Positions 1 through 64,000 of a stretch of DNA of 64,000 bases are shown here, piece by piece. Within the stretch, counting starts at the first letter, position 1. Every line of letters starts with the position of its first letter. The notes below the pieces were generated by a model, which searched no databases, had not been told where the DNA came from, and was given only the letters and a program-made list of their open reading frames with translations. Source of the stretch: Blastococcus sp. LR1 (GTDB taxonomy: Bacteria > Actinomycetota > Actinomycetes > Mycobacteriales > Geodermatophilaceae); contig NZ_JAIUJY010000006.1 of assembly GCF_020166105.1 (NCBI RefSeq), positions 186,001 to 250,000 of the forward strand. The letters are read 5' to 3'. The position numbers were made by a program, and so were the translations under genes.

Positions 1-15
1 GCGCGGACCTGAGGG
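1..15. repeat. Direct repeat, left copy (candidate attachment site)
   Basis: The first 15 bases, GCGCGGACCTGAGGG, recur exactly at 1659-1673. Read in frame they give Ala-Arg-Thr-stop, the same ending as the coding tail in front of the second copy. The window begins inside this repeat, so its real length to the left cannot be judged. Confidence 0.5.
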
Positions 16-54
16 CCACGAGCGCTAGGGCACGGGCCACGAGCGCTGGGGCAC
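13..54. repeat. Tandem repeat, two 21-bp units
   Basis: Two abutting 21-bp units (13-33 and 34-54) differ at one base. They lie directly after the left copy of the 15-bp repeat. The rest of the stretch up to 172 shows no gene. Confidence 0.75.
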
Positions 55-172
55 GGGGGCGATAGGTGCGCTCTCGTCGCGGCGGACCGTGGTTCAGGAC
101 GTATTGCTAAGTGCGGGCTACAGGGCTGCGGTTGAGGACGCGCTTCGCGCTTCACGCTTCTACTCGAGGAGG

Positions 173-601
173 CTATGTCCGTCCGAGAATGATGCTTAGG
201 CACGCCTGCATCTCTGAGAGCACGTGATTGGCCTCTGATCGACTTGGCATCGCGCCGGCGCGATGCATGTAAGTGTTTCGTCGATCCACGATCTGGGCTT
301 GATACGCCGACCGCTGAGCATCTGAGAGCACCCCGTGCTGCTTGAGCGTGGTCAAGTAGGCTCCTAGACTATTACCTGACTGAGCCCATCTCCGGAGTCT
401 GATCAGCTCGCTTAGAGATGTATCGAGTGCGCGGGTGGTGTGGAGTAGGGCGAGGAGCCATCCGTTGTCGTTGGACAGCCGTCCAGCGCTCACAATTCGG
501 TTGAACTCGCCGTATATGTCGGTCAGGAGGCTTGAGGCCGACAGAGTCTGGTGTGCTCCCACAATCACTCGGAGCGTGTCCACTCTACGACGGTAGGGCA
601 T
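173..601 (-). CDS. HEPN-like small protein (142 aa)
   Basis: A mostly helical 142-residue protein. Near its C-terminus it has R108-N109-x3-H113 followed by a helix (roughly residues 118-140). This fits the R-x4-6-H signature of HEPN domains, many of which are RNases in toxin-antitoxin, abortive-infection and CRISPR effector proteins. The start codon overlaps the end of the upstream 298-codon gene by 17 bp, so the two are probably translationally coupled. GC is well below the neighbourhood: bases 181-240 contain 33 G+C of 60. HEPN assignment is by eye from the motif and its context; no family name is certain. A non-catalytic HEPN is possible. Confidence 0.6.
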   Translation of the reverse strand: MPYRRRVDTLRVIVGAHQTLSASSLLTDIYGEFNRIVSAGRLSNDNGWLLALLHTTRALDTSLSELIRLRRWAQSGNSLGAYLTTLKQHGVLSDAQRSAYQAQIVDRRNTYMHRAGAMPSRSEANHVLSEMQACLSIILGRT

Positions 602-1481
602 CAGTTTCCTCGTTCAGCAGCTCCGGAAAAAATCCCGCGAAGGCGGCCGCTCGGAATGGTTTGTATGGATCGAATGTTCGGGACGGCTCTGTCCTGAGCG
701 AAGCGAAGTTTCGGTGGAAAGCGAGCCTAAATGGCCCGTCAAGGATGGCTTCGGCAGACCTCTCGAGGCCCTCTTCGGGCTTTTCTAACCCGTAATCTAG
801 TTCCGTCGCGTCGCGGATGGCGGTTTCGATATGGCGAAGCCATGTTGCTCGCGACAATTCGGAGGGAAGGTCTAATACCAATCCCAAGCTAGACTGGCTA
901 AGGAACGGCTTGGATCGCACCGGTTTTCGGTCCCTTGAGTTCAGTTCGGCCGTCGTCCGGCGGGACGCTCGGTTGTCGCCTTTGAGTGGGGCCTTGGCCT
1001 TGATCCCCGGTGTCCAGCCTTGCGAGAAGCGGGAGTAATGCGCTGGCCGCAGTCCCTCGACCAGGTCCGCGCTGACCGCCCGTTCCGCGCTCGGACCCGA
1101 TGGAAGCTGGTTAGCCCCCCGCTGGCCGAGTGGGTCGATATGGTCGATCAGCCCCGCCGTGCCCTCAATAGGTGCGAAGTGCGCCGCCTGGTGGTCGACG
1201 ACGACTGCGAGTGACGTTCCCGCGGGCAGTGCCAGTCTCGATAGAAGGTAGCGGGCCGGGTGGTGTCGCCCTACGCCCCAACGGTCCTTCCCCGTGGCCA
1301 AGAAATATGCCGTCAGATGGCCTTGGTGCAGGGCTAGAAGATCGGGTCCGTCCAGCAGGAATGGGTGGTCGGGGTGAGGAACCTGCTGCGCGCTATTGGG
1401 CAGGCGACTTTGCAGCTGGCGTAGTGCATCCCTGCGTCCGCTCACTGCGCCAACGTACTGTCGGAAGATCACGTCTGGCAC
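585..1481 (-). CDS. Unrecognised 298-aa protein, first gene of the islet operon
   Basis: I do not recognise the family. The N-terminal third (about residues 40-95) reads like an alternating strand/helix fold, with a Gly-Pro-Asp turn near residue 45, a strand, and a hydrophobic helix around L79-P86. That layout loosely recalls nuclease-like domains that state what is bound or imported, but no catalytic triad can be assigned. The centre (about 150-195) is basic and Ser/Arg-rich, and the C-terminal third is helical and acidic. It overlaps the HEPN-like gene by 17 bp and shares its lower GC. The ribosome binding site is weak, so the exact start is uncertain. The pairing with a HEPN protein suggests a toxin-antitoxin or defence role by inference only. 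Confidence 0.5.
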   Translation of the reverse strand: MPDVIFRQYVGAVSGRRDALRQLQSRLPNSAQQVPHPDHPFLLDGPDLLALHQGHLTAYFLATGKDRWGVGRHHPARYLLSRLALPAGTSLAVVVDHQAAHFAPIEGTAGLIDHIDPLGQRGANQLPSGPSAERAVSADLVEGLRPAHYSRFSQGWTPGIKAKAPLKGDNRASRRTTAELNSRDRKPVRSKPFLSQSSLGLVLDLPSELSRATWLRHIETAIRDATELDYGLEKPEEGLERSAEAILDGPFRLAFHRNFASLRTEPSRTFDPYKPFRAAAFAGFFPELLNEETDALPS

Positions 1482-1502
1482 ATACAGGCCTGGCGTGTTG
1501 CA

Positions 1503-1671
1503 GCGATAGCAAGTGCGCTTCGCCTACCTGACTCCCATGCGCCCCGAGGGCCAAGGTGGGTGCCCTCCGCGATCGGTACGGTGCACGGCGTGTGTCGGCC
1601 AGTGGTGCTCGGCGCCCTCAACCCGCCGAGCACCGACGACGTCACGCTGCTCGGGATCGCGCGGACCTGAG
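1503..1671 (+). pseudogene. Possible 3' fragment of a protein gene ending ...GIART-stop
   Basis: An open frame with strongly coding-like GC3 use closes at 1669-1671, ending in Leu-Leu-Gly-Ile-Ala-Arg-Thr. No start codon, ribosome binding site or complete domain accompanies it, and its left part runs into the oppositely transcribed 298-aa gene, so the left edge given here is arbitrary. Its last codons are the 15-bp repeat seen at the window start. The simplest reading is a gene 3' end left at the border of an inserted segment. Chance openness in high-GC DNA is the alternative. Confidence 0.3.
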
Positions 1672-1673
1672 GG
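1659..1673. repeat. Direct repeat, right copy (candidate attachment site)
   Basis: Exact copy of the 15 bases at 1-15. It ends one base before the stop codon of the next minus-strand gene, and it coincides with the switch from the low-GC islet to normal chromosomal GC. No integrase gene lies between the two copies. Confidence 0.5.
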
Positions 1674-2006
1674 TCAGCCGCCCAGCTTGTGGACCTGGGC
1701 AGCGACCCAGCCGGACAGGCAGTACAGCGCCGCGTGCCCCTCGGGGGAGGCGTAGCCCTGCTCGAAGCGGATGGCCTCGAGCATCTCGGTGCTGTCGACG
1801 TCACCGCCGCGGAAGAAGCGGTCCATGAGCTGCCCGGAGTCGGTGGGGCTCACGAAGTAGCCCGCGATGCCCACGGCGACGTTGTCCGGGATGGTGAGGC
1901 TCACCGGCGCGTGCGCCATCGAGCCGCGGCGGTCGAGCAGCTGCTGGACCGCCGTCGTGATCTCCAGCTCGGTGGCCGGCAGCGTGCTTCGGCAGCTGAT
2001 ACGCAT
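1674..2006 (-). CDS. Hypothetical protein (110 aa)
   Basis: A 110-residue soluble protein that I do not recognise. It begins with a strand-like segment rich in Arg/Ser/Thr, followed by a helix containing Q-Q-L-L-D-R-R, and ends with an aromatic, Gly/Ala-rich helix (Y94-K107). A GGGAG ribosome binding site lies 7 nt before the ATG. Codon use is typical of the high-GC chromosome, unlike the islet just beyond its 3' end. No membrane segment or signal peptide is visible. It is separated by about 110 bp from the large helicase gene on the same strand. Confidence 0.6.
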   Translation of the reverse strand: MRISCRSTLPATELEITTAVQQLLDRRGSMAHAPVSLTIPDNVAVGIAGYFVSPTDSGQLMDRFFRGGDVDSTEMLEAIRFEQGYASPEGHAALYCLSGWVAAQVHKLGG

Positions 2007-2116
2007 GGTGTCGCTCCCGAGTCGAGGTAGTCGTTTCCTGAAACTTACGGATACCGACCGGCCGGAATGAAGCCGGGCGGCGAGGCCGCGGGGTGAGGGC
2101 GCTCACCGCGGAGGCG

Positions 2117-5100
2117 TCAGACCGTCAGCAGTCCCGAACCCTGCTCGCTGAGCTGGCCGCTGTCCAGCGCGCTGCCCAGCGCCTTCTCCAGCACCGGAGT
2201 CACCGAGGGGGCGCGGCGCTTGTAGCCGAAGACCGCGGCGGTCGCCGTCAGCAGCTCGTCGCGGCGCATCCCCGCGGCGGCCCGGCACAGCGCGACCATG
2301 GCGTTCGCGATCTCCTCCGGCGCCACGTGCTCGATCGGCCGGTCGGTGCTGGAGACCTGCCGCCGGAAGCCGGTCCAGGTGTCGCGGTCGACGCCCTCGG
2401 GCCACAGCAGGTCGCCGTCCACGGCAGACGGTGGCAGCAGCGAGAGCAGCGTCTGCTTGCGGGCCTCGGTGACCCGGTTCAGCCCGAACGCGCCGACGGT
2501 GAGCTTCGCCAGCCGGTCGACGTGGATCGGCCCCTCGGCCTTGATCCCGGCCTGCAGCACCCGGCGGACGGCGCGGGCGGGCTTCGACGCGGGCAGCTCG
2601 TCCAGCACGCTCTTCTCGCCCGCGGTCTTCGGGATCCACGGCACGAACGGCGTCTCGCCCTCCAGCGCCACCGGTCCGGCCGGCTTCCGCGGGGCGGCCG
2701 GCTTCGGCGCCGGACGCGACGGGGTGGAGGGCACCGCCACCGACGCCGTCACCGCCGAGCGCAGCGCTGCGACGCCCTTGAACGACTCGACCGCGGCCGT
2801 GGGCAGCTGCAGCGGGGCGGCGACCGGACGGGACGGCGCCGGAGCGGCGTCCACGGCGGCGGCCAGCCGGTCGATCACCGGGGACGGGTCGGCGAGCCAC
2901 GTCGGCAGCCAGACCCGCTCGACCACGGGCCAGCGGAGCATTCCGCCGAGCACCTCCACGGGCACGGCGTCCCGGTCGCCCACCGTGCCGCGGCGGGCCC
3001 ACGCGGGACCGTCCAGCAGCACCGCCATCAGCGGCGTCTCCGGGTCGGCGGGCCGGGAGACCGAGAGGTCGACCCGGAACTCCGAGAGGCCCACGTCGGT
3101 GCGCACGACCAGACCGCGCTCGCGCAGGGCGGCGGCGATCTGCTCGCGGTGCCGGTCGACGACGGCGGCCGAGCGGGCCGACCGGGGCAGCACGTCGGTG
3201 CCCTGCTCGGCCATGTCGAGGTAGGCCCGCAGGTGCTTGATGCCGACCGAGGAGGTCTCCTCGGCGCGCAGCTGGTCGGGGTCGAAGGAGGAGAAGACGA
3301 CGACCTGGCGGCGGGCGCGGGTGATCGCGACGTTCAGCCGCCGCTCGCCGCCCACCCGGTTCAGCGGGCCGAAGTTCAGCGGCAGGTTGCCCGAGGCGTC
3401 GGGGGAGAAGCCGGTGGAGAAGAAGATGACGTCGCGCTCGTCGCCCTGCACGTTCTCCAGGTTCTTGACGAACAGGCCCTCGCCGTCGGAGCGGTCGAGC
3501 GCTGCGGCCAGCCGGTCGTCGTCGGCGTCGCGCAGCAGCGCCTCGATGTAGGAGCGCTGCTGGGCGTTGAAGGTGACCACGCCGATCGAGGGCACGGTCG
3601 TGAGGCCCTCCCACTTGGGATGCGCGTCGAACCGGCGGCGGATCTCGGCGACGATCGCCTTCGCCTCGATCGGGTTGGTGCGCAGCAGCCGCCCCGCGCC
3701 GGACCGGTGGAACGTGCCCGGCACCCGGACCAGCGAGACGCCGCGGCCGTCGGGCTCCGCGGAGGCCCGCCCGTGCGTCGGCGCCGGGAAGGACGACAGC
3801 CGGTTCCCGTAGTACTGGGCGTTGGAGAACGCGATCAGCGACTCGTCCTGGCTGCGGTAGTGCCACGACAGCCAGTGCCGCGGCACCCGCGCCTGCACGC
3901 ACTCGCTGAGGATCGACTCCTCGTCCTCGACGGCGGTCTCGACCTCGACCGCCTCGTCCGCGGTCGACGTCGTCGGCTCGAGGAACGACGTCGGGGGCAT
4001 CTGCTTGGAGTCACCGACGACGACCGCGGCCTTCGCCCGGCCGAGCGCGCCCACGGCGTCGGCCACCCGGATCTGCGACGCCTCGTCGAAGACGACCAGG
4101 TCGAACTGGCCGGCGGCAGCGGGGAAGAAGCGGGCCACGGAGTCCGGCGAGACCAGCACGCACGGCATGACCGCTGTGATCAGCTCGCCGTACCGGGCGA
4201 GCAGCTGCCGCACGCCCAGCCCGCGACGCTGCTTGGCCAGCTCACGCTGCAGGGCGCCGACCTGGCCGGTCCCGATGGTCGCGTCGAAGGGGCGCGAGGT
4301 GAGCACCGAGGCCGGGAGAGCCGCCATCAGGTGCTCGCGCACGGCGTGCGACGCGGCGGTGAAGCGGTCGATCGCCGCGCCGTGCGCCTCGGCGTCGAAG
4401 GTGTCGAGCCCGGTGGCGTCCAGCCGCTCGGCGACCGACGCGATCGCCAGCCCGCGGTCGAGCGCGCGCACGGCGTCGTCGGCGGCGATCTCACCGGTGA
4501 CCAGCAGCCGGCGGGCGTCGAACAGGCCCGCGTAGCGCAGCGGCTCGAGGGTGTCGAGGAAGGAGACCCACCGGCGCAGCGACATCAGCACGGTGCCTTC
4601 GGCGCCCCGCTCCGGCCGGGTCATCGACCAGCGCAGCGCGAAGCCGTCGTCCCCGGCCCAGGCCGCGAGCTGGTCCGCCGTGCTCCCGCACAGCTCCAGC
4701 AGGGTGACGACGGCGTCGCGCAGCCGGCCCACCGCGGTCGCCGCCTCGGGCGCGGCCGGCGTGCCCGCGACGATCAGCTTCCGCAGCGCCACGTGGAAGG
4801 CCGACCGGCCGTCGACGGCGGTGCCCGCGCGACGCAGCCAGGTGACCTCGCGCTCCAGCAGTGCGGGGTCGGTGAAGGGGTTCCAGCCCTCGGGCACCGA
4901 GAGGCCGGGCACCGAGTCGACCCGGGCGGCGATGCCCTGGACCGCCGTCTGCACCCGCCAGAGGTTCTCGACCAGCAGCGGCACGTCCTTCGGCCGCACC
5001 TTCGCGCCCGGACGCAGGCAGGAGGCGATCTCGTCACGCACGGCGATCAGCCGCTTGCGCCGGCCCCACCAGCCCGAGGCCGCCGCGGTCTGGGCCCGGA

Positions 5101-8008
5101 CGTAGATGTCGCCCAGCGGCAGGGCGAGGGCCTCGGGGGTCGCGACGTCGAGGCCCGGGTGGCGGAAGGCGGTGAACGCCGCGACCTCGCCGATGATGGC
5201 GCCGGTCGCGGTGGTCCAGCGCCGGCTGAAGGTCTCGTCGAGGACGTCGAGTCCGACCGGCGGGCCGGACAACAGGTGCGCCAGGGCGTCGAGGTCCGAC
5301 GGCGTGCGGGCGCGCCGCATGACGCCGCCGAGCTCGGCGAGAGCCGCGACCTCGCGCAGTGCGGCGTCGACCGCATTGGTGGCCTCGCGCGCCGCGGGGA
5401 GGTCGATCTCGGGGGAGTCGACGAACGCCCACGGGTGCCGTGGCGAGGGGCGGGTGAGGTCGGCGATGTCGGGCAGCAGCGCCAGCGCCCGCCGCACCGC
5501 CGTCAGCACCTCGGCCGGAGCGTTGGCCACGAACGGCAGCGGCATCGGCAGCGGCGCCACGTCGGTCCCGGCGGCGAGCTCGGCGGTGCGCGCCGAGTAC
5601 AGGGACAGGCCGACGGCGTTCTCGTCGTGCAGCCGGTCGGCGTACCGGGCCAGCTGCCGCCGGGCCGACCGCAGGGTCTCGGACTCCGCGGCCAGACCCT
5701 GGTCGTCGACGGCGACGGCGTGCTCCATCGCGAGCCGGATCTGGGCGCGCACCATGGAGGCGCGGCTGCCCTTGTCGTGCAGGTCCAGGGCGAACATGCC
5801 CATGCCGACCGCGTCCAACCGCCGGGCGACGACGTCGAGCGCCGCGCGCTTCTCGGCGACGAACAGCACCCGCTTCCCGTCGGCGATCGCGCGGGTCAGC
5901 AGGTTGGTGATGGTCTGGGACTTGCCGGTGCCGGGCGGTCCCTCGAGCACGAAGGTGCGCCCGGCGCCCGCCTCCGCGATCGCCCGGAGCTGGGAGGCGT
6001 CGGCGGACACCGGCAGGTCGGCGGCCAGCGAGTCGAGGTCGACGGAGGCGGCGGAGCTCCGCGCGGGGTCGACGAAGGGCTCGGTCGGCTCGTGCACGAG
6101 GTGGTGCACCAGCGGGTTCGAGGCGAAGTCGGCCCAGTGCTCGTCGAGGTCCTTCCACAGCCGGAACTTGGCGAACTGCAGGATCGCCAGGTCCGCCGTC
6201 GCCTCGACCCGGTAGGGCAGGCCGTGGCCGACCAGCCCGACGCGCATCGCCTCCAGCGCGCCCTCCACGTCCAGCGCACCCTCGGCCGACTCCGCCAGCG
6301 ACGGCACGGTGAGCCCGTGCACCTGGCGGAGCTTCTCCAGCAGGCAGTAGTTCGGAGTGCTTGAGCCCGACTCGTCCAGCGCCAGCCGGTAGGAGCCGGT
6401 GCGGCCGACCGCGGTGAGCACGACCGGGACCAGGACCAGCGGCGAGCGCAGCGGCCGGCCGTCGAGCTCCCACACCAACGAGCCCAGTGCCAGGTACAGG
6501 TTGTTGGCGCCGGTCTCCTCCTGCACGGTCTTCGCCCGGTAGGCGAGGTTGCGCAGGCGCGGGAGATAGCCGCCCGTGGTGACGTCGGCGTGCACCTCGC
6601 GCCGCTCCACGAGCAGGTCGGTCAGCTGCTCCGTGGGGAGTTCGGCGGCGGAGGTGAGCCCGCGCTCCTGCTGGACGGCGGCCAGCTGGTCGCCGGGGAG
6701 CAGGGTGAGCGGCGTGCCGTCCTGGACGAGGTTGTCGAGGATCGGCAGCGCGGTCGCGGGCAGCGTCAGGTGCAGTCCGGAGCGCTCGCTGTAGTTGATC
6801 AGCCGGTTGCGCAGGCTGAGGTCGAGCAGGGCGTTCTTCCACTGCTGCACCCGCGCCGGCGCCTCGGGGCGGGTCCCGGCCTGCGCGGTGGCGCCCACGG
6901 GGAAGGCGGCCACGCTGTGCTCGGCCGGCCGGTACTCGACCACCTGCAGGACGCCCTCGGGGGTCCGGGCGCGGGCCGGCAGCGGCACGATGCCGTCGCG
7001 ACGGGCACGGTGGACGTCGGCGACGCCGACGATCCGGTCGAGCTCGCCGGTGAGCCAGCGCTCGTAGGCGGGGGTGTGCAGGTCGGCGACCGGCTCGCCC
7101 GTGCCGGTCAGGAGCGTGGTCTCGACCAGGCCGATCAGCCCGAGGTCGACGAGGTTCACCAGCGACGACGCGTCGGTCGTGGCGGCGCTCTCCGAGCTGC
7201 GCTCCTCCCGCCAGTAGCCGAGGAACGCGTGCCCGTCCGCGAGCCACAGCAGCGGCCGGATGCCGGCCTGCTCGCAGGCGGCCGCCAGCAGGACGACGGT
7301 GTCGAGCGGAGTGCCCACCCGCCAGGTGAGGACGTCGCCGGGGGAGCGCACCTGCTGGCCGAGGTCGGACCAGCTGGCGGGGGGCTCGGAGTGGCGGACG
7401 CCGCGGCGCTGCAGGGCCCGGGCGAGGGCCAGGACGACCTCGTCCACCCGCTCTGCGGTCGCCGAGTAGCCGACCATCGCGCCGCTGCCGGTGGTTTCCT
7501 CCAGCAGCTCCGACGCCGCGGCCACCAGTCCGGTGACGGCCGGGTGGTTGGGCATGACGTGGGCGGCCAGCATCTCCAGCGCCAGGGGCAGGGGAGTGGC
7601 CAGCCACTGGTTGGCGGCGAGCACCTGCACCGGGGTGGTCGCCTCGCCGATCAGCGTCTCGTCCAGCCAGGCCTCGACGTCGACGACGCCGGGGCGCTGC
7701 TCCTCGGCGTGCAGCATCGCGGCCGGGTCCATGACCAGGCCGATGTCGGTGAGCACCGTGGTGCGGCCGGCGTCGACGTCGGCCAGGAGCTCGACGGTCT
7801 GCGCGATCGCGCCCTCGGCGTCGCGGACCGACAGCCGGAGGGTGACCCCGCGCAGCGTCGCCTCGGAGGTCAGAGCCAGCCGGGAGACGACGGGGAGGCG
7901 GTTGTGGGCCAGCGCGTAGCTGAGCACGGGCGTGGCGGTGAGTTCGATGGAGACCGTCGCCGCCGGCGCGACGACGTCGCCGCGCTGGATGTCGGCAGTG
8001 CTCTCCAT
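2117..8008 (-). CDS. DUF4011 - SF1 helicase - Vsr-like nuclease - DUF3320 protein
   Basis: A 1,963-residue multidomain protein. The DUF4011 segment has the hallmark W-K-x-x-L-L-D-L-S-L-R-N-R-L near residue 390. The superfamily 1 helicase core follows: Walker A G-P-P-G-T-G-K-S near 690, Walker B V-V-F-D-E-A-S-Q near 1,305, the W-H-Y-R-S motif about 80 residues later, E-N-V-Q-G-D-E-R-D near 1,520 and the N-V-A-I-T-R-A-R motif near 1,560. A Vsr/DUF559-type endonuclease-like region spans about 1,590-1,720, though its catalytic residues are not obvious. A DUF3320 domain closes the protein. Proteins of this architecture have been reported as single-gene antiphage systems (the helicase-Vsr type called HhE in the Gao et al. 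2020 survey, from memory). The neighbouring low-GC islet fits a defence locus. Phage defence here is inference; a DNA-repair role is also possible. Confidence 0.88.
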   Translation of the reverse strand: MESTADIQRGDVVAPAATVSIELTATPVLSYALAHNRLPVVSRLALTSEATLRGVTLRLSVRDAEGAIAQTVELLADVDAGRTTVLTDIGLVMDPAAMLHAEEQRPGVVDVEAWLDETLIGEATTPVQVLAANQWLATPLPLALEMLAAHVMPNHPAVTGLVAAASELLEETTGSGAMVGYSATAERVDEVVLALARALQRRGVRHSEPPASWSDLGQQVRSPGDVLTWRVGTPLDTVVLLAAACEQAGIRPLLWLADGHAFLGYWREERSSESAATTDASSLVNLVDLGLIGLVETTLLTGTGEPVADLHTPAYERWLTGELDRIVGVADVHRARRDGIVPLPARARTPEGVLQVVEYRPAEHSVAAFPVGATAQAGTRPEAPARVQQWKNALLDLSLRNRLINYSERSGLHLTLPATALPILDNLVQDGTPLTLLPGDQLAAVQQERGLTSAAELPTEQLTDLLVERREVHADVTTGGYLPRLRNLAYRAKTVQEETGANNLYLALGSLVWELDGRPLRSPLVLVPVVLTAVGRTGSYRLALDESGSSTPNYCLLEKLRQVHGLTVPSLAESAEGALDVEGALEAMRVGLVGHGLPYRVEATADLAILQFAKFRLWKDLDEHWADFASNPLVHHLVHEPTEPFVDPARSSAASVDLDSLAADLPVSADASQLRAIAEAGAGRTFVLEGPPGTGKSQTITNLLTRAIADGKRVLFVAEKRAALDVVARRLDAVGMGMFALDLHDKGSRASMVRAQIRLAMEHAVAVDDQGLAAESETLRSARRQLARYADRLHDENAVGLSLYSARTAELAAGTDVAPLPMPLPFVANAPAEVLTAVRRALALLPDIADLTRPSPRHPWAFVDSPEIDLPAAREATNAVDAALREVAALAELGGVMRRARTPSDLDALAHLLSGPPVGLDVLDETFSRRWTTATGAIIGEVAAFTAFRHPGLDVATPEALALPLGDIYVRAQTAAASGWWGRRKRLIAVRDEIASCLRPGAKVRPKDVPLLVENLWRVQTAVQGIAARVDSVPGLSVPEGWNPFTDPALLEREVTWLRRAGTAVDGRSAFHVALRKLIVAGTPAAPEAATAVGRLRDAVVTLLELCGSTADQLAAWAGDDGFALRWSMTRPERGAEGTVLMSLRRWVSFLDTLEPLRYAGLFDARRLLVTGEIAADDAVRALDRGLAIASVAERLDATGLDTFDAEAHGAAIDRFTAASHAVREHLMAALPASVLTSRPFDATIGTGQVGALQRELAKQRRGLGVRQLLARYGELITAVMPCVLVSPDSVARFFPAAAGQFDLVVFDEASQIRVADAVGALGRAKAAVVVGDSKQMPPTSFLEPTTSTADEAVEVETAVEDEESILSECVQARVPRHWLSWHYRSQDESLIAFSNAQYYGNRLSSFPAPTHGRASAEPDGRGVSLVRVPGTFHRSGAGRLLRTNPIEAKAIVAEIRRRFDAHPKWEGLTTVPSIGVVTFNAQQRSYIEALLRDADDDRLAAALDRSDGEGLFVKNLENVQGDERDVIFFSTGFSPDASGNLPLNFGPLNRVGGERRLNVAITRARRQVVVFSSFDPDQLRAEETSSVGIKHLRAYLDMAEQGTDVLPRSARSAAVVDRHREQIAAALRERGLVVRTDVGLSEFRVDLSVSRPADPETPLMAVLLDGPAWARRGTVGDRDAVPVEVLGGMLRWPVVERVWLPTWLADPSPVIDRLAAAVDAAPAPSRPVAAPLQLPTAAVESFKGVAALRSAVTASVAVPSTPSRPAPKPAAPRKPAGPVALEGETPFVPWIPKTAGEKSVLDELPASKPARAVRRVLQAGIKAEGPIHVDRLAKLTVGAFGLNRVTEARKQTLLSLLPPSAVDGDLLWPEGVDRDTWTGFRRQVSSTDRPIEHVAPEEIANAMVALCRAAAGMRRDELLTATAAVFGYKRRAPSVTPVLEKALGSALDSGQLSEQGSGLLTV

Positions 8009-8206
8009 GTCACCTGTCTACCGGGTCGCACGGACTGGTCCTCCCATCGTCCCCGACGGGAGGGGCGGATGTGACGGGAGAGCATGATCGTTAGCGCGGA
8101 TCACAGCTTCCCGGCACCCGGACGGTTCCGGTCCGGGCGGGTCCTGCCGATACGCCCGGACCGCCGGTTTGCCCCGTCCGCGGCGCGCGCGGAAGGGTGC
8201 CGGGGC

Positions 8207-8998
8207 ATGAGGAACGCGCGACGGCACGAGTCGGGACTGCTGGTCGGGGACACGGAACACGTCAGGGTCCTGACCCTGGACCGCCCCGACCGGCGCAACG
8301 CGCTCTCGACCGCGCTGCAGGCCGACCTGGTCGAGGAGCTGCTCCGCGTGCCCGAGGACGGCGTGCGCGCGGTCGTGGTCACCGGCAACGGCCCGGCGTT
8401 CTGTGCCGGTTTCGACCTCTCCGAGATCCGCGCGGCCGACGAGCGGGGGGAGCCCTTCCGCCCGCCGATGGGCCGGGCCGGGCGGGCGGTGTTCGAGGTG
8501 GCGACAGAGGTTCCGGTTCCGCTGATCGCCGCGCTCAACGGCCCGGCGGTGGCGGGCGGGTTCGAGCTGGCCCTGGCGTGCGATCTCCGGGTGGCCTCGC
8601 CGGCGGTCCACTTCGCGCTGCCGGAGGCGGCGATCGGCATGGGCGCGAACTTCGGCTCGGTCGTGCTGCCCAAGCGGATTCCGATGGGCATCGCGCTGGA
8701 GCTGCTGTTCACCGGGGACCGGCTGCCCGTCGAGGAGGCGCAGCGGTGGGGGCTGATCAACCGGCTCGTGGAGCCCGAGGCGGTGCTGCCCACGGCGCTG
8801 GAGCTGGCGGAGCGGATCGCGGCGAACGCGCCGATCTCTGTCCGGCGGATGAAGGAGACGGCGGTCAAGGCGCTGGAGCTGCCGCTGTGGCAGGGGCTGC
8901 GGCTCGACGTCGGACCGAACCCCTACCTCAGCGAGGACCGCATGGAGGGGATCGCCGCCCGGCTGGAGAAGCGCAGCCCGCGCTGGACCGGCCGCTGA
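8207..8998 (+). CDS. Enoyl-CoA hydratase/isomerase family protein
   Basis: A 263-residue crotonase-fold protein. The CoA-binding/oxyanion segment is A-F-C-A-G-F-D-L, followed by the second oxyanion segment N-G-P-A-V-A-G-G-F-E-L. The glutamate positions of bona fide hydratases are present around L-P-E-A and G-M-G, so hydratase or isomerase activity is plausible; the substrate is not deducible. I chose the ATG preceded by GGAAGG (8191-8196) rather than an in-frame ATG at 8084, because the intervening residues are Arg/Pro-rich and not family-like. It is transcribed divergently from the helicase gene across roughly 200 bp, and no partner beta-oxidation genes sit beside it. Confidence 0.85.
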   Translation: MRNARRHESGLLVGDTEHVRVLTLDRPDRRNALSTALQADLVEELLRVPEDGVRAVVVTGNGPAFCAGFDLSEIRAADERGEPFRPPMGRAGRAVFEVATEVPVPLIAALNGPAVAGGFELALACDLRVASPAVHFALPEAAIGMGANFGSVVLPKRIPMGIALELLFTGDRLPVEEAQRWGLINRLVEPEAVLPTALELAERIAANAPISVRRMKETAVKALELPLWQGLRLDVGPNPYLSEDRMEGIAARLEKRSPRWTGR

Positions 8999-9012
8999 TC
9001 GGCGCCATCCCG

Positions 9013-9071
9013 GGCGATGTGCACCGACGGCGCGTTCGGAGGTCCGGACCCCGCCGCGGACGCACATCGCC
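9013..9071. terminator. Nested inverted repeat after the hydratase gene
   Basis: Perfect 10-bp arms GGCGATGTGC (9013-9022) and GCACATCGCC (9062-9071) enclose a second perfect 10-bp palindrome GGTCCGGACC (9041-9050). It begins 14 bp past the hydratase stop, so a factor-assisted terminator is the likeliest role. There is no T-tract. Confidence 0.4.
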
Positions 9072-9222
9072 GGAGGCATTCGGTCGACCACAACGGAACT
9101 GCTCGGTTCTTTACGGTCGCGTAACGGCTCGTCACTCCAGCCATCACCCACTATCCGTCGGGTTGCCGAACTGCCAATGTCCCCCTCGTCCGCCCCAGCT
9201 CCGGGGCGCCGAGGAGGTCGTC

Positions 9223-9441
9223 ATGAACTGTGCACACTGCGGGACCGGGCATCAGCGCGGCCGCTACTGCATCGGCTGCGGCAAGACCATGCCCCCGTCC
9301 ACCCTGCTGCCCCGCCGCGTCCGGCTGGCGCCGCGCCCGTCCTACGAGATCACCGACGACATGACCCAGCCCGTGCTGCGGTTCGACGTCCGCCCGCGCC
9401 GCCCGGCCGTGCCTGAGCGGATGTCCGCCGACGCGAGCTGA
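9223..9441 (+). CDS. Small zinc-ribbon protein (72 aa)
   Basis: A 72-residue protein with C3-x2-C6 and C16-x2-C19, a classic one-module zinc ribbon, followed by a basic, Pro/Arg-rich tail without further Cys. The start is set by a strong GAGGAGG (9211-9217) five bases before the ATG. It could bind nucleic acid or a protein partner; nothing in the sequence decides this. The upstream 220 bp hold the nested palindrome and no other gene. Confidence 0.7.
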   Translation: MNCAHCGTGHQRGRYCIGCGKTMPPSTLLPRRVRLAPRPSYEITDDMTQPVLRFDVRPRRPAVPERMSADAS

Positions 9442-9519
9442 GCTGTCCGTCCAGCGACGGCGCCGCCCCATCCGGGAACGGCGTCGTCGCTCATTCACCC
9501 TTCCGAGTGACGAGGCTCA

Positions 9520-9550
9520 CTGCTAGCAATCTGCTTGCAGGAGTTAGCAG
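9520..9550. promoter_or_regulatory. Inverted repeat upstream of the ferritin-like gene
   Basis: Arms CTGCTA (9520-9525) and TAGCAG (9545-9550) flank a TTGCAG that could serve as a -35 element. They lie about 65 bp before the downstream start codon, a suitable place for an operator. No family assignment is possible; it does not match CIRCE. Confidence 0.3.
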
Positions 9551-9614
9551 TCCGGATTTCGGGGCACATACGAGACCGTCAGGTCATCCCCAATCTTTGG
9601 AGCTGTTCTTCGTC

Positions 9615-10586
9615 ATGACCGACAACAACAAGATCATCAACCAGCTGCGCGCCCTCGTCCTGCTCACGCAGACCGAGGAGCAGGTCGCACGGACGCGGAT
9701 CTCCCAGGCACGTACCGACGCCGTCCGCCGCGAGCTCACGCAGAACGCCGACAACGCTGCGGCCCGGAGCCTCGAGATCACCGAGGCCCTGCGCTCGATC
9801 GGTGGCGTCCCGGACGTCCTCACCCCCGCCATCGGCCGGCTCTCCGCCGCGCTGAAGGCGACCTTCGAGCAGGCCTCGCCGATCGAGGAGGCGCTGCTGA
9901 CCGACCTCCAGCTCGAGCACCAGCTGCTCGACCGCGCCACCTACCTGAAGGTGCTCGCCGACCAGGCGAAGCTGACCAAGGTGCGCTCGCTCGCCGAGAA
10001 GCTGATCACCGCGCACCAGGCCACCGTCGAGTGGCTGACCGTCGTGCTCGCCGAGGAGGCCCTGGGCGGCCCCGCCGCGCTGGTCGCCACCCCGGTGCAG
10101 AAGGTCGCCGGTGGCGTGGCCAAGGCCGTCAACGCCCCGGTCCGCTTCTGGGCCAACACGGTCAACAACGCCGTCGACACGGTGAAGCACGCCGGTGAGG
10201 AGACCTCCGACCGCCTCGCCGCCGTCACCGACCGCGCCGCCGCCCTGAGCGAGGCCGTGCGCGAGAGCCTCACCGCCGGCCGCAGCGCCACGCTGAAGCG
10301 CGCCGAGCAGGAGGCCGTCCGCGAGGGCAACAAGGATGTCGCCAAGGCCGCCAAGTCCGCCCGCGAGGAGCTCGGCGACGTCTCCGCCGACGAGCTGCCG
10401 ATCAAGAACTACGACTCGCTCGGCGTGAACGACGCCGTCAAGGCGATCAAGGGCCTGACGACGGCGCACGACATCCGCGTGGTCATGCACTACGAGGAGG
10501 CCAACAAGAACCGGTCGAACGTGGCCAACGCCGCGCAGACCACGCTGGCCGGCCTCGCCAAGGAGGCCGTGGGCGTCGACAGCTGA
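9615..10586 (+). CDS. Ferritin-like helical protein (323 aa)
   Basis: The N-terminal half (about residues 5-150) is a four-helix bundle pattern with the spaced acidic/His residues of ferritin-like proteins, for example E-E-A-L-x4-L-Q-L-E-H and A-H-Q-A-T-V-E-W. It resembles actinobacterial ferritin-like domain proteins of unknown role. The C-terminal half is a long Ala/Lys/Glu-rich region likely to be helical or coiled, without membrane segments. I chose the internal ATG (M-T-D-N-N) because the upstream in-frame extension covers the promoter-like inverted repeat; a GGAG lies 12 nt before it. A strong hairpin terminator follows. Iron or stress association is inference. Confidence 0.6.
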   Translation: MTDNNKIINQLRALVLLTQTEEQVARTRISQARTDAVRRELTQNADNAAARSLEITEALRSIGGVPDVLTPAIGRLSAALKATFEQASPIEEALLTDLQLEHQLLDRATYLKVLADQAKLTKVRSLAEKLITAHQATVEWLTVVLAEEALGGPAALVATPVQKVAGGVAKAVNAPVRFWANTVNNAVDTVKHAGEETSDRLAAVTDRAAALSEAVRESLTAGRSATLKRAEQEAVREGNKDVAKAAKSAREELGDVSADELPIKNYDSLGVNDAVKAIKGLTTAHDIRVVMHYEEANKNRSNVANAAQTTLAGLAKEAVGVDS

Positions 10587-10602
10587 CACCCACGCTGACG
10601 CA

Positions 10603-10640
10603 CGGAGGGCCCGCACCCCATGGGGGGTGCGGGCCCTCCG
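10603..10640 (+). terminator. 17-bp perfect hairpin terminator
   Basis: Arms 10603-10619 and 10624-10640 are perfectly complementary (CGGAGGGCCCGCACCCC) around a 4-nt loop ATGG. The hairpin begins 16 bp after the ferritin-like stop codon. There is no T-tract, which is common for terminators in high-GC actinobacteria. Confidence 0.8.
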
Positions 10641-10700
10641 CGTCTGCGAGATAGGACTCCCCGGGTTTGCCACGCCGGGCCGGGCGGGGAAGCCTCGTCC

Positions 10701-11111
10701 ATGAGCATCACACCCGAGGCCCTCGAGGCGGAGTTCTCGCTGACGACGGCCGCCACCCGGCTGGACTTCCTCAGTCGCCGCGACAACGGCGACACCGCGC
10801 TCAACACCGTCCGCGACGACGACGCCGACTCCTGGACGTCGCTGCTCCAGGACTCCACCCAGCTCGACGTGCACGAGTCGCTGGAGCTGCTCGCCCTCGG
10901 CGAGGTGATCGCGCGCAAGGCGCACGACAGCCAGCTCGTGGGCATCCGCGCCGCGCTGCGTGGTGGTGCGGACTGGGACGCCATCGCCGCCGCACTCGGC
11001 GTCGGCCCGCAGGAGGCCTGGGACTCCTACACCGAGTCGGTGGCCCGCCAGCTCGACGCCGACGCCGCAGCCTCGGCCCGGGAGCTCGCCGGCGCTCGTC
11101 CCGGCCGCTGA
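10701..11111 (+). CDS. Hypothetical helical protein with a HTH-like segment (136 aa)
   Basis: A 136-residue helical protein. The segment around residues 85-115 (L-R-G-G-A-D-W-D-A-I-A-A-A-L-G-V) looks like a helix-turn-helix of the kind that scans DNA, with A-A-L-G-V as turn and a recognition helix after it. The N-terminal region is Asp/Leu-rich and may mediate dimerisation. I chose ATG 10701 because further upstream the frame would run into the terminator hairpin. It stands alone on this strand, and the DUF427 gene lies convergently 10 bp away. DNA binding is inference. Confidence 0.6.
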   Translation: MSITPEALEAEFSLTTAATRLDFLSRRDNGDTALNTVRDDDADSWTSLLQDSTQLDVHESLELLALGEVIARKAHDSQLVGIRAALRGGADWDAIAAALGVGPQEAWDSYTESVARQLDADAAASARELAGARPGR

Positions 11112-11121
11112 GCCGGCCGGC

Positions 11122-11403
11122 TCAGCTGACCTCGACGCCCTTCCAGAACGCCACCCGGCCGGCGATCTCCTTCGCGGCCGCCTTCGGCTCCGGATAGGTC
11201 CACGCCGCGTCCGCGTTCAGTCGACCGTCCACCTCCAGGCCGAAGTAGGACGCCGTCCCCTTCCACGGGCACACCGTGGACTTCTCCGACGGTCGCAGGA
11301 CGCCCTCGCGGACGGAGTCGAGCGGGAAGTAGGCGTTGCCCTCGACGGTGACGATGTCGTCGGACTCGGCGATCACGGTGCCGTTCCACGTAGCGGTGGT
11401 CAT
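11122..11403 (-). CDS. DUF427 family protein
   Basis: A 93-residue protein matching the DUF427 fold: W-N-G beta start, the V-E-G-N-A-Y-F-P core, the conserved S-T-V-C-P-W-K-G motif near residue 53 and the A-x-T-Y-P-x-P motif near 75. The biochemical role of the family is unknown; the conserved Cys-Pro-Trp-Lys-Gly suggests an active or binding site. An in-frame extension upstream is possible but I chose the ATG with GGGGAGG in front and the family-typical N-terminus. Confidence 0.85.
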   Translation of the reverse strand: MTTATWNGTVIAESDDIVTVEGNAYFPLDSVREGVLRPSEKSTVCPWKGTASYFGLEVDGRLNADAAWTYPEPKAAAKEIAGRVAFWKGVEVS

Positions 11404-11469
11404 GGACCGATGGTCCTCCCCGGAACGCGCACCCGCGCTCCGCCCCGCACGAGCAGTCAGGAGCACGAC

Positions 11470-11634
11470 ATGACCGACCACGGCCGAACTCCCGCACCCG
11501 AGGACGACGAGCCCGACAGCGCACCCTCCGAACGGAACACGCGCCGCGCGCGGGTGCTGATCCCAGCGGGCATCCTGCTGATCGCCGGGCTGCTCATCCT
11601 CTTCATGGTGCTGGTCAGCCAGCTGGGCCGCTGA
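11470..11634 (+). CDS. Single-pass small membrane protein (54 aa)
   Basis: A 54-residue protein: an acidic/Pro-rich N-terminus (about 23 residues), R-R-A-R, then one hydrophobic helix of about 20 residues (V-L-I-P-A-G-I-L-L-I-A-G) and a short tail. CAGGAG lies 7 nt before the ATG. It is divergent from the DUF427 gene, which starts 66 bp away. Positive charges before the helix predict a cytoplasmic N-terminus. Confidence 0.6.
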   Translation: MTDHGRTPAPEDDEPDSAPSERNTRRARVLIPAGILLIAGLLILFMVLVSQLGR

Positions 11635-11638
11635 CGGC

Positions 11639-12022
11639 TCATCGCTCCAGGAGGGCGAACGTGGCGACGGCGTGCACGAGGGACTTCCCGTCCTGCTCGA
11701 CGTCGGCCTCGCACACGGTGAGGTGCTCGCCGCGGGTGCGCAGTCGCGCCGTCACCTCGAGCCGCCCCGGCTTGCCCGGTCGCAGGTAGGTGACGGTCAG
11801 CTGACTGGTGGCCGGCACCTCGCCGTCGTCGGTCGTGGTGCGCACGGCCAACCCCATGGCGGTGTCCACGAGCGTCGCGAGGACCCCGCCGTGCAGCGTG
11901 CCGGCGGGGTTGAGGTGCTCGTCGGTGGCCTCGAACCCCAGCCGGGCCGAGCCGTCCTCGGCCGCCTCCGGTCGGGCGCCCAGTCGTTCCGCGAACCCGC
12001 CCGTGGCCATGTCGTCGCTCAT
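11639..12022 (-). CDS. PaaI-type hotdog thioesterase
   Basis: A 127-residue hotdog-fold protein with the family signature L-N-P-A-G-T-L-H-G-G-V-L-A-T-L-V-D-T-A, where the H-G-G and following D form the usual active-site neighbourhood. It probably hydrolyses an acyl-CoA thioester in the cytoplasm; the substrate is unknown. A second in-frame ATG four codons in (M-A-T-G-G) is an alternative start. It is convergent with the small membrane protein gene, with a 4-bp gap. Confidence 0.88.
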   Translation of the reverse strand: MSDDMATGGFAERLGARPEAAEDGSARLGFEATDEHLNPAGTLHGGVLATLVDTAMGLAVRTTTDDGEVPATSQLTVTYLRPGKPGRLEVTARLRTRGEHLTVCEADVEQDGKSLVHAVATFALLER

Positions 12023-12108
12023 CTGCGGCGCCTACCCGGGACGGCGCGCACGCACGCCTGACCTCGGCCGACGGCGGTTTCTGGCGGGCACGCGCGGCGG
12101 GTCTTCTG

Positions 12109-12149
12109 TGGATCGCTGTCCATAGCGACCGGCGATAGGACAGGATCCA
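12109..12149. promoter_or_regulatory. Inverted repeat upstream of the Pro/Gln/Gly-rich membrane protein gene
   Basis: TGGATC-N2-TGTCC (12109-12121) is mirrored by GGACA-N1-GATCCA (12138-12149), an imperfect dyad about 38 bp before the start codon. It could be an operator or a hairpin; a GATAGGAC element overlaps its right half. Confidence 0.35.
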
Positions 12150-12186
12150 CCGGAACGATCGACTCCCCGCGATGTCAGGAGCCCCC

Positions 12187-12762
12187 ATGAGCCACCCCGG
12201 ACCCGGACCGGACATGAACCCGTCCGGCCAGCAGCCGGGTCAGCCCGGCCAACCCGCGCAGCCCTTCGGCCAGCAGGGTCAGCCCGGTCAGCCCTACCCG
12301 GGCGGGCAGCCCTACCCGGGCGGTCAGCCCGGTCAGCCCGGTCAGCCGTACCAGCAGTTCGACCAGCAGCCCGGTGCCTGGACCCCGCCCGGCGGCGCGA
12401 GCCCCACGGGAGAGCCGGCCAAGAAGAGCGGTCTCAAGAAGGCGCTGCCCATCGTCGGTGGCCTCGTCGTCGCCGGCGCGATCGGCGCGAGCGCGTTCAG
12501 CATGCTCGGCATGGGCGAGCCCGAGGTCGGCGACTGCGTGAAGGGCGGGTTCGGCGGCGTCGAGGTCGAGACCGTCGACTGCGGATCGGACGAGGCGGAG
12601 AACAAGGTCGTCGGCATCGACGAGGCGAAGATGACCTACGACGAGTTCATGTCGCCGGACCAGGAAGTCTGCACCGACTTCGCGAGCGCGATGTCGGCGC
12701 TCTGGTACGGCCCCGAGGACGACAACGCGGACGGCACCATCTACTGCGCCGAGCCGGTCTGA
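12187..12762 (+). CDS. Pro/Gln/Gly-rich membrane-anchored protein with a Cys-containing outer domain
   Basis: A 191-residue protein. Residues 1-75 are low-complexity Gly-Gln-Pro repeats, encoded by tandem near-identical 9- to 15-bp units. A Lys-rich patch (K-K-S-G-L-K-K) and one membrane helix near 90-108 follow. The outer domain (about 80 residues) has four Cys (in G-D-C-V, V-D-C-G, V-C-T-D, Y-C-A-E) suited to two disulfides. This layout is common in actinobacterial cell-surface proteins of unknown function. AGGAG lies before ATG 12187; an ATG at 12172 would put that site inside the gene, so I rejected it. Confidence 0.75.
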   Translation: MSHPGPGPDMNPSGQQPGQPGQPAQPFGQQGQPGQPYPGGQPYPGGQPGQPGQPYQQFDQQPGAWTPPGGASPTGEPAKKSGLKKALPIVGGLVVAGAIGASAFSMLGMGEPEVGDCVKGGFGGVEVETVDCGSDEAENKVVGIDEAKMTYDEFMSPDQEVCTDFASAMSALWYGPEDDNADGTIYCAEPV

Positions 12763-12817
12763 TCGTCGCTGCTCTTCCGGGTGCCCCGTCGGTCGATCCG
12801 GCGGGGCACTCGTCGTC

Positions 12818-13135
12818 TCAGGCCTCGGGCAACCGGCCGAGCAGCACCCGGGCGACCGCGATGGCCGAGCGGTCCGGAGCAGCGGCGCCGGCGGTCGACC
12901 GGAGCCAGGCCGCGAGCGGGCCGGCGACGGCGGGGGAGAAGGCGGTGATCCACTCCGCCGTGCCGGCTCGCGCCTCGGCCACGTGCTCGGTGCCGCCGTC
13001 GGGTGCGTGCGCGATCACCTCCGGCCGGCTGGCGAGCAGCCCGCCTCCGCGCCAGTCGCCGGGCGTCGTGCGGGCGGCCAGTCGCTCCAGCCGGTCGGCC
13101 GCGGTGCGCAGGGTGCGCGCGTCCTCGGGGGTCAC
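12818..13135 (-). CDS. Hypothetical protein (105 aa)
   Basis: A 105-residue helical protein beginning with T-P-E-D-A-R-T-L-R-T-A-A-D-R-L. It has a central D-W-R-G-G and a second half with A-E-W-I-T-A-F-S-P. It resembles unnamed actinobacterial ORFs of the same size and has no assignable function. The GTG start overlaps the stop of the upstream acetyltransferase gene (GTGA, 4 bp), which argues for co-translation with it. No membrane segment is visible. Confidence 0.65.
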   Translation of the reverse strand: MTPEDARTLRTAADRLERLAARTTPGDWRGGGLLASRPEVIAHAPDGGTEHVAEARAGTAEWITAFSPAVAGPLAAWLRSTAGAAAPDRSAIAVARVLLGRLPEA

Positions 13136-13578
13136 GCCGGCTCCCGCCGCATCGGCACGTGCGGAATGCCGTCCTCGAGGTAGCCGGGGCCGCTGCGCCG
13201 GAACCCGAAGCGGGCGTACCAGTCCTCCAGGTGGGCCTGTGCGCCGAGCGTGAGCGGCCCGTCCCCGTAGCTCTCCAGCGCGGTCTCGATCAGCCCCGCC
13301 GCGAGACCTCGACCGCGAGCGCCCACCGCGGTCGCCACCCGGCCGATCGCGCGCGAGGCGCCGTCGTCCAGGACCCGGATCGTCGCCAGCACCTCGCCGC
13401 CGTCCTCCCACCACAGGTGCTCGGTGGCCGGCTCCAGGTCGCGCCCGTCCAGTTCGGGATAGGGGCACTCCTGCTCGACGACGAAGACGTCGACCCGCAG
13501 ACGGCACAGCCGGTAGACCTCGAAGGGCGAGAGGTCGGCGAACAGTGCACGCCGCAGGCTCGGCTCGGATGAGGTCAT
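13132..13578 (-). CDS. elaA: ElaA-like GNAT acetyltransferase
   Basis: A 148-residue GNAT domain protein of the ElaA type. It begins with the conserved Y-x-L-C-R-L-R-V-D-V-F-V-V-E-Q-x-C-P-Y-x-E-L-D-G-x-D motif. The acetyl-CoA loop is R-V-A-T-A-V-G-A-R-G-R-G-L-A, and the G-A-Q-A-H-L-E-D-W-Y-x-R-F-G-F motif closes the domain. The acceptor substrate of the family is unknown. It forms a two-gene unit with the overlapping 105-aa gene downstream. Confidence 0.88.
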   Translation of the reverse strand: MTSSEPSLRRALFADLSPFEVYRLCRLRVDVFVVEQECPYPELDGRDLEPATEHLWWEDGGEVLATIRVLDDGASRAIGRVATAVGARGRGLAAGLIETALESYGDGPLTLGAQAHLEDWYARFGFRRSGPGYLEDGIPHVPMRREPA

Positions 13579-13684
13579 GCAGGAGTTCTAACCCAGGTGG
13601 TCCGGGCACCGTCGGCCGGGAGTCGGTGCGGTGAACACGGGTGGACGGACGGGTGCCACCGCTACGACGGGGTAGAGGCGGCGC

Positions 13685-13909
13685 ATGTCGATGTCGAGCC
13701 CCCTGGAGCCGCACCTCGGACAGCCTGACGAGGGCATCCCCGCAGCCGACCCCGGGGCCGGGGCGCCGCCCCCGGCGGAGGGCTTCGGGGTCGGCGGCGA
13801 GGAGCCGGACCGCCCGGAGGAGACCGACGCCCCGACCCCGGCGGCGCAGGGGGAGACCCCGCCGTTCCGGACGCCGGACCCGCGTCAGCTGGGCCCTGCC
13901 GCCGACTGA
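13685..13909 (+). CDS. Small Pro/Glu-rich hypothetical protein (74 aa)
   Basis: A 74-residue, acidic, Pro/Gly/Glu-rich, probably disordered protein with no recognised domain. The ATG follows a TAGAGG-like element by seven bases. A second Met two codons in is an alternative start. Low complexity makes it the least certain protein gene of this stretch. It sits between elaA (divergent) and the iron transporter operon. Confidence 0.4.
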   Translation: MSMSSPLEPHLGQPDEGIPAADPGAGAPPPAEGFGVGGEEPDRPEETDAPTPAAQGETPPFRTPDPRQLGPAAD

Positions 13910-13961
13910 GCGCCCCGCAGAACAGGGGGCCGTCGCGGCGGGTGGCGCGGGCCAGGCATGC

Positions 13962-13980
13962 TTAGGTGTGCCTTGCCTAC
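13962..13980. promoter_or_regulatory. IdeR/DtxR-type iron box before the iron transporter
   Basis: TTAGGTGTGCCTTGCCTAC matches 13 of 19 positions of the DtxR/IdeR consensus TTAGGTTAGGCTAACCTAA, with both outer half-sites conserved. It lies 20-38 bp before the GTG start of the binding-protein gene. A repressor bound here under high iron would shut the operon. Confidence 0.65.
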
Positions 13981-13999
13981 TCCCAGGAGGATTGCCGAC

Positions 14000-15019
14000 G
14001 TGACCAGGTCCGGGCGCGCGGCCGCCGGCGTCGTCTCCACCCTCGCCCTCGCCACGGCTCTGGCGGGGTGCGGTTCCGCCGGCTCGGACGCCGACACGCT
14101 CACCGTGTACAGCGCCCAGCACGAGAGCCTGGTCCGCACGATGCTGGAGGACTTCACCGAGGAGACCGGCATCGAGCTGGAGTTCCGCGACGCGAACGAC
14201 TCCGAGCTGGCCAACCAGATCATCGAGGAGGGCGAGGCCTCGCCGGCCGACGTCTTCCTCACCGAGAACAGCCCCGCCATCGGCGTCCTGGACCGCGAGG
14301 GCCTGCTGGCCCCGCTGGACGAGGAGACGCTCGACCAGGTGGGGGAGGCCTACCGACCGTCGTCGGGCAACTGGGTCGGTTTCGCCGCCCGCTCCACGGC
14401 GCTCATCTACAACCCCTCGGAGATCGCAGAGGAGGAGCTCCCGGCCTCGATGCTCGACCTCGCCGGCCCGGAGTGGGAGGGGCGGGTCGCCATCGCCGCC
14501 GGCGGGGCCGACTTCCAGGCGATCGTCAGCGCGGTCCTGGCGCTCGAGGGCGAGGACGCCACCCGTGAGTGGCTCGCCGGCCTGCAGCGCAACGCCGAGA
14601 TCTACGCCAGCAACACCGCGATCATGAAGGCCGTCGACGAGGGCGAGGTCCCCGTCGGCATCACGTACCACTACTACTGGTTCCGCGACCAGGCCGAGAA
14701 CGGGCTGATCGGCGACGACGCCGAGCTGCACTACTTCGGCAACCAGGACCCGGGCGCCTTCGTCAGCGTCTCCGGTGCCGGAGTGCTCGCCTCCTCCGAC
14801 AAGCAGGAGCAGGCACAGAAGCTCGTGGCCTACCTGACCGCGGCCAAGGCGCAGGAGCAGCTGGCCGGCAGCAAGGCCCTCGAGTACGCCGTCGGCACCG
14901 GCACCGCGTCCGCCGGGGACCTCCCGCCGCTGGAGGAGCTCGGTGCTCCCGTCGTCGATCCCGGTGGCCTCGACGCCCCGAAGGTCACCGAGCTGATGCA
15001 GGAAGCGGGCCTGCTCTGA
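14000..15019 (+). CDS. Iron(III) ABC transporter, substrate-binding lipoprotein
   Basis: A 339-residue FbpA/FutA-type periplasmic-binding protein. The signal peptide ends with a lipobox (L-A-G-C), so it should be anchored to the outer face of the membrane. The mature start T-V-Y-S-A-Q-H-E is typical, and the T-Y-H-Y-Y-W-F region near residue 220 carries the adjacent tyrosines that bind ferric iron in the family. I chose GTG 14000, preceded by AGGAGG (13985-13990); an upstream ATG at 13958 would place the iron box inside the coding region. First gene of a three-gene operon. Confidence 0.9.
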   Translation: MTRSGRAAAGVVSTLALATALAGCGSAGSDADTLTVYSAQHESLVRTMLEDFTEETGIELEFRDANDSELANQIIEEGEASPADVFLTENSPAIGVLDREGLLAPLDEETLDQVGEAYRPSSGNWVGFAARSTALIYNPSEIAEEELPASMLDLAGPEWEGRVAIAAGGADFQAIVSAVLALEGEDATREWLAGLQRNAEIYASNTAIMKAVDEGEVPVGITYHYYWFRDQAENGLIGDDAELHYFGNQDPGAFVSVSGAGVLASSDKQEQAQKLVAYLTAAKAQEQLAGSKALEYAVGTGTASAGDLPPLEELGAPVVDPGGLDAPKVTELMQEAGLL

Positions 15020-16623
15020 CCGCTCCCGTCCTCCGCCCCCCGGGCCCCGGGACCTCGGCTGCGCCCGAGTCCCGGGGCTCCGGCGCGCCCGCGGGACGAC
15101 GGCGGCTGCGACGGGCCCCGGTCTCCCTGGCGCTGGCGGCGTGCGTCGCCGCGCTGGCCCTGCTGCCACTGGGCTACATCGCCGGGTACACCGTCGACGT
15201 CGGGTGGACCGGCATCCGCGAGCTCGTGCTGCGGCCGCGCGTCGGTGAGCTGCTGTGGAACACCACCCGCCTGGTGCTGGGCACGGTCGCGGTCTGCGCC
15301 GTGCTCGGCGTGGGCGCCGCCTGGCTGGTGGAGCGCTCCTCGGTGCCCGGCCGGAAGCTCTGGCACGTCCTGCTGGTCGCGCCGCTGGCCGTGCCGGCCT
15401 TCGTGAACAGCTACGCCTGGATCTCGCTGCTGCCCGGTCTGGACACCTACGCCGGTGCGCTGCTGGTCGTGTCGCTGTCCTACTTCCCGTTCGTCTACCT
15501 GCCCGCGGTGGCCGCCTTCCGCGGGCTGGACCCGGCGCTGGAGGAGACCGCCCGCGGGCTGGGGCTGTCGGGCTGGGCGGTGTTCCGGCGGGTGCAGCTC
15601 CCGCAGCTGCGGGTCGCGGTGCTCGGCGGCAGCCTCCTGGTCGCGCTGCACCTGCTCGCCGAGTTCGGCGCGCTGCAGATGCTGCGCTACCCGACCTTCA
15701 CGACGGCCATCTACGACCAGTACCGCTCCACCTTCAACGGGCCGGGCGCCACCATGCTCGCCGGCGTGCTGGTGCTGCTGTGCCTGGTCCTGCTGCTCGC
15801 CGAGCTGCGGCTGCGCGGATCGCGCGGCTACGCCGGCAGCGGTCGTGGGGCCGCCCGGCCGGTCCGCCCGGTCGCGCTGCGCGGTCTCACCGTCCCGGCA
15901 CTGCTCGCGCTCGCCGCCGTCGTCGGCCTGGCCCTGCTCGTCCCGCTCGGCAGCCTGGCGTACTGGCTGGGCAGCGGCGCCTCGGCCGGCCTCGACGGCG
16001 CGGACCTCGCCGCCACCACCGGCAGCACGCTGGCGCTGGCCGCCGCGGCGGCGGCGCTGACCACCGCCATGGCGCTGCCCGTCGGCTGGCTGGCCGTGCG
16101 GGCCCGCGGCCGGCTCGCCACGCTGCTGGAACGGGCCGCCTACGTGGGCAGCTCGGTACCGGGCATCGTCGTCGCCCTGGCGCTGGTGACCCTGAGCATC
16201 CGGGCCACGCCCTGGCTCTACCAGACCGTGCCGGTGCTGCTGGCCGCCTACGCGATCCTCTTCCTGCCCCGGGCGATCGTCACCGTGCGGGCCGCCGTCG
16301 AGCAGTCCCCGCCGCTGTACGACGACGTCGCCGCCTCGCTCGGCTCCTCCGGTGCGGACCGGCTGCGCCGGGTCACGCTGCCGCTGCTCGCCCCCGGCCT
16401 GGGCGCCGGGGCCGCGCTGGTCTTCCTGGCCGTGGTCACCGAGCTGACCGCGACCCTCCTGCTCGCACCCACGGGAACGGCCACTCTGGCCACCGCGTTC
16501 TGGTCGGCGAGCAGTGCCCTGGAGTACGGGGCTGCCGCTCCCTACGCCCTGGTGATGGTGCTGCTCTCGGCGCCTGCCACCGTGCTGCTCTCCCGCGACA
16601 CCCGACGAGGTCTGACCCCATGA
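15016..16623 (+). CDS. Iron(III) ABC transporter, fused permease (probable CTG start)
   Basis: A two-domain FbpB-type permease of about 535 residues and roughly 12 membrane helices. Each half carries an EAA-type loop (L-E-E-T-A-R-G-L-G-L-S; D-D-V-A-A-S-L-G-S-S) that contacts the ATPase. No ATG, GTG or TTG occurs in frame between the end of the binding-protein gene and the first membrane helix. The best start is a CTG that overlaps the upstream stop as CTGA, giving M-T-A-P-V-L. The next GTG is past the first helix. A sequencing error is the alternative explanation. Confidence 0.85.
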   Translation: MTAPVLRPPGPGTSAAPESRGSGAPAGRRRLRRAPVSLALAACVAALALLPLGYIAGYTVDVGWTGIRELVLRPRVGELLWNTTRLVLGTVAVCAVLGVGAAWLVERSSVPGRKLWHVLLVAPLAVPAFVNSYAWISLLPGLDTYAGALLVVSLSYFPFVYLPAVAAFRGLDPALEETARGLGLSGWAVFRRVQLPQLRVAVLGGSLLVALHLLAEFGALQMLRYPTFTTAIYDQYRSTFNGPGATMLAGVLVLLCLVLLLAELRLRGSRGYAGSGRGAARPVRPVALRGLTVPALLALAAVVGLALLVPLGSLAYWLGSGASAGLDGADLAATTGSTLALAAAAAALTTAMALPVGWLAVRARGRLATLLERAAYVGSSVPGIVVALALVTLSIRATPWLYQTVPVLLAAYAILFLPRAIVTVRAAVEQSPPLYDDVAASLGSSGADRLRRVTLPLLAPGLGAGAALVFLAVVTELTATLLLAPTGTATLATAFWSASSALEYGAAAPYALVMVLLSAPATVLLSRDTRRGLTP

Positions 16624-17678
16624 GCTCCCTGACCGTGACCGGCCTGACCAAGGCCTTCGGCGCCACCCAGGTCCTGGACGGCGTCGACCTGCACGTGCCC
16701 GCCGGCAGCCTGACGGCGCTGCTCGGGCCCTCGGGCTGCGGGAAGACGACGCTGCTGCGGCTGGTGGCGGGCTTCGACGACCCCGACCGCGGCGTGGTCG
16801 CGCTGGGCGACCGGATCGTGGTCGGTGCCGGCCGGGGCGTGCCGGCCCCGAAGCGGGGGATCGGCTTCGTGCCGCAGGAGGGCGGGCTGTTCCCGCACCT
16901 GAGCGTCACCGGCAACGTGACCTTCGGGCTGCCGCGGCGGCAGCGCGCCGACCGGGCGCGGGTGCGCGAGCTATTGGCCCTGGTGGGGCTGGACGGCGAC
17001 CTGGCCGACCGGTCCCCGAACCAGCTCTCCGGCGGGCAGCAGCAGCGCGTCGCCCTGGCCCGGGCGCTGGCGCCCGAGCCCTCGATCGTGCTGCTCGACG
17101 AGCCGTTCTCCTCGCTCGACGCGGGCCTCCGCGAGGAGACCCGGCAGGCGGTCTCGGCGGCGCTGGCCGCGACGGGGGCGACCGCGGTGCTGGTCACCCA
17201 CGACCAGGCCGAGGCGCTGTCGATGGCCGACCAGGTGGCGGTGCTGCGCGGCGGCCGGCTGGTCCAGCTCACCGACCCCCGGACGCTCTACCGGCGGCCG
17301 ACCGACCTCGACGTGGCCGCGTTCGTCGGCGACGCCGTCGTGCTCGACGCCGACGTCCGGGACGGGGTCGCCTCCTGCGTGCTCGGCCGCCTCGCCGTGG
17401 CGGGGGAGCAGCCGGACGGCCCGGCGCGGATCCTGCTGCGGCCCGAGCAGCTGCGGCTGGTCACCCCCTCGCCGGCCGCCCTGACCGCCCGCGTCAGCGC
17501 CGTCGACTTCTACGGCCACGACTCCCGGGTTCGGCTGGACCTGCCCGGCGGCGGGAGCGTCGCCGCGCGGCTCGGCGGGCTCGACCTGCCCGCCGTGGGG
17601 GAGCAGGTCGCCATCGAGGTGACCGGCTCGGCGCTGGCCTTCCCCGCGACCGGGCCGGTGCCCGAACCCGCGCTCTGA
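16620..17678 (+). CDS. Iron(III) ABC transporter, ATPase
   Basis: A 352-residue FbpC-type ATPase: Walker A G-P-S-G-C-G-K-T-T, Q-loop V-P-Q-E-G, signature L-S-G-G-Q-Q-Q-R, Walker B I-V-L-L-D-E-P, and H-loop V-T-H-D. A TOBE-like domain covers about residues 270-345. The start overlaps the permease stop (ATGA). It energises ferric iron uptake with the two preceding genes. Confidence 0.92.
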   Translation: MSSLTVTGLTKAFGATQVLDGVDLHVPAGSLTALLGPSGCGKTTLLRLVAGFDDPDRGVVALGDRIVVGAGRGVPAPKRGIGFVPQEGGLFPHLSVTGNVTFGLPRRQRADRARVRELLALVGLDGDLADRSPNQLSGGQQQRVALARALAPEPSIVLLDEPFSSLDAGLREETRQAVSAALAATGATAVLVTHDQAEALSMADQVAVLRGGRLVQLTDPRTLYRRPTDLDVAAFVGDAVVLDADVRDGVASCVLGRLAVAGEQPDGPARILLRPEQLRLVTPSPAALTARVSAVDFYGHDSRVRLDLPGGGSVAARLGGLDLPAVGEQVAIEVTGSALAFPATGPVPEPAL

Positions 17679-17704
17679 CGGCGCGCCGAACCCCACCGGG
17701 GGAG

Positions 17705-17723
17705 TTCGGTTAGGAAAGCCTAA
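17705..17723. promoter_or_regulatory. IdeR/DtxR-type iron box over a leaderless promoter
   Basis: TTCGGTTAGGAAAGCCTAA matches 15 of 19 positions of the DtxR/IdeR consensus. It overlaps a TAAGCT -10 element (17721-17726) that sits seven bases before the ATG of the next gene, so a bound repressor would block the promoter directly. Confidence 0.7.
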
Positions 17724-17733
17724 GCTGCCCCGC

Positions 17734-18525
17734 ATGGACCTGTTCCTCTTCACCGTCGACCCGGGGTGGGGCGCCGACGTCGTCGCCGCCGGGGCGGCCG
17801 GCATCGTCGTCGACTGGGAGCGCCGCGGAAAGGCGCGCCGGCAGGCGGGCGAGGGGACGCAGATCAACTTCGACACCCCCGAGGACCTCTCCGCCGTGCG
17901 CGCCGCCACACCTGGCCGCGTGGTGTGCCGGATCAACGGCGCCGGGCCGTGGACCGCGGACGAGGTCGACGACGCAGTCCGCCGCGGCGCCGACGAGATC
18001 CTGCTGCCGATGGTCCGCTCGGTCGAGGAGGTCGACCGGACGCTGGACGCCGTGGCCGGGCGCTGCGGGCTGGGGATCCTGATCGAGACGCAGGACGCCG
18101 TGGACCGGGCCGCCGAGCTCGCCGCGCGGCCGCTGTCCCGGATCTACGTGGGCCTCAACGACCTGCGCATCGACCGCCGCTCCACCGAGCTGTTCCGCCC
18201 GCTGGTCGACGGCACGGTCGAGCGGGTGCGGGCCGAGGTGCGGATGCCCTTCGGCGTCGGCGGGCTCACCCTCCCCGGCGGCGGCTTCCCGGTGCCCGGT
18301 GACCTGCTGGCCGCCGAGCTGGTCCGGCTGGGCACCGACTTCACCTTCCTGCGGCGGTCCTTCATCGCGGACATGGCCGGACGGGACCCCTTCGTCGAGG
18401 TGCCCCGGTTGCTCGCCGGCCTCGACGCGTTGCGGCTTGCCGGCGGACCGGCTGTCGCCGGTGCGCGCGCACGGTTCGTCGCTGCCGTCGAGGGGGCTGC
18501 AGACCGGGTGCCGGTCGGGGCGTGA
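17734..18525 (+). CDS. HpcH/HpaI aldolase / citrate lyase family protein
   Basis: A 263-residue TIM-barrel protein of the HpcH/HpaI aldolase family. Metal-binding carboxylates are recognisable in I-L-I-E-T-Q-D-A and Y-V-G-L-N-D-L. The R-x-N-G substrate loop is present as V-C-R-I-N-G-A-G. The family performs aldol cleavage or formation with pyruvate-like or acyl-CoA partners; the exact reaction here is unknown. It opens a three-gene operon with 4-bp overlaps, and its promoter carries the iron box. A role in iron-limited metabolism or a siderophore-like product is inference. Confidence 0.8.
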   Translation: MDLFLFTVDPGWGADVVAAGAAGIVVDWERRGKARRQAGEGTQINFDTPEDLSAVRAATPGRVVCRINGAGPWTADEVDDAVRRGADEILLPMVRSVEEVDRTLDAVAGRCGLGILIETQDAVDRAAELAARPLSRIYVGLNDLRIDRRSTELFRPLVDGTVERVRAEVRMPFGVGGLTLPGGGFPVPGDLLAAELVRLGTDFTFLRRSFIADMAGRDPFVEVPRLLAGLDALRLAGGPAVAGARARFVAAVEGAADRVPVGA

Positions 18526-19373
18526 GAGCCCTCGTGACCGGTGCCGGCGGCTTCGTCGGCCGGCACCTGGTGGCGCGGCTGGAGGCCGACGGCTGGCAGG
18601 TCACCGCGCTCACCCGGCACGAGGTGGACCTGGCCGACCCGGTCGCCGGTGCCGCCGCGGTCCGCGCCGCGGCCCCCGACGTCCTCTTCGGCCTCGTCGC
18701 CGGCCGGGCCAAGGCCACCCCGGCCGAGCGCGCGGCCACCACCGCGGTCAACACCACGCCGTGGCTGGTCGACGCGCTGCCCGACTCCTGCCGCGCCGTG
18801 GTCCGGCTGGGCTCCTCCACCGAGTACGCCGCCGCGCCGCACCCGCTGGCCGAGGACGCCGCGCTCGAGCCCCGCGGCTTCTTCGGCGCGACCAAGGCCG
18901 CGGGTTCCCTGCTCCTGCAGGCCGCAGCTGCCGAGCGCGGGGTCCGGGCCGCGGTCCTGCGCGCCTTCCAGGTCTACGGGCCGGGCGACCACGCCACCCG
19001 CCTGGTGCCCACCGTGCTGTCGGCGGCCCGCACCGGAGCCACCCTGCCGCTCCCGGCCCGGCTCAGCCGCCGGGACTGGGTGTGGGTCGGTGACGTCGTG
19101 GACGCCTGCGTGCGCGCCGCCGCCGACGACGACCTCCCGCCGGGGGTCGTGCTGAACATCGGCACCGGCGTGCAGACCAGCACCGAGGAGCTGGTGGCCA
19201 CCGCCGAGCGGGTCACCGGCCGGTCGATCGCCACCGCGCCGGGTGCCCACCCCGGCCGCAGCTGGGACACCGAGGACTGGGTGTGCGACCCGGCCCGCGC
19301 GCGGAAGCTGCTCGGCTGGACGCCGACCGTGGACCTCGCCGAGGGGCTGGCACGGACGTGGGCGGCCGGATGA
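18522..19373 (+). CDS. NAD-dependent epimerase/dehydratase family protein, Tyr-less active site
   Basis: A 283-residue extended-SDR protein. The Rossmann signature is T-G-A-G-G-F-V-G (residues 6-13), the substrate-side Ser/Thr is at G-S-S-T-E-Y (97-102), and V-Y-G-P-G-D follows later. The expected catalytic Y-x3-K is F121-x3-K125, with Phe in place of the general-acid Tyr. This suggests altered chemistry or a binding role. The GTG start overlaps the aldolase stop (GTGA). It acts presumably on a nucleotide sugar or a similar polyol. Confidence 0.8.
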   Translation: MRALVTGAGGFVGRHLVARLEADGWQVTALTRHEVDLADPVAGAAAVRAAAPDVLFGLVAGRAKATPAERAATTAVNTTPWLVDALPDSCRAVVRLGSSTEYAAAPHPLAEDAALEPRGFFGATKAAGSLLLQAAAAERGVRAAVLRAFQVYGPGDHATRLVPTVLSAARTGATLPLPARLSRRDWVWVGDVVDACVRAAADDDLPPGVVLNIGTGVQTSTEELVATAERVTGRSIATAPGAHPGRSWDTEDWVCDPARARKLLGWTPTVDLAEGLARTWAAG

Positions 19374-20059
19374 CGTCCGGGCCGCGGATCGCCGTCGTCG
19401 TCCCGGTGTACGGCAACGAGGCGACCCTGGCCGAGCTCGCCGACCGGCTGGCGGCCGCCCTGGCCGGGCGCGACTGGCGGCTGCGGCTGGTCATCGACGC
19501 CTCGCCGGACGACAGCGCCACCGTGGCGCTGGCCCTGGCCGGCGACCGGCCGCACCTCTCGGTGACCGGGCTCACCGTCAACGGCGGGCAGCACGCCGCG
19601 ATCGCCCAGGGGCTGGGCGACGAGCCCGACGCCGACGTGTGGGTGTGCCTGGACGCCGACCTGCAGGACCCGCCGGAGGCGGTGCCGGTCCTGCTCGACA
19701 GGCTCGCGGCCGGCGACGTGGAGGCGGTGTTCGCCGGACGACGGGGCAGCTACGAGTCTCCGCTGCGCCGGCTCACCGGTACTGCGCACCGCCGCGTGGC
19801 CGCACGGCTCACCGGGCTGCCACCGGACGCGGGTGCCTTCCTCGCGATGGGCCCCGCGGTGCGCGACGCGGTGGTGACAGCGGTGGGCGAGGGCGGCGCA
19901 CCGAGCGTGGTCCTCGCCGTCGGACGGGCAGGCCGCCCGGTGACCAGCGTGCCGGTCGAGCGGGACCGCCGTCCGGTCGGGCGGTCGACGTGGACCGCGC
20001 GCGCGCGGGTGCGCCAGTCGGTGCAGTCGCTGTACTGGGCGTTCCGCTCGCGTCGCTGA
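19370..20059 (+). CDS. Family 2 glycosyltransferase (polyprenol-phosphate-sugar synthase type)
   Basis: A 229-residue GT-A domain. The N-terminal V-V-V-P-V-Y-G-N-E strand, D-A-D-L-Q-D-P-P-E metal/nucleotide motif near residue 87, and the following helical part resemble DPM1/GtrB-like enzymes that load sugars onto polyprenol phosphate. It lacks the C-terminal membrane helices some of these carry. ATGA overlap with the epimerase gene. Convergent with the GT39-like gene, which would consume polyprenol-linked sugar; that link is inference. Confidence 0.8.
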   Translation: MTSGPRIAVVVPVYGNEATLAELADRLAAALAGRDWRLRLVIDASPDDSATVALALAGDRPHLSVTGLTVNGGQHAAIAQGLGDEPDADVWVCLDADLQDPPEAVPVLLDRLAAGDVEAVFAGRRGSYESPLRRLTGTAHRRVAARLTGLPPDAGAFLAMGPAVRDAVVTAVGEGGAPSVVLAVGRAGRPVTSVPVERDRRPVGRSTWTARARVRQSVQSLYWAFRSRR

Positions 20060-20067
20060 CCTGCGGG

Positions 20068-21501
20068 TCAGCGCGTCCAGAGCTGGACGACCAGCTGCGT
20101 CTTGCTGCCGACGAACTCGCGCTCCTGCGTGATCCGCAGGCCGGCGTCGAGCAGGATCCCGTCGTCGTCGGTGGGCACGGGCGCGCCGTCGATGACCCGG
20201 CGGACGAGCCAGACCCGGTCGGCGTCGGCCGGGGCGTCCTCGGGGGGCAGCACGACGTCGGGGCGCAGCTGCGGGGCCAGGACCCTCACGTAGTGGTCGA
20301 GGCCGAGGGCCGCCCGCTGGTCGGCGGCCACCACCGGCTCACCGCTGCGGTGCTCCTCGGCGAGCAGTCGGACGGCGTCGTCGGCGCGCTCCCGCGGCCC
20401 CCGGTCGGTCAGCGGCACGCAGGCGAGCAGGGAGCAACCCACGAGCACGACCGCCGCCGGCACCCGGGCGGCGCGGGGGAGCGCCATCGCGCCGGCCGCC
20501 GCCAGCACCGCGAGGCCGAGCAGGCCGGCGACGAGGTACCGCGGCAGGAACACCGGCCGGACCAGCTCGGCGGTCACCAGCAGCAGCAGCGGGACGACGA
20601 CCCAGCAGGCGCCGACGACGCGCACCCTGGCGCCGCGGACGGCACCGACCACCGCAAGGCCGACGAGCACCCAGAGCATCGGCGTGCGCCCACCCGCCCA
20701 CGCCTCCAGCGCCAGGCCGACCAGGCGGCCGTCGGTGTCGTTGAGGTGCTCGGCATTGCTCGACCCGGTGCCGTTGAGCACGGCCAGACCGACGAAGCCG
20801 ACCGCGGGGAGCGCACCCAGGAACCCGGCGACGACCACCGGCAGGGCCCGGCGACCGCGGAGCAGCACCGCCGCGGTCACGAAGGCGGCGAGCACGGTGA
20901 GCGCGTACCAGTGCGCCAGGCCCATCCCGGCGCCCGCCAGGCCGAGGAGCAGCACCCCTCGCGGCGGCTCCTGCAGCCAGCGGACGAGGCCGAGCGCGGC
21001 ACCGCCGGTCGCCAGGACCGCCAGCCCGTAGCTGCGCGCCTCGACCGACTGCTCGATCAGCAGCGGGCTGCAGGCGAGCAGCACCCCGGCCAGCACGCCC
21101 GTCGCGCGGCCGGCGAGGCGGCACACGGCGCGGGTGACCAGTGCGACCCCGCCGGCGGCGGCCAGGAGCGAGAGCACCCGCAACGACGTGTCCCCGCCCA
21201 GCCCGGGCAGCGCCATCCAGGCGTTGACGACGAGGTAGTAGGGAGCGTTGTAGGCCGGCGGGACGTTCGCCAGGTAGCTGGTGGTGCCCTGGCCGGAGCC
21301 GATCGCGGCGAGGACGTCGCCCAGCGGCCGGCGGGCCACCTCGGCGGTGAACAGCTCGTCGAACCACAGCCCGTGCCCGGGCAGGAGCAGGAGGACGCCG
21401 AACGCGACCAGCAGCAGGGACGGGAGCAGCTCCGCGGGCGACCAGCGGACCGGGCGGGGCGCGGACGGCGCGGGACGCTGCTCCACCGCCACCGTGCTCA
21501 C
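20068..21501 (-). CDS. GT39-like membrane glycosyltransferase (GT-C fold)
   Basis: A 477-residue membrane protein with about ten helices. After the first helix it has W-F-D-E-L-F-T, the acidic D-E motif of GT-C enzymes such as protein mannosyltransferases and ArnT. It also has a conserved S-V-E-A-R-S-Y near residue 150. It should move a sugar from polyprenol phosphate to a substrate on the outer membrane face. The C-terminal 120 residues are soluble. GTG start with a TAACCT -10 element six bases upstream, a likely leaderless mRNA. Confidence 0.8.
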   Translation of the reverse strand: MSTVAVEQRPAPSAPRPVRWSPAELLPSLLLVAFGVLLLLPGHGLWFDELFTAEVARRPLGDVLAAIGSGQGTTSYLANVPPAYNAPYYLVVNAWMALPGLGGDTSLRVLSLLAAAGGVALVTRAVCRLAGRATGVLAGVLLACSPLLIEQSVEARSYGLAVLATGGAALGLVRWLQEPPRGVLLLGLAGAGMGLAHWYALTVLAAFVTAAVLLRGRRALPVVVAGFLGALPAVGFVGLAVLNGTGSSNAEHLNDTDGRLVGLALEAWAGGRTPMLWVLVGLAVVGAVRGARVRVVGACWVVVPLLLLVTAELVRPVFLPRYLVAGLLGLAVLAAAGAMALPRAARVPAAVVLVGCSLLACVPLTDRGPRERADDAVRLLAEEHRSGEPVVAADQRAALGLDHYVRVLAPQLRPDVVLPPEDAPADADRVWLVRRVIDGAPVPTDDDGILLDAGLRITQEREFVGSKTQLVVQLWTR

Positions 21502-21507
21502 GGGGTC

Positions 21508-21513
21508 AGGTTA
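21508..21513 (-). promoter_or_regulatory. -10 element, leaderless GT39-like gene
   Basis: TAACCT on the minus strand, six bases before the GTG. The surrounding bases also resemble an iron box, discussed under rejected items. Confidence 0.45.
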
Positions 21514-21542
21514 GGCGACCCTCCCCGCCCGGTTCCCGCGGA

Positions 21543-22058
21543 TCAGAACCCGAGGGCGGAGGTGGCCTTGTCGACCAGCTGGAAGTGACCGACCGCCCAG
21601 AAGGCGACGCCGGCCGCGGCCAGACCACCGATGGTGACCGCCAGCGAGCTCACCGGGTGCTGCTTGGCGTGCCGCCAGGCAGCCACGGCCTTCTGCTTGA
21701 AGACGGCGAAGAAGCGGCGGGCCCAGTCGAACTCCGTGGACCACACCCAGAGGCCGGCGAGCACCGGGGGAATGGTGAGCGGCCCGGGCAGCACGGTGAG
21801 CGCGATGCCCAGCATCACCAGGATCAGCCCGGCGGCGAAGACGCCGATCCGCCAGGCGATCGCGGTGCCGGGGTTGGCGTGCACCTTCTCGCGGAAGGAC
21901 CCGGGCTTCAGCTCGCGCGGCTGCCCCAGCCCGTCGGTGCAGTGGGCGCAGACGGACGACCCGCTGCCACCGGTCGACCGGGGCTGCGGCGCGTCGGCGG
22001 CGCGGTTGCCGGTGACGCGGTACTCGGCCGGACGGGTGGTCTGCGGTGCTGGTGACAT
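21543..22058 (-). CDS. PGPGW-like membrane protein
   Basis: A 171-residue protein. The N-terminal 45 residues contain C-A-H-C, a possible half zinc site. A helix pair follows with G-I-A-L-T-V-L-P-G-P-L-T-I-P, which resembles the P-G-P-G-W motif of the TIGR02611-type family, then W-A-R-R-F-F and a last helix. Function unknown. The ATG at 22058 and an upstream GTG at 22076 are both possible starts; I prefer the ATG because no ribosome binding site separates them clearly. Confidence 0.7.
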   Translation of the reverse strand: MSPAPQTTRPAEYRVTGNRAADAPQPRSTGGSGSSVCAHCTDGLGQPRELKPGSFREKVHANPGTAIAWRIGVFAAGLILVMLGIALTVLPGPLTIPPVLAGLWVWSTEFDWARRFFAVFKQKAVAAWRHAKQHPVSSLAVTIGGLAAAGVAFWAVGHFQLVDKATSALGF

Positions 22059-22115
22059 GCGTCGAGCACTACCCACCGCGCGGGGCGGTCATTCGGTCGC
22101 GCGCAACCCAATCCG

Positions 22116-22385
22116 TCAGGTGCCGTACCGCGCGGCGGCCCGGGCACGGGCCTTGGCGGCCTCCACCTCGCGGTCCTTCGGCGGGGCGGAGGTCACCAGC
22201 GACTCGAGCAACCGGGCCGATGCGGCGGTCACCTCGGCGACGGCACGGTCGAACGCCTCGGTGTTGGCCTGGGACGGCTTGACCGTCCCGCTGATCTTGC
22301 GGACGTACTGCAGCGCGGCGGCCTGGATCTCGTCGGACGCGGCGGGCGGCTCGAAGTTCGCGAGGGGGCGGATGTTGCGGCACAT
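22116..22385 (-). CDS. DUF2277 family protein
   Basis: An 89-residue protein beginning M-C-R-N-I-R-P-L-x-N-F-E-P-P-A, the diagnostic opening of DUF2277. It continues with the helix A-A-L-Q-Y-V-R-K-I-S-G and ends in a basic Ala-rich helix. Function unknown. A TACGCT -10 element seven bases before the ATG implies a leaderless mRNA. Confidence 0.9.
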   Translation of the reverse strand: MCRNIRPLANFEPPAASDEIQAAALQYVRKISGTVKPSQANTEAFDRAVAEVTAASARLLESLVTSAPPKDREVEAAKARARAAARYGT

Positions 22386-22392
22386 GCCCCGC

Positions 22393-22398
22393 AGCGTA
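22393..22398 (-). promoter_or_regulatory. -10 element, leaderless DUF2277 gene
   Basis: TACGCT on the minus strand, seven bases before the ATG. Confidence 0.5.
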
Positions 22399-22415
22399 GG
22401 AGCCGCCCGGCCGCT

Positions 22416-23066
22416 TCAGGCGAGATCGAAGCCCGCGCGGTCGATCTTGCGGTGGTAGCGCTCGCCGAGCTTGCCGCCCAGGATCGCGCCCAGGAGCGTG
22501 ATCAGCAGGATCGCGACCAGCGTGATGATGCCCGCGGTGGTCGCGGTGCCCTCGTCGACGGGGATGCGCGGGAGGTTGAGCTGCTGCAGCACGTTGTACT
22601 GCGAGCCGAGGATCGCGCCGGCCGCGGCGAGCGCGAGCACGACGAGCAGGCCGATGATCCACACCGCGATGCCCTGGCGGGCGCCGTCGAAGCGCGCCAT
22701 CCGGCCGGCGACGTACCCGCCGGCCAGGTAGGCCAGGAAGAGGATGACGAGGACGGCGATGCCGCCGCCGATGCCGATGCCGGTGGTCACCTCGTCCGCT
22801 GCCTGGTCGGCCGAGTCGATGCCCTGCGAGAGGCCCAGCGCGACGCCGGCCGCCGACAGCAGCGCGATGAGGATGACCGCCAGGCCGTTGGCCGACAGCC
22901 AGCCGAAGAAGGCGGCACCCCACTTGATCCCGCCGAAGCGGTCGTGCTGGGCGGTGACCGCGTCGCGGGCGGCGCCGCGGGTGACCGACGCGCCCTCGGT
23001 GGCGCCGGCACTGTGCGCGCCGACCGTCGCGTCGTGGTCGTGCCTGGTGTGGTCGTTCCCGGCCAT
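22416..23066 (-). CDS. Four-helix integral membrane protein (216 aa)
   Basis: A His-rich cytoplasmic start (H-T-R-H-D-H-D) is followed by four hydrophobic helices near residues 58-80, 98-118, 130-152 and 178-198, then a basic tail. It resembles YrzE/TIGR04086-like proteins of unknown function. No motif supports transport or catalysis. Its start is divergent from the NYN-like gene. Confidence 0.75.
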   Translation of the reverse strand: MAGNDHTRHDHDATVGAHSAGATEGASVTRGAARDAVTAQHDRFGGIKWGAAFFGWLSANGLAVILIALLSAAGVALGLSQGIDSADQAADEVTTGIGIGGGIAVLVILFLAYLAGGYVAGRMARFDGARQGIAVWIIGLLVVLALAAAGAILGSQYNVLQQLNLPRIPVDEGTATTAGIITLVAILLITLLGAILGGKLGERYHRKIDRAGFDLA

Positions 23067-23176
23067 GGTGGTTCCCTTCGTCCGAACGGAAGCCGCCTGT
23101 GTCCCCCCGGGCGGTGATCAGGTTGCATGCCCGAGGGGTCCGAGACGGAAACGAGGCCCGCCGGAAGGGTGAACGC

Positions 23177-23566
23177 GTGACGGTGCTGGTGGTGGACCTG
23201 GCCAACGTCGTGGGATCGCGCCCCGACGGGTGGTGGCGGGACCGGGCCGGTGCGGCGACCCGGCTGCTCGGGCGGCTGGCCGCGCTCCCCGTCGAGGTGC
23301 CGGGACCCGACGGCGGGGTGCTCCGGATCGCCTCGACGGTCGCCGTCGTGGAGGGTGCGGCCCGCGACGTGCCGGAGCCGGACGGCGTTCGCGTGGTTCG
23401 GGCGACGGGCAGCGGGGACGACGCGCTGGTCGCGGCCGTCGTCGAGCTGACCGCCGCGGGGGAGCAGGTGCTCGTGGTGACCGCCGACCGCGGGCTGCGG
23501 GCGCGGCTGCCCGACGGCGTGCGCTGCGCCGGTCCGGGTTGGTTGCGGGACCGGCTGGACGCGTGA
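23177..23566 (+). CDS. NYN/PIN-like domain protein (129 aa)
   Basis: A 129-residue protein opening with V-L-V-V-D-L-A-N-V-V-G-S, an acidic strand-end typical of NYN/PIN nucleases. A G-S-G-D-D-A-L segment near residue 80 and V-T-A-D-R-G-L near 103 provide further acidic residues in the right order. RNase activity is plausible but not proven. GTG start with GGAAGGG (23162-23168) nine bases ahead; the in-frame upstream extension is Arg-rich and unlike the fold. Confidence 0.6.
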   Translation: MTVLVVDLANVVGSRPDGWWRDRAGAATRLLGRLAALPVEVPGPDGGVLRIASTVAVVEGAARDVPEPDGVRVVRATGSGDDALVAAVVELTAAGEQVLVVTADRGLRARLPDGVRCAGPGWLRDRLDA

Positions 23567-23647
23567 TCCCGCGGGCCACCGGGTAGCCCACCCCGGACAC
23601 CGGACGACGTCGACGACGCCGTCCGCCCCCACTGGCGAGGAGAGCCC

Positions 23648-24544
23648 GTGCCGTTACCCGAGGGATCCGGACCCATCACCGCGCTGGTCACCGGCGCCTC
23701 GAGCGGGATCGGCCGCGCGACCGCCGTCCAGCTCGGCGAGCGGGGCGCCCGGGTGGTGCTCGTCGCCCGGGGGCGCGAGTCGCTGGAGGCCGCGGCCGTC
23801 GAGGTGCGGGCCGCCGGCGCCGCCGAGGTCGTCGTCTGTCCCGCCGACGTCCTGGACGACGACGCGATCTCCGCGGTCGTCCGGTCCACCGTGGAGCGGT
23901 TCGGCCGGCTCGACACGGTGGTCCACGCCGCGCAGGTGATGGCCTACGGCAAGGTCGAGGACGTGCCCAAGGACGTGTACGAGCGCGTCGTGGACACCGC
24001 CGTGCACGGCACTGCGACCGTGGCACGGCACGTGCTGCCGGTCTTCCGCCGCCAGGGCGCGGGTCACCTGGCCATCGTGAACTCGCTGCTGGGCAACGTC
24101 GCGACGCCGCTCATGGGCAGCTATGTCGCGGCCAAGTGGGGACAGCTCGGCCTGGCGCGGACGCTGCAGCTGGAGGTGCGCGACGTCCCCGGCATCTCGG
24201 TGTCGATCGTCCAGCCCGGCGGAGTGGACACCCCCATCTACATGCAGGGCGCGTCCTGGGCCGGCAGCACCGGCCGGCCGCCGCCGCCGGTCTACTCGCC
24301 GCAGCGGGTCGCCCGCCGGGTGCTCTCCACCCTGGACACCCCGGTGAGGGTGATCCAGGCCGGCATCTTCAACCCGGTGATCACCGCCGGGTTCCGGCTG
24401 CTGCCCGGTGTCTACGACCTGCTGGTCGGACCGCTGCTGCAGCGGATGGCGCTGGCGGACGACCAGGTCGGGCCGACCGAGGGCAACGTCTTCGAGTCCA
24501 AGCCCGAGGGCAACGCCACCGAGGGGCGCTGGCGCAGCATCTGA
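23648..24544 (+). CDS. Short-chain dehydrogenase/reductase
   Basis: A 298-residue classical SDR: T-G-A-S-S-G-I-G cofactor motif (near residues 16-23), N-S-L-L-G near 136 supplying the Ser, and Y-V-A-A-K (Tyr and Lys four apart) near 159-163. Substrate not deducible. GTG start with GAGGAGAG ahead. It precedes the ethanolamine operon by 124 bp but a hairpin separates them, so co-transcription is doubtful. Confidence 0.88.
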   Translation: MPLPEGSGPITALVTGASSGIGRATAVQLGERGARVVLVARGRESLEAAAVEVRAAGAAEVVVCPADVLDDDAISAVVRSTVERFGRLDTVVHAAQVMAYGKVEDVPKDVYERVVDTAVHGTATVARHVLPVFRRQGAGHLAIVNSLLGNVATPLMGSYVAAKWGQLGLARTLQLEVRDVPGISVSIVQPGGVDTPIYMQGASWAGSTGRPPPPVYSPQRVARRVLSTLDTPVRVIQAGIFNPVITAGFRLLPGVYDLLVGPLLQRMALADDQVGPTEGNVFESKPEGNATEGRWRSI

Positions 24545-24549
24545 GCCGG

Positions 24550-24594
24550 CCCTGCGACGGTGGTGTGAACAGTCTGTTCCGTCCCGTCGCAGGG
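24550..24594. promoter_or_regulatory. Nested palindromes between the SDR and ethanolamine genes
   Basis: Outer arms CCCTGCGACGG (24550-24560) and CCGTCGCAGGG (24584-24594) pair perfectly. The loop holds a second perfect dyad, GAACAG-T-CTGTTC (24567-24579). It starts six bases after the SDR stop and ends 74 bp before the permease. It could be a terminator, an operator for the ethanolamine operon, or both. Confidence 0.5.
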
Positions 24595-24668
24595 CGTTGT
24601 GCACCCGCCGGGGCAGGGCCAGGCTGGCCCCACCCGACCACGCGGGGGGCCCGACGGAGGGCCTGACG

Positions 24669-26129
24669 ATGACCGCGGATCCAGGAGTTCGACCGGCACG
24701 TACCGGCACGCACCACGCCGGCGTCGAGGCCGAGGCGGTGGAGTCGGGCTACCTGCAGAAGCGGCAGCTGCGGACGGGGACCGCGGGCTGGGTGCTGCTC
24801 GCCGGCCTCGGGGTGGCCGCGGTCATCTCCGGTGACTACGCGGGGTGGAACTTCGGGCTGGCCGAGGGCGGCTTCGGCGGGCTGCTGATCGCCACCGTGC
24901 TCATGGCGGTGATGTACACGGCCATGGTGTTCGGCCTCGCCGAGCTGGGATCGGCGCTGCCGACGGCGGGTGGTGGCTACACCTTCGCCCGGCGGGCGCT
25001 GGGGCCCTGGGGCGGGTACGCCACCGGGGTCGCGGTCCTCATCGAGTACGCGATCGCGCCGGCGGCCATCGCCACCTTCATCGGCGCCTACGTCGAGTCG
25101 CTGGGGCTGTTCGGGATCACCGACGGCTGGTGGGTCTACCTCGCCGTCTACGCGCTCTTCATCGGCGTGCACCTCCTGGGCGTCGGCGAGGCGCTCAAGG
25201 TCATGCTGGTCATCGCCGCCATCGCCGTCGCCGGGCTGGTGCTCTACCTGGTCGGGGCGATCCCGGCCTTCGACTCCGGCAACCTGCTCGACATCGCGCC
25301 CACCGACGCCGCCGGTGCCTCGGACTTCCTGCCGTTCGGGCTGATGGGCGTGTGGGCTGCGTTCCCGTTCGCCATCTGGTTCTTCCTCGCCGTCGAGTGC
25401 GTGCCGCTGGCCTCGGAGGAGGCGCGGGACCCCGCCCGGGCGTTGCCGCGGGGGATCGTCGCGGCGATGGGCGTCCTCGTCGTCCTCGCCGTCCTCATGC
25501 TGGTGTTCACCGCCGGGGCCGGGGGCTCGCAGGCGATGTCGGCCAGCGGGAACCCGCCCGTGGAGGCGCTGCAGGTGGCCGGCTCGGGGCTGGCCGACGT
25601 CGTCAACTACGCCGGGCTGTTCGGCCTGGTCGCCAGCTTCTTCTCGATCATCTACGCCTACTCCCGGCAGACGTTCGCCCTGTCGCGGGCGGGCTACCTG
25701 CCGCGGGCGCTGTCGGTGACCAACGGCCGCAAGGCCCCGGTGCTGGCGCTGCTGGTGCCCGGCGCCATCGGGTTCGCCCTCTCCCTGACCGGCCAGGGCG
25801 CGATGCTGCTCAACATGGCCGTCTTCGGGGCGACGGTCTCCTACGTGCTGATGATGGTCAGCCACATCGTGCTGCGCCGTCGCGAGCCCGACCTGCCGCG
25901 GCCGTACCGGACGCCGGGCGGCACGGTCACGACCGGCATCGCCCTGGTCCTGGCCGCCGCGGCCGTCGTCGCCACCTTCCTGGTCGACGTCGAGGCCGCG
26001 CTCTGGACGCTGGCCGCCTACGCCGTCTTCCTCGGCTACTTCGCCCTCTACAGCCGGCACCACCTGGTCGCCTCCGCGCCCGAGGAGGAGTTCGAGCTGC
26101 TGGCGGCCGCCGACGAGGACGTGCGGTGA
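24669..26129 (+). CDS. eat: Ethanolamine permease
   Basis: A 486-residue APC-superfamily transporter with about 12 helices. The consensus helix-1 region (I-S-G-D-Y-A-G-W-N-F-G-L) and the acidic V-E-C-V-P-L-A-S-E-E-A motif in the middle are typical of the ethanolamine permease family. Its place directly before eutB and eutC supports ethanolamine import. The ATG lies after GGAGGGCCTGAC. The stop overlaps the eutB start. Confidence 0.85.
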   Translation: MTADPGVRPARTGTHHAGVEAEAVESGYLQKRQLRTGTAGWVLLAGLGVAAVISGDYAGWNFGLAEGGFGGLLIATVLMAVMYTAMVFGLAELGSALPTAGGGYTFARRALGPWGGYATGVAVLIEYAIAPAAIATFIGAYVESLGLFGITDGWWVYLAVYALFIGVHLLGVGEALKVMLVIAAIAVAGLVLYLVGAIPAFDSGNLLDIAPTDAAGASDFLPFGLMGVWAAFPFAIWFFLAVECVPLASEEARDPARALPRGIVAAMGVLVVLAVLMLVFTAGAGGSQAMSASGNPPVEALQVAGSGLADVVNYAGLFGLVASFFSIIYAYSRQTFALSRAGYLPRALSVTNGRKAPVLALLVPGAIGFALSLTGQGAMLLNMAVFGATVSYVLMMVSHIVLRRREPDLPRPYRTPGGTVTTGIALVLAAAAVVATFLVDVEAALWTLAAYAVFLGYFALYSRHHLVASAPEEEFELLAAADEDVR

Positions 26130-27538
26130 TCCGGCGGACGACGCTGTCGGGGCGCACCTTCGAGTTCCCGTCGCTGGCCGACCTCCTGGCGAAGGCGACG
26201 CCGGCGCGCTCCGGTGACGTGCTCGCCGGGTGCGCGGCGGAGTCGGCCGCCCAGCGGGTGGCTGCGCAGCTGGTGCTGGCCGACCTGCCGCTGGCCACCT
26301 TCCTGGAGGAGCAGGTCGTCGGCTACGAGGAGGACGACGTCACCCGGCTGATCCTCGACACGCACGATGCGGCGGCCTTCGCGCCGGTCGCGTCGCTGAC
26401 CGTGGGGGAGTTCCGCGACCGGCTGCTCGGCTGGGCGGCGACCGGCGACGAGGCGGCGATCTCCGGTCTCGCCCGGGGGCTGACTCCGGAGATGGTCGCG
26501 GCTGTGTCGAAGCTGATGCGCAACGCCGATCTGATCGCCGTCGGCCGCCGCACCCGGGTGGTCACCGGGCTGCGCTCGACCCTCGGGCTGCCCGGCAGGC
26601 TGGCCTCGCGACTGCAGCCCAACCATCCGACCGACGACCCGCTGGGCGTGACCGCGTCCATCGTCGACGGGCTGCTGCAGGGCTCGGGGGACGCGGTCAT
26701 CGGCATCAACCCGGCGACCGACTCCCCGGCGCAGACGATCGCGCTGCTGGAGCTGGTCGACGCGGTGATCCGGCGCTACGACATCCCGACCCAGTCCTGC
26801 GTGCTGGCCCACGTGACGACGACGCTCCGGGCGCTGGAGCGGGGCGCGCCCGTGGACCTGGTGTTCCAGTCGGTCGCGGGCACGCAGGGGGCCAACCGCG
26901 GGTTCGGCGTGACCCTCGACCTGCTGGCCGAGGCGCGGGCCGGTGCGCTGGAGCTCGGCCGCGGCACGGTCGGGCGCAACGTCACGTACTTCGAGACCGG
27001 GCAGGGATCGGCGCTCTCGGCCGGCGCGCACCTCGGGGTCGACGGCCGGCCGGTGGACCAGCAGACGCTGGAGTGCCGGGCCTACGCGGTGGCCCGGCAC
27101 TTCGAGCCGCTCCTGGTGAACACCGTCGTCGGTTTCATCGGGCCGGAGTACCTCTACGACGGCAAGCAGGTGGTCCGCGCGGGGCTGGAGGACCACTTCT
27201 GCGGCAAGCTGCTCGGCCTGCCGATGGGCGTGGATGTCTGCTACACCAACCACGCCGAGGTCGACGGCGACGACACCGACGCCCTGATGCTGCTGCTCGG
27301 GGCGGCGGGGTGCTCGTTCCTCATCGCCGTGCCGGGGTCCGACGACGTGATGCTGCACTACCAGTCGCTGTCGTTCTCCGACGTCCTCTCCGCCCGGCAG
27401 GTGCTCGGGCTGCGGCCGGCGCCGGAGTTCGAGGAGTGGCTGGCGCGGATGGACCTGCTCGAGGCCGACGGCCGGGTCCGGTCGCTCGCGCCTGACGCGC
27501 CGGCGGCTCGTGCACTGCTCGCGGCGGCGCAGTCGTGA
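26126..27538 (+). CDS. eutB: Ethanolamine ammonia-lyase, large subunit
   Basis: A 470-residue EutB, the B12-dependent TIM-barrel subunit that converts ethanolamine to acetaldehyde and ammonia. Family features include M-R-N-A-D-L near residue 132, G-I-N-P-A-T-D-S near 193, F-Q-S-V-A-G-T-Q-G-A-N near 250, and E-T-G-Q-G-S-A-L-S near 290. The GTG start overlaps the permease stop (GTGA). Full length for the family. Confidence 0.95.
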   Translation: MIRRTTLSGRTFEFPSLADLLAKATPARSGDVLAGCAAESAAQRVAAQLVLADLPLATFLEEQVVGYEEDDVTRLILDTHDAAAFAPVASLTVGEFRDRLLGWAATGDEAAISGLARGLTPEMVAAVSKLMRNADLIAVGRRTRVVTGLRSTLGLPGRLASRLQPNHPTDDPLGVTASIVDGLLQGSGDAVIGINPATDSPAQTIALLELVDAVIRRYDIPTQSCVLAHVTTTLRALERGAPVDLVFQSVAGTQGANRGFGVTLDLLAEARAGALELGRGTVGRNVTYFETGQGSALSAGAHLGVDGRPVDQQTLECRAYAVARHFEPLLVNTVVGFIGPEYLYDGKQVVRAGLEDHFCGKLLGLPMGVDVCYTNHAEVDGDDTDALMLLLGAAGCSFLIAVPGSDDVMLHYQSLSFSDVLSARQVLGLRPAPEFEEWLARMDLLEADGRVRSLAPDAPAARALLAAAQS

Positions 27539-28269
27539 GCGTCGTCGGCGACGACCCGTGGGCGGTGCTGCGGGGCGCCACCCGGGCGCGGGTGGCGCTC
27601 GGGCGGGCTGGGGACGGGCTGCCCACAGCGCGGGAGCTGGAGTTCCGGGCGGCGCACGCGGTCGCCCGCGACGCGGTGCACATGCCGCTGGAGCCCGACG
27701 TCGTCCGCGCGGCGCTGGGCGACCTCGACGTGGTGGAGGTGCACTCGGCTGCGGCGGATCGCGCGGAGTACCTGCAGCGCCCGGACCTCGGACGGCGACT
27801 CGCCCCGGGCACCGAGCTGCCCTCGGTCGGTGCGGACCTGGGCATCGTGATCGGCGACGGGCTCTCGCCGCGGGCGGTGCACGAGCACGCGGCGGGCACC
27901 GTGACCGCTCTGCTGGAGCGGCTGCCCGGCTGGTCGGTCGCGCCGGTGGTGCTGGCGCAGCAGGCGCGGGTCGGGCTGGGCGACGAGATCGGTGCCGCGC
28001 TGGGCGTGCGGGCGGTGGTGGTGCTGATCGGGGAGCGCCCGGGGCTGTCGTCGGCGGACTCGCTCGGGATCTACCTGACCTGGGACCCGCGTCCGGGGCG
28101 GGCGGACTCCGAGCGGAACTGCGTCTCGAACGTCCGGCCGCCGCACGGGCTCGCCTACGGGCAGGCGGCGGACACCGTGGCGGCGCTGCTGCGTGCGGCG
28201 CGCGAGCTCGGCGCCTCGGGGGTGGCGCTCAAGGACGAGGGGCCCGCGCTGACGTCGGGCGCCGACTGA
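27535..28269 (+). CDS. eutC: Ethanolamine ammonia-lyase, small subunit
   Basis: A 244-residue EutC, partner of EutB. Recognisable parts are T-R-A-R-V-A-L-G-R-A-G-D-G-L near residue 15, V-I-G-D-G-L-S near 107, and N-C-V-S-N-V-R-P-P-H-G-L near 208. GTG start overlaps the eutB stop. No carboxysome-like shell genes, no EutA/EutE and no dehydrogenase follow in the operon, so acetaldehyde must be handled elsewhere. Confidence 0.95.
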   Translation: MSVVGDDPWAVLRGATRARVALGRAGDGLPTARELEFRAAHAVARDAVHMPLEPDVVRAALGDLDVVEVHSAAADRAEYLQRPDLGRRLAPGTELPSVGADLGIVIGDGLSPRAVHEHAAGTVTALLERLPGWSVAPVVLAQQARVGLGDEIGAALGVRAVVVLIGERPGLSSADSLGIYLTWDPRPGRADSERNCVSNVRPPHGLAYGQAADTVAALLRAARELGASGVALKDEGPALTSGAD

Positions 28270-28309
28270 GCAACGCGGCCGCGGCGCGCTGGAAAAGGTT
28301 CGGCGGGGA

Positions 28310-28336
28310 TGTCGAGAACGGGCCGACGGTTCCGTC
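28310..28336 (+). promoter_or_regulatory. ECF42-type promoter
   Basis: TGTCGA (28310-28315) and CGTC (28333-28336), 17 bp apart. They match the -35/-10 pair I recall as published for ECF42 sigma factors (TGTCGA and CG[A/T]C). It lies about 50 bp before the DGPF gene, so the operon is probably autoregulated. Confidence 0.6.
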
Positions 28337-28384
28337 CCCGGTACGAGGCGGCCAGGATGGGCCGCACCGCACGAAGGAGATCCC

Positions 28385-28792
28385 ATGGCCAAGTACCTGC
28401 TGCTCAAGCACTACCGCGGCGCACCGGCGGCGGTGAACGACGTCGCCATGGACCGGTGGACGCCGGAGGAGATCGACGCCCACATGGCCTACATGGACGA
28501 CTTCGCGACGAAGCTCGGGGAGACCGGCGAGTTCGTCGACGGGCAGGCACTGCGGCCCGAGGGCGCGTGGGTCCGGTACGACGGCGAGGGGCGGCCGCCG
28601 GTCACCGACGGGCCGTTCCCCGAGACCAAGGACCTGATCGCCGGCTGGATGATCATCGACGTCGACTCCTGGGACCGGGCCGTCGAGCTGGCCGGCGAAC
28701 TGTCCGCGGCCCCCGGGGCCGGTGGGAAGCCGATCCACGAGTGGCTGGAGGTCCGGCCCTTCTTCGACGCCCCTCCCACGTCCGGCGACTGA
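28385..28792 (+). CDS. DGPF/YCII-related domain protein
   Basis: A 135-residue protein with the family order K-Y-L-L-L-K near the start, a central W-x-R-Y-D-G-E-G, and the D-G-P-F-P-E-T-K motif (near residue 77) that names DGPF proteins. Function unknown; such proteins are regular neighbours of ECF42 sigma factors. AAGGAG lies before the ATG. Four bases separate its stop from the sigma factor start. Confidence 0.92.
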   Translation: MAKYLLLKHYRGAPAAVNDVAMDRWTPEEIDAHMAYMDDFATKLGETGEFVDGQALRPEGAWVRYDGEGRPPVTDGPFPETKDLIAGWMIIDVDSWDRAVELAGELSAAPGAGGKPIHEWLEVRPFFDAPPTSGD

Positions 28793-28796
28793 TCGG

Positions 28797-29945
28797 GTGG
28801 ACGAGCCGCGGCTGCGGCAGCTGATCCCCGAGGTGATCGGCGTCCTCGTCCGGCGCGGAGCTGATTTCGCGTCGGCCGAGGACGCCGTCCAGGAGGCGCT
28901 GGTCACCGCGATCCGGACCTGGCCGGAGGATCCGCCGCGGGACGCCAAGGGCTGGCTGGTGACCGTGTCCTGGCGCAAGCACCTGGACCTCCGGCGGTCC
29001 GAGTCCGCCCGCCAGGGCCGCGAGGTCGCCCTCGACCTGGAGCCGCCGCCCGGGCCGGTGCCGACCGTCGACGACACCCTGCGCCTGTACTTCCTGTGCG
29101 CGCACCCCTCGTTGACGCCCGCGTCGGCGGTGGCGCTCACGCTGCGCGCCGTCGGCGGCCTCACCACGCGGCAGATCGCCGAGGCCTACCTCGTGCCGGA
29201 GGCCACGATGGCTCAGCGCATCAGCCGGGCCAAGCGGCGCATCGCCCAGGTGCCGCTCGACCAGCCGGGCGACCTGCCCACGGTGCTGCGGGTGCTCTAC
29301 CTGATCTACAACGAGGGGCACTCCGGAGAGGTCGACCTCGCCACCGAGGCGATCCGGGTGACCCGCCAGCTGGTGGGAGGGGCCGACGACCCCGAGGTCG
29401 CCGGGCTGCTCGCGCTCATGCTCCTGCACCACGCGCGCCGGGCCGCGCGCACCGACGCAGCGGGCCGGCTGGTCCCGCTCGCCGAGCAGGACCGGAGCCG
29501 GTGGGATCCCGCGCTGGTCGCCGAGGGCGTCGGGATCCTGCAGTCCGCCCTCGCCCGCGACCGGCTCGGCGAATACCAGGCCCAGGCGGCGATCGCCGCG
29601 CTGCACGCCGACGCGCGACGGTTCGAAGAGACCGACTGGGTGCAGATCGTGGAGTGGTACGACGAGCTCGTCGCGCTCACCGGCTCCGACGTGGCCCGGC
29701 TCAACCGGGCGGTCGCCGTCGGCGCGGCGGACGGCGCTCTTGCGGGGCTCGCCGCGCTGGCAGAGGTCGACCCGGCCATCCCGCGGCACACCGCCGCCTC
29801 GGCGTACCTGCACGAGCTGGCCGGGCAGCTCGCGGAGGCGGCCGACCTGTACGCGGCGGCGGCGCGGGCGGCCTCGAACCTGGCCGAGCGCGACCACCTC
29901 ACCCGGCGGGCCGCCTGGCTGCGGCAGCGCACCGACCAGGGCTGA
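28797..29945 (+). CDS. ECF42-type RNA polymerase sigma factor with C-terminal extension
   Basis: A 382-residue protein. Sigma region 2 is near residues 20-60 (D-F-A-S-A-E-D-A-V-Q-E-A). Sigma region 4, with the T-T-R-Q-I-A-E-A-Y-L-V-P-E-A-T helix-turn-helix, follows near 120-150. A 200-residue helical extension (Y-N-E-G-H near 170, TPR-like) is typical of ECF42 and no anti-sigma factor is needed nearby. GTG start, four bases after the DGPF stop. It presumably drives the promoter in front of the DGPF gene. Confidence 0.9.
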   Translation: MDEPRLRQLIPEVIGVLVRRGADFASAEDAVQEALVTAIRTWPEDPPRDAKGWLVTVSWRKHLDLRRSESARQGREVALDLEPPPGPVPTVDDTLRLYFLCAHPSLTPASAVALTLRAVGGLTTRQIAEAYLVPEATMAQRISRAKRRIAQVPLDQPGDLPTVLRVLYLIYNEGHSGEVDLATEAIRVTRQLVGGADDPEVAGLLALMLLHHARRAARTDAAGRLVPLAEQDRSRWDPALVAEGVGILQSALARDRLGEYQAQAAIAALHADARRFEETDWVQIVEWYDELVALTGSDVARLNRAVAVGAADGALAGLAALAEVDPAIPRHTAASAYLHELAGQLAEAADLYAAAARAASNLAERDHLTRRAAWLRQRTDQG

Positions 29946-30075
29946 TCCCGCCGTCCAGGTCAGGGCGGCCATCGGCGCCGCCCGCGACCCCCGACCGGAC
30001 GGCGTCGCCGGTTGCGGCCGGGCGCCAGGGGTAGGGGCGGCGAGCCTCGTCGTCCCTTCCTTCCGCGGAGCCTCC

Positions 30076-30996
30076 ATGGACACGCCCATGCCCGAGCTGC
30101 AGACCATGCCGCTCGGTCTCTACGACGTGGTGCAGCTGGCGCTGCTCGGCGCCTTCTTCGCACTGTTCGCCTACTTCGTGTACTCGTGGAACAGCTTGGA
30201 CGAGGTGTCGCCGCGGTACCGGCCCTCGGTGCTCGCCGGGCTCTGCCTGTCGGGTGTCGCGATGCTGGCCTACGTCCTGCTCTACCAGGACTGGGACTCC
30301 GGCTTCCGGCTCGAGGGCGAGGTCTACGTCCCGAACGAGGAGGCGCGGAACACTCTCGGCACCCGGTACATCGACTGGTCGGTCACCGTTCCGCTGCTGA
30401 CCGTCGAGCTGCTCGCCGTCTGCTCGGTGGCCGGCGCCGCCGCCCGGAGGCTGCGCTTCACCACGATGGCCGCGGCGTTCCTGATGATCGTGACCGGCTA
30501 CATGGGGTCACAGGTGCTGTCGGAGGGCCGCGACACCACCGCGCTGGTGGTGTGGGGGCTGATCAGCACCGCGTTCTTCGTCTACCTGTACGTCGCGCTC
30601 ATCGGCGCGGTCCGCGCCTCGCTGCCCACCATGGGCGCGGAGGCCGCGGCCAGCCTGCGCAACGCGACGATCGTGCTGCTCAGCAGCTTCGGGGTGTACC
30701 CCCTGGTCTACGCCGTGCCGGTGTTCGTCGACGTCACCCCGGCCTGGTTCACCGGGATGCAGGTCGGCTACTCGGTGGCCGACGTCGTGGCCAAGGTGGG
30801 CTTCGGGGTCCTGACCCACAAGGTGGCCAAGCTGCGCACGGCGGAGGACGTCGTCTCCGGCGTCGACACCCATCCGGAGGCGGTGTGGTCCGGCAACGTG
30901 CAGAAGAGCGAGGCGGTGCTACCCGCGGTGCGCGGGGCGTCGACCCCGGCCGGCGCGGGGCGCCGGCCGGGGGACGAAGGGGTCAGCGGGCGTTGA
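30076..30996 (+). CDS. Microbial rhodopsin, xanthorhodopsin-like proton pump
   Basis: A 306-residue seven-helix protein. In helix C, R97-Y-I-D100-W101-x2-T104-x-P-L-L108-x2-E111 gives the D-T-E set of light-driven proton pumps. In helix G, D236-x3-K240 supplies the counterion Asp and the retinal-binding Lys. L108 is at the green-tuning position. G161, after W160 in helix E, stands where bacteriorhodopsin has Trp138 and matches the glycine that opens the carotenoid window in xanthorhodopsin. Oddities are F205 at the retinal-sandwich Trp182 position and A65 where proteorhodopsin-type pumps have a His. A 55-residue cytoplasmic tail follows. No carotenoid or retinal synthesis genes are nearby. 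GGAG lies five bases before the ATG. Confidence 0.93.
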   Translation: MDTPMPELQTMPLGLYDVVQLALLGAFFALFAYFVYSWNSLDEVSPRYRPSVLAGLCLSGVAMLAYVLLYQDWDSGFRLEGEVYVPNEEARNTLGTRYIDWSVTVPLLTVELLAVCSVAGAAARRLRFTTMAAAFLMIVTGYMGSQVLSEGRDTTALVVWGLISTAFFVYLYVALIGAVRASLPTMGAEAAASLRNATIVLLSSFGVYPLVYAVPVFVDVTPAWFTGMQVGYSVADVVAKVGFGVLTHKVAKLRTAEDVVSGVDTHPEAVWSGNVQKSEAVLPAVRGASTPAGAGRRPGDEGVSGR

Positions 30997-31531
30997 TCCC
31001 GGCGGCCACCTCGCTGGGGCGCTGCTGCTCGCCGGCGTAGGAGCTGATCGCGACCAGCGTGCCGGTGAGCGCGGGGATGACCCACTGCAGGGTGTCCAGC
31101 TGCTGCTGGGCGGCGGCGACGTCGGCCTGCGCGACCTTGGTCCGCTTGCTCGGCTTCGTGCCCGACTTCGACGGCACACCGCCGGCGGCCGAGACGCGCG
31201 CGCCCAGGACCCGGCTGTAGGCGGTCGCGCCCAGGGCGGCCGCGGTGACCAGCGTCTTGAGGGCCGACATGCTGCCGACGCCCTGCTGCGCGGCGACCCG
31301 CTGCTTGTTGGCGCGCAGCTGGCCGACGCTGCCGATCAGGTGCGCACCGATGGCGGCGGCGTTGACCGGCGTCCAGCGGTCCCAGCCGGCGTTGGCGACC
31401 CGGCCGGTGGCCGAGTCCGATCCGGCTTCGCCCGCGGCGGCGTTCAGTGCGACTGCGTTGGCCAGCGTGCCGCCGAACCAGGCGGACAGGCCGAGGTCGT
31501 GCAACGAGCGGGACAGGGTGTTGCGAGCCAT
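30983..31531 (-). CDS. Hypothetical membrane-associated protein (182 aa)
   Basis: A 182-residue Ala-rich protein with four weak hydrophobic stretches (about 14-34, 55-72, 88-108 and 146-166) and a Lys/Ser-rich loop between (K-S-G-T-K-P-S-K-R-T-K). Unknown function; it resembles actinobacterial ORFs without a name. GAGGAG lies before the ATG. Its last codons overlap the end of the rhodopsin gene by 14 bp, tail to tail. Confidence 0.65.
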   Translation of the reverse strand: MARNTLSRSLHDLGLSAWFGGTLANAVALNAAAGEAGSDSATGRVANAGWDRWTPVNAAAIGAHLIGSVGQLRANKQRVAAQQGVGSMSALKTLVTAAALGATAYSRVLGARVSAAGGVPSKSGTKPSKRTKVAQADVAAAQQQLDTLQWVIPALTGTLVAISSYAGEQQRPSEVAAGINAR

Positions 31532-31611
31532 GAGGTCTCCTCGGCCGGGGATGGTCCCCGGTCCCTACCCCTCGTCGTCGAGCCCATGCCGATCGTGCAC
31601 GACCGGACGGG

Positions 31612-31839
31612 TCAGCGACGGCGGAGCAGGCGGGCCAGACGGTGGTGGCGGCCGGCGGTGAGCTCGGCGGGAGGAGCCGGCTCCGGGGTGGCGGCCAGCG
31701 CCGCGTGCCGCTCGTGCAGCCGGCTGCGGACGTCGTCGGGTGTGTAGGCGCGGCGCTGCCGTTCGTTCCGGGCGAGGACCGCCCCTCCGGCTGCGACACC
31801 CGCGAGACCGGCAAGTCCGAACAGCTTCCAGAGGCGCAC
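31612..31839 (-). CDS. Small membrane protein (75 aa)
   Basis: A 75-residue protein with an N-terminal hydrophobic helix (about residues 5-23), then a basic, Arg/Ala-rich soluble part containing Y-T-P-D-D-V-R-S-R-L-H-E-R-H. Function unknown. Its GTG is seven bases after a TACGTT -10 element, a leaderless arrangement shared with the divergent gene. Confidence 0.6.
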   Translation of the reverse strand: MRLWKLFGLAGLAGVAAGGAVLARNERQRRAYTPDDVRSRLHERHAALAATPEPAPPAELTAGRHHRLARLLRRR

Positions 31840-31845
31840 GGTCCG

Positions 31846-31852
31846 TAACGTA
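31846..31852. promoter_or_regulatory. Overlapping divergent -10 elements (TAACGTA)
   Basis: On the plus strand TAACGT (31846-31851) lies eight bases before the GTG at 31860. On the minus strand TACGTT (31852-31847) lies seven bases before the GTG at 31839. The two promoters share five of seven bases, so polymerase can occupy only one at a time. Confidence 0.6.
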
Positions 31853-31859
31853 GCCGCTC

Positions 31860-32489
31860 GTGCCCGAGCTCTCGTTGGACGACTCGGTCGACCTCACCCG
31901 CACCGGCGACGTCTGGGTCTTCCGCGGCGCCTCCGTCGCCGACCGGGCCATCCAGACGCTGACCAACGCGCCGGTGAACCACGTCGGGATGGCCGTCGTC
32001 CTGGAGGACCTGCCGCCGCTGCTCTGGCACGCCGAGCTCGGCCGCTCGCTGCCCGACGTCTGGACCGGTCAGCACCAGCGCGGCGTGCAGCTGCACGACC
32101 TGCGCGACGCCGTCGTCACCTGGCGGCAGAAGTACGGGCAGCGGGCCTGGCTGCGGCAGCTGATCGGCCCGTCCGACGACGGCGGTGTGACCCCGGAGAT
32201 GGAGGACGCCGTCCTGCGCACCATCGCCCGGATGGACGGCCGGCCGTTCCCGACCACCTCGAAGCTGGCGCGCGGCTGGGTCAACGGCCGGTTGCGGCGC
32301 GGGACCAGCACCGAGGCGATCTACTGCGCCGAGCTGGTCGCGGCCACCTACACCGCGATGGGACTGCTGCCCGCCGACCGCCCGCAGAACTGGTACGACC
32401 CCGGCAGCTTCTGGTCGGAGGACCACCTCGAGCTGCTGCAGGGCGCCCGGCTCGGCCCGGAGATCCCGGTGGACGTGGCGGCCGCCTAG
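31860..32489 (+). CDS. YiiX/permuted NlpC-P60-like hydrolase
   Basis: A 209-residue protein of the permuted papain-like group (YiiX, PF05708 type). H41 in N-H-V-G-M-A comes first, and the nucleophile C156 in I-Y-C-A-E-L-V-A follows, which is the permuted order. No signal peptide is visible, so it is probably cytoplasmic. The family cleaves amide or thioester bonds in lipids or peptides; the substrate is unknown. GTG start with a -10 element eight bases upstream. Confidence 0.7.
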   Translation: MPELSLDDSVDLTRTGDVWVFRGASVADRAIQTLTNAPVNHVGMAVVLEDLPPLLWHAELGRSLPDVWTGQHQRGVQLHDLRDAVVTWRQKYGQRAWLRQLIGPSDDGGVTPEMEDAVLRTIARMDGRPFPTTSKLARGWVNGRLRRGTSTEAIYCAELVAATYTAMGLLPADRPQNWYDPGSFWSEDHLELLQGARLGPEIPVDVAAA

Positions 32490-32496
32490 AGGCGGC

Positions 32497-35400
32497 TCAG
32501 CCGATCCGGGCAGCCACCTTTCCGAGGCGGACGACGGTGTCGCCGGAGCGCTCCACGTCGTCGTCGTGGGTCACGCAGACGACCAGCCGCCCGGCCAGCG
32601 CCGTCCGGAGATCGCGCACCAGCGCGTCGGCCGTGGGGGCGTCGAGGTGCGCCGTCGGCTCGTCGAGCAGCACGACGTCGCGGTCGGCGAGCAGTGCCCG
32701 CGCCGCGGCCAGCCGGCGGCGCTCTCCGCCGGAGAGCGCGGTGCCGCCCGCGCCGACCTGGGTGTCGAGGCCGGCGGGGAGCGTGCCCAGCAGCCCGGCC
32801 AGGCCGGTGGCGGTCAGGGCCGCGTGCATGCGCGCCTCGCCGTCGGCCCCGGCGAGCTCGCCGCGGGGCGCGGCCAGCGCGAGGTTCGCGCGGATCGTCG
32901 AGGCGAAGACGTGCGCCTCCTGCGGCAGCCAGGCCATCCGGGCGCGCAGGCCCTCGCCCCGGAGCTGATCGGTGGGCAGCCCGTCCACGGTGTAGCTGCC
33001 CGACCGCGGCCGCAGCGACGCCATCAGCACCGCGAGGAACGTCGACTTCCCGGTGCCCGAGGGGCCGCGCAACACCAGCCAGCCGTCGCCGGCAGCGAGC
33101 GCGGCGTCGACACCGCGCAGCACGTCGGGGCCGCCGGGCCAGCCCGCGACGAGGCCCTCCGTCCGCAGGGACGAGATCGCGGCCGGAGCCGACAGCGGGG
33201 AGACCGGGTCGGCGGCGACCGGAGCCTCGATCACGGCATCCAGTCGGGCCTGCGCGTCGGCCAGGGCGCCGCGGCGTTGCAGCCCGCCGACCAGTCCGGC
33301 GAGGGGCTCGGTCAACGCCAGCGGCGCGAGCGCCAGGACCGCCAGCGACGGGCCGGTCAGACCGCCGGCGACCGCCACGGCGGTGCCGGCCACGGCGGCG
33401 AGCCCGGTGCCCAGCACGACGGCGCCGGTGCCCAGCGCGGCGGCCCGGACGCCGGTGCGCGCGGCGGCCGACTGCCGATCGGCCAGGGCGGCCAGGTCGG
33501 CGGCCGCGCGGGCGGCGAGACCGTGCGCGCGCAGATCCGGCAGCCCGTCCAGCACCGTCGCGGTGTCGCGCAGCGCGGTGATCCGCAGCGTGCTCTCGGT
33601 CCGGGCGGCGCCGGCGTCCACCCGGCGGTGGGCGAGCACCACCAGTGCGACGGTCGCCGCGAGCACCCCGCCCACGACGGCGCCAGCGGCCGGGTGCACC
33701 AGCACGAGGGCGCCGGCGGTCAGCACGGTGACGACCGCCGCGACCGAGATCGGCGGGCGCACCCGCACGGTCAGGTCCTGGACCACGCCCACGTCGCCGA
33801 CCACTCGGGCCAGCGCCGAGCCGGGCGTGCGGTCGGCAGCCAGCCCCTGTCTGGCCAGCGCGCTCCACACCCGCACGCGCAGGGCGGCGGCCTGCCGGAA
33901 CGCGGCGTCGTGGGAGACCAGTCGCTCCAGCCAGCGCAGCACCGCCCGGCCGATCCCGAAGAACCGCACGCCCGCGGTCGCGACGAGCAGCGTGAGCACC
34001 GGGGGCATCTCGGCCGCCCGCACGATCAGCCATCCCGAGACGGCGGTCAGCGCGATGCCGGCCGCCGAGGAGAGCGTGCCGGCGAGGACGGCCCGGCGCA
34101 TCGAGCCGGCGACGGGCGCAGGGGAGGCTCCGGGCACGGGGAGTGCGGGAGCCGCGGCGACGGTCGCTGACACCGGGTGCGGGTCGTCCGCCGGCGCCCG
34201 GACGAGCGGGAGGTCGACGGTGCGGTCGGCCAGCGCCGCCAGCACCGGGTCGTGCGTGACCAGCACGACGGACACCGTGCCGCGCAGCCCGGCGAGGACG
34301 GCGGCGACCCGATCCCGGGCGGTGCCGTCGAGGTGCGCCGTGGGCTCGTCGAGCAGCAGCAGCGAGGCGCCGCGGCGCAGGCGCACCAGCGCCCGGGCCA
34401 GCGCCACCCGCTGCAGCTCGCCAGGGGACAGGGACTCCGGCGCCCGTCCCGCGAGGTCGTCGGCGCCGACCCGCACGAGGGCTTCGATCACGAACGCCTC
34501 GCCGGTGACCTCGTCCAGACCGGGCTCGGAGGCGGCGTGCCGGCGCAGCTCGTCGGCCACCGTGGCGCCGGTGGTGCGGGGGAACTGCGGCACGACCGCG
34601 ACCTCGCCCACGCCGCGGACGGTGCCCCCGACCTGCGCGACGGGGTCGGTCAGCCCCGCCAGGGCGGCGAGCAGCGTGGACTTCCCGGAGCCGCTGGCTC
34701 CGCGCAGCACGAGCAGCTCGCCGGGCCGGACGACGAGGTCGGTGGGCGGGAGCGCTGCGACGCCTCGGCCGGGGTGGGCGACGGTCAGCCCGGAGACGAC
34801 GACGTCGGCACCGCGGGGATCCTCGGCGGCGACCGCTCCCGCATCCGGCAACTCGGGGGCGGCGAGCACTGCCCGCGCCTCCGCGGCGGCCAGCGCCGCG
34901 TCCTCGGAGGCGTGGTGCGCGGAGCCGAGCGCCCGGAGCGGAGCGAAGGCCTCCGGAGCGAGCAGCAGCGCGGTGAGACCGACGGCGAGCGCCATGTACC
35001 CCTCGGCCAGCCGGACTCCGACGGTGACCGCGACCAGGGCCACCGACATCGTGGCGATCAGCTCGAGCACCAGTGAGGAGAGGAAGGCGACGCGGAGGGT
35101 GGCGAGCGTCCGGACGCGGTGGGTCTCACCGAGGGCGGCGAGCGCGGCGGTCTGCTCGGCGGCGCGGCCCAGCCCGACCAGGACGGGCAGCCCGCGGACC
35201 AGCTCGGCGACGTGCGCGGCGATCCGGTCCAGCGCCCGCGCGGAGTCCGCCGTCGCCGACTCGGTGTGCCGGCCGACCAGCACCATGAACACCGGGACCA
35301 GGGGCAGGGTGACCGCGACGAGCACCGCCGAGAGCAGGTCGGTGACGGCGAGCACCAGCAGCAGCGCGGGCGGCACGACGATCGTCTGCGCCAGCGCCGG

Positions 35401-35820
35401 GAGGTAGGTGGCCAGGGCCGGGCCGAGGTCGTGCAGCCGGGTGGTGGCGAGGACGGCGGCCGGTCCTGGCCCACCGGCAGTGGCGACGGCGGCGGGGGAG
35501 GTGGCCAGCCGGTCGAGCAGGTCGCGCCGGAGCCGGTCCTCCGCGCGGCGCGCGTCGCGTGCGGCCACCGTCTCGCCGGCGGCGCCGGCCGCCGAGCGGA
35601 GGGCCGCGCCGGACGCCGCGAGGACGAGCGGCACCGTCGGGGAGCCCTCGGCGAGTCCGGTCGCGCGGGCCACCCCGTGTGCCAGCCCGGCGGCGAGGAG
35701 CACCAGGCCGGCGGTCTGTGCCAGCGCGGCCAGCGCGGCGCGGACCAGAGCACCGACCAGCCCCGGCACACCGGCGAGCGCGCCGAGCGGGCCGCGACCG
35801 GCTGCCGTCGAGGTACTCAC
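32497..35820 (-). CDS. cydDC: Fused CydDC heterodimeric ABC exporter
   Basis: A single 1,107-residue chain holding two ABC exporter halves. The N-terminal CydD half has helices near residues 20-290, Walker A A-S-G-S-G-K-S-T near 375 and signature L-S-P-G-E near 470. The C-terminal CydC half has Walker A G-P-S-G-T-G-K-S near 920, signature L-S-G-G-E near 1,030 and L-L-D-E-P in both. CydDC exports reductant thiols or otherwise supports haem insertion into cytochrome bd. In many bacteria these are two genes. GTG start overlaps the cydB stop. Confidence 0.92.
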   Translation of the reverse strand: MSTSTAAGRGPLGALAGVPGLVGALVRAALAALAQTAGLVLLAAGLAHGVARATGLAEGSPTVPLVLAASGAALRSAAGAAGETVAARDARRAEDRLRRDLLDRLATSPAAVATAGGPGPAAVLATTRLHDLGPALATYLPALAQTIVVPPALLLVLAVTDLLSAVLVAVTLPLVPVFMVLVGRHTESATADSARALDRIAAHVAELVRGLPVLVGLGRAAEQTAALAALGETHRVRTLATLRVAFLSSLVLELIATMSVALVAVTVGVRLAEGYMALAVGLTALLLAPEAFAPLRALGSAHHASEDAALAAAEARAVLAAPELPDAGAVAAEDPRGADVVVSGLTVAHPGRGVAALPPTDLVVRPGELLVLRGASGSGKSTLLAALAGLTDPVAQVGGTVRGVGEVAVVPQFPRTTGATVADELRRHAASEPGLDEVTGEAFVIEALVRVGADDLAGRAPESLSPGELQRVALARALVRLRRGASLLLLDEPTAHLDGTARDRVAAVLAGLRGTVSVVLVTHDPVLAALADRTVDLPLVRAPADDPHPVSATVAAAPALPVPGASPAPVAGSMRRAVLAGTLSSAAGIALTAVSGWLIVRAAEMPPVLTLLVATAGVRFFGIGRAVLRWLERLVSHDAAFRQAAALRVRVWSALARQGLAADRTPGSALARVVGDVGVVQDLTVRVRPPISVAAVVTVLTAGALVLVHPAAGAVVGGVLAATVALVVLAHRRVDAGAARTESTLRITALRDTATVLDGLPDLRAHGLAARAAADLAALADRQSAAARTGVRAAALGTGAVVLGTGLAAVAGTAVAVAGGLTGPSLAVLALAPLALTEPLAGLVGGLQRRGALADAQARLDAVIEAPVAADPVSPLSAPAAISSLRTEGLVAGWPGGPDVLRGVDAALAAGDGWLVLRGPSGTGKSTFLAVLMASLRPRSGSYTVDGLPTDQLRGEGLRARMAWLPQEAHVFASTIRANLALAAPRGELAGADGEARMHAALTATGLAGLLGTLPAGLDTQVGAGGTALSGGERRRLAAARALLADRDVVLLDEPTAHLDAPTADALVRDLRTALAGRLVVCVTHDDDVERSGDTVVRLGKVAARIG

Positions 35821-36836
35821 GCGTGCGCTGGTGCGGCCGGCTCCTCGTGCACCGGCTCGGCGGTCAGCCGCTTGCGGAACACCCAGTACGTCCACGCCTG
35901 GTATCCCAGCACGACCGGCAGCCCGACCGCGGCGGCCCAGGTCATGACCGTGAGCGTGTAGTCGCTCACGGAGGCTTCGGCGATGGTCAGGTCGAAGGCC
36001 GGGTCGATGGTGGAGGGCACCACGACGGGATACGCGGCGCCGAAGATGGTGGCCGCCGCGGCGACCAGCATCGCGCCCCAGGCGGCGAACGCCTGGCCCT
36101 CGCGGCCCACCCGGATCCGCGCCCAGGCAACCATCACCGAGAGCGCGGCGACCAGCCAGAGCACCGCCGTGACCGTCGTGCCGTACCGGAGGTGCGTGAG
36201 GCCCGCCCAGACGAGCAGCGGGATCGCGGCGACCGGCGTCCAGCGGACGGCGAACTGCCGGGCGCGGGTCCGGACGTCGCCGTCGACCTTGAGCGCCAGG
36301 AACAGCGCGCCGTGCACCAGCGAGAACCCGAGCACCGCGACAGCGCCGAGGAGGGCCGGCCAGCTGAGCCCGGAGAAGGCGCCGCCCACCCGGTTGCCGG
36401 CGTCGTCGATCGGCAGGCCCAGGGTGGTGGCCCCGAGCGCGGCGCCGATGCCCAGGGAGGCGATCAGCGACCCGGCGACGATCACCCGCGTCCACGTCGC
36501 GTCCCACTGCTCGGTGTGGTGCGAGTGCCGCCACTCGAAGGCCACGGCCCGGATGATCAGGCCGAAGAGCACCAGCACGAACGGCAGGTACAGCGAGGGC
36601 AGCCAGCTGGCGTACCAGCCGGGGAAGGCGGCGAACACCGCGCCGACGGCGGTGATCAGCCACACCTCGTTGCCGTCCCACAGCGGGCCGATGCTGCGCA
36701 GCATCAGATGCCGGTCGGCGGGCTTCCGACCGAGCACGGGCAGCAGGGCGGCGACGCCGAAGTCGAAGCCCTCCAGCAGCAGGAAGCCGATCCAGAGGAG
36801 GGCGACGGCGGCGAACCAGACGGTCTGCAGATCCAT
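35817..36836 (-). CDS. cydB: Cytochrome bd oxidase subunit II
   Basis: A 339-residue, about eight-helix subunit II. Typical segments are F-x-L-L-E-G-F-D-F-G-V near residue 22, the D-G-N-E-V-W motif near 53, and W-x-Y-R near the centre, with a C-terminal R-K-R-L tail. It lies 39 bp after cydA and overlaps cydDC by 4 bp (GTGA). It forms the quinol-oxidising terminal oxidase with CydA. Confidence 0.95.
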   Translation of the reverse strand: MDLQTVWFAAVALLWIGFLLLEGFDFGVAALLPVLGRKPADRHLMLRSIGPLWDGNEVWLITAVGAVFAAFPGWYASWLPSLYLPFVLVLFGLIIRAVAFEWRHSHHTEQWDATWTRVIVAGSLIASLGIGAALGATTLGLPIDDAGNRVGGAFSGLSWPALLGAVAVLGFSLVHGALFLALKVDGDVRTRARQFAVRWTPVAAIPLLVWAGLTHLRYGTTVTAVLWLVAALSVMVAWARIRVGREGQAFAAWGAMLVAAAATIFGAAYPVVVPSTIDPAFDLTIAEASVSDYTLTVMTWAAAVGLPVVLGYQAWTYWVFRKRLTAEPVHEEPAAPAHA

Positions 36837-36875
36837 GGTGGCGGCTCCGGCGGGGTGGGTGGGGAGAAGCAGGTC

Positions 36876-38432
36876 TCAGTGGGCGAACTGGAGGACGTCG
36901 TCGTCGCGGTCGCGGCGTGGGGCGCCGTCGCCGGTGTCGTCGTCGGGCGGTTCGGGGCTGAAGCCGGGGGTGGCATGGCCGTCGCCGCTGGTCACTCCGC
37001 GGCGGACGAAGCGCACGATCAGCCAGAGCTCGACCACGGCCAGCGCGCCGTAGACCAGGGTCAGCCCGATCAGCGACGTCCAGACCTCGGCGGCGCTGAT
37101 GCCGGGGGAGACCGCCTGGGCGGTGAAGAAGTAGACCTGGTCCTCGACCGCGACGTCGGGGTTCGGGTGGACGACGAAGGGCTGACGGCCCATCTCGGTG
37201 AAGATCCAGCCCGAGGCGTTGGCGACGAACGGTGCGCCGACGGCGAGCAGCGAGCCGTACACGCCGATCCGCGACGTCGGCACCCGCCCCCGGCGGGTCG
37301 ACCAGAGCGCGTACGCCGCGACCGCGGCGGCGACGCCGCCCATGCCGATCATCAGCCGGAAGTTCCAGTAGGTGACGGCGAGCAGCGGTGTGTAGTCGAT
37401 CGCCTCGCCCGCCTTGTTCCCGAACGACGGGTCGTCGGGGTAGGTCGCGCCGTAGACCTCCTCGTAGCGCTCCTGCAGCTCGTTGACCCCGGGGACGGCG
37501 CTGGAGAAGTCACCGTTGGCGAGATAGGAGAGCAGGTAGGGAACGGTGATCGAGTGCACGTCGTCGCACTCGTTGGACCCGAACTTGCCGAAGGCGAAGA
37601 TCGAGAACGACGCCGGCGCCTCGGTCTCGCAGAGCGCCTCGGCCGAGCTCATCTTCAGCGGCTGCTGGTGGTACATCAGCTTGGCCTGGATGTCGCCGGT
37701 GACCGCGACGAGGACGAACGCGACCAGGGAGACCCAGCCGCCGAGGCGCACCGACTTCCGCCACACCTGGTGGTCGGGGTCGGTGGTCGAGGCCTCGGCG
37801 AGCTTCCGCTTGCGCAGGTGCCACAGGCCGATGCCGACCAGCAGGGAGCCGGCGACCATCAGCGCCCCGACGAGGGTGTGGGCGTAGGCGGCGAGCGCGG
37901 TGTTGTTGGTCAGGACGGCGAGGAAGTCGACCTGCAGCGGGCGACCGGTCTCGTCGTCGGTGACGACGCCGACCGGGTGCTGCATCCAGGAGTTCGCCGC
38001 GATGATGAAGTACGCGCTGACCCAGGAGCCGATGACCGCCGCCCAGAGTGCGGCCAGGTGCACCTTCTTCGGGATGCGGCCCCAGCCGAAGATCCACAGC
38101 CCCAGGAACGTGGACTCCAGGAAGAAGGCCAGCAGCGCCTCCAGCGCCAGCAACGAGCCGAACACGTCGCCCACGAAGCGGGAGTACTCGCTCCAGGCCA
38201 GGCCGAACTGGAACTCCTGGACCAGGCCGGTGGCCACGCCGAGGACGAAGTTGATGAGGAAGACGCGGCCCCAGAAGCGGGTCATCCGCAGCCACTCGGG
38301 CTTGTCGGTGCGCACCCACATCGTGTGCATGATCGCGACCAGGAGCCCCAGGCCGATGGTCAGCGGCACCATCAGGAAGTGGTAGACGGTGGTGATCCCG
38401 AACTGCCACCGGGCGATGTCCAGCACGTCCAC
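36876..38432 (-). CDS. cydA: Cytochrome bd oxidase subunit I
   Basis: A 518-residue subunit I with about nine helices. H18 in T-V-Y-H-F-L (haem b595 axial ligand), the His of Y-A-H-T-L-V-G (haem b558) and the Met in F-T-E-M-G-R-Q (second b558 ligand) are present. The quinol loop has K-M-S-S-A-E. The C-terminal 50 residues are acidic and Pro-rich. The GTG start has AGGAG nine bases ahead and matches the family N-terminus. The promoter region holds two palindromes shared with the divergent BlaI-type gene. Confidence 0.95.
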   Translation of the reverse strand: MDVLDIARWQFGITTVYHFLMVPLTIGLGLLVAIMHTMWVRTDKPEWLRMTRFWGRVFLINFVLGVATGLVQEFQFGLAWSEYSRFVGDVFGSLLALEALLAFFLESTFLGLWIFGWGRIPKKVHLAALWAAVIGSWVSAYFIIAANSWMQHPVGVVTDDETGRPLQVDFLAVLTNNTALAAYAHTLVGALMVAGSLLVGIGLWHLRKRKLAEASTTDPDHQVWRKSVRLGGWVSLVAFVLVAVTGDIQAKLMYHQQPLKMSSAEALCETEAPASFSIFAFGKFGSNECDDVHSITVPYLLSYLANGDFSSAVPGVNELQERYEEVYGATYPDDPSFGNKAGEAIDYTPLLAVTYWNFRLMIGMGGVAAAVAAYALWSTRRGRVPTSRIGVYGSLLAVGAPFVANASGWIFTEMGRQPFVVHPNPDVAVEDQVYFFTAQAVSPGISAAEVWTSLIGLTLVYGALAVVELWLIVRFVRRGVTSGDGHATPGFSPEPPDDDTGDGAPRRDRDDDVLQFAH

Positions 38433-38485
38433 GGGCCGGGCTCCTTCTCGTCGTCGGTGCGACCGTCGTACGATCGTCACGTTCT

Positions 38486-38526
38486 TTCTACGCCGCGTAG
38501 AAGACAAAGTTCTACAGCATGTAGAA
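38486..38526. promoter_or_regulatory. Twin perfect palindromes, candidate BlaI-type operators
   Basis: TTCTAC-N5-GTAGAA occurs twice, at 38486-38502 and 38510-38526, 24 bp centre to centre. Both lie between the divergent cydA and BlaI-type genes. BlaI/MecI repressors bind TACA-N2-TGTA-like dyads, and these arms keep the TAC/GTA core. The placement fits repression of both directions. Confidence 0.75.
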
Positions 38527-38560
38527 GAGTGTCGTGTGATCCGGAGAACAGGAGGCCCCG

Positions 38561-38914
38561 ATGGCATCGCTGGGGGAGCTGGAGCGCGCGCTCATGGAGC
38601 GGTTGTGGGCTGCCGACGGCCCGGTGGCGGCGACCCGACTGCGTGATGAGCTCGCCGACCGCGGCGTCGCGCTGACCACCGTGCACACGGTGCTGACCCG
38701 GCTGGAGCACAAGGGCTTCGTCCAGCACGACGACTCCCGCCCCCGGGGCTTCTCCGCCCGTGCCAGCCGGGCGGACCACGCCGCCGAGCTGATGCACGAG
38801 GTGCTCGGGCAGGCGGCCGACCGGCATGCCGTGCTGGCCCGCTTCGTCGGCAGCGTCAACGACGAGGAGGCCCGCCTGCTGCGCGAGCTGCTCGCCGGCG
38901 GCTCCACCGGCTGA
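38561..38914 (+). CDS. BlaI/MecI/CopY family repressor
   Basis: A 117-residue winged-helix repressor. It opens with L-G-E-L-E-R-A-L-M-E-R-L-W and has the recognition segment A-L-T-T-V-H-T-V-L-T-R-L-E-x-K-G-F (near residues 45-62), as in BlaI. The C-terminal half is the dimer helix. Such repressors are released by cleavage triggered by an M56 metalloprotease, and one follows directly. ATG with GGAG just ahead. Confidence 0.92.
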   Translation: MASLGELERALMERLWAADGPVAATRLRDELADRGVALTTVHTVLTRLEHKGFVQHDDSRPRGFSARASRADHAAELMHEVLGQAADRHAVLARFVGSVNDEEARLLRELLAGGSTG

Positions 38915-38930
38915 CCGACCGCCGCCTCCC

Positions 38931-39854
38931 ATGCTGCCCGCCACCGCGGTCGCCCTCGCCGTCCTGGCCGCGCTGCTCGCGTGGCCGGTGCCGGCGCTGC
39001 TGGCCCGCGCGCACTGGCCCGGGCGGGATCCGCTGGTGGCGCTGGTCTGCTGGCAGGCCGTAGGTCTGGCCGGCGGGCTCTCGATCATCGGCGCGCTGCT
39101 GGTGCACGGGCTCGCCCCCTGGGGGCACTCGCTGCCGGAGGCGTGGTGGTCGTGGGTGCGCGACGAGCCGGCCGGTGACCCGGTGCGCGGTGACCACTGG
39201 GTCACGATGACCCTCGCCGCGGTGCTGGCGGTCGAACTGGTCGGCGTACTGGCCCTGTCGTGGTGGCGCACCGCCCGGGCCCGGCAGCGGCACCGGGAGC
39301 TGCTGGAGGTCGTCGTCCGGCCCGGCCCGCAGCCCGACGCGCGGCTGCTCGACCACCCGGCGCCGGTGGCCTTCTGCATCCCGGGCGCGCGTCCGCTGCT
39401 GGTGCTCTCCTCCGGCATGGTCGCCGAACTCGACGAGGGGCAGCTCGCGGCCGTCGTCGCGCACGAGCGGGCGCACCTGGCCGAGCACCACCACCTGCTG
39501 CTGCTGCCGTTCGTGGCGTGGAAGGCGGCGCTGCCGGTGCTTCCCGCGGCGGAGCGCGCCTACGGTTCGGTGCGGGAACTCGTCGAGATGCGGGCCGACG
39601 ACGTCGCGCTCGGCTCGCTCTCCGGGGCGACGCCGCGGCGCACGCTGGCCGAGGCGATCGTCGCGGCGGCCGGCGGGACCGGGGGAGTGCCTTCAGGGGC
39701 GCTCGCCGTCTCCGGCGCCGGCGTGCGGGCCCGGGTGGTGCGGCTGCTCGAGCCGGCCGATCCGCTGCCCCGGAAGGCGCGCTGGGCCGCGCTCACCGGT
39801 GCGGTCCTGCTGCTGCTCCTACCGACGGCGCTGCTGCTGCTACCCGCGCTCTGA
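38931..39854 (+). CDS. M56 family metallopeptidase (BlaR1-like, no sensor domain)
   Basis: A 307-residue membrane protein with about four helices and a cytoplasmic-facing H-E-R-A-H zinc motif (near residue 178) followed by E-H-H-H and a downstream R-A-D-D motif of M56 peptidases. It lacks the extracellular penicillin-binding sensor of BlaR1. It should cleave or inactivate the BlaI-type repressor in response to an unidentified signal. It starts 17 bp after the repressor stop and overlaps the convergent gene by 15 bp. Confidence 0.85.
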   Translation: MLPATAVALAVLAALLAWPVPALLARAHWPGRDPLVALVCWQAVGLAGGLSIIGALLVHGLAPWGHSLPEAWWSWVRDEPAGDPVRGDHWVTMTLAAVLAVELVGVLALSWWRTARARQRHRELLEVVVRPGPQPDARLLDHPAPVAFCIPGARPLLVLSSGMVAELDEGQLAAVVAHERAHLAEHHHLLLLPFVAWKAALPVLPAAERAYGSVRELVEMRADDVALGSLSGATPRRTLAEAIVAAAGGTGGVPSGALAVSGAGVRARVVRLLEPADPLPRKARWAALTGAVLLLLLPTALLLLPAL

Positions 39855-40205
39855 GGGCGCCATCGCAGGCCCGAGGACGGCGTAGGCCGCGGCCAGAGCG
39901 CCGGTGACCAGCGCGAACCGGCGGTACCGGGGGAAGGCCAGCACCGGCAGCATGCTGGCCGCGTGCAGGCCGTCGACCGCGGCGGCCACGCGGACGACCG
40001 CCGTCTCCGGCGCGGCGAGCACCAGAGCGTGCTGGGCGACCAGTCGGGCGCCGAGCACCCGGGCGATCCACAGACGTTCCCGCGGGAACGTCGGCGCGAC
40101 GGCGGTGGTCACCGCGCCCGGGCGGGTGAGCAGTGCCGCACCGGCGAGCAGCCCGGCGCCGGCGAGGGCGCGGGTGAGATCCCGCCGCGCGGTGTCGTCG
40201 TCCAT
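39840..40205 (-). CDS. Hypothetical membrane protein (121 aa)
   Basis: A 121-residue protein with a charged start, then three hydrophobic stretches (about 15-30, 60-85, 95-115). No motif is recognised. It lies 29 bp after the ICMT-like gene on the same strand and ends inside the M56 gene. It may be part of the copper operon's tail. Confidence 0.6.
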   Translation of the reverse strand: MDDDTARRDLTRALAGAGLLAGAALLTRPGAVTTAVAPTFPRERLWIARVLGARLVAQHALVLAAPETAVVRVAAAVDGLHAASMLPVLAFPRYRRFALVTGALAAAYAVLGPAMAPSERG

Positions 40206-40234
40206 GGGTCGAGCATGCCCCGTCCCTTCCGGGA

Positions 40235-40852
40235 TCACGATCGCTCCAGCGAGCCGCCGACGCGGCGACCGATTCCTGGCAGGAAGCGGCCGGTGCGTTC
40301 GGCATAGGCGGCATAGGTCTGTCCGTGCGCGAGGAGCAGGTAGGGCTCTTCCACGGCGCGCACCTGCAGCTGCACGGCGATGACCAGCGAGACCAGGGCG
40401 GCAGCACTGAGCCCGTTCGGCACCAGGAGAACCATGCCGAGCTGGGCCACCGCCATCGCGGTGAAGATCGGGTTGCGGACGTGGGCGAACACCCCGGTGG
40501 TGACCAGTTCGGTGCGTTCGCCGGGATCGACACCGACGCGCCAGGACGCTCCCATCCCCGCCTGTCCCGCCAGCGTCGCGATGAACCCGGCCAGAGCGAG
40601 GATCAGTCCGGCCGCGGCCATGACCGGTGTCTGGTCGACGGGCGCGACGCCCGCCACGGCCGACAGGGGCCCCGCCACCCCGAGGAGGATGGCGACGACG
40701 AACAGCACGCCGCCCCACCAGCCGGCGTCGGCGGGTGTGCCGGAGATGCCCCGGAACCCGGTGCTCCCGGTGCGACGGTGCTGCACCCACGACCGGACGC
40801 CGAACAGCACGACCAGTGCGCACACGTAGAGGACCAGTGCCACCGCGCTCAT
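40235..40852 (-). CDS. Isoprenylcysteine methyltransferase-like membrane protein
   Basis: A 205-residue protein with five helices and the ICMT signature near residues 120-195: a V[13 protein letters not shown] segment, then E-E-P-Y-L-L, then Y-A-A-Y[10 protein letters not shown]. The family includes PEMT/NnrU-like methyltransferases; the substrate is unknown. The ATG overlaps the copA stop (ATGA), so it is part of the copper operon. A role in copper handling is inference. Confidence 0.85.
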
Positions 40853-43155
40853 CGGAGGCGCCCGCCGGGCGTGGTGTGCGGTCCCTGCGACCTGGAAGCG
40901 GGCGCGCTGGTCGCCGCGTCGCGGTTCTCCGTCAGTGCCGCGAAGCCGCGCAGCCGCAGGCTGTTGGTCACCACGAACACCGAGCTGAACGCCATGGCCG
41001 CGCCCGCGATCATCGGGTTGAGCAGACCGGCCACGGCCAGCGGGATCGCCGCGACGTTGTAGGCGAAGGCCCAGAACAGGTTGCCCTTGATGACGGCGAG
41101 CGTCCGGCGGGACAGCCGGATCGCGTCGGCCGCCGCGCGCAGGTCGCCGCGCACCAGCGTCAGGTCGCTGGCCTGGATGGCGACGTCGGTGCCGGTCCCC
41201 ATCGCCAGCCCGAGGTCGGCCTGGGCGAGCGCGGGGGCGTCGTTGACGCCGTCGCCGACCATCGCCACGACGCGGCCCTCGTCCTGCAGCCGCCGCACGA
41301 CGTCGACCTTGTCCTGCGGCAACACCTCGGCGATCACCTCGTCGATGCCGACCTGGGCGGCGACCGCGCGTGCGGCGCGGGCGTTGTCGCCGGTGAGCAG
41401 GACCGGGGTGAGCCCGAGGTCGCGCAGCTGTCGGACGGCGGCCGCCGACGTCTCCTTGACCGCGTCGGCGACGACCAGCACTCCGCGCGCGGCGCCGTCC
41501 CAGCCGACCGCGATCGCGGTGCGGCCGGCCTGTTCGGCCTCGTCGGCGGCCCGGGTGAGCGCCTCCGGCAGGGAGAGTGACCAGTCGGCCAGCAGTCGCG
41601 GACGACCGACCACCACGGCCGCGCCGTCGACGACGCCCTGCACGCCGAGCCCTTCGACGTTGGTGAAGTCCTCGACCCCGGGCAGCGGGCCGCGCTCGGC
41701 AGCTGCCGCCGCGACCGCGCGGGCGATCGGGTGCTCCGACGCCGCCTCCAGTGCGCCGGCCAGCCGCAGCAGCTTCCCGGCGTCCTCTCCGTCGGCCGGG
41801 ACCACGTCGAGCAGCGTCATGTGCCCGGTGGTGACGGTGCCCGTCTTGTCCAGGACGACGGTGTCGACCCGGCGGGTGCTCTCCAGCACCTCGGGGCCCT
41901 TGATCAGGATGCCGAGCTGCGCGCCACGGCCGGTGCCGACCATGAGCGCGGTCGGTGTGGCCAGCCCGAGGGCGCACGGGCAGGCGATGATCAGGACGGC
42001 GACCGCCGCGGTGAACGCGGCCGGCAGCCCCGCGCCGGCGCCGATCCAGAAGCCGAGGGTGGCCACGGCGAGCGCGAGCACCACCGGCACGAAGACGGCG
42101 GAGACGCGGTCGGCCAGCCGCTGCACGTCGGCCTTGCCGTTCTGGGCGTCCTCGACCAGCCGGGCCATCTGGGCCAGCTGCGTCTCGGTGCCCACGCGGG
42201 TGGCGCGCACCACCAGCCGGCCACCCGCGTTGACGGTGCCGCCGGTGACCGCGTCGCCCGGTCCGACCTCGACGGGCACCGACTCGCCGGTGAGCATCGA
42301 GGCGTCGACAGCGGAGGAGCCCTCGGTGACCTCGCCGTCGGCCGCGAGCTTCTCACCCGGCCGGACGACGAAGAGGTCGCCGGCCAGCAGCTGGTCCACC
42401 GGGACGCGCCGCTCCGTGCCGCCGCGCAGCACCGAGACCTCCTTGGCGCCGAGCTCCAGCAGTGCACGCAGCGCCGCCCCGGACCGGCGCTTGGACCGGG
42501 CCTCCGCGTAGCGGCCGGCCAGCAGGAACGTGGTCACGCCCGCTGCGGCCTCGAGGTAGATGTTCCCGGCGCCGTCGGAGCGGGCGACCGTGAACTCGAA
42601 GGGGTGCGTCATGCCGGGCTCGCCGGCGGTGCCCAGGAACAGCGCGTACAGCGACCAGCCGAACGCGGCGAGGGTGCCGAGCGAGACCAGGGTGTCCATG
42701 GTCGCGGCGCCGTGCCGCAGGTTCGTCCAGGCGGCGCGGTGGAACGGCAGCCCACCCCAGACGACGACCGGCGCGGCCAGGGTCAGCGAGAGCCACTGCC
42801 AGTACTGGAACTGCAGCGCCGGGACCATCGCCATCGCGATCACCGGCACGCTCAGCGCGAGCGACACCAGCAGCCGGGTGCGGAGCGCCGCGCTGGGATC
42901 GGCCTCCGGAGTGTCCTCCGGCTTCGGCGGCTCGGGGAGCGACGCGGTGTAGCCCGTCTTCTCGACGACGGCGATCAGCTCGTCGGTGGTGATCTCACCG
43001 GCGACGCTGACCCGCGCCTTCTCGGTGGCGTAGTTGACCGTGGCCGTCACACCGTCGAGCTTGTTGAGCTTCTTCTCCACGCGGGCGGCGCAGGACGCGC
43101 AGGTCATCCCCCCGATCAGCAGCTCGACATCGGTGGTGGTGCCGGCGGTGGTCAT
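40849..43155 (-). CDS. copA: Copper-exporting P-type ATPase
   Basis: A 768-residue P1B-type ATPase. An N-terminal heavy-metal domain carries G-G-M-T-C-A-S-C (near residues 16-23). Eight helices follow, with the C-P-C metal site near 394, the D-K-T-G-T phosphorylation motif near 435, and G-D-G-V-N-D-A near 650. The C-P-C and C-terminal features fit Cu(I) export. ATG overlaps the stop of the secreted-protein gene, and its own stop overlaps the ICMT-like gene. It is controlled presumably by CsoR through read-through from its promoter. Confidence 0.93.
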
Positions 43156-44066
43156 GAGCCGTGCTCCTCGTGCCCCTCGACGCTCACCGTGAACGCTGCT
43201 GTGCGGACGACGTCGCCGTGGCGGAAGTCGAGGAACAGTCGGTAGGTGCCCGCCGTCGGGGCGGTGGTGGCGAATCGGATGTGCGGGCCCGGCGCCGGCT
43301 GTCGTCCGTCGGAGGGCTCCACGGGGTGCACGTGCAGGTACGCCAGGTCGCCCTCGCGGAGCGCGACGAGGTGGCCGTAGGCACCCAGGTAGGGCTGGAG
43401 ATCGGTGACCGGGACGCCGTCGCGGCTGACCGCCAGGGTCAGCTCGGACTCGGCACCCGGCGTGAGCTCGCCGTCGAGGACGACGGTGTAGCCGTCGACC
43501 TCGGCGACCGCCGACGGGGCGGGCAGCGGTCGCGGCTCGTAGGCGCCGGCGACGGCGAGATCCGCACCGAGGGTCCGGCTCGTCCCGTCGGCGGCCGGGG
43601 TGAAGTCGGCGAACAGCCGCCACGTACCAGGGTCCAGGGCGAGCGGCGCCCTCCAGACGCCGTCGGCGCCGAGCTCGGGGTGCACGTGCTGGTAACCGGT
43701 GAGGTCGCGGCGGACCGCGATCAGGTGCAGGTCGACGTCGTGGTCGCGGTCGTAGTCGGTGACCGCGTGCCCGTCGGGTCCGAGGACCTCGAAGGCGATC
43801 GGCGTGGCCGGGCCGGCCGGTGCCGTGCCCGCTGCGAGGGCCAGCGTGTAGCCGCCGTCGCTCACCTGGAGACCGCCGGGACCGGTGCCGGCCGCCTCGG
43901 CCCCTGCCTCGTCGTGACCGGCGTCGTGGCCACCCTCCGCGTGGCCGGCCATGGAGGTCTCGGGAGCGGTGCCCACGGGCCCGACCGCCGCGCCCACGCC
44001 GACGGCGGCGGCGAAGGTGGCGGCCAGGCCCAGCGCGAACGCGGCGATGCGGGTCGGGGTGTTCAT
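43152..44066 (-). CDS. Secreted or anchored His-rich copper-associated protein
   Basis: A 304-residue protein with an N-terminal hydrophobic segment and a His-rich stretch ([12 protein letters not shown]), then two repeated beta-sandwich domains. Each domain has a conserved D-L-H-L or A-Y-L-H motif, with H-V-H-P at its end (Y-Q-H-V-H-P near residue 128; Y-L-H-V-H-P near 255). These motifs suggest extracellular metal binding. The family is seen next to copA in many actinobacteria but has no proven function. Start overlaps nothing upstream; 13 bp gap to copZ. Confidence 0.75.
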
Positions 44067-44079
44067 GGCGCCGGCCGCA

Positions 44080-44292
44080 TCAGCGGCCGCTCACCTCGTA
44101 TCCGGCCTCTTCGACGGCGGCGCGGACGGCGGAGTCGTCGACCGGCTGCTCGCTGGTGACCGTCAGGCCGCCGGAGGCGAGGTCGACGTCGACAGCAGTG
44201 ACCCCGGGAACCCCGGAGACCTCCTCGGTGACGGCGTTGACGCAGTGGCCGCAGGTCATGCCGGTCACGGTGTAGCTGGCGGTGCTGCTCAC
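44080..44292 (-). CDS. copZ: Copper chaperone CopZ
   Basis: A 70-residue HMA domain with G-M-T-C-G-H-C (residues 11-17), which binds Cu(I), and the typical beta-alpha fold ending E-A-G-Y-E-V. It hands copper to CopA. GTG start with GAGAGGAA ahead. It lies between csoR and the secreted protein gene. Confidence 0.93.
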   Translation of the reverse strand: MSSTASYTVTGMTCGHCVNAVTEEVSGVPGVTAVDVDLASGGLTVTSEQPVDDSAVRAAVEEAGYEVSGR

Positions 44293-44329
44293 GTGAGTTC
44301 CTCTCGAGGGGGGGCGAACGGGGGAGTGG

Positions 44330-44650
44330 TCAGGAACGGACGAGCCGGGCGATGGCCTCGGTGGCCTCGCGCACCTTCTCCTCGGCCTCGCGGCCACCGG
44401 CCCGCGCCGCGTCGACGACGCAGTGGCTGAGGTGCTCCTCGAGCAGACCGAGGGAGACCGCCTGGAGGGCCTTGGTCATGGCCGAGACCTGGGTGAGGAT
44501 GTCGATGCAGTACTTCTCGTCCTCGACCATGCGCTGCAGACCGCGAGCCTGACCCTCGATGCGGCGGAGCCGCTTGAGGTAGTCGTCCTTGCGGTGGATG
44601 TAGCCGTGCGCGTGGTCGTGGCCGGCGCACCCGTTCTCGTTCGTGTCCAC
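44330..44650 (-). CDS. csoR: Copper-sensing repressor CsoR
   Basis: A 106-residue CsoR. The ligand set is visible: Y-C near residue 49 (Cys), H-C in L-S-H-C near 77-78 (His and Cys), and a Glu near 94. An N-terminal H-D-H-A-H-G-Y-I-H stretch may add metal binding. It represses this operon and is released by Cu(I). A TATCGT -10 element eight bases before the GTG implies a leaderless mRNA. Confidence 0.93.
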   Translation of the reverse strand: MDTNENGCAGHDHAHGYIHRKDDYLKRLRRIEGQARGLQRMVEDEKYCIDILTQVSAMTKALQAVSLGLLEEHLSHCVVDAARAGGREAEEKVREATEAIARLVRS

Positions 44651-44658
44651 GTCGAGGA

Positions 44659-44678
44659 ACGATACCCCCCTAGGGTGT
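44659..44678 (-). promoter_or_regulatory. CsoR operator and -10 element
   Basis: The pseudo-palindrome TACCCCCCTAGGGTGT (44663-44678) resembles the G-tract operators of CsoR, and the minus-strand -10 TATCGT (44664-44659) touches it. The site lies in the last codons of the upstream merR gene. Confidence 0.65.
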
Positions 44679-44999
44679 CTCGCGTCGACCCTCGAGCCGT
44701 GCCACATTGGCCAGCGCCGACGCGAGCTCGTCCTGCAGGCCGACGATGACCTCGGCCGAGGCGAGCGGATGCCCGTCGTCGAGCAGCACGCGCACCCGGG
44801 CGGCGAGCACGAGCTGCTGGCGGGAGTAGCGGCGGTGACCGCCCTGCGAGCGGTGCGGCTGAAGCACGCCCGAGCCGTCGAGGCTGCGCAGGAAGGCGGC
44901 CTGGACGCCGAGCAGTTCCGCGGCCTGGCTCATCGTCAGCGCCGGGTAGTCGGGGTCGTCGAGCCGGCGCAACGGATCGGCCGAGGGGTCGGTGTCCAT
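44670..44999 (-). CDS. MerR-family regulator, HspR-like
   Basis: A 109-residue protein. The N-terminal winged helix has L-T-M-S-Q-A-A-E-L-L-G-V and H-R-S-Q-G-G-H-R-R-Y-S, the MerR/HspR pattern; the short C-terminal helix would dimerise. No metal-binding Cys. Its place right after hsp20 suggests a heat-shock repressor. GGAG lies ahead of the ATG. The terminator between it and hsp20 may permit only partial read-through. Confidence 0.85.
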   Translation of the reverse strand: MDTDPSADPLRRLDDPDYPALTMSQAAELLGVQAAFLRSLDGSGVLQPHRSQGGHRRYSRQQLVLAARVRVLLDDGHPLASAEVIVGLQDELASALANVARLEGRRETP

Positions 45000-45030
45000 G
45001 GCCGTGCTCCCGTCGTCGGAGGGGGGAAAG

Positions 45031-45063
45031 AAAAGGGGGCCGGGCCCGTGCGGGCCCGGCCCC
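45031..45063 (-). terminator. Terminator after hsp20
   Basis: On the minus strand the complementary arms 45051-45063 and 45036-45048 (CGGGCCCGGCCCC) form a 13-bp stem, with the innermost pairs probably open. They are followed by a T-rich tail (complement of 45021-45034), a textbook intrinsic terminator. Confidence 0.8.
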
Positions 45064-45080
45064 TGTGGCGCGCGCGCCGG

Positions 45081-45566
45081 TCAGCTCTCGACCGCCGCCT
45101 GCTCGCCCTCGATCGTGCGGGCCTCGACGGCGGCCGGCGCGTCCGCGCGGGTCACCGTGATCTTGCGGGCCCGCGCCTTCTCGGCGACCGGGATGCTCAC
45201 CGTCAGCACGCCGTCGTGGTAGCTGGCCTCGAGCCGGTCGGTGTCGAGACTGCGGCCGAGCACCAGCTGGCGGGTGTAGCTGCCGTAGGGGCGTTCGGCC
45301 GCCACCCACTCCGCGTTCTCCAGCTGCGGGATGGAGCGCTCGGCGCTGATCGTCAGCGTGGTGCCCTCGACCGACAGGTCGATCGAGCCCGGGTCGACGC
45401 CGGGGAGGTCGAAGTGGGCGACGAAGTTGTCGCCCACCTTGTACGCGTCCATCGGCATGCCCGAGAGGGCGCGAGCGGTGGTGGACCCGCTGCGGCCGGC
45501 GAGCTGGTCCAGCGCGCGGAACGCGGCGGACGTGGCGGCGAACGGGTCGTAAGCGGTCAGCATCAT
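45081..45566 (-). CDS. Hsp20/alpha-crystallin small heat-shock protein
   Basis: A 161-residue small heat-shock chaperone. The alpha-crystallin domain spans about residues 45-140 and ends with the G-V-L-T-V-S-I-P-V motif. It has L-P-G-V near 55 and a Y-G-x-Y/F-x-R-x-L-x-L segment. Ribosome binding site GGAGG eight bases before ATG 45566. It binds unfolding proteins without ATP. The neighbouring MerR-type gene probably regulates it. Confidence 0.93.
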   Translation of the reverse strand: MMLTAYDPFAATSAAFRALDQLAGRSGSTTARALSGMPMDAYKVGDNFVAHFDLPGVDPGSIDLSVEGTTLTISAERSIPQLENAEWVAAERPYGSYTRQLVLGRSLDTDRLEASYHDGVLTVSIPVAEKARARKITVTRADAPAAVEARTIEGEQAAVES

Positions 45567-45755
45567 GGCTGGAACCTCCAGAGGATGAAGGAACGGTGTT
45601 CGCTGCCCGAGGTAGAACCTCTAATGGCGACTGGAGATTACCTCGTTGGCGCGGCCAGGTAAACGCGGCAGGAGAGAAAATGTTCCGGGCCTCCGGACCC
45701 GATCCCGTCGGCCCCCGCGTGCGTGAACCGGTGCACGCCGGGGCAGGAGGACGGC

Positions 45756-46193
45756 GTGGAGGAGACGACCGCCGCCCAGTCCCAGCCCTCCGGGAACGCA
45801 CCCGGCTCCGAGCCGGACGTCACCCATGCCGTCGAGGGAGACACTGCCCGGCTCACCGTCAGCGGCGAGCTGACCGATGCCGCCCGCCGCCCCCTCGTGC
45901 GGACGCTCACCGACCTGCTGCTCGCCGAGCACGGGTTGCAGCGCATCGAGCTGCACCTGCGCGAGGTCGGGTTCATGAACTCGGCCGGCCTCGCCGTGCT
46001 GGTGCAGTTGCAGAAGATGGCGGTGCCGCGGGCGATCGAGATGATCCTGGTCGAGCCGCCGTCGACGGTGACCCGCCCGCTGCAGCTCACCGGTCTGTGG
46101 CACCGGTTCACCGTGGTGCAGGCCGACGGCGAGGTCACGGCCGAGGCGACCGGTGACGGCGGACCCCGAACCGGACCGGCCGACCACTCCTGA
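45756..46193 (+). CDS. STAS-domain anti-sigma factor antagonist
   Basis: A 145-residue protein. After a disordered start the STAS domain (about 22-130) has the phospho-site region F-M-N-S76-A-G-L, where SpoIIAA-type proteins have D-S-S-G-L. Asn and Ala replace the usual Asp and second Ser, but the phosphorylatable Ser remains. It could oppose an anti-sigma factor by partner switching. AGGAGG lies five bases before the GTG. Confidence 0.85.
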   Translation: MEETTAAQSQPSGNAPGSEPDVTHAVEGDTARLTVSGELTDAARRPLVRTLTDLLLAEHGLQRIELHLREVGFMNSAGLAVLVQLQKMAVPRAIEMILVEPPSTVTRPLQLTGLWHRFTVVQADGEVTAEATGDGGPRTGPADHS

Positions 46194-46228
46194 GCGGTGT
46201 CGCGGCGGTCCTCGGGTCGCCGGACTCC

Positions 46229-46234
46229 TAGCCT
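46229..46234 (+). promoter_or_regulatory. -10 element, leaderless yibE/F-like gene
   Basis: TAGCCT, six bases before the GTG at 46241. Confidence 0.5.
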
Positions 46235-46240
46235 GACCCG

Positions 46241-47512
46241 GTGTCGTCTTCCGCTCACAACCACGGTCCCGACCCGGACGCCCCGCCGCCCACCGAGGAG
46301 GCACTGGGCCGTCGCCGTCGCGCGGTGTGGCTGATGCTGCTGCTCCTGGTCCCCGTCGGGCTGGCCACCGTGATCGGGCTGTTCGTGCTGTGGCCCGACG
46401 GCGAGCCGACCCGGGCCCAGCAGGCGGCCGCGGTCGCCCTGCCACCGGGCACGACCTATCCCGACGGGCAGGTGGTGTCGGTCGAGGAGTTCGACTGCAG
46501 CGTCGACCCCTCGGGCCCGTCGCAGACGTGCGCCACGGCGGTCGTGGAGGTCCTCGACGGCGACGGCGCCGGTGACTTCGTCCAGCTGGAGCTGGACGCC
46601 GTGGTCGTGGCCAACGGCGTGGCGGAGGGGGACACCCTCGTCCTCACCCGCGATCCCGCCGGGGAGGAGGGGACGACCTACGGCTTCTTCGACTACCAGC
46701 GAGACCTCCCGATCATCACGCTCGCCGTCGTCTTCGCGCTGGTGGTCGGCCTGGTGGCCAGGTGGCGGGGGCTGGCGTCGCTGGTGGGGCTGGCCTTCGC
46801 CTTCTTCGTCCTGCTGCAGTTCGTGCTGCCCGGGCTGCTCTCCGACGACTCCCCGGTGCTGGTCAGCCTCGTCGGCTCCGCGGCGATCATGTTCGTCGTC
46901 CTCTACCTGGCACACGGGTTCTCCGCCCGCACCACCACGGCCCTGGTGGGCACGCTCTTCGGGCTCGCGCTCGTGGCGCTCATGGGATCGATCGCCGTGG
47001 TCACGGCCCGGCTGACCGGGCTGACCGACGAGGAGACCGGGGCCCTGAACACCTTCGACCCGACGTTGAGCTTCTCCGGGCTGGTCCTCGCCGGCATCGT
47101 GGTCGCCGGGCTCGGCGTGCTTAACGACGTGACCATCACCCAGGCCTCGGCCATCTGGCAGCTGCACGAGGTCGACACCTCGATGACGTGGAAGGAGCTC
47201 TACACCCGCGGCATGGCCGTCGGCCGGGACCACATCGCGTCCACCGTCTACACGATCGTCTTCGCCTACGCCGGTGCGGCGCTCCCGCTGCTGCTGCTGT
47301 TCGAGCTCTACGACCAGCCCGGCTGGGTCGTGCTCACCAGCTCCGCGCTGGCCGAGGAGGTCATCCGCACCCTGGTCGGCGCCATCGCGCTCGTGCTCGC
47401 GGTGCCGGTCACGACCGCGGCCGGGGCGTTCTTCGCCAAGGCCGCCGACACCGAGGCCGGGGCGGCCACCGAGCGGAGCGTGTCTGCCCTGCGCGCTAGG
47501 TTCTCCCGATGA
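46241..47512 (+). CDS. YibE/F family membrane protein
   Basis: A 423-residue protein with a first helix near residue 30, a beta-rich outer domain (about 55-155), and then about seven helices of the YibE/F core, with T-I-T-Q-A-S-A-I-W in the middle. The family's function is unknown; an exporter role is often proposed. GTG start, leaderless promoter. The stop overlaps the methyltransferase start (ATGA). Confidence 0.88.
   Translation: MSSSAHNHGPDPDAPPPTEEALGRRRRAVWLMLLLLVPVGLATVIGLFVLWPDGEPTRAQQAAAVALPPGTTYPDGQVVSVEEFDCSVDPSGPSQTCATAVVEVLDGDGAGDFVQLELDAVVVANGVAEGDTLVLTRDPAGEEGTTYGFFDYQRDLPIITLAVVFALVVGLVARWRGLASLVGLAFAFFVLLQFVLPGLLSDDSPVLVSLVGSAAIMFVVLYLAHGFSARTTTALVGTLFGLALVALMGSIAVVTARLTGLTDEETGALNTFDPTLSFSGLVLAGIVVAGLGVLNDVTITQASAIWQLHEVDTSMTWKELYTRGMAVGRDHIASTVYTIVFAYAGAALPLLLLFELYDQPGWVVLTSSALAEEVIRTLVGAIALVLAVPVTTAAGAFFAKAADTEAGAATERSVSALRARFSR
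47497..47502 (+). promoter_or_regulatory. -10 element inside the yibE/F end
   Basis: TAGGTT lies six bases before the ATG at 47509, so the methyltransferase may also have its own leaderless promoter. Confidence 0.4.
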
Positions 47513-48222
47513 CGATCGACCGGCTCCGTCCCGAGGCTCGCCCCGAGCTTGCGAGGGGGGAGGAGGACGGGGTCCTTTCGCTCCTCGCCGCCGCCCGAGC
47601 CGCCGAGGGCTTCATGCCCGACGACGAGGGGACCGCTCTCTACGAGGCCGCCCGCACCGTCGGCGTTCCCGGACCGCTGCTCGAGGTCGGCAGCTGGATG
47701 GGCCGGTCCGCCCTGTACCTGGCGGCCGCGGCGCGCGAGACCGGCCGGGTCGTCGTGACGGTCGACCACCACCGCGGTTCCGAGGAGCACCAGCCCGGCT
47801 GGGAGTACCACGACCCGTCGCTGGTCGACCCCGCCGTGGGCCGGATCGACACGCTGCCGAGGTTCCGCCGGACCGTCGCCCAGGCCGGCGCGGAGGACGT
47901 CGTGATCGCCGTCGTCACCCGCTCGGAGATCCTGGCCCCGCTCTGGACCTCGCCGCTCGCGCTGCTCTTCCTCGACGGCAGCCACACGGAGGAGTCCGCG
48001 CGCCGGGACCAGGACGCCTGGGTCGCCAAGCTCGCGGTCGGCGGCACGCTGGCCATCCACGACGTCTTCCCCGACCCGGCCGACGGCGGTCAGGCGCCCT
48101 ACGGCGTCTACACCCGGGTGCTGGAGTCGGGCGAGTTCACCGAACTGCCCGGCGTCGGGTCGCTGCGGCTGCTGCGTCGCAGAAGGACCCCGTCCCACTC
48201 ACCCCTCGCGAGCTCGGGGTGA
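47509..48222 (+). CDS. Class I SAM-dependent methyltransferase
   Basis: A 237-residue methyltransferase. The SAM motif is L-L-E-V-G-S-W-M-G-R-S (near residues 60-70), V-D-H-H follows near 85, and L-F-L-D-G-S-H near 158 is the acidic-loop equivalent. It resembles the macrolide/cephalosporin hydroxylase-type (CmcI-like) group. Its first ~20 and last ~12 codons are made from inverted copies of a hairpin repeat, so these termini are probably not part of the fold. Overlaps both neighbours by 4 bp. Confidence 0.8.
   Translation: MTIDRLRPEARPELARGEEDGVLSLLAAARAAEGFMPDDEGTALYEAARTVGVPGPLLEVGSWMGRSALYLAAAARETGRVVVTVDHHRGSEEHQPGWEYHDPSLVDPAVGRIDTLPRFRRTVAQAGAEDVVIAVVTRSEILAPLWTSPLALLFLDGSHTEESARRDQDAWVAKLAVGGTLAIHDVFPDPADGGQAPYGVYTRVLESGEFTELPGVGSLRLLRRRRTPSHSPLASSG
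47526..47575. repeat. Hairpin repeat, 5' copy
   Basis: A 50-bp element whose reverse complement matches 44 of 50 bases of 48185-48234. It lies within the start of the methyltransferase coding region. Confidence 0.8.
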
Positions 48223-48234
48223 GCCTCCGGACGG
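48185..48234. repeat. Hairpin repeat, 3' copy (inverted)
   Basis: An inverted copy of the element at 47526-47575. It folds on itself: CCCCGTCC/GGACGGGG outer and CTCACCCC/GGGGTGAG inner arms. The methyltransferase stop and the next gene's start both lie inside it. Confidence 0.8.
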
Positions 48235-48563
48235 GGCCGCCCGATCCGCTCAGTGCGGAACGGGCCGCCGCGCTGGCCCAGATCGCGGCGCTGACCCGCA
48301 TGTTCGACGAGGTCGTCGACGCCTCGAAGTCGTCCAACGCCGACGACGAGCACGATCCCGAGGGCGCGACGATCGCCTTCGAGCGGCAGCAGGTCGCCGC
48401 GCTGCTGGACCAGGCCCGCCGGCGGCTGGCCGACGTCGACGCCGCGGTCGCCGCCGTGGAGGGCGGCACCTACGGGCGCTGCGAGACCTGCGGCAGGCCC
48501 ATCGCCCCCGAGCGGCTCGCTGCCCGGCCCACCGCGCGCACCTGCATCGACTGCGCCCGCTGA
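48219..48563 (+). CDS. DksA/TraR-type zinc finger protein
   Basis: A 114-residue protein with a coiled-coil N-terminal half and a C-terminal C-x2-C...C-x2-C zinc finger (Y-G-R-C-E-T-C-G near residue 90; T-C-I-D-C near 110), as in DksA/TraR/YteA proteins that act on RNA polymerase. It lacks the D-x-x-D-A tip of true DksA. GTG start overlaps the methyltransferase stop and sits in the hairpin repeat, so translation coupling is likely. Confidence 0.85.
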   Translation: MSLRTGPPDPLSAERAAALAQIAALTRMFDEVVDASKSSNADDEHDPEGATIAFERQQVAALLDQARRRLADVDAAVAAVEGGTYGRCETCGRPIAPERLAARPTARTCIDCAR

Positions 48564-48570
48564 GCCGGGC

Positions 48571-49605
48571 TCACGGGATCTCGGCGGCCCTGGCCCGGGA
48601 GGCCGTGGGGTCGGGGAGCGTGGCAGGCGAGGCGAAGACGGCCGCCCCCGGTGTGGCCCCGGCGATCGCGTCCGCCGCCAGGATCACCGCGCCCGCCGTC
48701 CAGGTGGTGCACTCGATCGGCCAGCGGGTGTCGTCGGGGTAGACGAACCCGGTCCAATAGGCGCCGTCGTCGTGGCGCAGGTGCTGCATCGCGGCGAGCT
48801 GCTCGAGCGCCTCGTCCGGTCGTCCCGCCGCGGTCAGCGCGAGGGCCAGCTCGCAGGTCTCCGCGCCGGTCACCCACGGCCGGTCGGAGACGCACCGGAT
48901 GCCCAGGCCCGGCACGACGAAGGTGTCCCAGGAGGCGGCGAGCCGGTCGTCGGCGGCGGCGCCGGAGAGCGCGCCGCCGAGCACCGGGTAGTACCAGTCC
49001 ATCGAGAAGCGCGACCGGTCGCCGAACCGGTCGGGGTGCTCGCGCAGTGCGGTGCCGAGGTCGACGACGGCGAGTTCCCAGTCCGGCTGGGCCTCCCCGG
49101 TGAGCTCGGCCAGGGCCAGCCCGCAGCGCAGCGCCTGGAAGAGGCTGGCGTTGCCGGTGACCAGCGCGAGGTCGTCAGGTGTCCCGTCGGGCCGCAGCGC
49201 CCAGCTGATCGCCCCACCCGGCAGCTGCATCCGGGTGACCAAATCCAGCCCCCGGCGGACGACCGGCCACAGCTCGGCGACGAGCTCCTCGTCCCCGGCG
49301 ACCAGCCAGGAGTGCCAGAGGCCGACGGCGAGGTAGCCGGCGTGGTTGCTCTCGACGGCGGGGGCGGTCTCCACCCCGTCGCGGTACTCGGCGGCCCAGC
49401 TGCCGTCGGCCCGCTGGCGACCGGCCAGCCAGCGGTAGGCCGCGGCGGCCCGCTGGTGCTCGGCGCCGACGTCGAGTGCCATGGCGGCCTCGACGGAGTC
49501 CCACGGGTCGAGCTGACCGCCGTCGAACCACGGCAGCGCACCGTCGGCGCCCTGCTGCGCGGCGATCCAGCCGACCGACTGCCGCAGCTGGTCCCCGGTG
49601 AGCAC
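48571..49605 (-). CDS. Prenyltransferase/QW-repeat alpha-barrel protein
   Basis: A 344-residue (alpha/alpha)6-barrel protein. Q-Q-G-A-D-G-A-L-P-W near residue 17 and R-Q-R-A-D-G-S-W near 64 are QW-type repeats, as in squalene-hopene cyclase-like or glycoside-hydrolase-like folds often called prenyltransferase. No catalytic D-x-D-D is visible. It is the last gene of the operon with the GT4 and the methyltransferase; a role in a glycolipid is inference. Confidence 0.75.
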   Translation of the reverse strand: MLTGDQLRQSVGWIAAQQGADGALPWFDGGQLDPWDSVEAAMALDVGAEHQRAAAAYRWLAGRQRADGSWAAEYRDGVETAPAVESNHAGYLAVGLWHSWLVAGDEELVAELWPVVRRGLDLVTRMQLPGGAISWALRPDGTPDDLALVTGNASLFQALRCGLALAELTGEAQPDWELAVVDLGTALREHPDRFGDRSRFSMDWYYPVLGGALSGAAADDRLAASWDTFVVPGLGIRCVSDRPWVTGAETCELALALTAAGRPDEALEQLAAMQHLRHDDGAYWTGFVYPDDTRWPIECTTWTAGAVILAADAIAGATPGAAVFASPATLPDPTASRARAAEIP

Positions 49606-49636
49606 CCCGGGCAGCTCCGGGAGGAGCGCCGACCGG

Positions 49637-50419
49637 TCAGCCGGCTGCAGTGGACCGCTCCCGCGCCTCGGCGACGCCGAACGCCTCCGTCCGGAGGTCC
49701 TCCGCCGGCCCGGCGGGCTTGTCGGCGTAGACGACGAAGCTCTTGCCGATCAGCGGGTCGAGCACCTTCTCCGCGAGGCGGGTCACCAGCGGACGGGTGG
49801 TGAGGTCCCAGACCAGGAGCCGGTGGTAGGCGCGCACCAGCGCCGAGTCCTTCTCCACGCCGACGGCGCACTTCAGCCACCAGAACGGCGCGTGCAGCGC
49901 GTGCGCGTGGTGGCTCTTCCCCGGCGTGAGGCCGGCGGTGGCCAGCCGCGCGCGCAGCACGTCGCCGCGGTAGATGCGGATGTGCCCGCCCTCGTTGGCG
50001 TGGTACTCGTCCGACAGCGCCCAGCACACCCGCTCGGGGCCGTACCGGGGCACGGTCACCACGGCCCGGCCGCCGGGCTTGAGCACGCGGAAGATCTCGC
50101 GCATCGCGGTCGCGTCGTCGGGGATGTGCTCGAGCACCTCTGAGGCCATGACGCGGTCGACGCTGGCATCGGGGAAGGGCAGGTGCAGCAGGTCGCCGCG
50201 GACCACCTCGTACTGCGCACCGTCGGGGGCCTCGCCGGCCTCCGCGATCGCGCCGAGCCAGCGCTTCGTCGTCTCGACCTCCGACTGCCCCCAGTCGACG
50301 GCGACGATGCGGCCGCCGCGGCGGTAGGCCTCGAAGGCGTGCCGGCCCTCGCCACAGCCCAGGTCGAGGACGGTCATGCCGGGCCGGAGGTCCAGCAGGT
50401 CGTAATCGACGGTCAGCAA
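49637..50419 (-). CDS. Class I SAM-dependent methyltransferase (UbiE/COQ5-like)
   Basis: A 260-residue methyltransferase with SAM motif V-L-D-L-G-C-G-E-G-R-H (near residues 18-28), V-D-W-G near 41 and the R-V-L-K-P-G-G segment near 110. The C-terminal 100 residues are an additional domain with a conserved H-A-H-A-L-H-A-P-F-W-W-L. Overlaps the GT4 gene by 7 bp. Acceptor unknown. Confidence 0.85.
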   Translation of the reverse strand: MLTVDYDLLDLRPGMTVLDLGCGEGRHAFEAYRRGGRIVAVDWGQSEVETTKRWLGAIAEAGEAPDGAQYEVVRGDLLHLPFPDASVDRVMASEVLEHIPDDATAMREIFRVLKPGGRAVVTVPRYGPERVCWALSDEYHANEGGHIRIYRGDVLRARLATAGLTPGKSHHAHALHAPFWWLKCAVGVEKDSALVRAYHRLLVWDLTTRPLVTRLAEKVLDPLIGKSFVVYADKPAGPAEDLRTEAFGVAEARERSTAAG

Positions 50420-51666
50420 GGCCGCCCCTTCCGCTCGAGGGTTTCCGCGTACCAGTCGGCGGTGCGCTCGGCCGTGGCCCGCCAGGTGAACATCTCCAGG
50501 ACCCGCCGGCGCCCGGCACGGCCCAGCTGCTCGGCCAGTGACGGCGAGTCGAGCACCAGCTGGAGCGCGGCGGTCAGCTCGCCGACGTCACCGGCCTTGA
50601 CCCGGAGCCCGGCCTTGGTGCCGACCACCTCGGGCAGCGCGCCGGCGTCGGTGGTGACCAGCGGGGTCGCGCAGGCCATGGCCTCGATCGCGGGGAGCGA
50701 GAAGCCCTCGTACAGCGACGGGATGGCCATGACGGTGGCTCGCTGGATCAGGGACACGAGCTCGTCCTCGGGCACGGGGCCGGTGAACCGGACGGCGTCG
50801 CGCAGGCCCAGCCGCTCGAGTGCGGCCTGCGCCGGGCCGCCTGGCCGCGCCGTGCCGACGACGGTGAGCCGCACCTGCCGCTCGGTGCGCAGCTTGGCCA
50901 GCGCCTCCAGCAGGTGCACCAGCCCCTTGAGCGGGACGTCGGCGCTGGTGATCGCCAGGATCGAGTCGGTCTCGCGCGGCTGGTCGGCCGGCGGCGGGGT
51001 CAGCCGGTCGGGGTCGATGCCGACCGGGATGACCTGCATGCGCTCGGGGGGCAGTCCCATGTGCGTGGTGATGTCGCGGCGGGAGTTCTCCGAGACGGTG
51101 GTGACGCCGTCCAGCTGCTGCACCACCCGCGCCTGCATGCCGGTGAAGGCGTACCAGCGGCGCAGGGTGAGCCTCTTGCGGAGCGTGGGGGCGGCAGCCA
51201 GCTCCAGCTCGCGGTCGATCGCGATCGGGTGGTGCACGGTGGCGACCGTCGGGATGCCGGCCCTCGTCAGGCGCAGCAGCCCGTAGCCCAGCGACTGGTT
51301 GTCGTGGATGACGTCGAACTCGGCGCGGCGGGGGAGGAGGTGGCGGGCGGCGCGGAGGCTGAAGGTCAGCGGTTCGGGGAAGCCGGCGGTGCACATCGTG
51401 GCCCACTCGGCGACGTCCACCCAGTCGCGGAACTCCGACGGCCGCGGCGTGCGGAAGGGATCGGGCTCGCGGTACAGGTCCAGGCTCGGCACGGCGGTGA
51501 GCGGCACGCCGTCGTCCAGCTCCGGATAGGGCTGGCCGCTGAGCACCTCGACGCGGTGGCCGAGCTCCCTCAGCTCACGGGAGAGATTGCGGACGTAGAC
51601 GCCCTGGCCGCCGCCGTGCGGCTTGCTCCGATAGGACAGGAGTGCGATGCGCAACGACCGTCCCAT
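50413..51666 (-). CDS. Family 4 glycosyltransferase
   Basis: A 417-residue GT-B enzyme. The N-terminal S-K-P-H-G-G-G-Q-G-V-Y-V-R-N-L loop binds the acceptor and the E-G-F-S-L-P-A-I-E-A-M-A near residue 320 is the GT4 E-x7-E donor site. It probably uses a nucleotide sugar to build a cell-surface or secreted glycan. ATG preceded by a TAGAGT -10 element eight bases upstream. It opens a three-gene operon. Confidence 0.9.
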   Translation of the reverse strand: MGRSLRIALLSYRSKPHGGGQGVYVRNLSRELRELGHRVEVLSGQPYPELDDGVPLTAVPSLDLYREPDPFRTPRPSEFRDWVDVAEWATMCTAGFPEPLTFSLRAARHLLPRRAEFDVIHDNQSLGYGLLRLTRAGIPTVATVHHPIAIDRELELAAAPTLRKRLTLRRWYAFTGMQARVVQQLDGVTTVSENSRRDITTHMGLPPERMQVIPVGIDPDRLTPPPADQPRETDSILAITSADVPLKGLVHLLEALAKLRTERQVRLTVVGTARPGGPAQAALERLGLRDAVRFTGPVPEDELVSLIQRATVMAIPSLYEGFSLPAIEAMACATPLVTTDAGALPEVVGTKAGLRVKAGDVGELTAALQLVLDSPSLAEQLGRAGRRRVLEMFTWRATAERTADWYAETLERKGRPC

Positions 51667-51674
51667 GGCAGCGG

Positions 51675-51680
51675 ACTCTA
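51675..51680 (-). promoter_or_regulatory. -10 element, leaderless GT4 operon
   Basis: TAGAGT on the minus strand, eight bases before the ATG. Confidence 0.5.
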
Positions 51681-51750
51681 GCCAGCCCGGTGCGGGGGAC
51701 CGACGCCAGCCGGGCGGTGCCACCCGGTCGGGGCTGGCAGGGTGGGGGAC

Positions 51751-52044
51751 ATGATCCGTCACGTCGTGGTCTTCACCTGGTCCCCGGACGCCGACGCCGA
51801 CCGGCGGGCGGCCACCCTCACCGCGCTGCGGAAGCTGCGCGAGGACGTCGGGGGCATGACCTCTCTGGTCGTGGGCGAGGACGCCGGCCTGACCGACGGC
51901 AACGCCGACGCGGTGCTGGTCGCCGAGTTCCCCGACGTGGAGGCCTTCCGCCGCTACGCCCAGGATCCCGTGCACCAGGCGGTCATCGCCGAGCACGTCC
52001 GGCCGATCCTGGCCGCCCGGAGCGCGGTGCAGTTCGAGGTCTGA
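51751..52044 (+). CDS. Dabb (stress-responsive A/B barrel) domain protein
   Basis: A 97-residue protein with the Dabb pattern: I-R-H-V-V-V-F-T-W near the start, D-A-V-L-V-A-E-F-P-D-V-E-A-F-R-R-Y in the middle and D-P-V-H-Q-A-V near residue 76. Such dimeric barrels may bind small molecules; function unknown. GGTGGGGGAC lies before the ATG. Confidence 0.88.
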   Translation: MIRHVVVFTWSPDADADRRAATLTALRKLREDVGGMTSLVVGEDAGLTDGNADAVLVAEFPDVEAFRRYAQDPVHQAVIAEHVRPILAARSAVQFEV

Positions 52045-52065
52045 GCGCGCGCCGCCGAGCGCGGT

Positions 52066-52071
52066 TAGCGT
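52066..52071 (+). promoter_or_regulatory. -10 element, leaderless lipoprotein gene
   Basis: TAGCGT, seven bases before the ATG at 52079. Confidence 0.5.
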
Positions 52072-52078
52072 TCTCGGC

Positions 52079-52825
52079 ATGTCGACTGCGCACCGCGTCC
52101 CCGGGCTGCTCGCCGCCGGGCTGATCTCCACCGCCCTGCTCGTCGGCTGCAGCGGCTCGGAGGAGGACGCGCCGGCTCCGGCCGCGTCGTCCTCGGCGGA
52201 GGAGACTCCCGAGGAGGCGGCGGAGTCCGACCTCGCCTCCGGACTCCTGCCGGCCGACGCCTTCGGGCCCGACTCCACCGTCGTCGCGATCTCGCCCGAG
52301 CAGTTGGGCCAGGCCGGGGGGCTCGCCGCGGCGGCCGAGGGGGCCGACATCCAGCCGGAGGAGTGCCGGGCCGCCGTCGAGGGGACCCAGCCGGACCTGG
52401 AGGCCTTCGAGGACGTCGCGGCGCAGAGCGCCAGCCTCGGGGCGGTGACGACCGTCGAGATGCTCGTCCGCGGCGGCCCGCTCGAGGACGTCGTTCCCCA
52501 GCTGGTGCAGGCCGCCGAGCGGTGCCCGCAGGCGCAGATCAGCATCCCGGGCCTCGGCCAGGCCGCCCTCACGTTCGAGAACCTGCCGGTCGACGACCTG
52601 GGTGACGGCGCGGCCCTGCTGCGCTACGCGGTGGTCGTCACCGGACCCGACGGCACGCAGACGTCGCTCCCCACGCTGGTCGGGGCGGTGGAGGACGGCG
52701 ACCGGCTGCTCCTGCTGATCACGATCGTCGCCGACCCCGCGCAGCCGGGCGGGAGCGCCGACCCGGCCGCCTTCACCGCGCTCCTCGAGCAGGCCTACGA
52801 GACGCAGGCCGACGCGCTGGGCTGA
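52079..52825 (+). CDS. Secreted lipoprotein of unknown function
   Basis: A 248-residue lipoprotein. Signal peptide and lipobox L-V-G-C24 are followed by a Ser/Glu/Ala-rich linker, and then a folded domain (about 60-245) with two further Cys (E-E-C-R near 100 and E-R-C-P near 147) and alternating strands. It resembles DUF5642-type or similar actinobacterial lipoproteins. No enzyme motif. Leaderless promoter. Confidence 0.75.
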   Translation: MSTAHRVPGLLAAGLISTALLVGCSGSEEDAPAPAASSSAEETPEEAAESDLASGLLPADAFGPDSTVVAISPEQLGQAGGLAAAAEGADIQPEECRAAVEGTQPDLEAFEDVAAQSASLGAVTTVEMLVRGGPLEDVVPQLVQAAERCPQAQISIPGLGQAALTFENLPVDDLGDGAALLRYAVVVTGPDGTQTSLPTLVGAVEDGDRLLLLITIVADPAQPGGSADPAAFTALLEQAYETQADALG

Positions 52826-52908
52826 CCCGCTTCTCCACAGGGGGACGGAGCGTCCACAGATCACTGCGGAGCGCCCCGTCCGGGGCGCCGCGCGCACAGG
52901 GTCGGCGC

Positions 52909-54000
52909 ATGGACACCCCGACCGCGCCCCCGACCGCCGACCGCCCCGAGGTGCGGCTCTCCGACCCCGGTGAGATCGCCGCAGCGCTGCCGCACCTGCT
53001 GGGCTTCCACCCACGGGAGTCGGTGGTGCTCGTCGGGCTGGGCGGGCCCTCCGGAGGACGGGTGGGGCTGACCGTGCGCGCGGACCTGCCCGCGCCGCAC
53101 GACGCCGAGCCCGCCGCCGCGGTGCTGACACGGAGCCTGCGGACCGACCGGCCCGCCGCCGCGCTGGTGGTGGTCGTCTCGGAGGAGCCCGACGTGGTCG
53201 ACCCGTGGGCCTGGGACGAGGAGTTCCCGGACGACGACCTCTGGGCCGAGGCGGCCCTGCCGCACCGGTCGGTGGTCCACGCCCTCGTCGTGAGCCTCGC
53301 CGCGGCCGACGTGCCGGTCCGCGACGTCCTGCTCGTGCGCGGCGGGCGGTGGTGGTCCTACGACTGCCCGCACGCGTGCTGCCTGCCCGGCGCCGGCACC
53401 CCGGTGCCCGGAGGGGTGAGCGCGCTGGCGGCCGCCGCGGTCACCACGGGGCAGGTCCTCGCGCGCGACCGGTCGGAGCTGGCGGCCCGGCTGAATGCAC
53501 CGCCGGGCGCGCACGAGGGCATGCGAGCGGCCTGTCTCCGGGTGGCAGCCGAGCGGGCCGCGCGTGCTCGTGACGTCGGCTGGGCCGGGGTGGAGGACGA
53601 GTGCTGGACGGCGGTGGTCGCGGCGGTCGCCCGCTGCCGGCCGGAGCAGGCGCCGCTGTCCGACGACGAACTCGCCGGCGTCCTCTGGGCGCTGCGGCAC
53701 ATCCAGGTGCGCGACCGGGCGCTCTCCCTCGCCCTCGGGAACGACGCGGTCGCCGCAGAGATGCTCTGGACCGAGTGCACCCGCCGGGGAGTGACGCCGC
53801 TGGATGCCGCGCCGGCGACCCTCCTGGCCGTCAGCGTCTGGCTCCGTGGTGATGGCGCAACGGCCAACGTGGCGCTGGACATCGCACTGGACAGCGACCC
53901 CGACCACGGCCTCGCCCGGCTGCTGCGCCGGGGCCTGGACGCATGTCTGACGCCGGGCGACCTCCGGGAACTGGTCGCGCAGGCCGTCGGCCGCGGCTGA
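52909..54000 (+). CDS. DUF4192 family protein
   Basis: A 363-residue protein. It has the family opening L-S-D-P-G-E-I-A-A-A-L-P-H-L-L-G-F-H-P-R-E-S-V-V and an internal Y-D-C-P-H-A-C-C-L-P-G-A-G (near residue 150), then a helical C-terminal half with L-L-A-V-S-V-W-L-R-G-D-G. DUF4192 is actinobacteria-specific and of unknown function. It is convergent with the S9 peptidase gene (13 bp gap). Confidence 0.92.
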   Translation: MDTPTAPPTADRPEVRLSDPGEIAAALPHLLGFHPRESVVLVGLGGPSGGRVGLTVRADLPAPHDAEPAAAVLTRSLRTDRPAAALVVVVSEEPDVVDPWAWDEEFPDDDLWAEAALPHRSVVHALVVSLAAADVPVRDVLLVRGGRWWSYDCPHACCLPGAGTPVPGGVSALAAAAVTTGQVLARDRSELAARLNAPPGAHEGMRAACLRVAAERAARARDVGWAGVEDECWTAVVAAVARCRPEQAPLSDDELAGVLWALRHIQVRDRALSLALGNDAVAAEMLWTECTRRGVTPLDAAPATLLAVSVWLRGDGATANVALDIALDSDPDHGLARLLRRGLDACLTPGDLRELVAQAVGRG

Positions 54001-54013
54001 TCCGGTGACGGCG

Positions 54014-56089
54014 TCAGAGGAGCGCCGGCCGCTGCCACTCCTCGCCCAGGACGTGCTCGGCCAGGAAGGCCAGCACCGCCTCGTACCAGACCTGGCTGTT
54101 CCCGGGCGTGAGCACCCAGTGGTTCTCGTCGGGGAAGTACAGGAACTTCGACGGCACCCCGCGCTTCTGCAGGGCGTACCAGAGCGCCAGGCCCTCGCCG
54201 ATCGGCACTCGGTAGTCCTTGTCGCCGTGGATGACCAGCATCGGCGTGCGGATCGCATCGGCGAAGCGGTGCGGCGAGTTCTGCTCGTAGCGCTTCGGGT
54301 CGGTGAGCGGGTCGCCCCACTCCTTCTCCCAGTAGTAGGCCGCGTCGGTGGTGCCGAGGAAGCCCTCCAGGTTCCAGAGGCTGGCGTGGGTGACGATCGC
54401 CTTGAAGCGGTCGGTCTGGGTGGCGATCCAGTTGGCCATGTAGCCGCCGAAGGAGCCACCCATGGCGGCGGTGCGGGTCTCGTCGATCTCCGGGCGCTGC
54501 TCGGCCGCGTCCACCGCAGCCATCAGGTCGGTGTAGGGCGCCTCGCCCCACTCGCCCCAGCCGCGGCGCACGAAGTCCAGCCCGAAGCCCTGGGAGAGGG
54601 CGGGGTTGGGCAGCAGCACCGCGTATCCCCGTGCCGCGAGCACCCAGGGGCACCACCGCCAGGACCAGGAGTTCCAGCTCATCAGCGGGCCGCCGTGGAC
54701 CCACAGCACCAGCGGAGCCGGGTTCTCGGCCGACGCGCCCTCGGGAAGCACCAGCCAGGACTGCACCTGCGCGCCGTCCGCCGCGGGAGTCGTGAGCTCC
54801 TGGAGGGTGCCGGGCAGCTCCGTGACCGTCGCCGGGCTGGGCAGCGGGGCCGGGTCCTGCATCGGCGCGGTCGGGTCCAGCCGGACGGGGACCGCCGGCG
54901 AGTCGTACGCCGAGCGCAGCGCGAACAGGGCACTGCCGTCCCGGGCGACCTGCAGATGGCTGTAGGCGCCGTCGCCGGTCAGCCGCACCGGCGCTCCGCC
55001 GTCGAGCTCCACCCGGAACAGCGCGTGCCGGCCCTCCTCGTCGGCGAGGAAGTAGACGGCGGTCCCGTCGGCGGCGAACTGCGGCGCGCTGGGCCACCGG
55101 TCGAAGTCCGGCGTGAGCTCGCACGCGGTGCCGTCGGCGACGTCGACCAGCAGCAGGGTGTAGTCCGGCGGCTCGGCGTAGGTCGACATCGACTCCCGCA
55201 CGCACACCAGCCGGCTGCCGTCGGGGGAGAAGGCGGCTGCGTACACGTCGGCCAGCGGGTCGTCGACGAGCACGCGGGTCTCGCCGGTCGCCGTGTCGGT
55301 GACGACCAGGCGGCTGCGGCGGCCGGCGGGGCCGTCCGGCACGTCGTCCGCGCGGGCGAGGAGGCCCCCGTCGGGGGAGAGCGCGAGGTCGTCCCCGGCG
55401 CCGTTCGGCGGCAGCGCTTCCGGGGTCAGGTCGCGGAGCTCGACAGCGGCCGGTCGTGCCGGGTCCTCCTCGGCGGGCAGCTGCCCGGCCCAGAAGACGT
55501 GCGGCGCCGCGGGTCCCAGGTCGTGGTCCCAGTACCGCACCGGATAGGCCTCGTGCAGGATCGCCGTCACCCCGGCGTCGGCTCGCGCCTTGCGTCGCTC
55601 CTCGTCGGCGGCGGGCTCGGCGCCGCCGGGCAGGGTCGAGGAGACGACGACCACGTCACCGCTGTCGGAGGCCACGGCGAACGAGCCGATCCCGCCCGGC
55701 CGGGCGATCACCGGCCGCGCCTCGCCGCCGTCGGCCGGGAGCCGCCACAGCGCGGGCTTCGGTTCCTCGGCGGGCGCGGCACCCGGGTCGGGCCGGGCCG
55801 ACGTGAACAGCAGCGAGCCGTCCGGGGCCCAGGCGGGGGAGGACTCACCGGGAGCGCTACGGGTCAGCCGCCGGGCGGGGCGCTGCCCGTCGGCGTCCAG
55901 CTCCCACAGCGCGGACTGCCACTTCTTGCCGTCGCGGTCCAGGGTGACCAGCGAGACGGCCAGCCGCCCGGTGGGCGAGAGCGCGAGCGCACCGATCCGC
56001 GGGATCGCGACGAACTCGGCCAGCCGGTGGAACGGGCTGGGCGCCGGCTCCGGGGACGGGTCGGCGGGTGCAGGCGCGGACGAGCTCAC
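54014..56089 (-). CDS. S9 family serine peptidase (prolyl oligopeptidase type)
   Basis: A 691-residue protein. The N-terminal beta-propeller (about 30-420) has repeated W-A-P-D-G-S and F-S-P-D-G blades. The alpha/beta-hydrolase domain follows: nucleophile Ser in G-G-S-F-G-G near residue 545, Asp in H-G-D-K-D-Y-R-V-P near 621, and His in D-E-N-H-W-V near 655. It hydrolyses peptides, probably in the cytoplasm as no signal peptide is visible. GTG start. Confidence 0.92.
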   Translation of the reverse strand: MSSSAPAPADPSPEPAPSPFHRLAEFVAIPRIGALALSPTGRLAVSLVTLDRDGKKWQSALWELDADGQRPARRLTRSAPGESSPAWAPDGSLLFTSARPDPGAAPAEEPKPALWRLPADGGEARPVIARPGGIGSFAVASDSGDVVVVSSTLPGGAEPAADEERRKARADAGVTAILHEAYPVRYWDHDLGPAAPHVFWAGQLPAEEDPARPAAVELRDLTPEALPPNGAGDDLALSPDGGLLARADDVPDGPAGRRSRLVVTDTATGETRVLVDDPLADVYAAAFSPDGSRLVCVRESMSTYAEPPDYTLLLVDVADGTACELTPDFDRWPSAPQFAADGTAVYFLADEEGRHALFRVELDGGAPVRLTGDGAYSHLQVARDGSALFALRSAYDSPAVPVRLDPTAPMQDPAPLPSPATVTELPGTLQELTTPAADGAQVQSWLVLPEGASAENPAPLVLWVHGGPLMSWNSWSWRWCPWVLAARGYAVLLPNPALSQGFGLDFVRRGWGEWGEAPYTDLMAAVDAAEQRPEIDETRTAAMGGSFGGYMANWIATQTDRFKAIVTHASLWNLEGFLGTTDAAYYWEKEWGDPLTDPKRYEQNSPHRFADAIRTPMLVIHGDKDYRVPIGEGLALWYALQKRGVPSKFLYFPDENHWVLTPGNSQVWYEAVLAFLAEHVLGEEWQRPALL

Positions 56090-56165
56090 CGGGGCCTTCT
56101 CTCACGGGGGAGGGGGACGCGCCCACCGTAATGAGCCGTGCCGGTGCCCGCCCGGGAGCAGCGGG

Positions 56166-56489
56166 TCAGCGGCCCCGCCACGACCTTAGGAACTCCTCGA
56201 CGGTCGACCGGTTCAGCTCCGCCCGTACGGCGGCCAGCAGGTCACCGGCCAGCATCGGCTCGCCGGCCGGCACGCGGAGCACCTCGGCGCCGTCGTCCCG
56301 CGCGGTCACCACCACGTCGTGCACCGAGGGTGCGGGCAGCAGCTGCCAGAAGAGCTCGTTCAGGAAGGCGCCGGCCACGCGGGCCAGGTGCGCAGGCCGC
56401 CCGCCCGGCCGCGGACGCAGCTCCGCGGTGAGGACGTCGGCGGCGCGGGGAGCGCCGTCGTCGTCCGGTCCCTGCTCCGTAGCGCCCAC
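56166..56489 (-). CDS. Hypothetical protein (107 aa)
   Basis: A 107-residue soluble protein beginning with an acidic Gly/Asp-rich tail and ending with a basic helix (V-E-E-F-L-R-S-W-R-G-R). Between lie two possible beta-alpha units (A-H-L-A-R-V-A-G-A-F-L; V-H-D-V-V-V-T-A-R). Unknown family. It follows dtxR by 16 bp on the same strand, so it may be co-transcribed. Confidence 0.6.
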   Translation of the reverse strand: MGATEQGPDDDGAPRAADVLTAELRPRPGGRPAHLARVAGAFLNELFWQLLPAPSVHDVVVTARDDGAEVLRVPAGEPMLAGDLLAAVRAELNRSTVEEFLRSWRGR

Positions 56490-56505
56490 GCCCCGGCCCC
56501 CGCGA

Positions 56506-57231
56506 TCAGAGCAGCGGAGCGGCCTCGAGCGGGGTCAGCTCGTCGTCGACCGCGCTCACGAACATGTGCTGGGCCACGCCGACGGGCAGCACGTAGCCGT
56601 CCAGGCTGACCGAGCCCTCCACCAGCTGGGCGGTCATCGTGACCCCCGGGCGCACGCCGTGGTCGGCGAGGGCGCGCAGCAGCTCGGCGTTCTCCTGCAG
56701 CTGCTCGCTGATCCGCCGGACCACCACGGGCCGGCCCTCCGCGCTGGCCGTCGTCGACAGCAGGGTCAGGGAGTCGAGGACGGCGGAGGTCTCGCCGCCC
56801 AGCGGCTCCTCGCCGCGCAGCGCTTCGAGGCCGGGGATCGGGTTCCCGAACGGGGACACCGTGGGATTGCCGAGCAGCGACAGCAGGCGGCGCTCGACCG
56901 CCTCGCTCATCACGTGCTCCCAGCGGCAGGCCTCCTCGTGGACGTCGGCGTAGTCCAGGCCGATCACGTCCACCAGCAGGCACTCGGCGAGGCGGTGCTT
57001 GCGCATGACGGCGGTGGCCACCTGGCGGCCCTCCTCGGAGAGCTGGAGGTGGCGGTCGCCCTCCACGGTGAGCAGACCGTCGCGCTCCATGCGGGCGACC
57101 GTCTGGCTGACCGTGGGGCCGCTCTGGTGGAGGCGCTCGGCGATGCGGGCGCGGAGGGGGGTGATCCCCTCCTCCTCCAGCTCGAAGATGGTCCGGAGGT
57201 ACATCTCCGTGGTGTCGATGAGGTCGTTCAC
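56506..57231 (-). CDS. ideR: DtxR/IdeR-family iron-dependent repressor
   Basis: A 241-residue DtxR-type regulator. Winged helix with S-G-P-T-V-S-Q-T-V-A-R-M (near residues 37-48), metal ligands in H-x-x-A-E-C near 77-82 and C-x-x-E-H near 100-105, and a C-terminal SH3-like domain. It should repress iron-uptake genes when iron is plentiful; two boxes matching its site occur in this window. I chose GTG 57231, where the protein starts V-N-D-L-I-D-T-T-E-M-Y-L as in IdeR, with GGAGGA six bases ahead; an upstream GTG at 57237 lacks that spacing. Confidence 0.92.
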   Translation of the reverse strand: MNDLIDTTEMYLRTIFELEEEGITPLRARIAERLHQSGPTVSQTVARMERDGLLTVEGDRHLQLSEEGRQVATAVMRKHRLAECLLVDVIGLDYADVHEEACRWEHVMSEAVERRLLSLLGNPTVSPFGNPIPGLEALRGEEPLGGETSAVLDSLTLLSTTASAEGRPVVVRRISEQLQENAELLRALADHGVRPGVTMTAQLVEGSVSLDGYVLPVGVAQHMFVSAVDDELTPLEAAPLL

Positions 57232-57384
57232 TCGCACTCCTCCGTGTCGGCGGACAGTCTACGGGGCCGAAGGCCTGTGACCGCGCCCTCGCAGAGTGGT
57301 CTCGGCGACCCGCGGCGCCATCGACGACCCGGTAGCGTCCGGCCCCGAGCGGGCGCGACGGGGCGCCGGCAGGGGAGGGGGCCC

Positions 57385-58566
57385 GTGAGCGACTCGATCA
57401 GCGTCGTCTGGGACGACGCGCTGCTGGGCTACACGATGGGCGGTGACCACCCGCTGCACCCGGTCCGTCTGGACCTGACCATGCGGCTGGCCGACAGCCT
57501 GGGCGTGCTCGCCAGCGACCGGCTGCGCGTCATGACCCCGACGCCGGCCGACACCGACCTGCTGACGCTGGTCCACGACCCCGCGTACCTGGAGGCGGTC
57601 CGCCGCGCGCCCTCCGACCCCACCGTGGGCCACGGGCTGGGCACCTCGGACAACCCGATCTTCGACGGCATGTACGACGCCGCGGCGCTGATCACCGGCG
57701 GCAGCGTGCTCGCCGCGCAGCAGGTGCACAGCGGAGCCGCGCAGCACGCGGTCAACATCTCCGGCGGGCTGCACCACGCGATGAAGGGGGCGGCGTCAGG
57801 CTTCTGCGTGTTCAACGACGCCGCCGTCGCGATCGCCTGGCTGCTCGGCCAGGGCTACGAGCGGATCGCCTACGTCGATCTCGACGTGCACCACGGCGAC
57901 GGCGTGCAGACCGCGTTCTACGAGGACCCCCGGGTGCTCACGGTGAGCATCCACCAGACGCCGCTCACCCTGTGGCCGGGCACCGGCTATCCGGAGGAGA
58001 CCGGCGACCCCGACAAGGCGCTGGGCAGCGCGGTGAACCTGGCGCTGCCCAACGGCACCGACGACTCCGCCTGGCTGCGCGCGTTCACCGCCGTGGTGCC
58101 GAGCGTGCTGAAGGCCTTCGAGCCGCAGATCATCGTCACGCAGTGCGGCTGCGACGCCCACCACGAGGACCCGCTCGCCGATCTCGCCCTCACCGTCGAC
58201 GGCCAGCGGGCGAGCTACAAGGCCATGCACGAGCTCGCCCACCAGCTCTGCGACGGCCGGTGGATCGCCCTCGGCGGCGGCGGCTACGGGCTGGTGCGGT
58301 GCGTGCCGCGGGCCTGGACCCATCTGCTCGCCGAGGTCAGCGGCACCCCGCTCGATCCCGCGACCGAGATCCCCGAGTCGTGGCGCGACGACGTCGTCCG
58401 CCGCGGCCTGCGCACCCGGCCGCCCACGCACATGACCGAGGGCGGCTACACCGGCTTCTCGCGCTGGGACACCTTCACCGAGTCCCGCGTGGACCGGGCG
58501 ATCATGCGCACCCGCCGCGCCGCCTTCCCCTACTTCGGCCTGGACCCGGACGACCCCCGTGACTGA
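57385..58566 (+). CDS. acuC: Acetoin utilisation protein AcuC (class I-type lysine deacetylase)
   Basis: A 393-residue histone-deacetylase-fold protein. The catalytic H-H near residue 132 (G-L-H-H-A), Y-V-D-L-D-V-H-H-G-D-G near 160, and G-C-D-A-H-H-E-D near 253 are all present. AcuC deacetylates acetyl-CoA synthetase and other proteins. The stop overlaps the start of the acetyltransferase/acyl-CoA synthetase gene, joining writer and eraser in one operon. GTG start with AGGGGAGG ahead. Confidence 0.93.
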   Translation: MSDSISVVWDDALLGYTMGGDHPLHPVRLDLTMRLADSLGVLASDRLRVMTPTPADTDLLTLVHDPAYLEAVRRAPSDPTVGHGLGTSDNPIFDGMYDAAALITGGSVLAAQQVHSGAAQHAVNISGGLHHAMKGAASGFCVFNDAAVAIAWLLGQGYERIAYVDLDVHHGDGVQTAFYEDPRVLTVSIHQTPLTLWPGTGYPEETGDPDKALGSAVNLALPNGTDDSAWLRAFTAVVPSVLKAFEPQIIVTQCGCDAHHEDPLADLALTVDGQRASYKAMHELAHQLCDGRWIALGGGGYGLVRCVPRAWTHLLAEVSGTPLDPATEIPESWRDDVVRRGLRTRPPTHMTEGGYTGFSRWDTFTESRVDRAIMRTRRAAFPYFGLDPDDPRD

Positions 58567-61258
58567 ACAGACCACTCCGCCCGCCGATGACGCCCCCACG
58601 CCGCCGCCGGGGTGGGAGGCCGACATCGTCGCCGCCGACGGCGGGACCGTGCACCTGCGGCCGATCTGCCCCGACGACGCCGAAGCGCTGACCGGGCTGA
58701 TGGACCGCAGCAGCGACCAGACCCGCTACTACCGGTTCTTCGGGCCGATGAAGCGGCTCTCGGACAAGGACCTGCACCGGTTCACCCACGTCGACCACGA
58801 CAAGCGCGTCGCCTTCGTCGTGCTGTTGGGCGACCAGCTCATCGCGGTCGGCCGCTACGACCGGTACCCCGGCACCGACGACGCCGAGGTCGCCTTCCTC
58901 GTCGAGGACGCCCACCAGGGCCGCGGCCTGGGCTCGGTGCTGCTCGAGCACCTCGCCGCGGCCGGCCGGGAGCGGGGCATCCGCCGCTTCGTCGCCGAGG
59001 TCCTGGCCCAGAACAGCAAGATGGTGCGGGTCTTCCGCGACGCCGGGTACAAGGCCGAGCGGTCCTACGAGGACGGCGTCGTCCACCTGACCTTCCCGAT
59101 CGAGCAGACCGAGGACGCGCTCGCCGTCACCTACGAGCGGGAGCAGCGCAGCGAGTCCCGCTCGATCGGCCGGCTGCTCACGCCGTCGTCGGTCGCCGTG
59201 GTCGGGGCGAGCAACGACCCGGACAAGATCGGCAACGCGCTTCTCCGGCACCTGCTCGACTACGGGTTCGCCGGGCCGATCTACCCGGTCAACCCCGGCG
59301 CCCGGCACGTCCGCGGCGTTCCGGCCTACGCCGACATCGAGTCGATCCCCGACGACGTCGACCTGGCGATGCTGGCGGTGCCCGCCGACGAGGTGGCCCG
59401 CGTGGTCGAGGCCTGCCGGCGCAAGCGGGTCCGCGGGCTCGTGGTGGTCTCCGGCGGCTTCGGCGAGGCCGGTCCCGAGGGCCGCGCCGCCGAGCGGGCG
59501 CTGGTGGCGGCCGCCCGGGCGTCGGGCATGCGCGTCGTCGGCCCGAACTGCCTGGGCATCGTGAACACCGACCCCGAGGTGCGGCTCAACGCCAGCCTCG
59601 CGCCGATGGTGCCCGGGCGCGGCCGGGTCGGCTTCTTCGCCCAGTCCGGCGCCCTCGGCATCGCCCTGCTGGAGCGGGCCCGCAGCCGCGGCATCGGTCT
59701 GTCCACCTTCGTCTCCGCGGGCAACCGTGCCGACGTCAGCGGCAACGACCTGCTCCAGTACTGGGCCACCGACCCGGGCACCGAGGTCGTGCTGCTGCAC
59801 CTGGAGAGCTTCGGGAACCCGCGCAAGTTCGCCCGGCTCGCCCGCACCGTCGGCCGCACCAAGCCGGTGATCGCGGTGAAGAGCGGCCGGCACGTCGGCG
59901 TCGCACCCGGGCTGGCCGGCACGTCGGTCGCGGTCCCCGAGCAGTCGGTGGCCGCGCTGTTCTCCTCCGCGGGCGTCATCCGCGTCGAGACGGTGGCGCA
60001 GATGTTCGACGTCGGCACGCTGCTGGCCCACCAGCCGCTGCCCGCGGGTGACCGGGTGGCGGTGGTCGGCAACTCCACGGCGATCGGGGTGCTGGTCACC
60101 GACGCGGTCCTGGAGGAGGGGCTGCAGCTGGCCCACGAGGCGCCGGTCGACATCGGTGTCCAGGGCACGCCCGAGGAGTTCCGGGCGGCGCTGCAGGCTG
60201 CCGTCGACGACGACCGCGTCGACGCGGTCGTCGCCGTCCACCTGCCGCCGCTGAAGTCCGGCTCGCACGACTACGGGCCGGCGCTGCGCGAGGTGTCGAG
60301 GAACTCGACGAAGCCGATCGTGGCGAGCTTCCTCTCCACCGAAGGCATCCCGCCGGAGCTCAGCGTCCCCGACGAGCACGGGATGCCTGCCCGCGGCTCG
60401 GTGCCGTCGTACAGCACTCCCGAGCGGGCCGTGATCGCCCTGGCCAAGGCGGCGGAGTACGCGCGCTGGCGGCGCCGGCCGGTCGGCGAGCTGCCGGAGC
60501 TCCCCGACGTCGACGAGGCGGCGGCGCAGGCGATCGTCCGTGGCGCCCTCGCGGAGGCTCCGTCCGGGCGCGAGCTGACCGACGTCGAGCTGCTGGGCCT
60601 GCTGGGCGCCTATGGCGTGCCGCTCCTGGGCACCCGGACCGTCACCGACGCCGAGGCCGCGGTGGCCGCCGCGGAGCAGATCGGCTACCCGGTGGTGCTG
60701 AAGTCGACCGCCCCCTGGCTGCGGCACCGCTCCGACCTCGGCGGCGTCCGGCTGGACCTGGTCGACGCCGAGGCGGTCCGGGCCGCGTTCGGGGCGATCC
60801 CGTCCGGTGACCCGGTGATCGTGCAGGAGATGGCGTCGCCCGGTGTGGCCACGGTCGTCGAGATCGTGGACGACCCGTCGTTCGGCGCCCTGGTGAGCTT
60901 CGGCGTCGGGGGAGTGGCGACCGAGCTGCTGGGCGATCGCGCCTTCCGGACGCTGCCGCTCACCGACCTGGACGCCGCCGAGCTGGTGCGGGCGCCGCGA
61001 GCCTGGCCCCTGCTCGACGGGTGGCGAGGATCGGAGCCGGTCGACACCGCCGCACTGGAGGACCTGCTGCTCCGGGTGGCCCGCCTGGCCGACGACCTCC
61101 CCGAAGTGCTGCGCCTGACGCTGGAGCCGGTGATCGTGGGGCCGCAGAATCCGTGGCACGGCGGCCGGTCGCTGGTCGTCGCCGGCGGCTCGGCGGTGGT
61201 CGGACCCCCGACCGCCCGGGTGGACCCCGGACCTCGCCGGATGCGCTCGCCGGTGTGA
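58559..61258 (+). CDS. pat: GNAT-acyl-CoA synthetase fusion (Pat-type protein acetyltransferase)
   Basis: An 899-residue fusion. The N-terminal GNAT domain (about 15-185) has D-A-H-Q-G-R-G-L-G, an acetyl-CoA loop. Next come CoA-binding (about 205-340, V-G-A-S-N-D-P-D-K-I-G-N), ligase-CoA and ATP-grasp domains, as in ADP-forming acyl-CoA synthetases. Such proteins acetylate metabolic enzymes. Here GNAT is N-terminal, whereas in E. coli PatZ it is C-terminal. GTG start, overlaps acuC by 8 bp. Confidence 0.9.
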   Translation: MTEQTTPPADDAPTPPPGWEADIVAADGGTVHLRPICPDDAEALTGLMDRSSDQTRYYRFFGPMKRLSDKDLHRFTHVDHDKRVAFVVLLGDQLIAVGRYDRYPGTDDAEVAFLVEDAHQGRGLGSVLLEHLAAAGRERGIRRFVAEVLAQNSKMVRVFRDAGYKAERSYEDGVVHLTFPIEQTEDALAVTYEREQRSESRSIGRLLTPSSVAVVGASNDPDKIGNALLRHLLDYGFAGPIYPVNPGARHVRGVPAYADIESIPDDVDLAMLAVPADEVARVVEACRRKRVRGLVVVSGGFGEAGPEGRAAERALVAAARASGMRVVGPNCLGIVNTDPEVRLNASLAPMVPGRGRVGFFAQSGALGIALLERARSRGIGLSTFVSAGNRADVSGNDLLQYWATDPGTEVVLLHLESFGNPRKFARLARTVGRTKPVIAVKSGRHVGVAPGLAGTSVAVPEQSVAALFSSAGVIRVETVAQMFDVGTLLAHQPLPAGDRVAVVGNSTAIGVLVTDAVLEEGLQLAHEAPVDIGVQGTPEEFRAALQAAVDDDRVDAVVAVHLPPLKSGSHDYGPALREVSRNSTKPIVASFLSTEGIPPELSVPDEHGMPARGSVPSYSTPERAVIALAKAAEYARWRRRPVGELPELPDVDEAAAQAIVRGALAEAPSGRELTDVELLGLLGAYGVPLLGTRTVTDAEAAVAAAEQIGYPVVLKSTAPWLRHRSDLGGVRLDLVDAEAVRAAFGAIPSGDPVIVQEMASPGVATVVEIVDDPSFGALVSFGVGGVATELLGDRAFRTLPLTDLDAAELVRAPRAWPLLDGWRGSEPVDTAALEDLLLRVARLADDLPEVLRLTLEPVIVGPQNPWHGGRSLVVAGGSAVVGPPTARVDPGPRRMRSPV

Positions 61259-61263
61259 GACGA

Positions 61264-61297
61264 CGAGAGCCCGCCACCTGGTGGTGGCGGGCTCTCG
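61264..61297. terminator. Bidirectional hairpin terminator
   Basis: Perfect 15-bp arms 61264-61278 and 61283-61297 (CGAGAGCCCGCCACC) around TGGT. It lies between the convergent pat and sigB genes and can serve both directions. Confidence 0.8.
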
Positions 61298-61351
61298 GCC
61301 CCCTGCAGGTCCGCCGCGAGCGTGCGAGTGGCGGGGGGCAGGGGTGTTTCT

Positions 61352-62338
61352 TCAGGCGAGATAGTCGCGCAGGGCGTCGGCGCGCTGCGGGTCACGCAGC
61401 TTGGCCATCGTCTCGCGCTCGATCTGGCGCACCCGCTCGCGGGAGAGACCGAACTGCTTGCCGATCTGCTCCAGCGTGCGGGGCTGACCGCCGTCCAGGC
61501 CGAAGCGGAGGATGACGACGTCGCGCTCCCGCTCCTCGAGCGTCTCCAGCACGTGCCGGACGTCGCCCTTCATCATCTGGAAGGCCACCGCGTCCTCGGC
61601 CACCGCGGCATCGGCGTCCTCGATGAAGTCACCGAGGCGGGACTCCTCGTCGGCGCCGACGGTCTGGTCCAGGCTGACCAGGTCACGGCTGTACTCGAGC
61701 AGCTCGGAGATCCGAGCCTCGGGGAGGTCGAGCTCCAGCCCCAGCTCCTCGGCGGTGGGCTCGCGCTCGAGCTCCTGGTGCATCCGCCGGCGGGTGCGCA
61801 CGACCTTGTTGACCTGCTCGGCCAGGTGGACGGGCAGCCGGATCGTGCGGCCCGAGTCCGCCATGGCGCGGGTGATCGCCTGACGGATCCACCAGGTCGC
61901 GTAGGTCGAGAACTTGAAGCCCTTGGTGTAGTCGAACTTCTCGACGGCACGGATCAGGCCGACGTTCCCCTCCTGGATGAGGTCCAGGAACGTCATGCCG
62001 TGCCCGGTGTAGCGCTTGGCCACCGAGACGACGAGGCGGAGGTTGGCCTCGAGCAGGTGGGCCTTCGCGGCCTTCCCGTCGGTGGCCAGGATCTTGTAGT
62101 CGCGCTTCCTGGCGGCGGTGAGGTCCTTCTTCTCGCCGATCAGGCGCTCGGCGTAGAGACCGGCCTCGATCCGCTTGGCCAGCTCCACCTCCTGCTCGGC
62201 GGTGAGCAGCGCGGTCTTGCCGATGGTGTTCAGGTAGACGCGCACGAGGTCGGTGGAGACCAGACCGCTCGCGTCGGGCTCGCGGCGCGGGGCGCGCACG
62301 TCGAGCGTGTCGGTGGGGGAAGACTGCAGCAGCGTCAC
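61352..62338 (-). CDS. sigB: Group 2 RNA polymerase sigma factor SigB
   Basis: A 328-residue sigma-70 protein. It has region 1.2 ([12 protein letters not shown]), region 2 ([11 protein letters not shown] through [11 protein letters not shown]) and regions 3 and 4 (ending [12 protein letters not shown]). It lacks the long N-terminal region of the housekeeping factor. The sigB-ideR neighbourhood is conserved in mycobacteria. I chose GTG 62338, which gives the expected length; an ATG at 62374 is an alternative. Confidence 0.93.
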
Positions 62339-62365
62339 GATGGGTCTTCGTCCTTGCCTTGGATT

Positions 62366-62377
62366 CGGATGCATCCG
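62366..62377. promoter_or_regulatory. 12-bp perfect palindrome upstream of sigB
   Basis: CGGATGCATCCG lies 28 bp before the chosen sigB start and covers the alternative ATG. It may be an operator. Confidence 0.3.
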
Positions 62378-62493
62378 CCGGGCATCGGTGGGCGACGGAA
62401 GGTCATCCAGGCGTTCGGCGGGGGATCGGCTCCGGGGTCACCGGCCGGTCCCGCCCTTCTCTGTCCGGTGTGGTACGCCCTGCACAACGGTCA

Positions 62494-62625
62494 TCAGGGG
62501 GCCTGGTGTTCCAGGAACCCGGGCTTCACAGCAAACCGGCAGGGAGTGTCTTCGGTCACCCAGAGATACCCGGCGATCACGACTCCCAGACATGTAATTC
62601 GTAGGAGCACGTTCTGCGAGGTCAC
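62494..62625 (-). CDS. Possible 43-aa membrane peptide upstream of sigB
   Basis: A 43-codon frame starting with GTG. One hydrophobic helix (about residues 8-21, R-I-T-C-L-G-V-V-I-A-G-Y-L-W) is followed by V-T-E-D-T-P-C-R-F-A-V-K-P-G-F-L-E. The residues after the helix look like a conserved, coding sequence rather than random high-GC translation. An alternative GTG lies six codons in. Otherwise the 350 bp between sigB and dtd hold only the palindrome. Confidence 0.4.
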   Translation of the reverse strand: MTSQNVLLRITCLGVVIAGYLWVTEDTPCRFAVKPGFLEHQAP

Positions 62626-62690
62626 GTGCCCATCGCCTCGCTCCCGCGGCCCGCTCCGCTCCTCGCTGCGATGCTCACGGACCTGTCGGC

Positions 62691-63122
62691 TCAGACCTCC
62701 AGCAGCAGCGTCATCGGGCCCTCGTTGACCGACGCGACGCTCATGTCCGCGCCGAAGCGTCCTGTGGCGACCGTCGCACCCCGTCGCCGCAGCTCGGTAA
62801 CGACCTCGTCGACCAGCGGCTCGGCGACCTCCCCGGGCGCGGCGTCCTGCCACGACGGGCGGCGGCCCTTGCGCGTGTCGGCGTAAAGCGTGAACTGGCT
62901 GACCACGAGCACCGGCAGCCCCAGGTCCGAGGCCGACACCTGGCCCTCCTCCCCGGGGAAGATCCGCAGCTCGTGGATCTTCCGGGCCAGGGCGCGCGCC
63001 GAGGTGACGTCGTCGTGATGACCGACTCCCACCAGTGACAGCAACCCGGGTCCGATCTCGCCGACGACCTCCCCGCCAACGGTTACAGCGGCTGTACTGA
63101 CTCGACTGATCACGGCGCGCAC
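62691..63122 (-). CDS. dtd: D-aminoacyl-tRNA deacylase
   Basis: A 143-residue DTD, which removes D-amino acids from mischarged tRNAs. The S-Q-F-T-L-Y-A-D motif (near residue 77) and the C-terminal N-E-G-P-M-T (canonical N-x-G-P-x-T) with its Gly-cisPro are present. The GTG start gives exactly the family length. Confidence 0.95.
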
Positions 63123-63300
63123 CAGGGCATTCTCCCGTGGGTCGACGTGTCGGGCTCCCCGCCGGCCAGGACCGGTTGGCTGCATGAGTTTCGAAAACCA
63201 TGGAAATCGTTGACGTAACAGATTGTGAGGCCGTTCACTCCTCTCGGTTGCGTCACGGCGAGGTCACGGTCTCGCCTCCGAGCGTTCGCGAGGGGTTCAC

Positions 63301-64000
63301 ATGTCAGGTCGTCGTCTGGCCGCCGGGGGACTCGTCCTCGGCATGACCACCGGGGTGGTGGCGTTCGCGGCACCCGTCGCGGTGGCTGCTCCGGCCACCG
63401 TCCACGAGACGAGTTTCGAGAGCGGCACCGATGGCTGGTACGGCCGCGGCAGCGCGAAGGTCGCCGCCACGGCGGGGGTCGCCCGTACCGGGGCGCAGAG
63501 CCTCGCCGTCACCGGTCGCACCCAGAACTGGGAGGGCCCGGGGCTGAACGCCCTGTCAGTCATGCCTGCCGGGACCTACGACGTCGAAGCCTGGGTGCGC
63601 CTGCCTGCCGGCTCCGGCAGCGACCAGGTGACCATGAGCGCGGCCCGCACGCCGAGCGGTGGCTCGACGGCCTATGACACCGTGGCCTGGCAGGTGGCCG
63701 TCAGCGACAGCGCCTGGACCAAGGTGAGTGGCACCTACACGCACGCGACCGCGAACAGCGGCCTCGAGCTCTACCTCGAGAGCCCCGACGCCACTCAGAG
63801 CTTCTTCGTCGACGACGTGAAGATCGTCGGCGAGGCGTCCGCCCCGGCTCAGCCCGGGACCATCCAGCCGGTCACGAGCGACTTCGAGAACGGGGTGCAG
63901 GGCTGGGGCCCGCGTGGCGACGCCAAGGTCGCGACCACGACGTCCGACGCTCACGGCGGCACCACGAGCCTGCTGTCCACCAACCGGCTGCAGAGCTGGC
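63301..64000 (+). CDS. Secreted protein with tandem CBM22-like modules (partial)
   Basis: The open frame runs off the window after 233 codons. Signal peptide (residues 1-29, ending A-V-A-A-P) is followed by a carbohydrate-binding module (about 33-178) opening E-T-S-F-E-S-G-T-D-G-W-Y-G-R-G. A second module starts near 190 (S-D-F-E-N-G-V-Q-G-W-G-P-R-G). This pattern is typical of CBM22 modules in front of GH10 xylanases, but the catalytic domain is beyond the window. GAGGGG lies before the ATG. The 178 bp upstream hold TTTCGAAA (63189-63196) and a TTGACG (63210-63215). Confidence 0.85.
   Translation, partial: MSGRRLAAGGLVLGMTTGVVAFAAPVAVAAPATVHETSFESGTDGWYGRGSAKVAATAGVARTGAQSLAVTGRTQNWEGPGLNALSVMPAGTYDVEAWVRLPAGSGSDQVTMSAARTPSGGSTAYDTVAWQVAVSDSAWTKVSGTYTHATANSGLELYLESPDATQSFFVDDVKIVGEASAPAQPGTIQPVTSDFENGVQGWGPRGDAKVATTTSDAHGGTTSLLSTNRLQSW

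Follow-up and report, generated by a model that had tools for sequence, protein, structure and literature searches.

What does a rhodopsin do in a bacterium that has carotenoid genes and in which no known retinal-forming enzyme is found? The question is raised by one gene of Blastococcus sp. LR1 that lies in the window, by which we mean the whole stretch of 64,000 nucleotides that was analyzed. An earlier note had read this gene as a green-tuned, light-driven proton pump with the glycine that in xanthorhodopsin (XR) lets a carotenoid lie on the retinal, and had placed the retinal synthesis genes elsewhere in the genome.

A rhodopsin gene with the residues of an outward pump

The frame at 30076-30996 on the forward strand runs from an ATG start to a TGA stop. 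It matches the Pfam model Bac_rhodopsin (PF01036) with E=1e-29 and 104 bits (cut-off 24.6) and is the sole PF01036 match in a genome of 4.02 Mb, held in 10 contigs and rated 100% complete; NCBIfam models give no match to the protein at E 0.001. AlphaFold2 (56 sequences) predicts seven helices with a mean pLDDT of 92.9. With seven helices, the retinal lysine and a PF01036 score over the cut-off, the product is a microbial (type 1) rhodopsin. A chance open reading frame is excluded by the 64-90% identity that 30 members of its lineage show to it in one alignment, together with the low dN/dS given below. Its nearest named relatives are Blastococcus records, at 90% (locus L002), 88% (L012) and 85% (L003) identity over the best segment. 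The 306-residue rhodopsin of the earlier note is thus a real gene, by its Pfam match, its predicted helices and its conserved relatives. Its features, all on the forward strand, are as follows.

30076..30996, +, the whole rhodopsin gene, 306 codons and a stop (ORF, Pfam match, AlphaFold2 model)
Predicted helices, residues 13-39, 46-76, 88-114, 120-151, 154-185, 188-217 and 222-260 (AlphaFold2)
30238..30240, +, Gly55, position of the cryorhodopsin (CryoR) arginine and of BR T46 (alignment)
30268..30270, +, Ala65, where xanthorhodopsin-type pumps have the histidine that pairs with the counterion, XR H62 and GR H87 (alignment)
30373..30375, +, Asp100, position of the Schiff-base counterion and proton acceptor, XR D96 (alignment)
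30385..30387, +, Thr104, XR T100 (alignment)
30397..30399, +, Leu108, green-type spectral tuning position, PR L105 (alignment)
30406..30408, +, Glu111, position of the cytoplasmic proton donor, XR E107 (alignment)
30556..30558, +, Gly161, fenestration glycine, XR G156 and GR G178 (alignment)
30688..30690, +, Phe205 (TTC), where nearly all other rhodopsins have a helix-F tryptophan, XR W200, GR W222 and BR W182 (alignment)
30709..30711, +, Tyr212, XR Tyr207, second published carotenoid-site residue (alignment)
30781..30783, +, Asp236, second counterion position, XR D236 (alignment)
30793..30795, +, Lys240, retinal Schiff-base lysine, XR K240 (alignment)
30847..30930, +, C-terminal extension, residues 258-285, common to CryoR1 and CryoR2 (alignment, AlphaFold2)

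The outward-pump (DTE) residue set is complete: D100, T104, E111, D236 and K240. These residues and G161 stand where the earlier note had put them and align with functional residues of xanthorhodopsin, and the green tuning that it predicted is consistent with the leucine at position 108. The D-T-E triad, Asp236 and Lys240 are kept in all 39 members of a Geodermatophilaceae lineage defined below, including those from 20 genomes in which the retinal-making enzyme Blh is not found. Phe205, the missing histidine (XR H62, here Ala65) and the C-terminal extension of cryorhodopsin type are features that the earlier note did not mention.

Kinship with the cryorhodopsins

Searched by sequence against solved structures, the protein is closest to CryoR1 (2.8e-65) and CryoR2 (2.7e-61), followed by Gloeobacter rhodopsin (GR; 5.5e-35) and xanthorhodopsin (4.9e-33). 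Foldseek, run on the AlphaFold2 model, likewise returns CryoR1 and CryoR2 as its best matches, and VIA-align scores their seven entries at Z 36.7-39.4 with 40-42% identity, the next match standing at 31.9. Residues 258-285, in which strands are predicted at 270-272 and 275-278, align with CryoR1 and CryoR2; the xanthorhodopsin match stops before this extension.

A tree of 89 proteins, from which alignment columns 55 and 205 were omitted, agrees. It holds 39 rows of the Geodermatophilaceae lineage, 32 from Microbacteriaceae (CryoR1 and CryoR2 included) and 18 others of xanthorhodopsin, actinorhodopsin-like, NDQ and NTQ type. A branch with 100/100 support parts the lineage and the Microbacteriaceae proteins from the 18 other rows; this branch and the best matches rule out assignment to the xanthorhodopsins, so that the likeness drawn in the earlier note gives way to a place beside the cryorhodopsins. 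The arginine-bearing cryorhodopsin clade (20 rows, support 100/99) leaves the window protein outside, in a sister group. Support for the 39-row lineage is 94/61, and of 200 bootstrap trees 98% recover it as a single group; both figures should be read with the long branches in mind that meet where the outgroup joins. The rhodopsin belongs to this Geodermatophilaceae lineage, sister to the cryorhodopsins and arginine-free Microbacteriaceae relatives, the latter rows perhaps including DSE rhodopsins.

A possible sensor and its marks

This kinship bears on a reading different from a pump. The protein would switch slowly or sense light, as cryorhodopsins do, and would signal through its conserved C-terminal extension and a partner of another kind. 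PMC12227055 gives a helix-B arginine as the defining mark of cryorhodopsins, treats the co-encoded DUF7882 protein as a putative transducer, and describes for CryoR1 and CryoR2 an extremely slow photocycle, a UV-absorbing state and inward translocation. The arginine is reported there to stabilize the long-lived UV state; in the R57T variant of CryoR1 decay is about 100 times faster at pH 8, and not at pH 10.5. A sensor is favored by the fact that CryoR1 and CryoR2 are the best matches in both sequence and fold over nearly the whole chain, extension included (an elongated C-terminus, a cryorhodopsin trait, is present in the window protein), and Phe205 may slow or trap the photocycle, by analogy with GR W222F. 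Against it, neither the arginine nor the DUF7882 partner was found. Position 55 is Gly in 26 lineage members, Ala in 12 and Ser in one, where CryoR1 and CryoR2 have Arg, so that the alignment shows the arginine in 0 of 39. The DUF7882 profile (PF25355) has no match in the window's genome, nor in any of the 38 lineage genomes searched (all but G037); the control, a single genome (G504), gave matches in 8 places. Truncation of the extension in CryoR1 is also reported to have left a long-lived state similar to wild type (PMC12227055).

How closely the two marks go together can be seen in 30 Microbacteriaceae loci (L147-L176), read with about 1.4 kb on each side out of 39 places scoring >150 bits. 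A DUF7882-like frame, in varying orientation, adjoins all 18 of the arginine-bearing rhodopsin genes and none of the 12 that are arginine-free. In the loci read, the two marks occur as a pair. The Geodermatophilaceae lineage shows neither, which fits the arginine as the mark of a sensor module that the lineage lacks. Assignment to the cryorhodopsins proper is ruled out by Gly55, by the failure to find DUF7882 and by the place outside the arginine-bearing clade. A cryorhodopsin-like sensor is on balance unlikely, if a serious candidate.

A fixed phenylalanine in helix F

At the helix-F tryptophan position, each of the 39 lineage members has Phe. All 50 other rows have Trp, as do 31 of the 32 Microbacteriaceae rows. 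Phe205 is therefore fixed in the lineage. (The one Microbacteriaceae exception, L173, has Leu at this position, with a DSE triad.) The counterion surroundings differ as well. A histidine partner to the counterion is usual among DTE outward pumps and is not required in all pumps; the counterpart of XR H62 occurs in 0 of the 71 lineage and Microbacteriaceae rows and in 40 of the 50 others. The light-driven pump of the earlier note accordingly keeps its DTE triad and its retinal lysine but must contend with Phe205, which replaces a tryptophan important in Gloeobacter rhodopsin. There, W222F is reported to leave about 9% of wild-type pumping, the L state forming without deprotonation of the chromophore (PMC10510653); the corresponding bacteriorhodopsin mutant, W182F, is reported to keep most of its activity (PMC9364214). 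The effect of Phe205 in the background of this lineage cannot be predicted from sequence. In this lineage nature provides a W-to-F change to set beside the laboratory mutants.

A possible carotenoid site

Also to be weighed is a pump like xanthorhodopsin with a bound carotenoid antenna. The published site, as set out in PMC12308411 (see also PMC13093654), rests on XR Gly156 as the primary and Tyr207 as the second residue. The lineage matches both in all 39 members (Gly161 and Tyr212), with Thr165 in 36 of 39, and the genome could supply a carotenoid: genes for a polyprenyl synthase, a phytoene desaturase and a phytoene synthase stand in a row, adjoined by two lycopene-cyclase halves of 115 and 140 aa. 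In keeping with the earlier note, the host is an actinobacterium with carotenoid genes, a paired lycopene cyclase among them. (A single lycopene cyclase of CrtY type was rejected: PF05834 matches in seven places only over first stretches of 30-46 profile positions, four of them over the cut-off, and we read these as nucleotide-binding motifs.)

The glycine, however, is general. It is found at the fenestration position in 118 of 122 rows, comprising 39 of 39 in the lineage, 29 of 32 in the Microbacteriaceae group and 50 of 50 others, NDQ-type rows among them; the remaining row, L014, has Phe. The earlier note was right that G161 is the counterpart of XR G156, but a residue so widespread is no special mark of an antenna, and we rejected it as antenna evidence in its own right. 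Some further positions differ. XR Met208 and Met211 correspond to Ala213 (Ala in 37 of 39 lineage members) and Val216, a change that may or may not matter. Ser208 and Tyr209 of Kin4B8, reported near the carotenoid hydroxyl (PMC12308411), are not evidently matched by the residues here, Val216 and Phe217, if the XR numbering offset is assumed, Kin4B8 itself standing outside the alignment. A carotenoid could fit beside the retinal, in that Gly161 would permit one without indicating one, and a bound antenna seems quite improbable.

The gene neighborhood

The genes around the rhodopsin are listed here.

24654-28269, +, consecutive genes for an amino-acid permease, EutB and EutC
28385-29945, +, YCII-domain gene, then ECF-type sigma factor with DUF6596, upstream of the rhodopsin
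30983-31531, -, 182-aa frame without Pfam match, tail to tail with the rhodopsin, 14-base overlap
31860-32489, +, 209-aa frame without Pfam match, whose copies in the two nearest Blastococcus loci are 91-93% identical

EutB and EutC make up an ethanolamine ammonia-lyase, and the permease beside them is its likely transporter. A YCII-domain gene and a DUF6596 ECF-type sigma factor are a recurring pair in actinobacteria; some relatives carry homologues, about 40% identical, close to the rhodopsin. Copies of the 182-aa frame, 86-97% identical, lie near the rhodopsin in the Blastococcus-type loci L002, L003, L004, L007, L012 and L061, making 7 of 32 loci with the window. (L007 belongs to a record titled 'Bacillus sp. 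AZ43', UNVERIFIED_ORG, that carries Geodermatophilaceae-type genes.) No sigma-70-type promoter or terminator was found near the rhodopsin gene.

No gene is common to the neighborhoods of the whole lineage in 32 loci (31 and the window, with 2.6-kb flanks), which counts further against a sensor. Partial groups exist. The two largest, both downstream, take in 22 and 12 loci and were dismissed by eye as low-complexity stretches in the wrong frame; several smaller ones take in 5-7 loci each. The most widespread recognizable gene among the partial neighbors is blh.

Retinal supply and a local loss of blh

The search for a beta-carotene dioxygenase that the earlier note proposed, and on whose failure it would have given up the pump, finds no known cleavage enzyme: the window's genome, for all its rated completeness, has no match to Blh (BCD, PF15461) and none to an RPE65-type enzyme, the latter sought in this one lineage genome, with two control genomes positive. 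The retinal genes expected elsewhere are thus missing as far as these enzymes go. This does not refute a pump, because the actinobacterium Aurantimicrobium minutum is reported to lack the known retinal genes and yet to contain retinal and pump (PMC7734400).

Presence and absence of Blh were judged throughout by the one Pfam profile, which was silent in 14 named control genomes. Of 112 family genomes, 33 give a match. A lineage rhodopsin is present in 39 genomes, 19 of them with the enzyme and 20 without, these last being 99-100% complete save for G037 (84%), G010 (91%) and G090 (95%). In 12 of the 19, blh lies directly downstream of the rhodopsin on the same strand, and in seven it lies elsewhere; counted by locus, it is downstream in 12 of 38 (trimmed query) or 10 of 32 (2.6-kb flanks). 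The enzyme was found far from the sole rhodopsin detected in G042, G047, G048, G050 and G056. Genomes with a lineage rhodopsin and no other have Blh in 15 of 35 cases, versus 16 of 17 for those with other rhodopsins (p=0.0003 by a Fisher test that treats genomes as independent, which they are not) and 2 of 60 for family genomes without rhodopsin. Its distribution requires at least nine changes on the tree.

One local loss can be seen in the gene order. Nine loci have a kinase-like gene downstream, which in one seven-locus group looks to us like a pyridoxal kinase, and in seven of the nine (L009, L063, L064, L066, L071, L076 and L078) blh stands between this gene and the rhodopsin. In G040 (L065), where no Blh is found, about 80 bases part the rhodopsin from the start of the kinase-like gene; in G042 (L069), where blh lies elsewhere, the distance is about 360 bases. 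On the tree L065 nests among relatives with blh in place (L009, L063, L064). The gap in these two loci marks a place from which blh was lost or removed while the rhodopsin stayed. Such a loss is also the most likely history of the window's own line.

A rhodopsin kept without a retinal gene could have been kept for something other than light. Opsins are reported to have a retinal-independent scramblase activity, put forward in PMC12805836 as an explanation for opsins in genomes that lack the last retinal gene, and the window's gene might likewise serve mainly a light-independent role such as phospholipid scrambling, in a lineage with no retinal. The missing enzymes, Blh in the window's genome and 19 others of the lineage and the RPE65 type in the window's genome, are in accord with this. 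A chromophore-free role, however, needs neither Lys240 nor the pump triad, and both are unchanged in 39 of 39 members, those without Blh included; and, on the example of A. minutum, the known genes are not needed to make retinal (PMC7734400). We regard a light-independent role as very unlikely.

Over residues 1-256, dN/dS is 0.06-0.24 in 14 chosen pairs. The five pairs in which both genomes have Blh span 0.06-0.22, the eight in which neither has it 0.09-0.24, and the single mixed pair gives 0.17. The window gene and its three near relatives without Blh give 0.14-0.20 over four pairs (0.14, 0.19 and 0.16 against L002, L003 and L012, and 0.20 for L002 against L003). No relaxed selection is seen in the Blh-less pairs among these 14. 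The tail is looser, at 0.5-0.7. The low values over residues 1-256 show that the rhodopsin gene is not decaying.

A probable function

The explanation that we prefer, at roughly even chances of being right, is a green-absorbing outward proton pump, probably weak or slow, whose retinal comes from outside the cell or from another enzyme. From the sequence we infer each of its parts, namely the binding of retinal, the absorption of light, the direction and strength of transport and the source of the retinal. The protein would bind retinal at Lys240 and absorb green light, and protons would move outward through a relay of D100, K240 and E111. Phe205 would loosen the contact with the retinal and the counterion would lack its histidine partner, which is why the pump is probably weak or slow. 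The window's own line having most likely lost its downstream blh, the retinal would then be drawn from outside the cell or from an enzyme of another kind; with no cleavage enzyme detected, it may be that the protein carries no pigment in vivo. Such a pump is favored by the residue set in 39 of 39 members, by the absence of the cryorhodopsin arginine from the same 39, by the failure to find DUF7882 in the 38 genomes searched, by the low dN/dS of the window gene and its near Blh-less relatives and by blh, a retinal-making gene, as the functional partner where one is visible (12 of 39 genomes). The precedent of W222F at about 9%, the slow, inward-translocating neighbors CryoR1 and CryoR2, the missing histidine and the lack of a cleavage enzyme count against it. 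It is possible, though we would not expect it, that the lineage runs on a different photochemistry (a slow switch or sensor without cryorhodopsin arginine or transducer) or on retinal formed by some enzyme other than the known ones.

On such a reading the lineage would be a natural test of the role of the sandwich tryptophan and of retinal supply in bacteria without Blh. Across a DTE lineage nature has fixed the W-to-F change by which proton transfer is largely uncoupled in a Gloeobacter rhodopsin mutant, and the family keeps its rhodopsin genes at low dN/dS both with and without the retinal-making gene. The protein itself leaves the xanthorhodopsins for the border of the cryorhodopsins, a region in which pump-like relatives adjoin sensor-like ones.

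Comparison with known systems

The lineage has probably been described already. Tarlachkov et al. (2020, Bioinformatics btz840) reportedly defined a 'DTEF' group of Geodermatophilaceae rhodopsins; the host family is the same, and the name fits DTE plus Phe205 in 39 of 39 members. Rhodopsin genes in Geodermatophilaceae are also announced in PMC10190537. Among the records listed by a literature search, from whose coverage most subscription journals are absent, no title or abstract opening describes the function of the lineage.

Xanthorhodopsin and Gloeobacter rhodopsin share with the window protein the DTE triad, Gly161, Tyr212 and Leu108, but they are only 31.5% and 34.4% identical to it, stand across the 100/100 branch and possess the counterion histidine and the helix-F tryptophan, neither of which it has. 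CryoR1 and CryoR2 are its best counterparts in sequence, fold and C-terminal extension; they differ in their arginine (here Gly55), their counterion Glu (here Asp) and their Trp (here Phe205), in the DUF7882 partner not found in the lineage and in belonging to another bacterial family. The DSE rhodopsins, given in PMC12227055 as the nearest relatives of the cryorhodopsins, with elongated N and C termini and no arginine, resemble the window protein in the elongated C-terminus and the missing arginine, and differ from it in that it is a DTE rhodopsin with Phe205.
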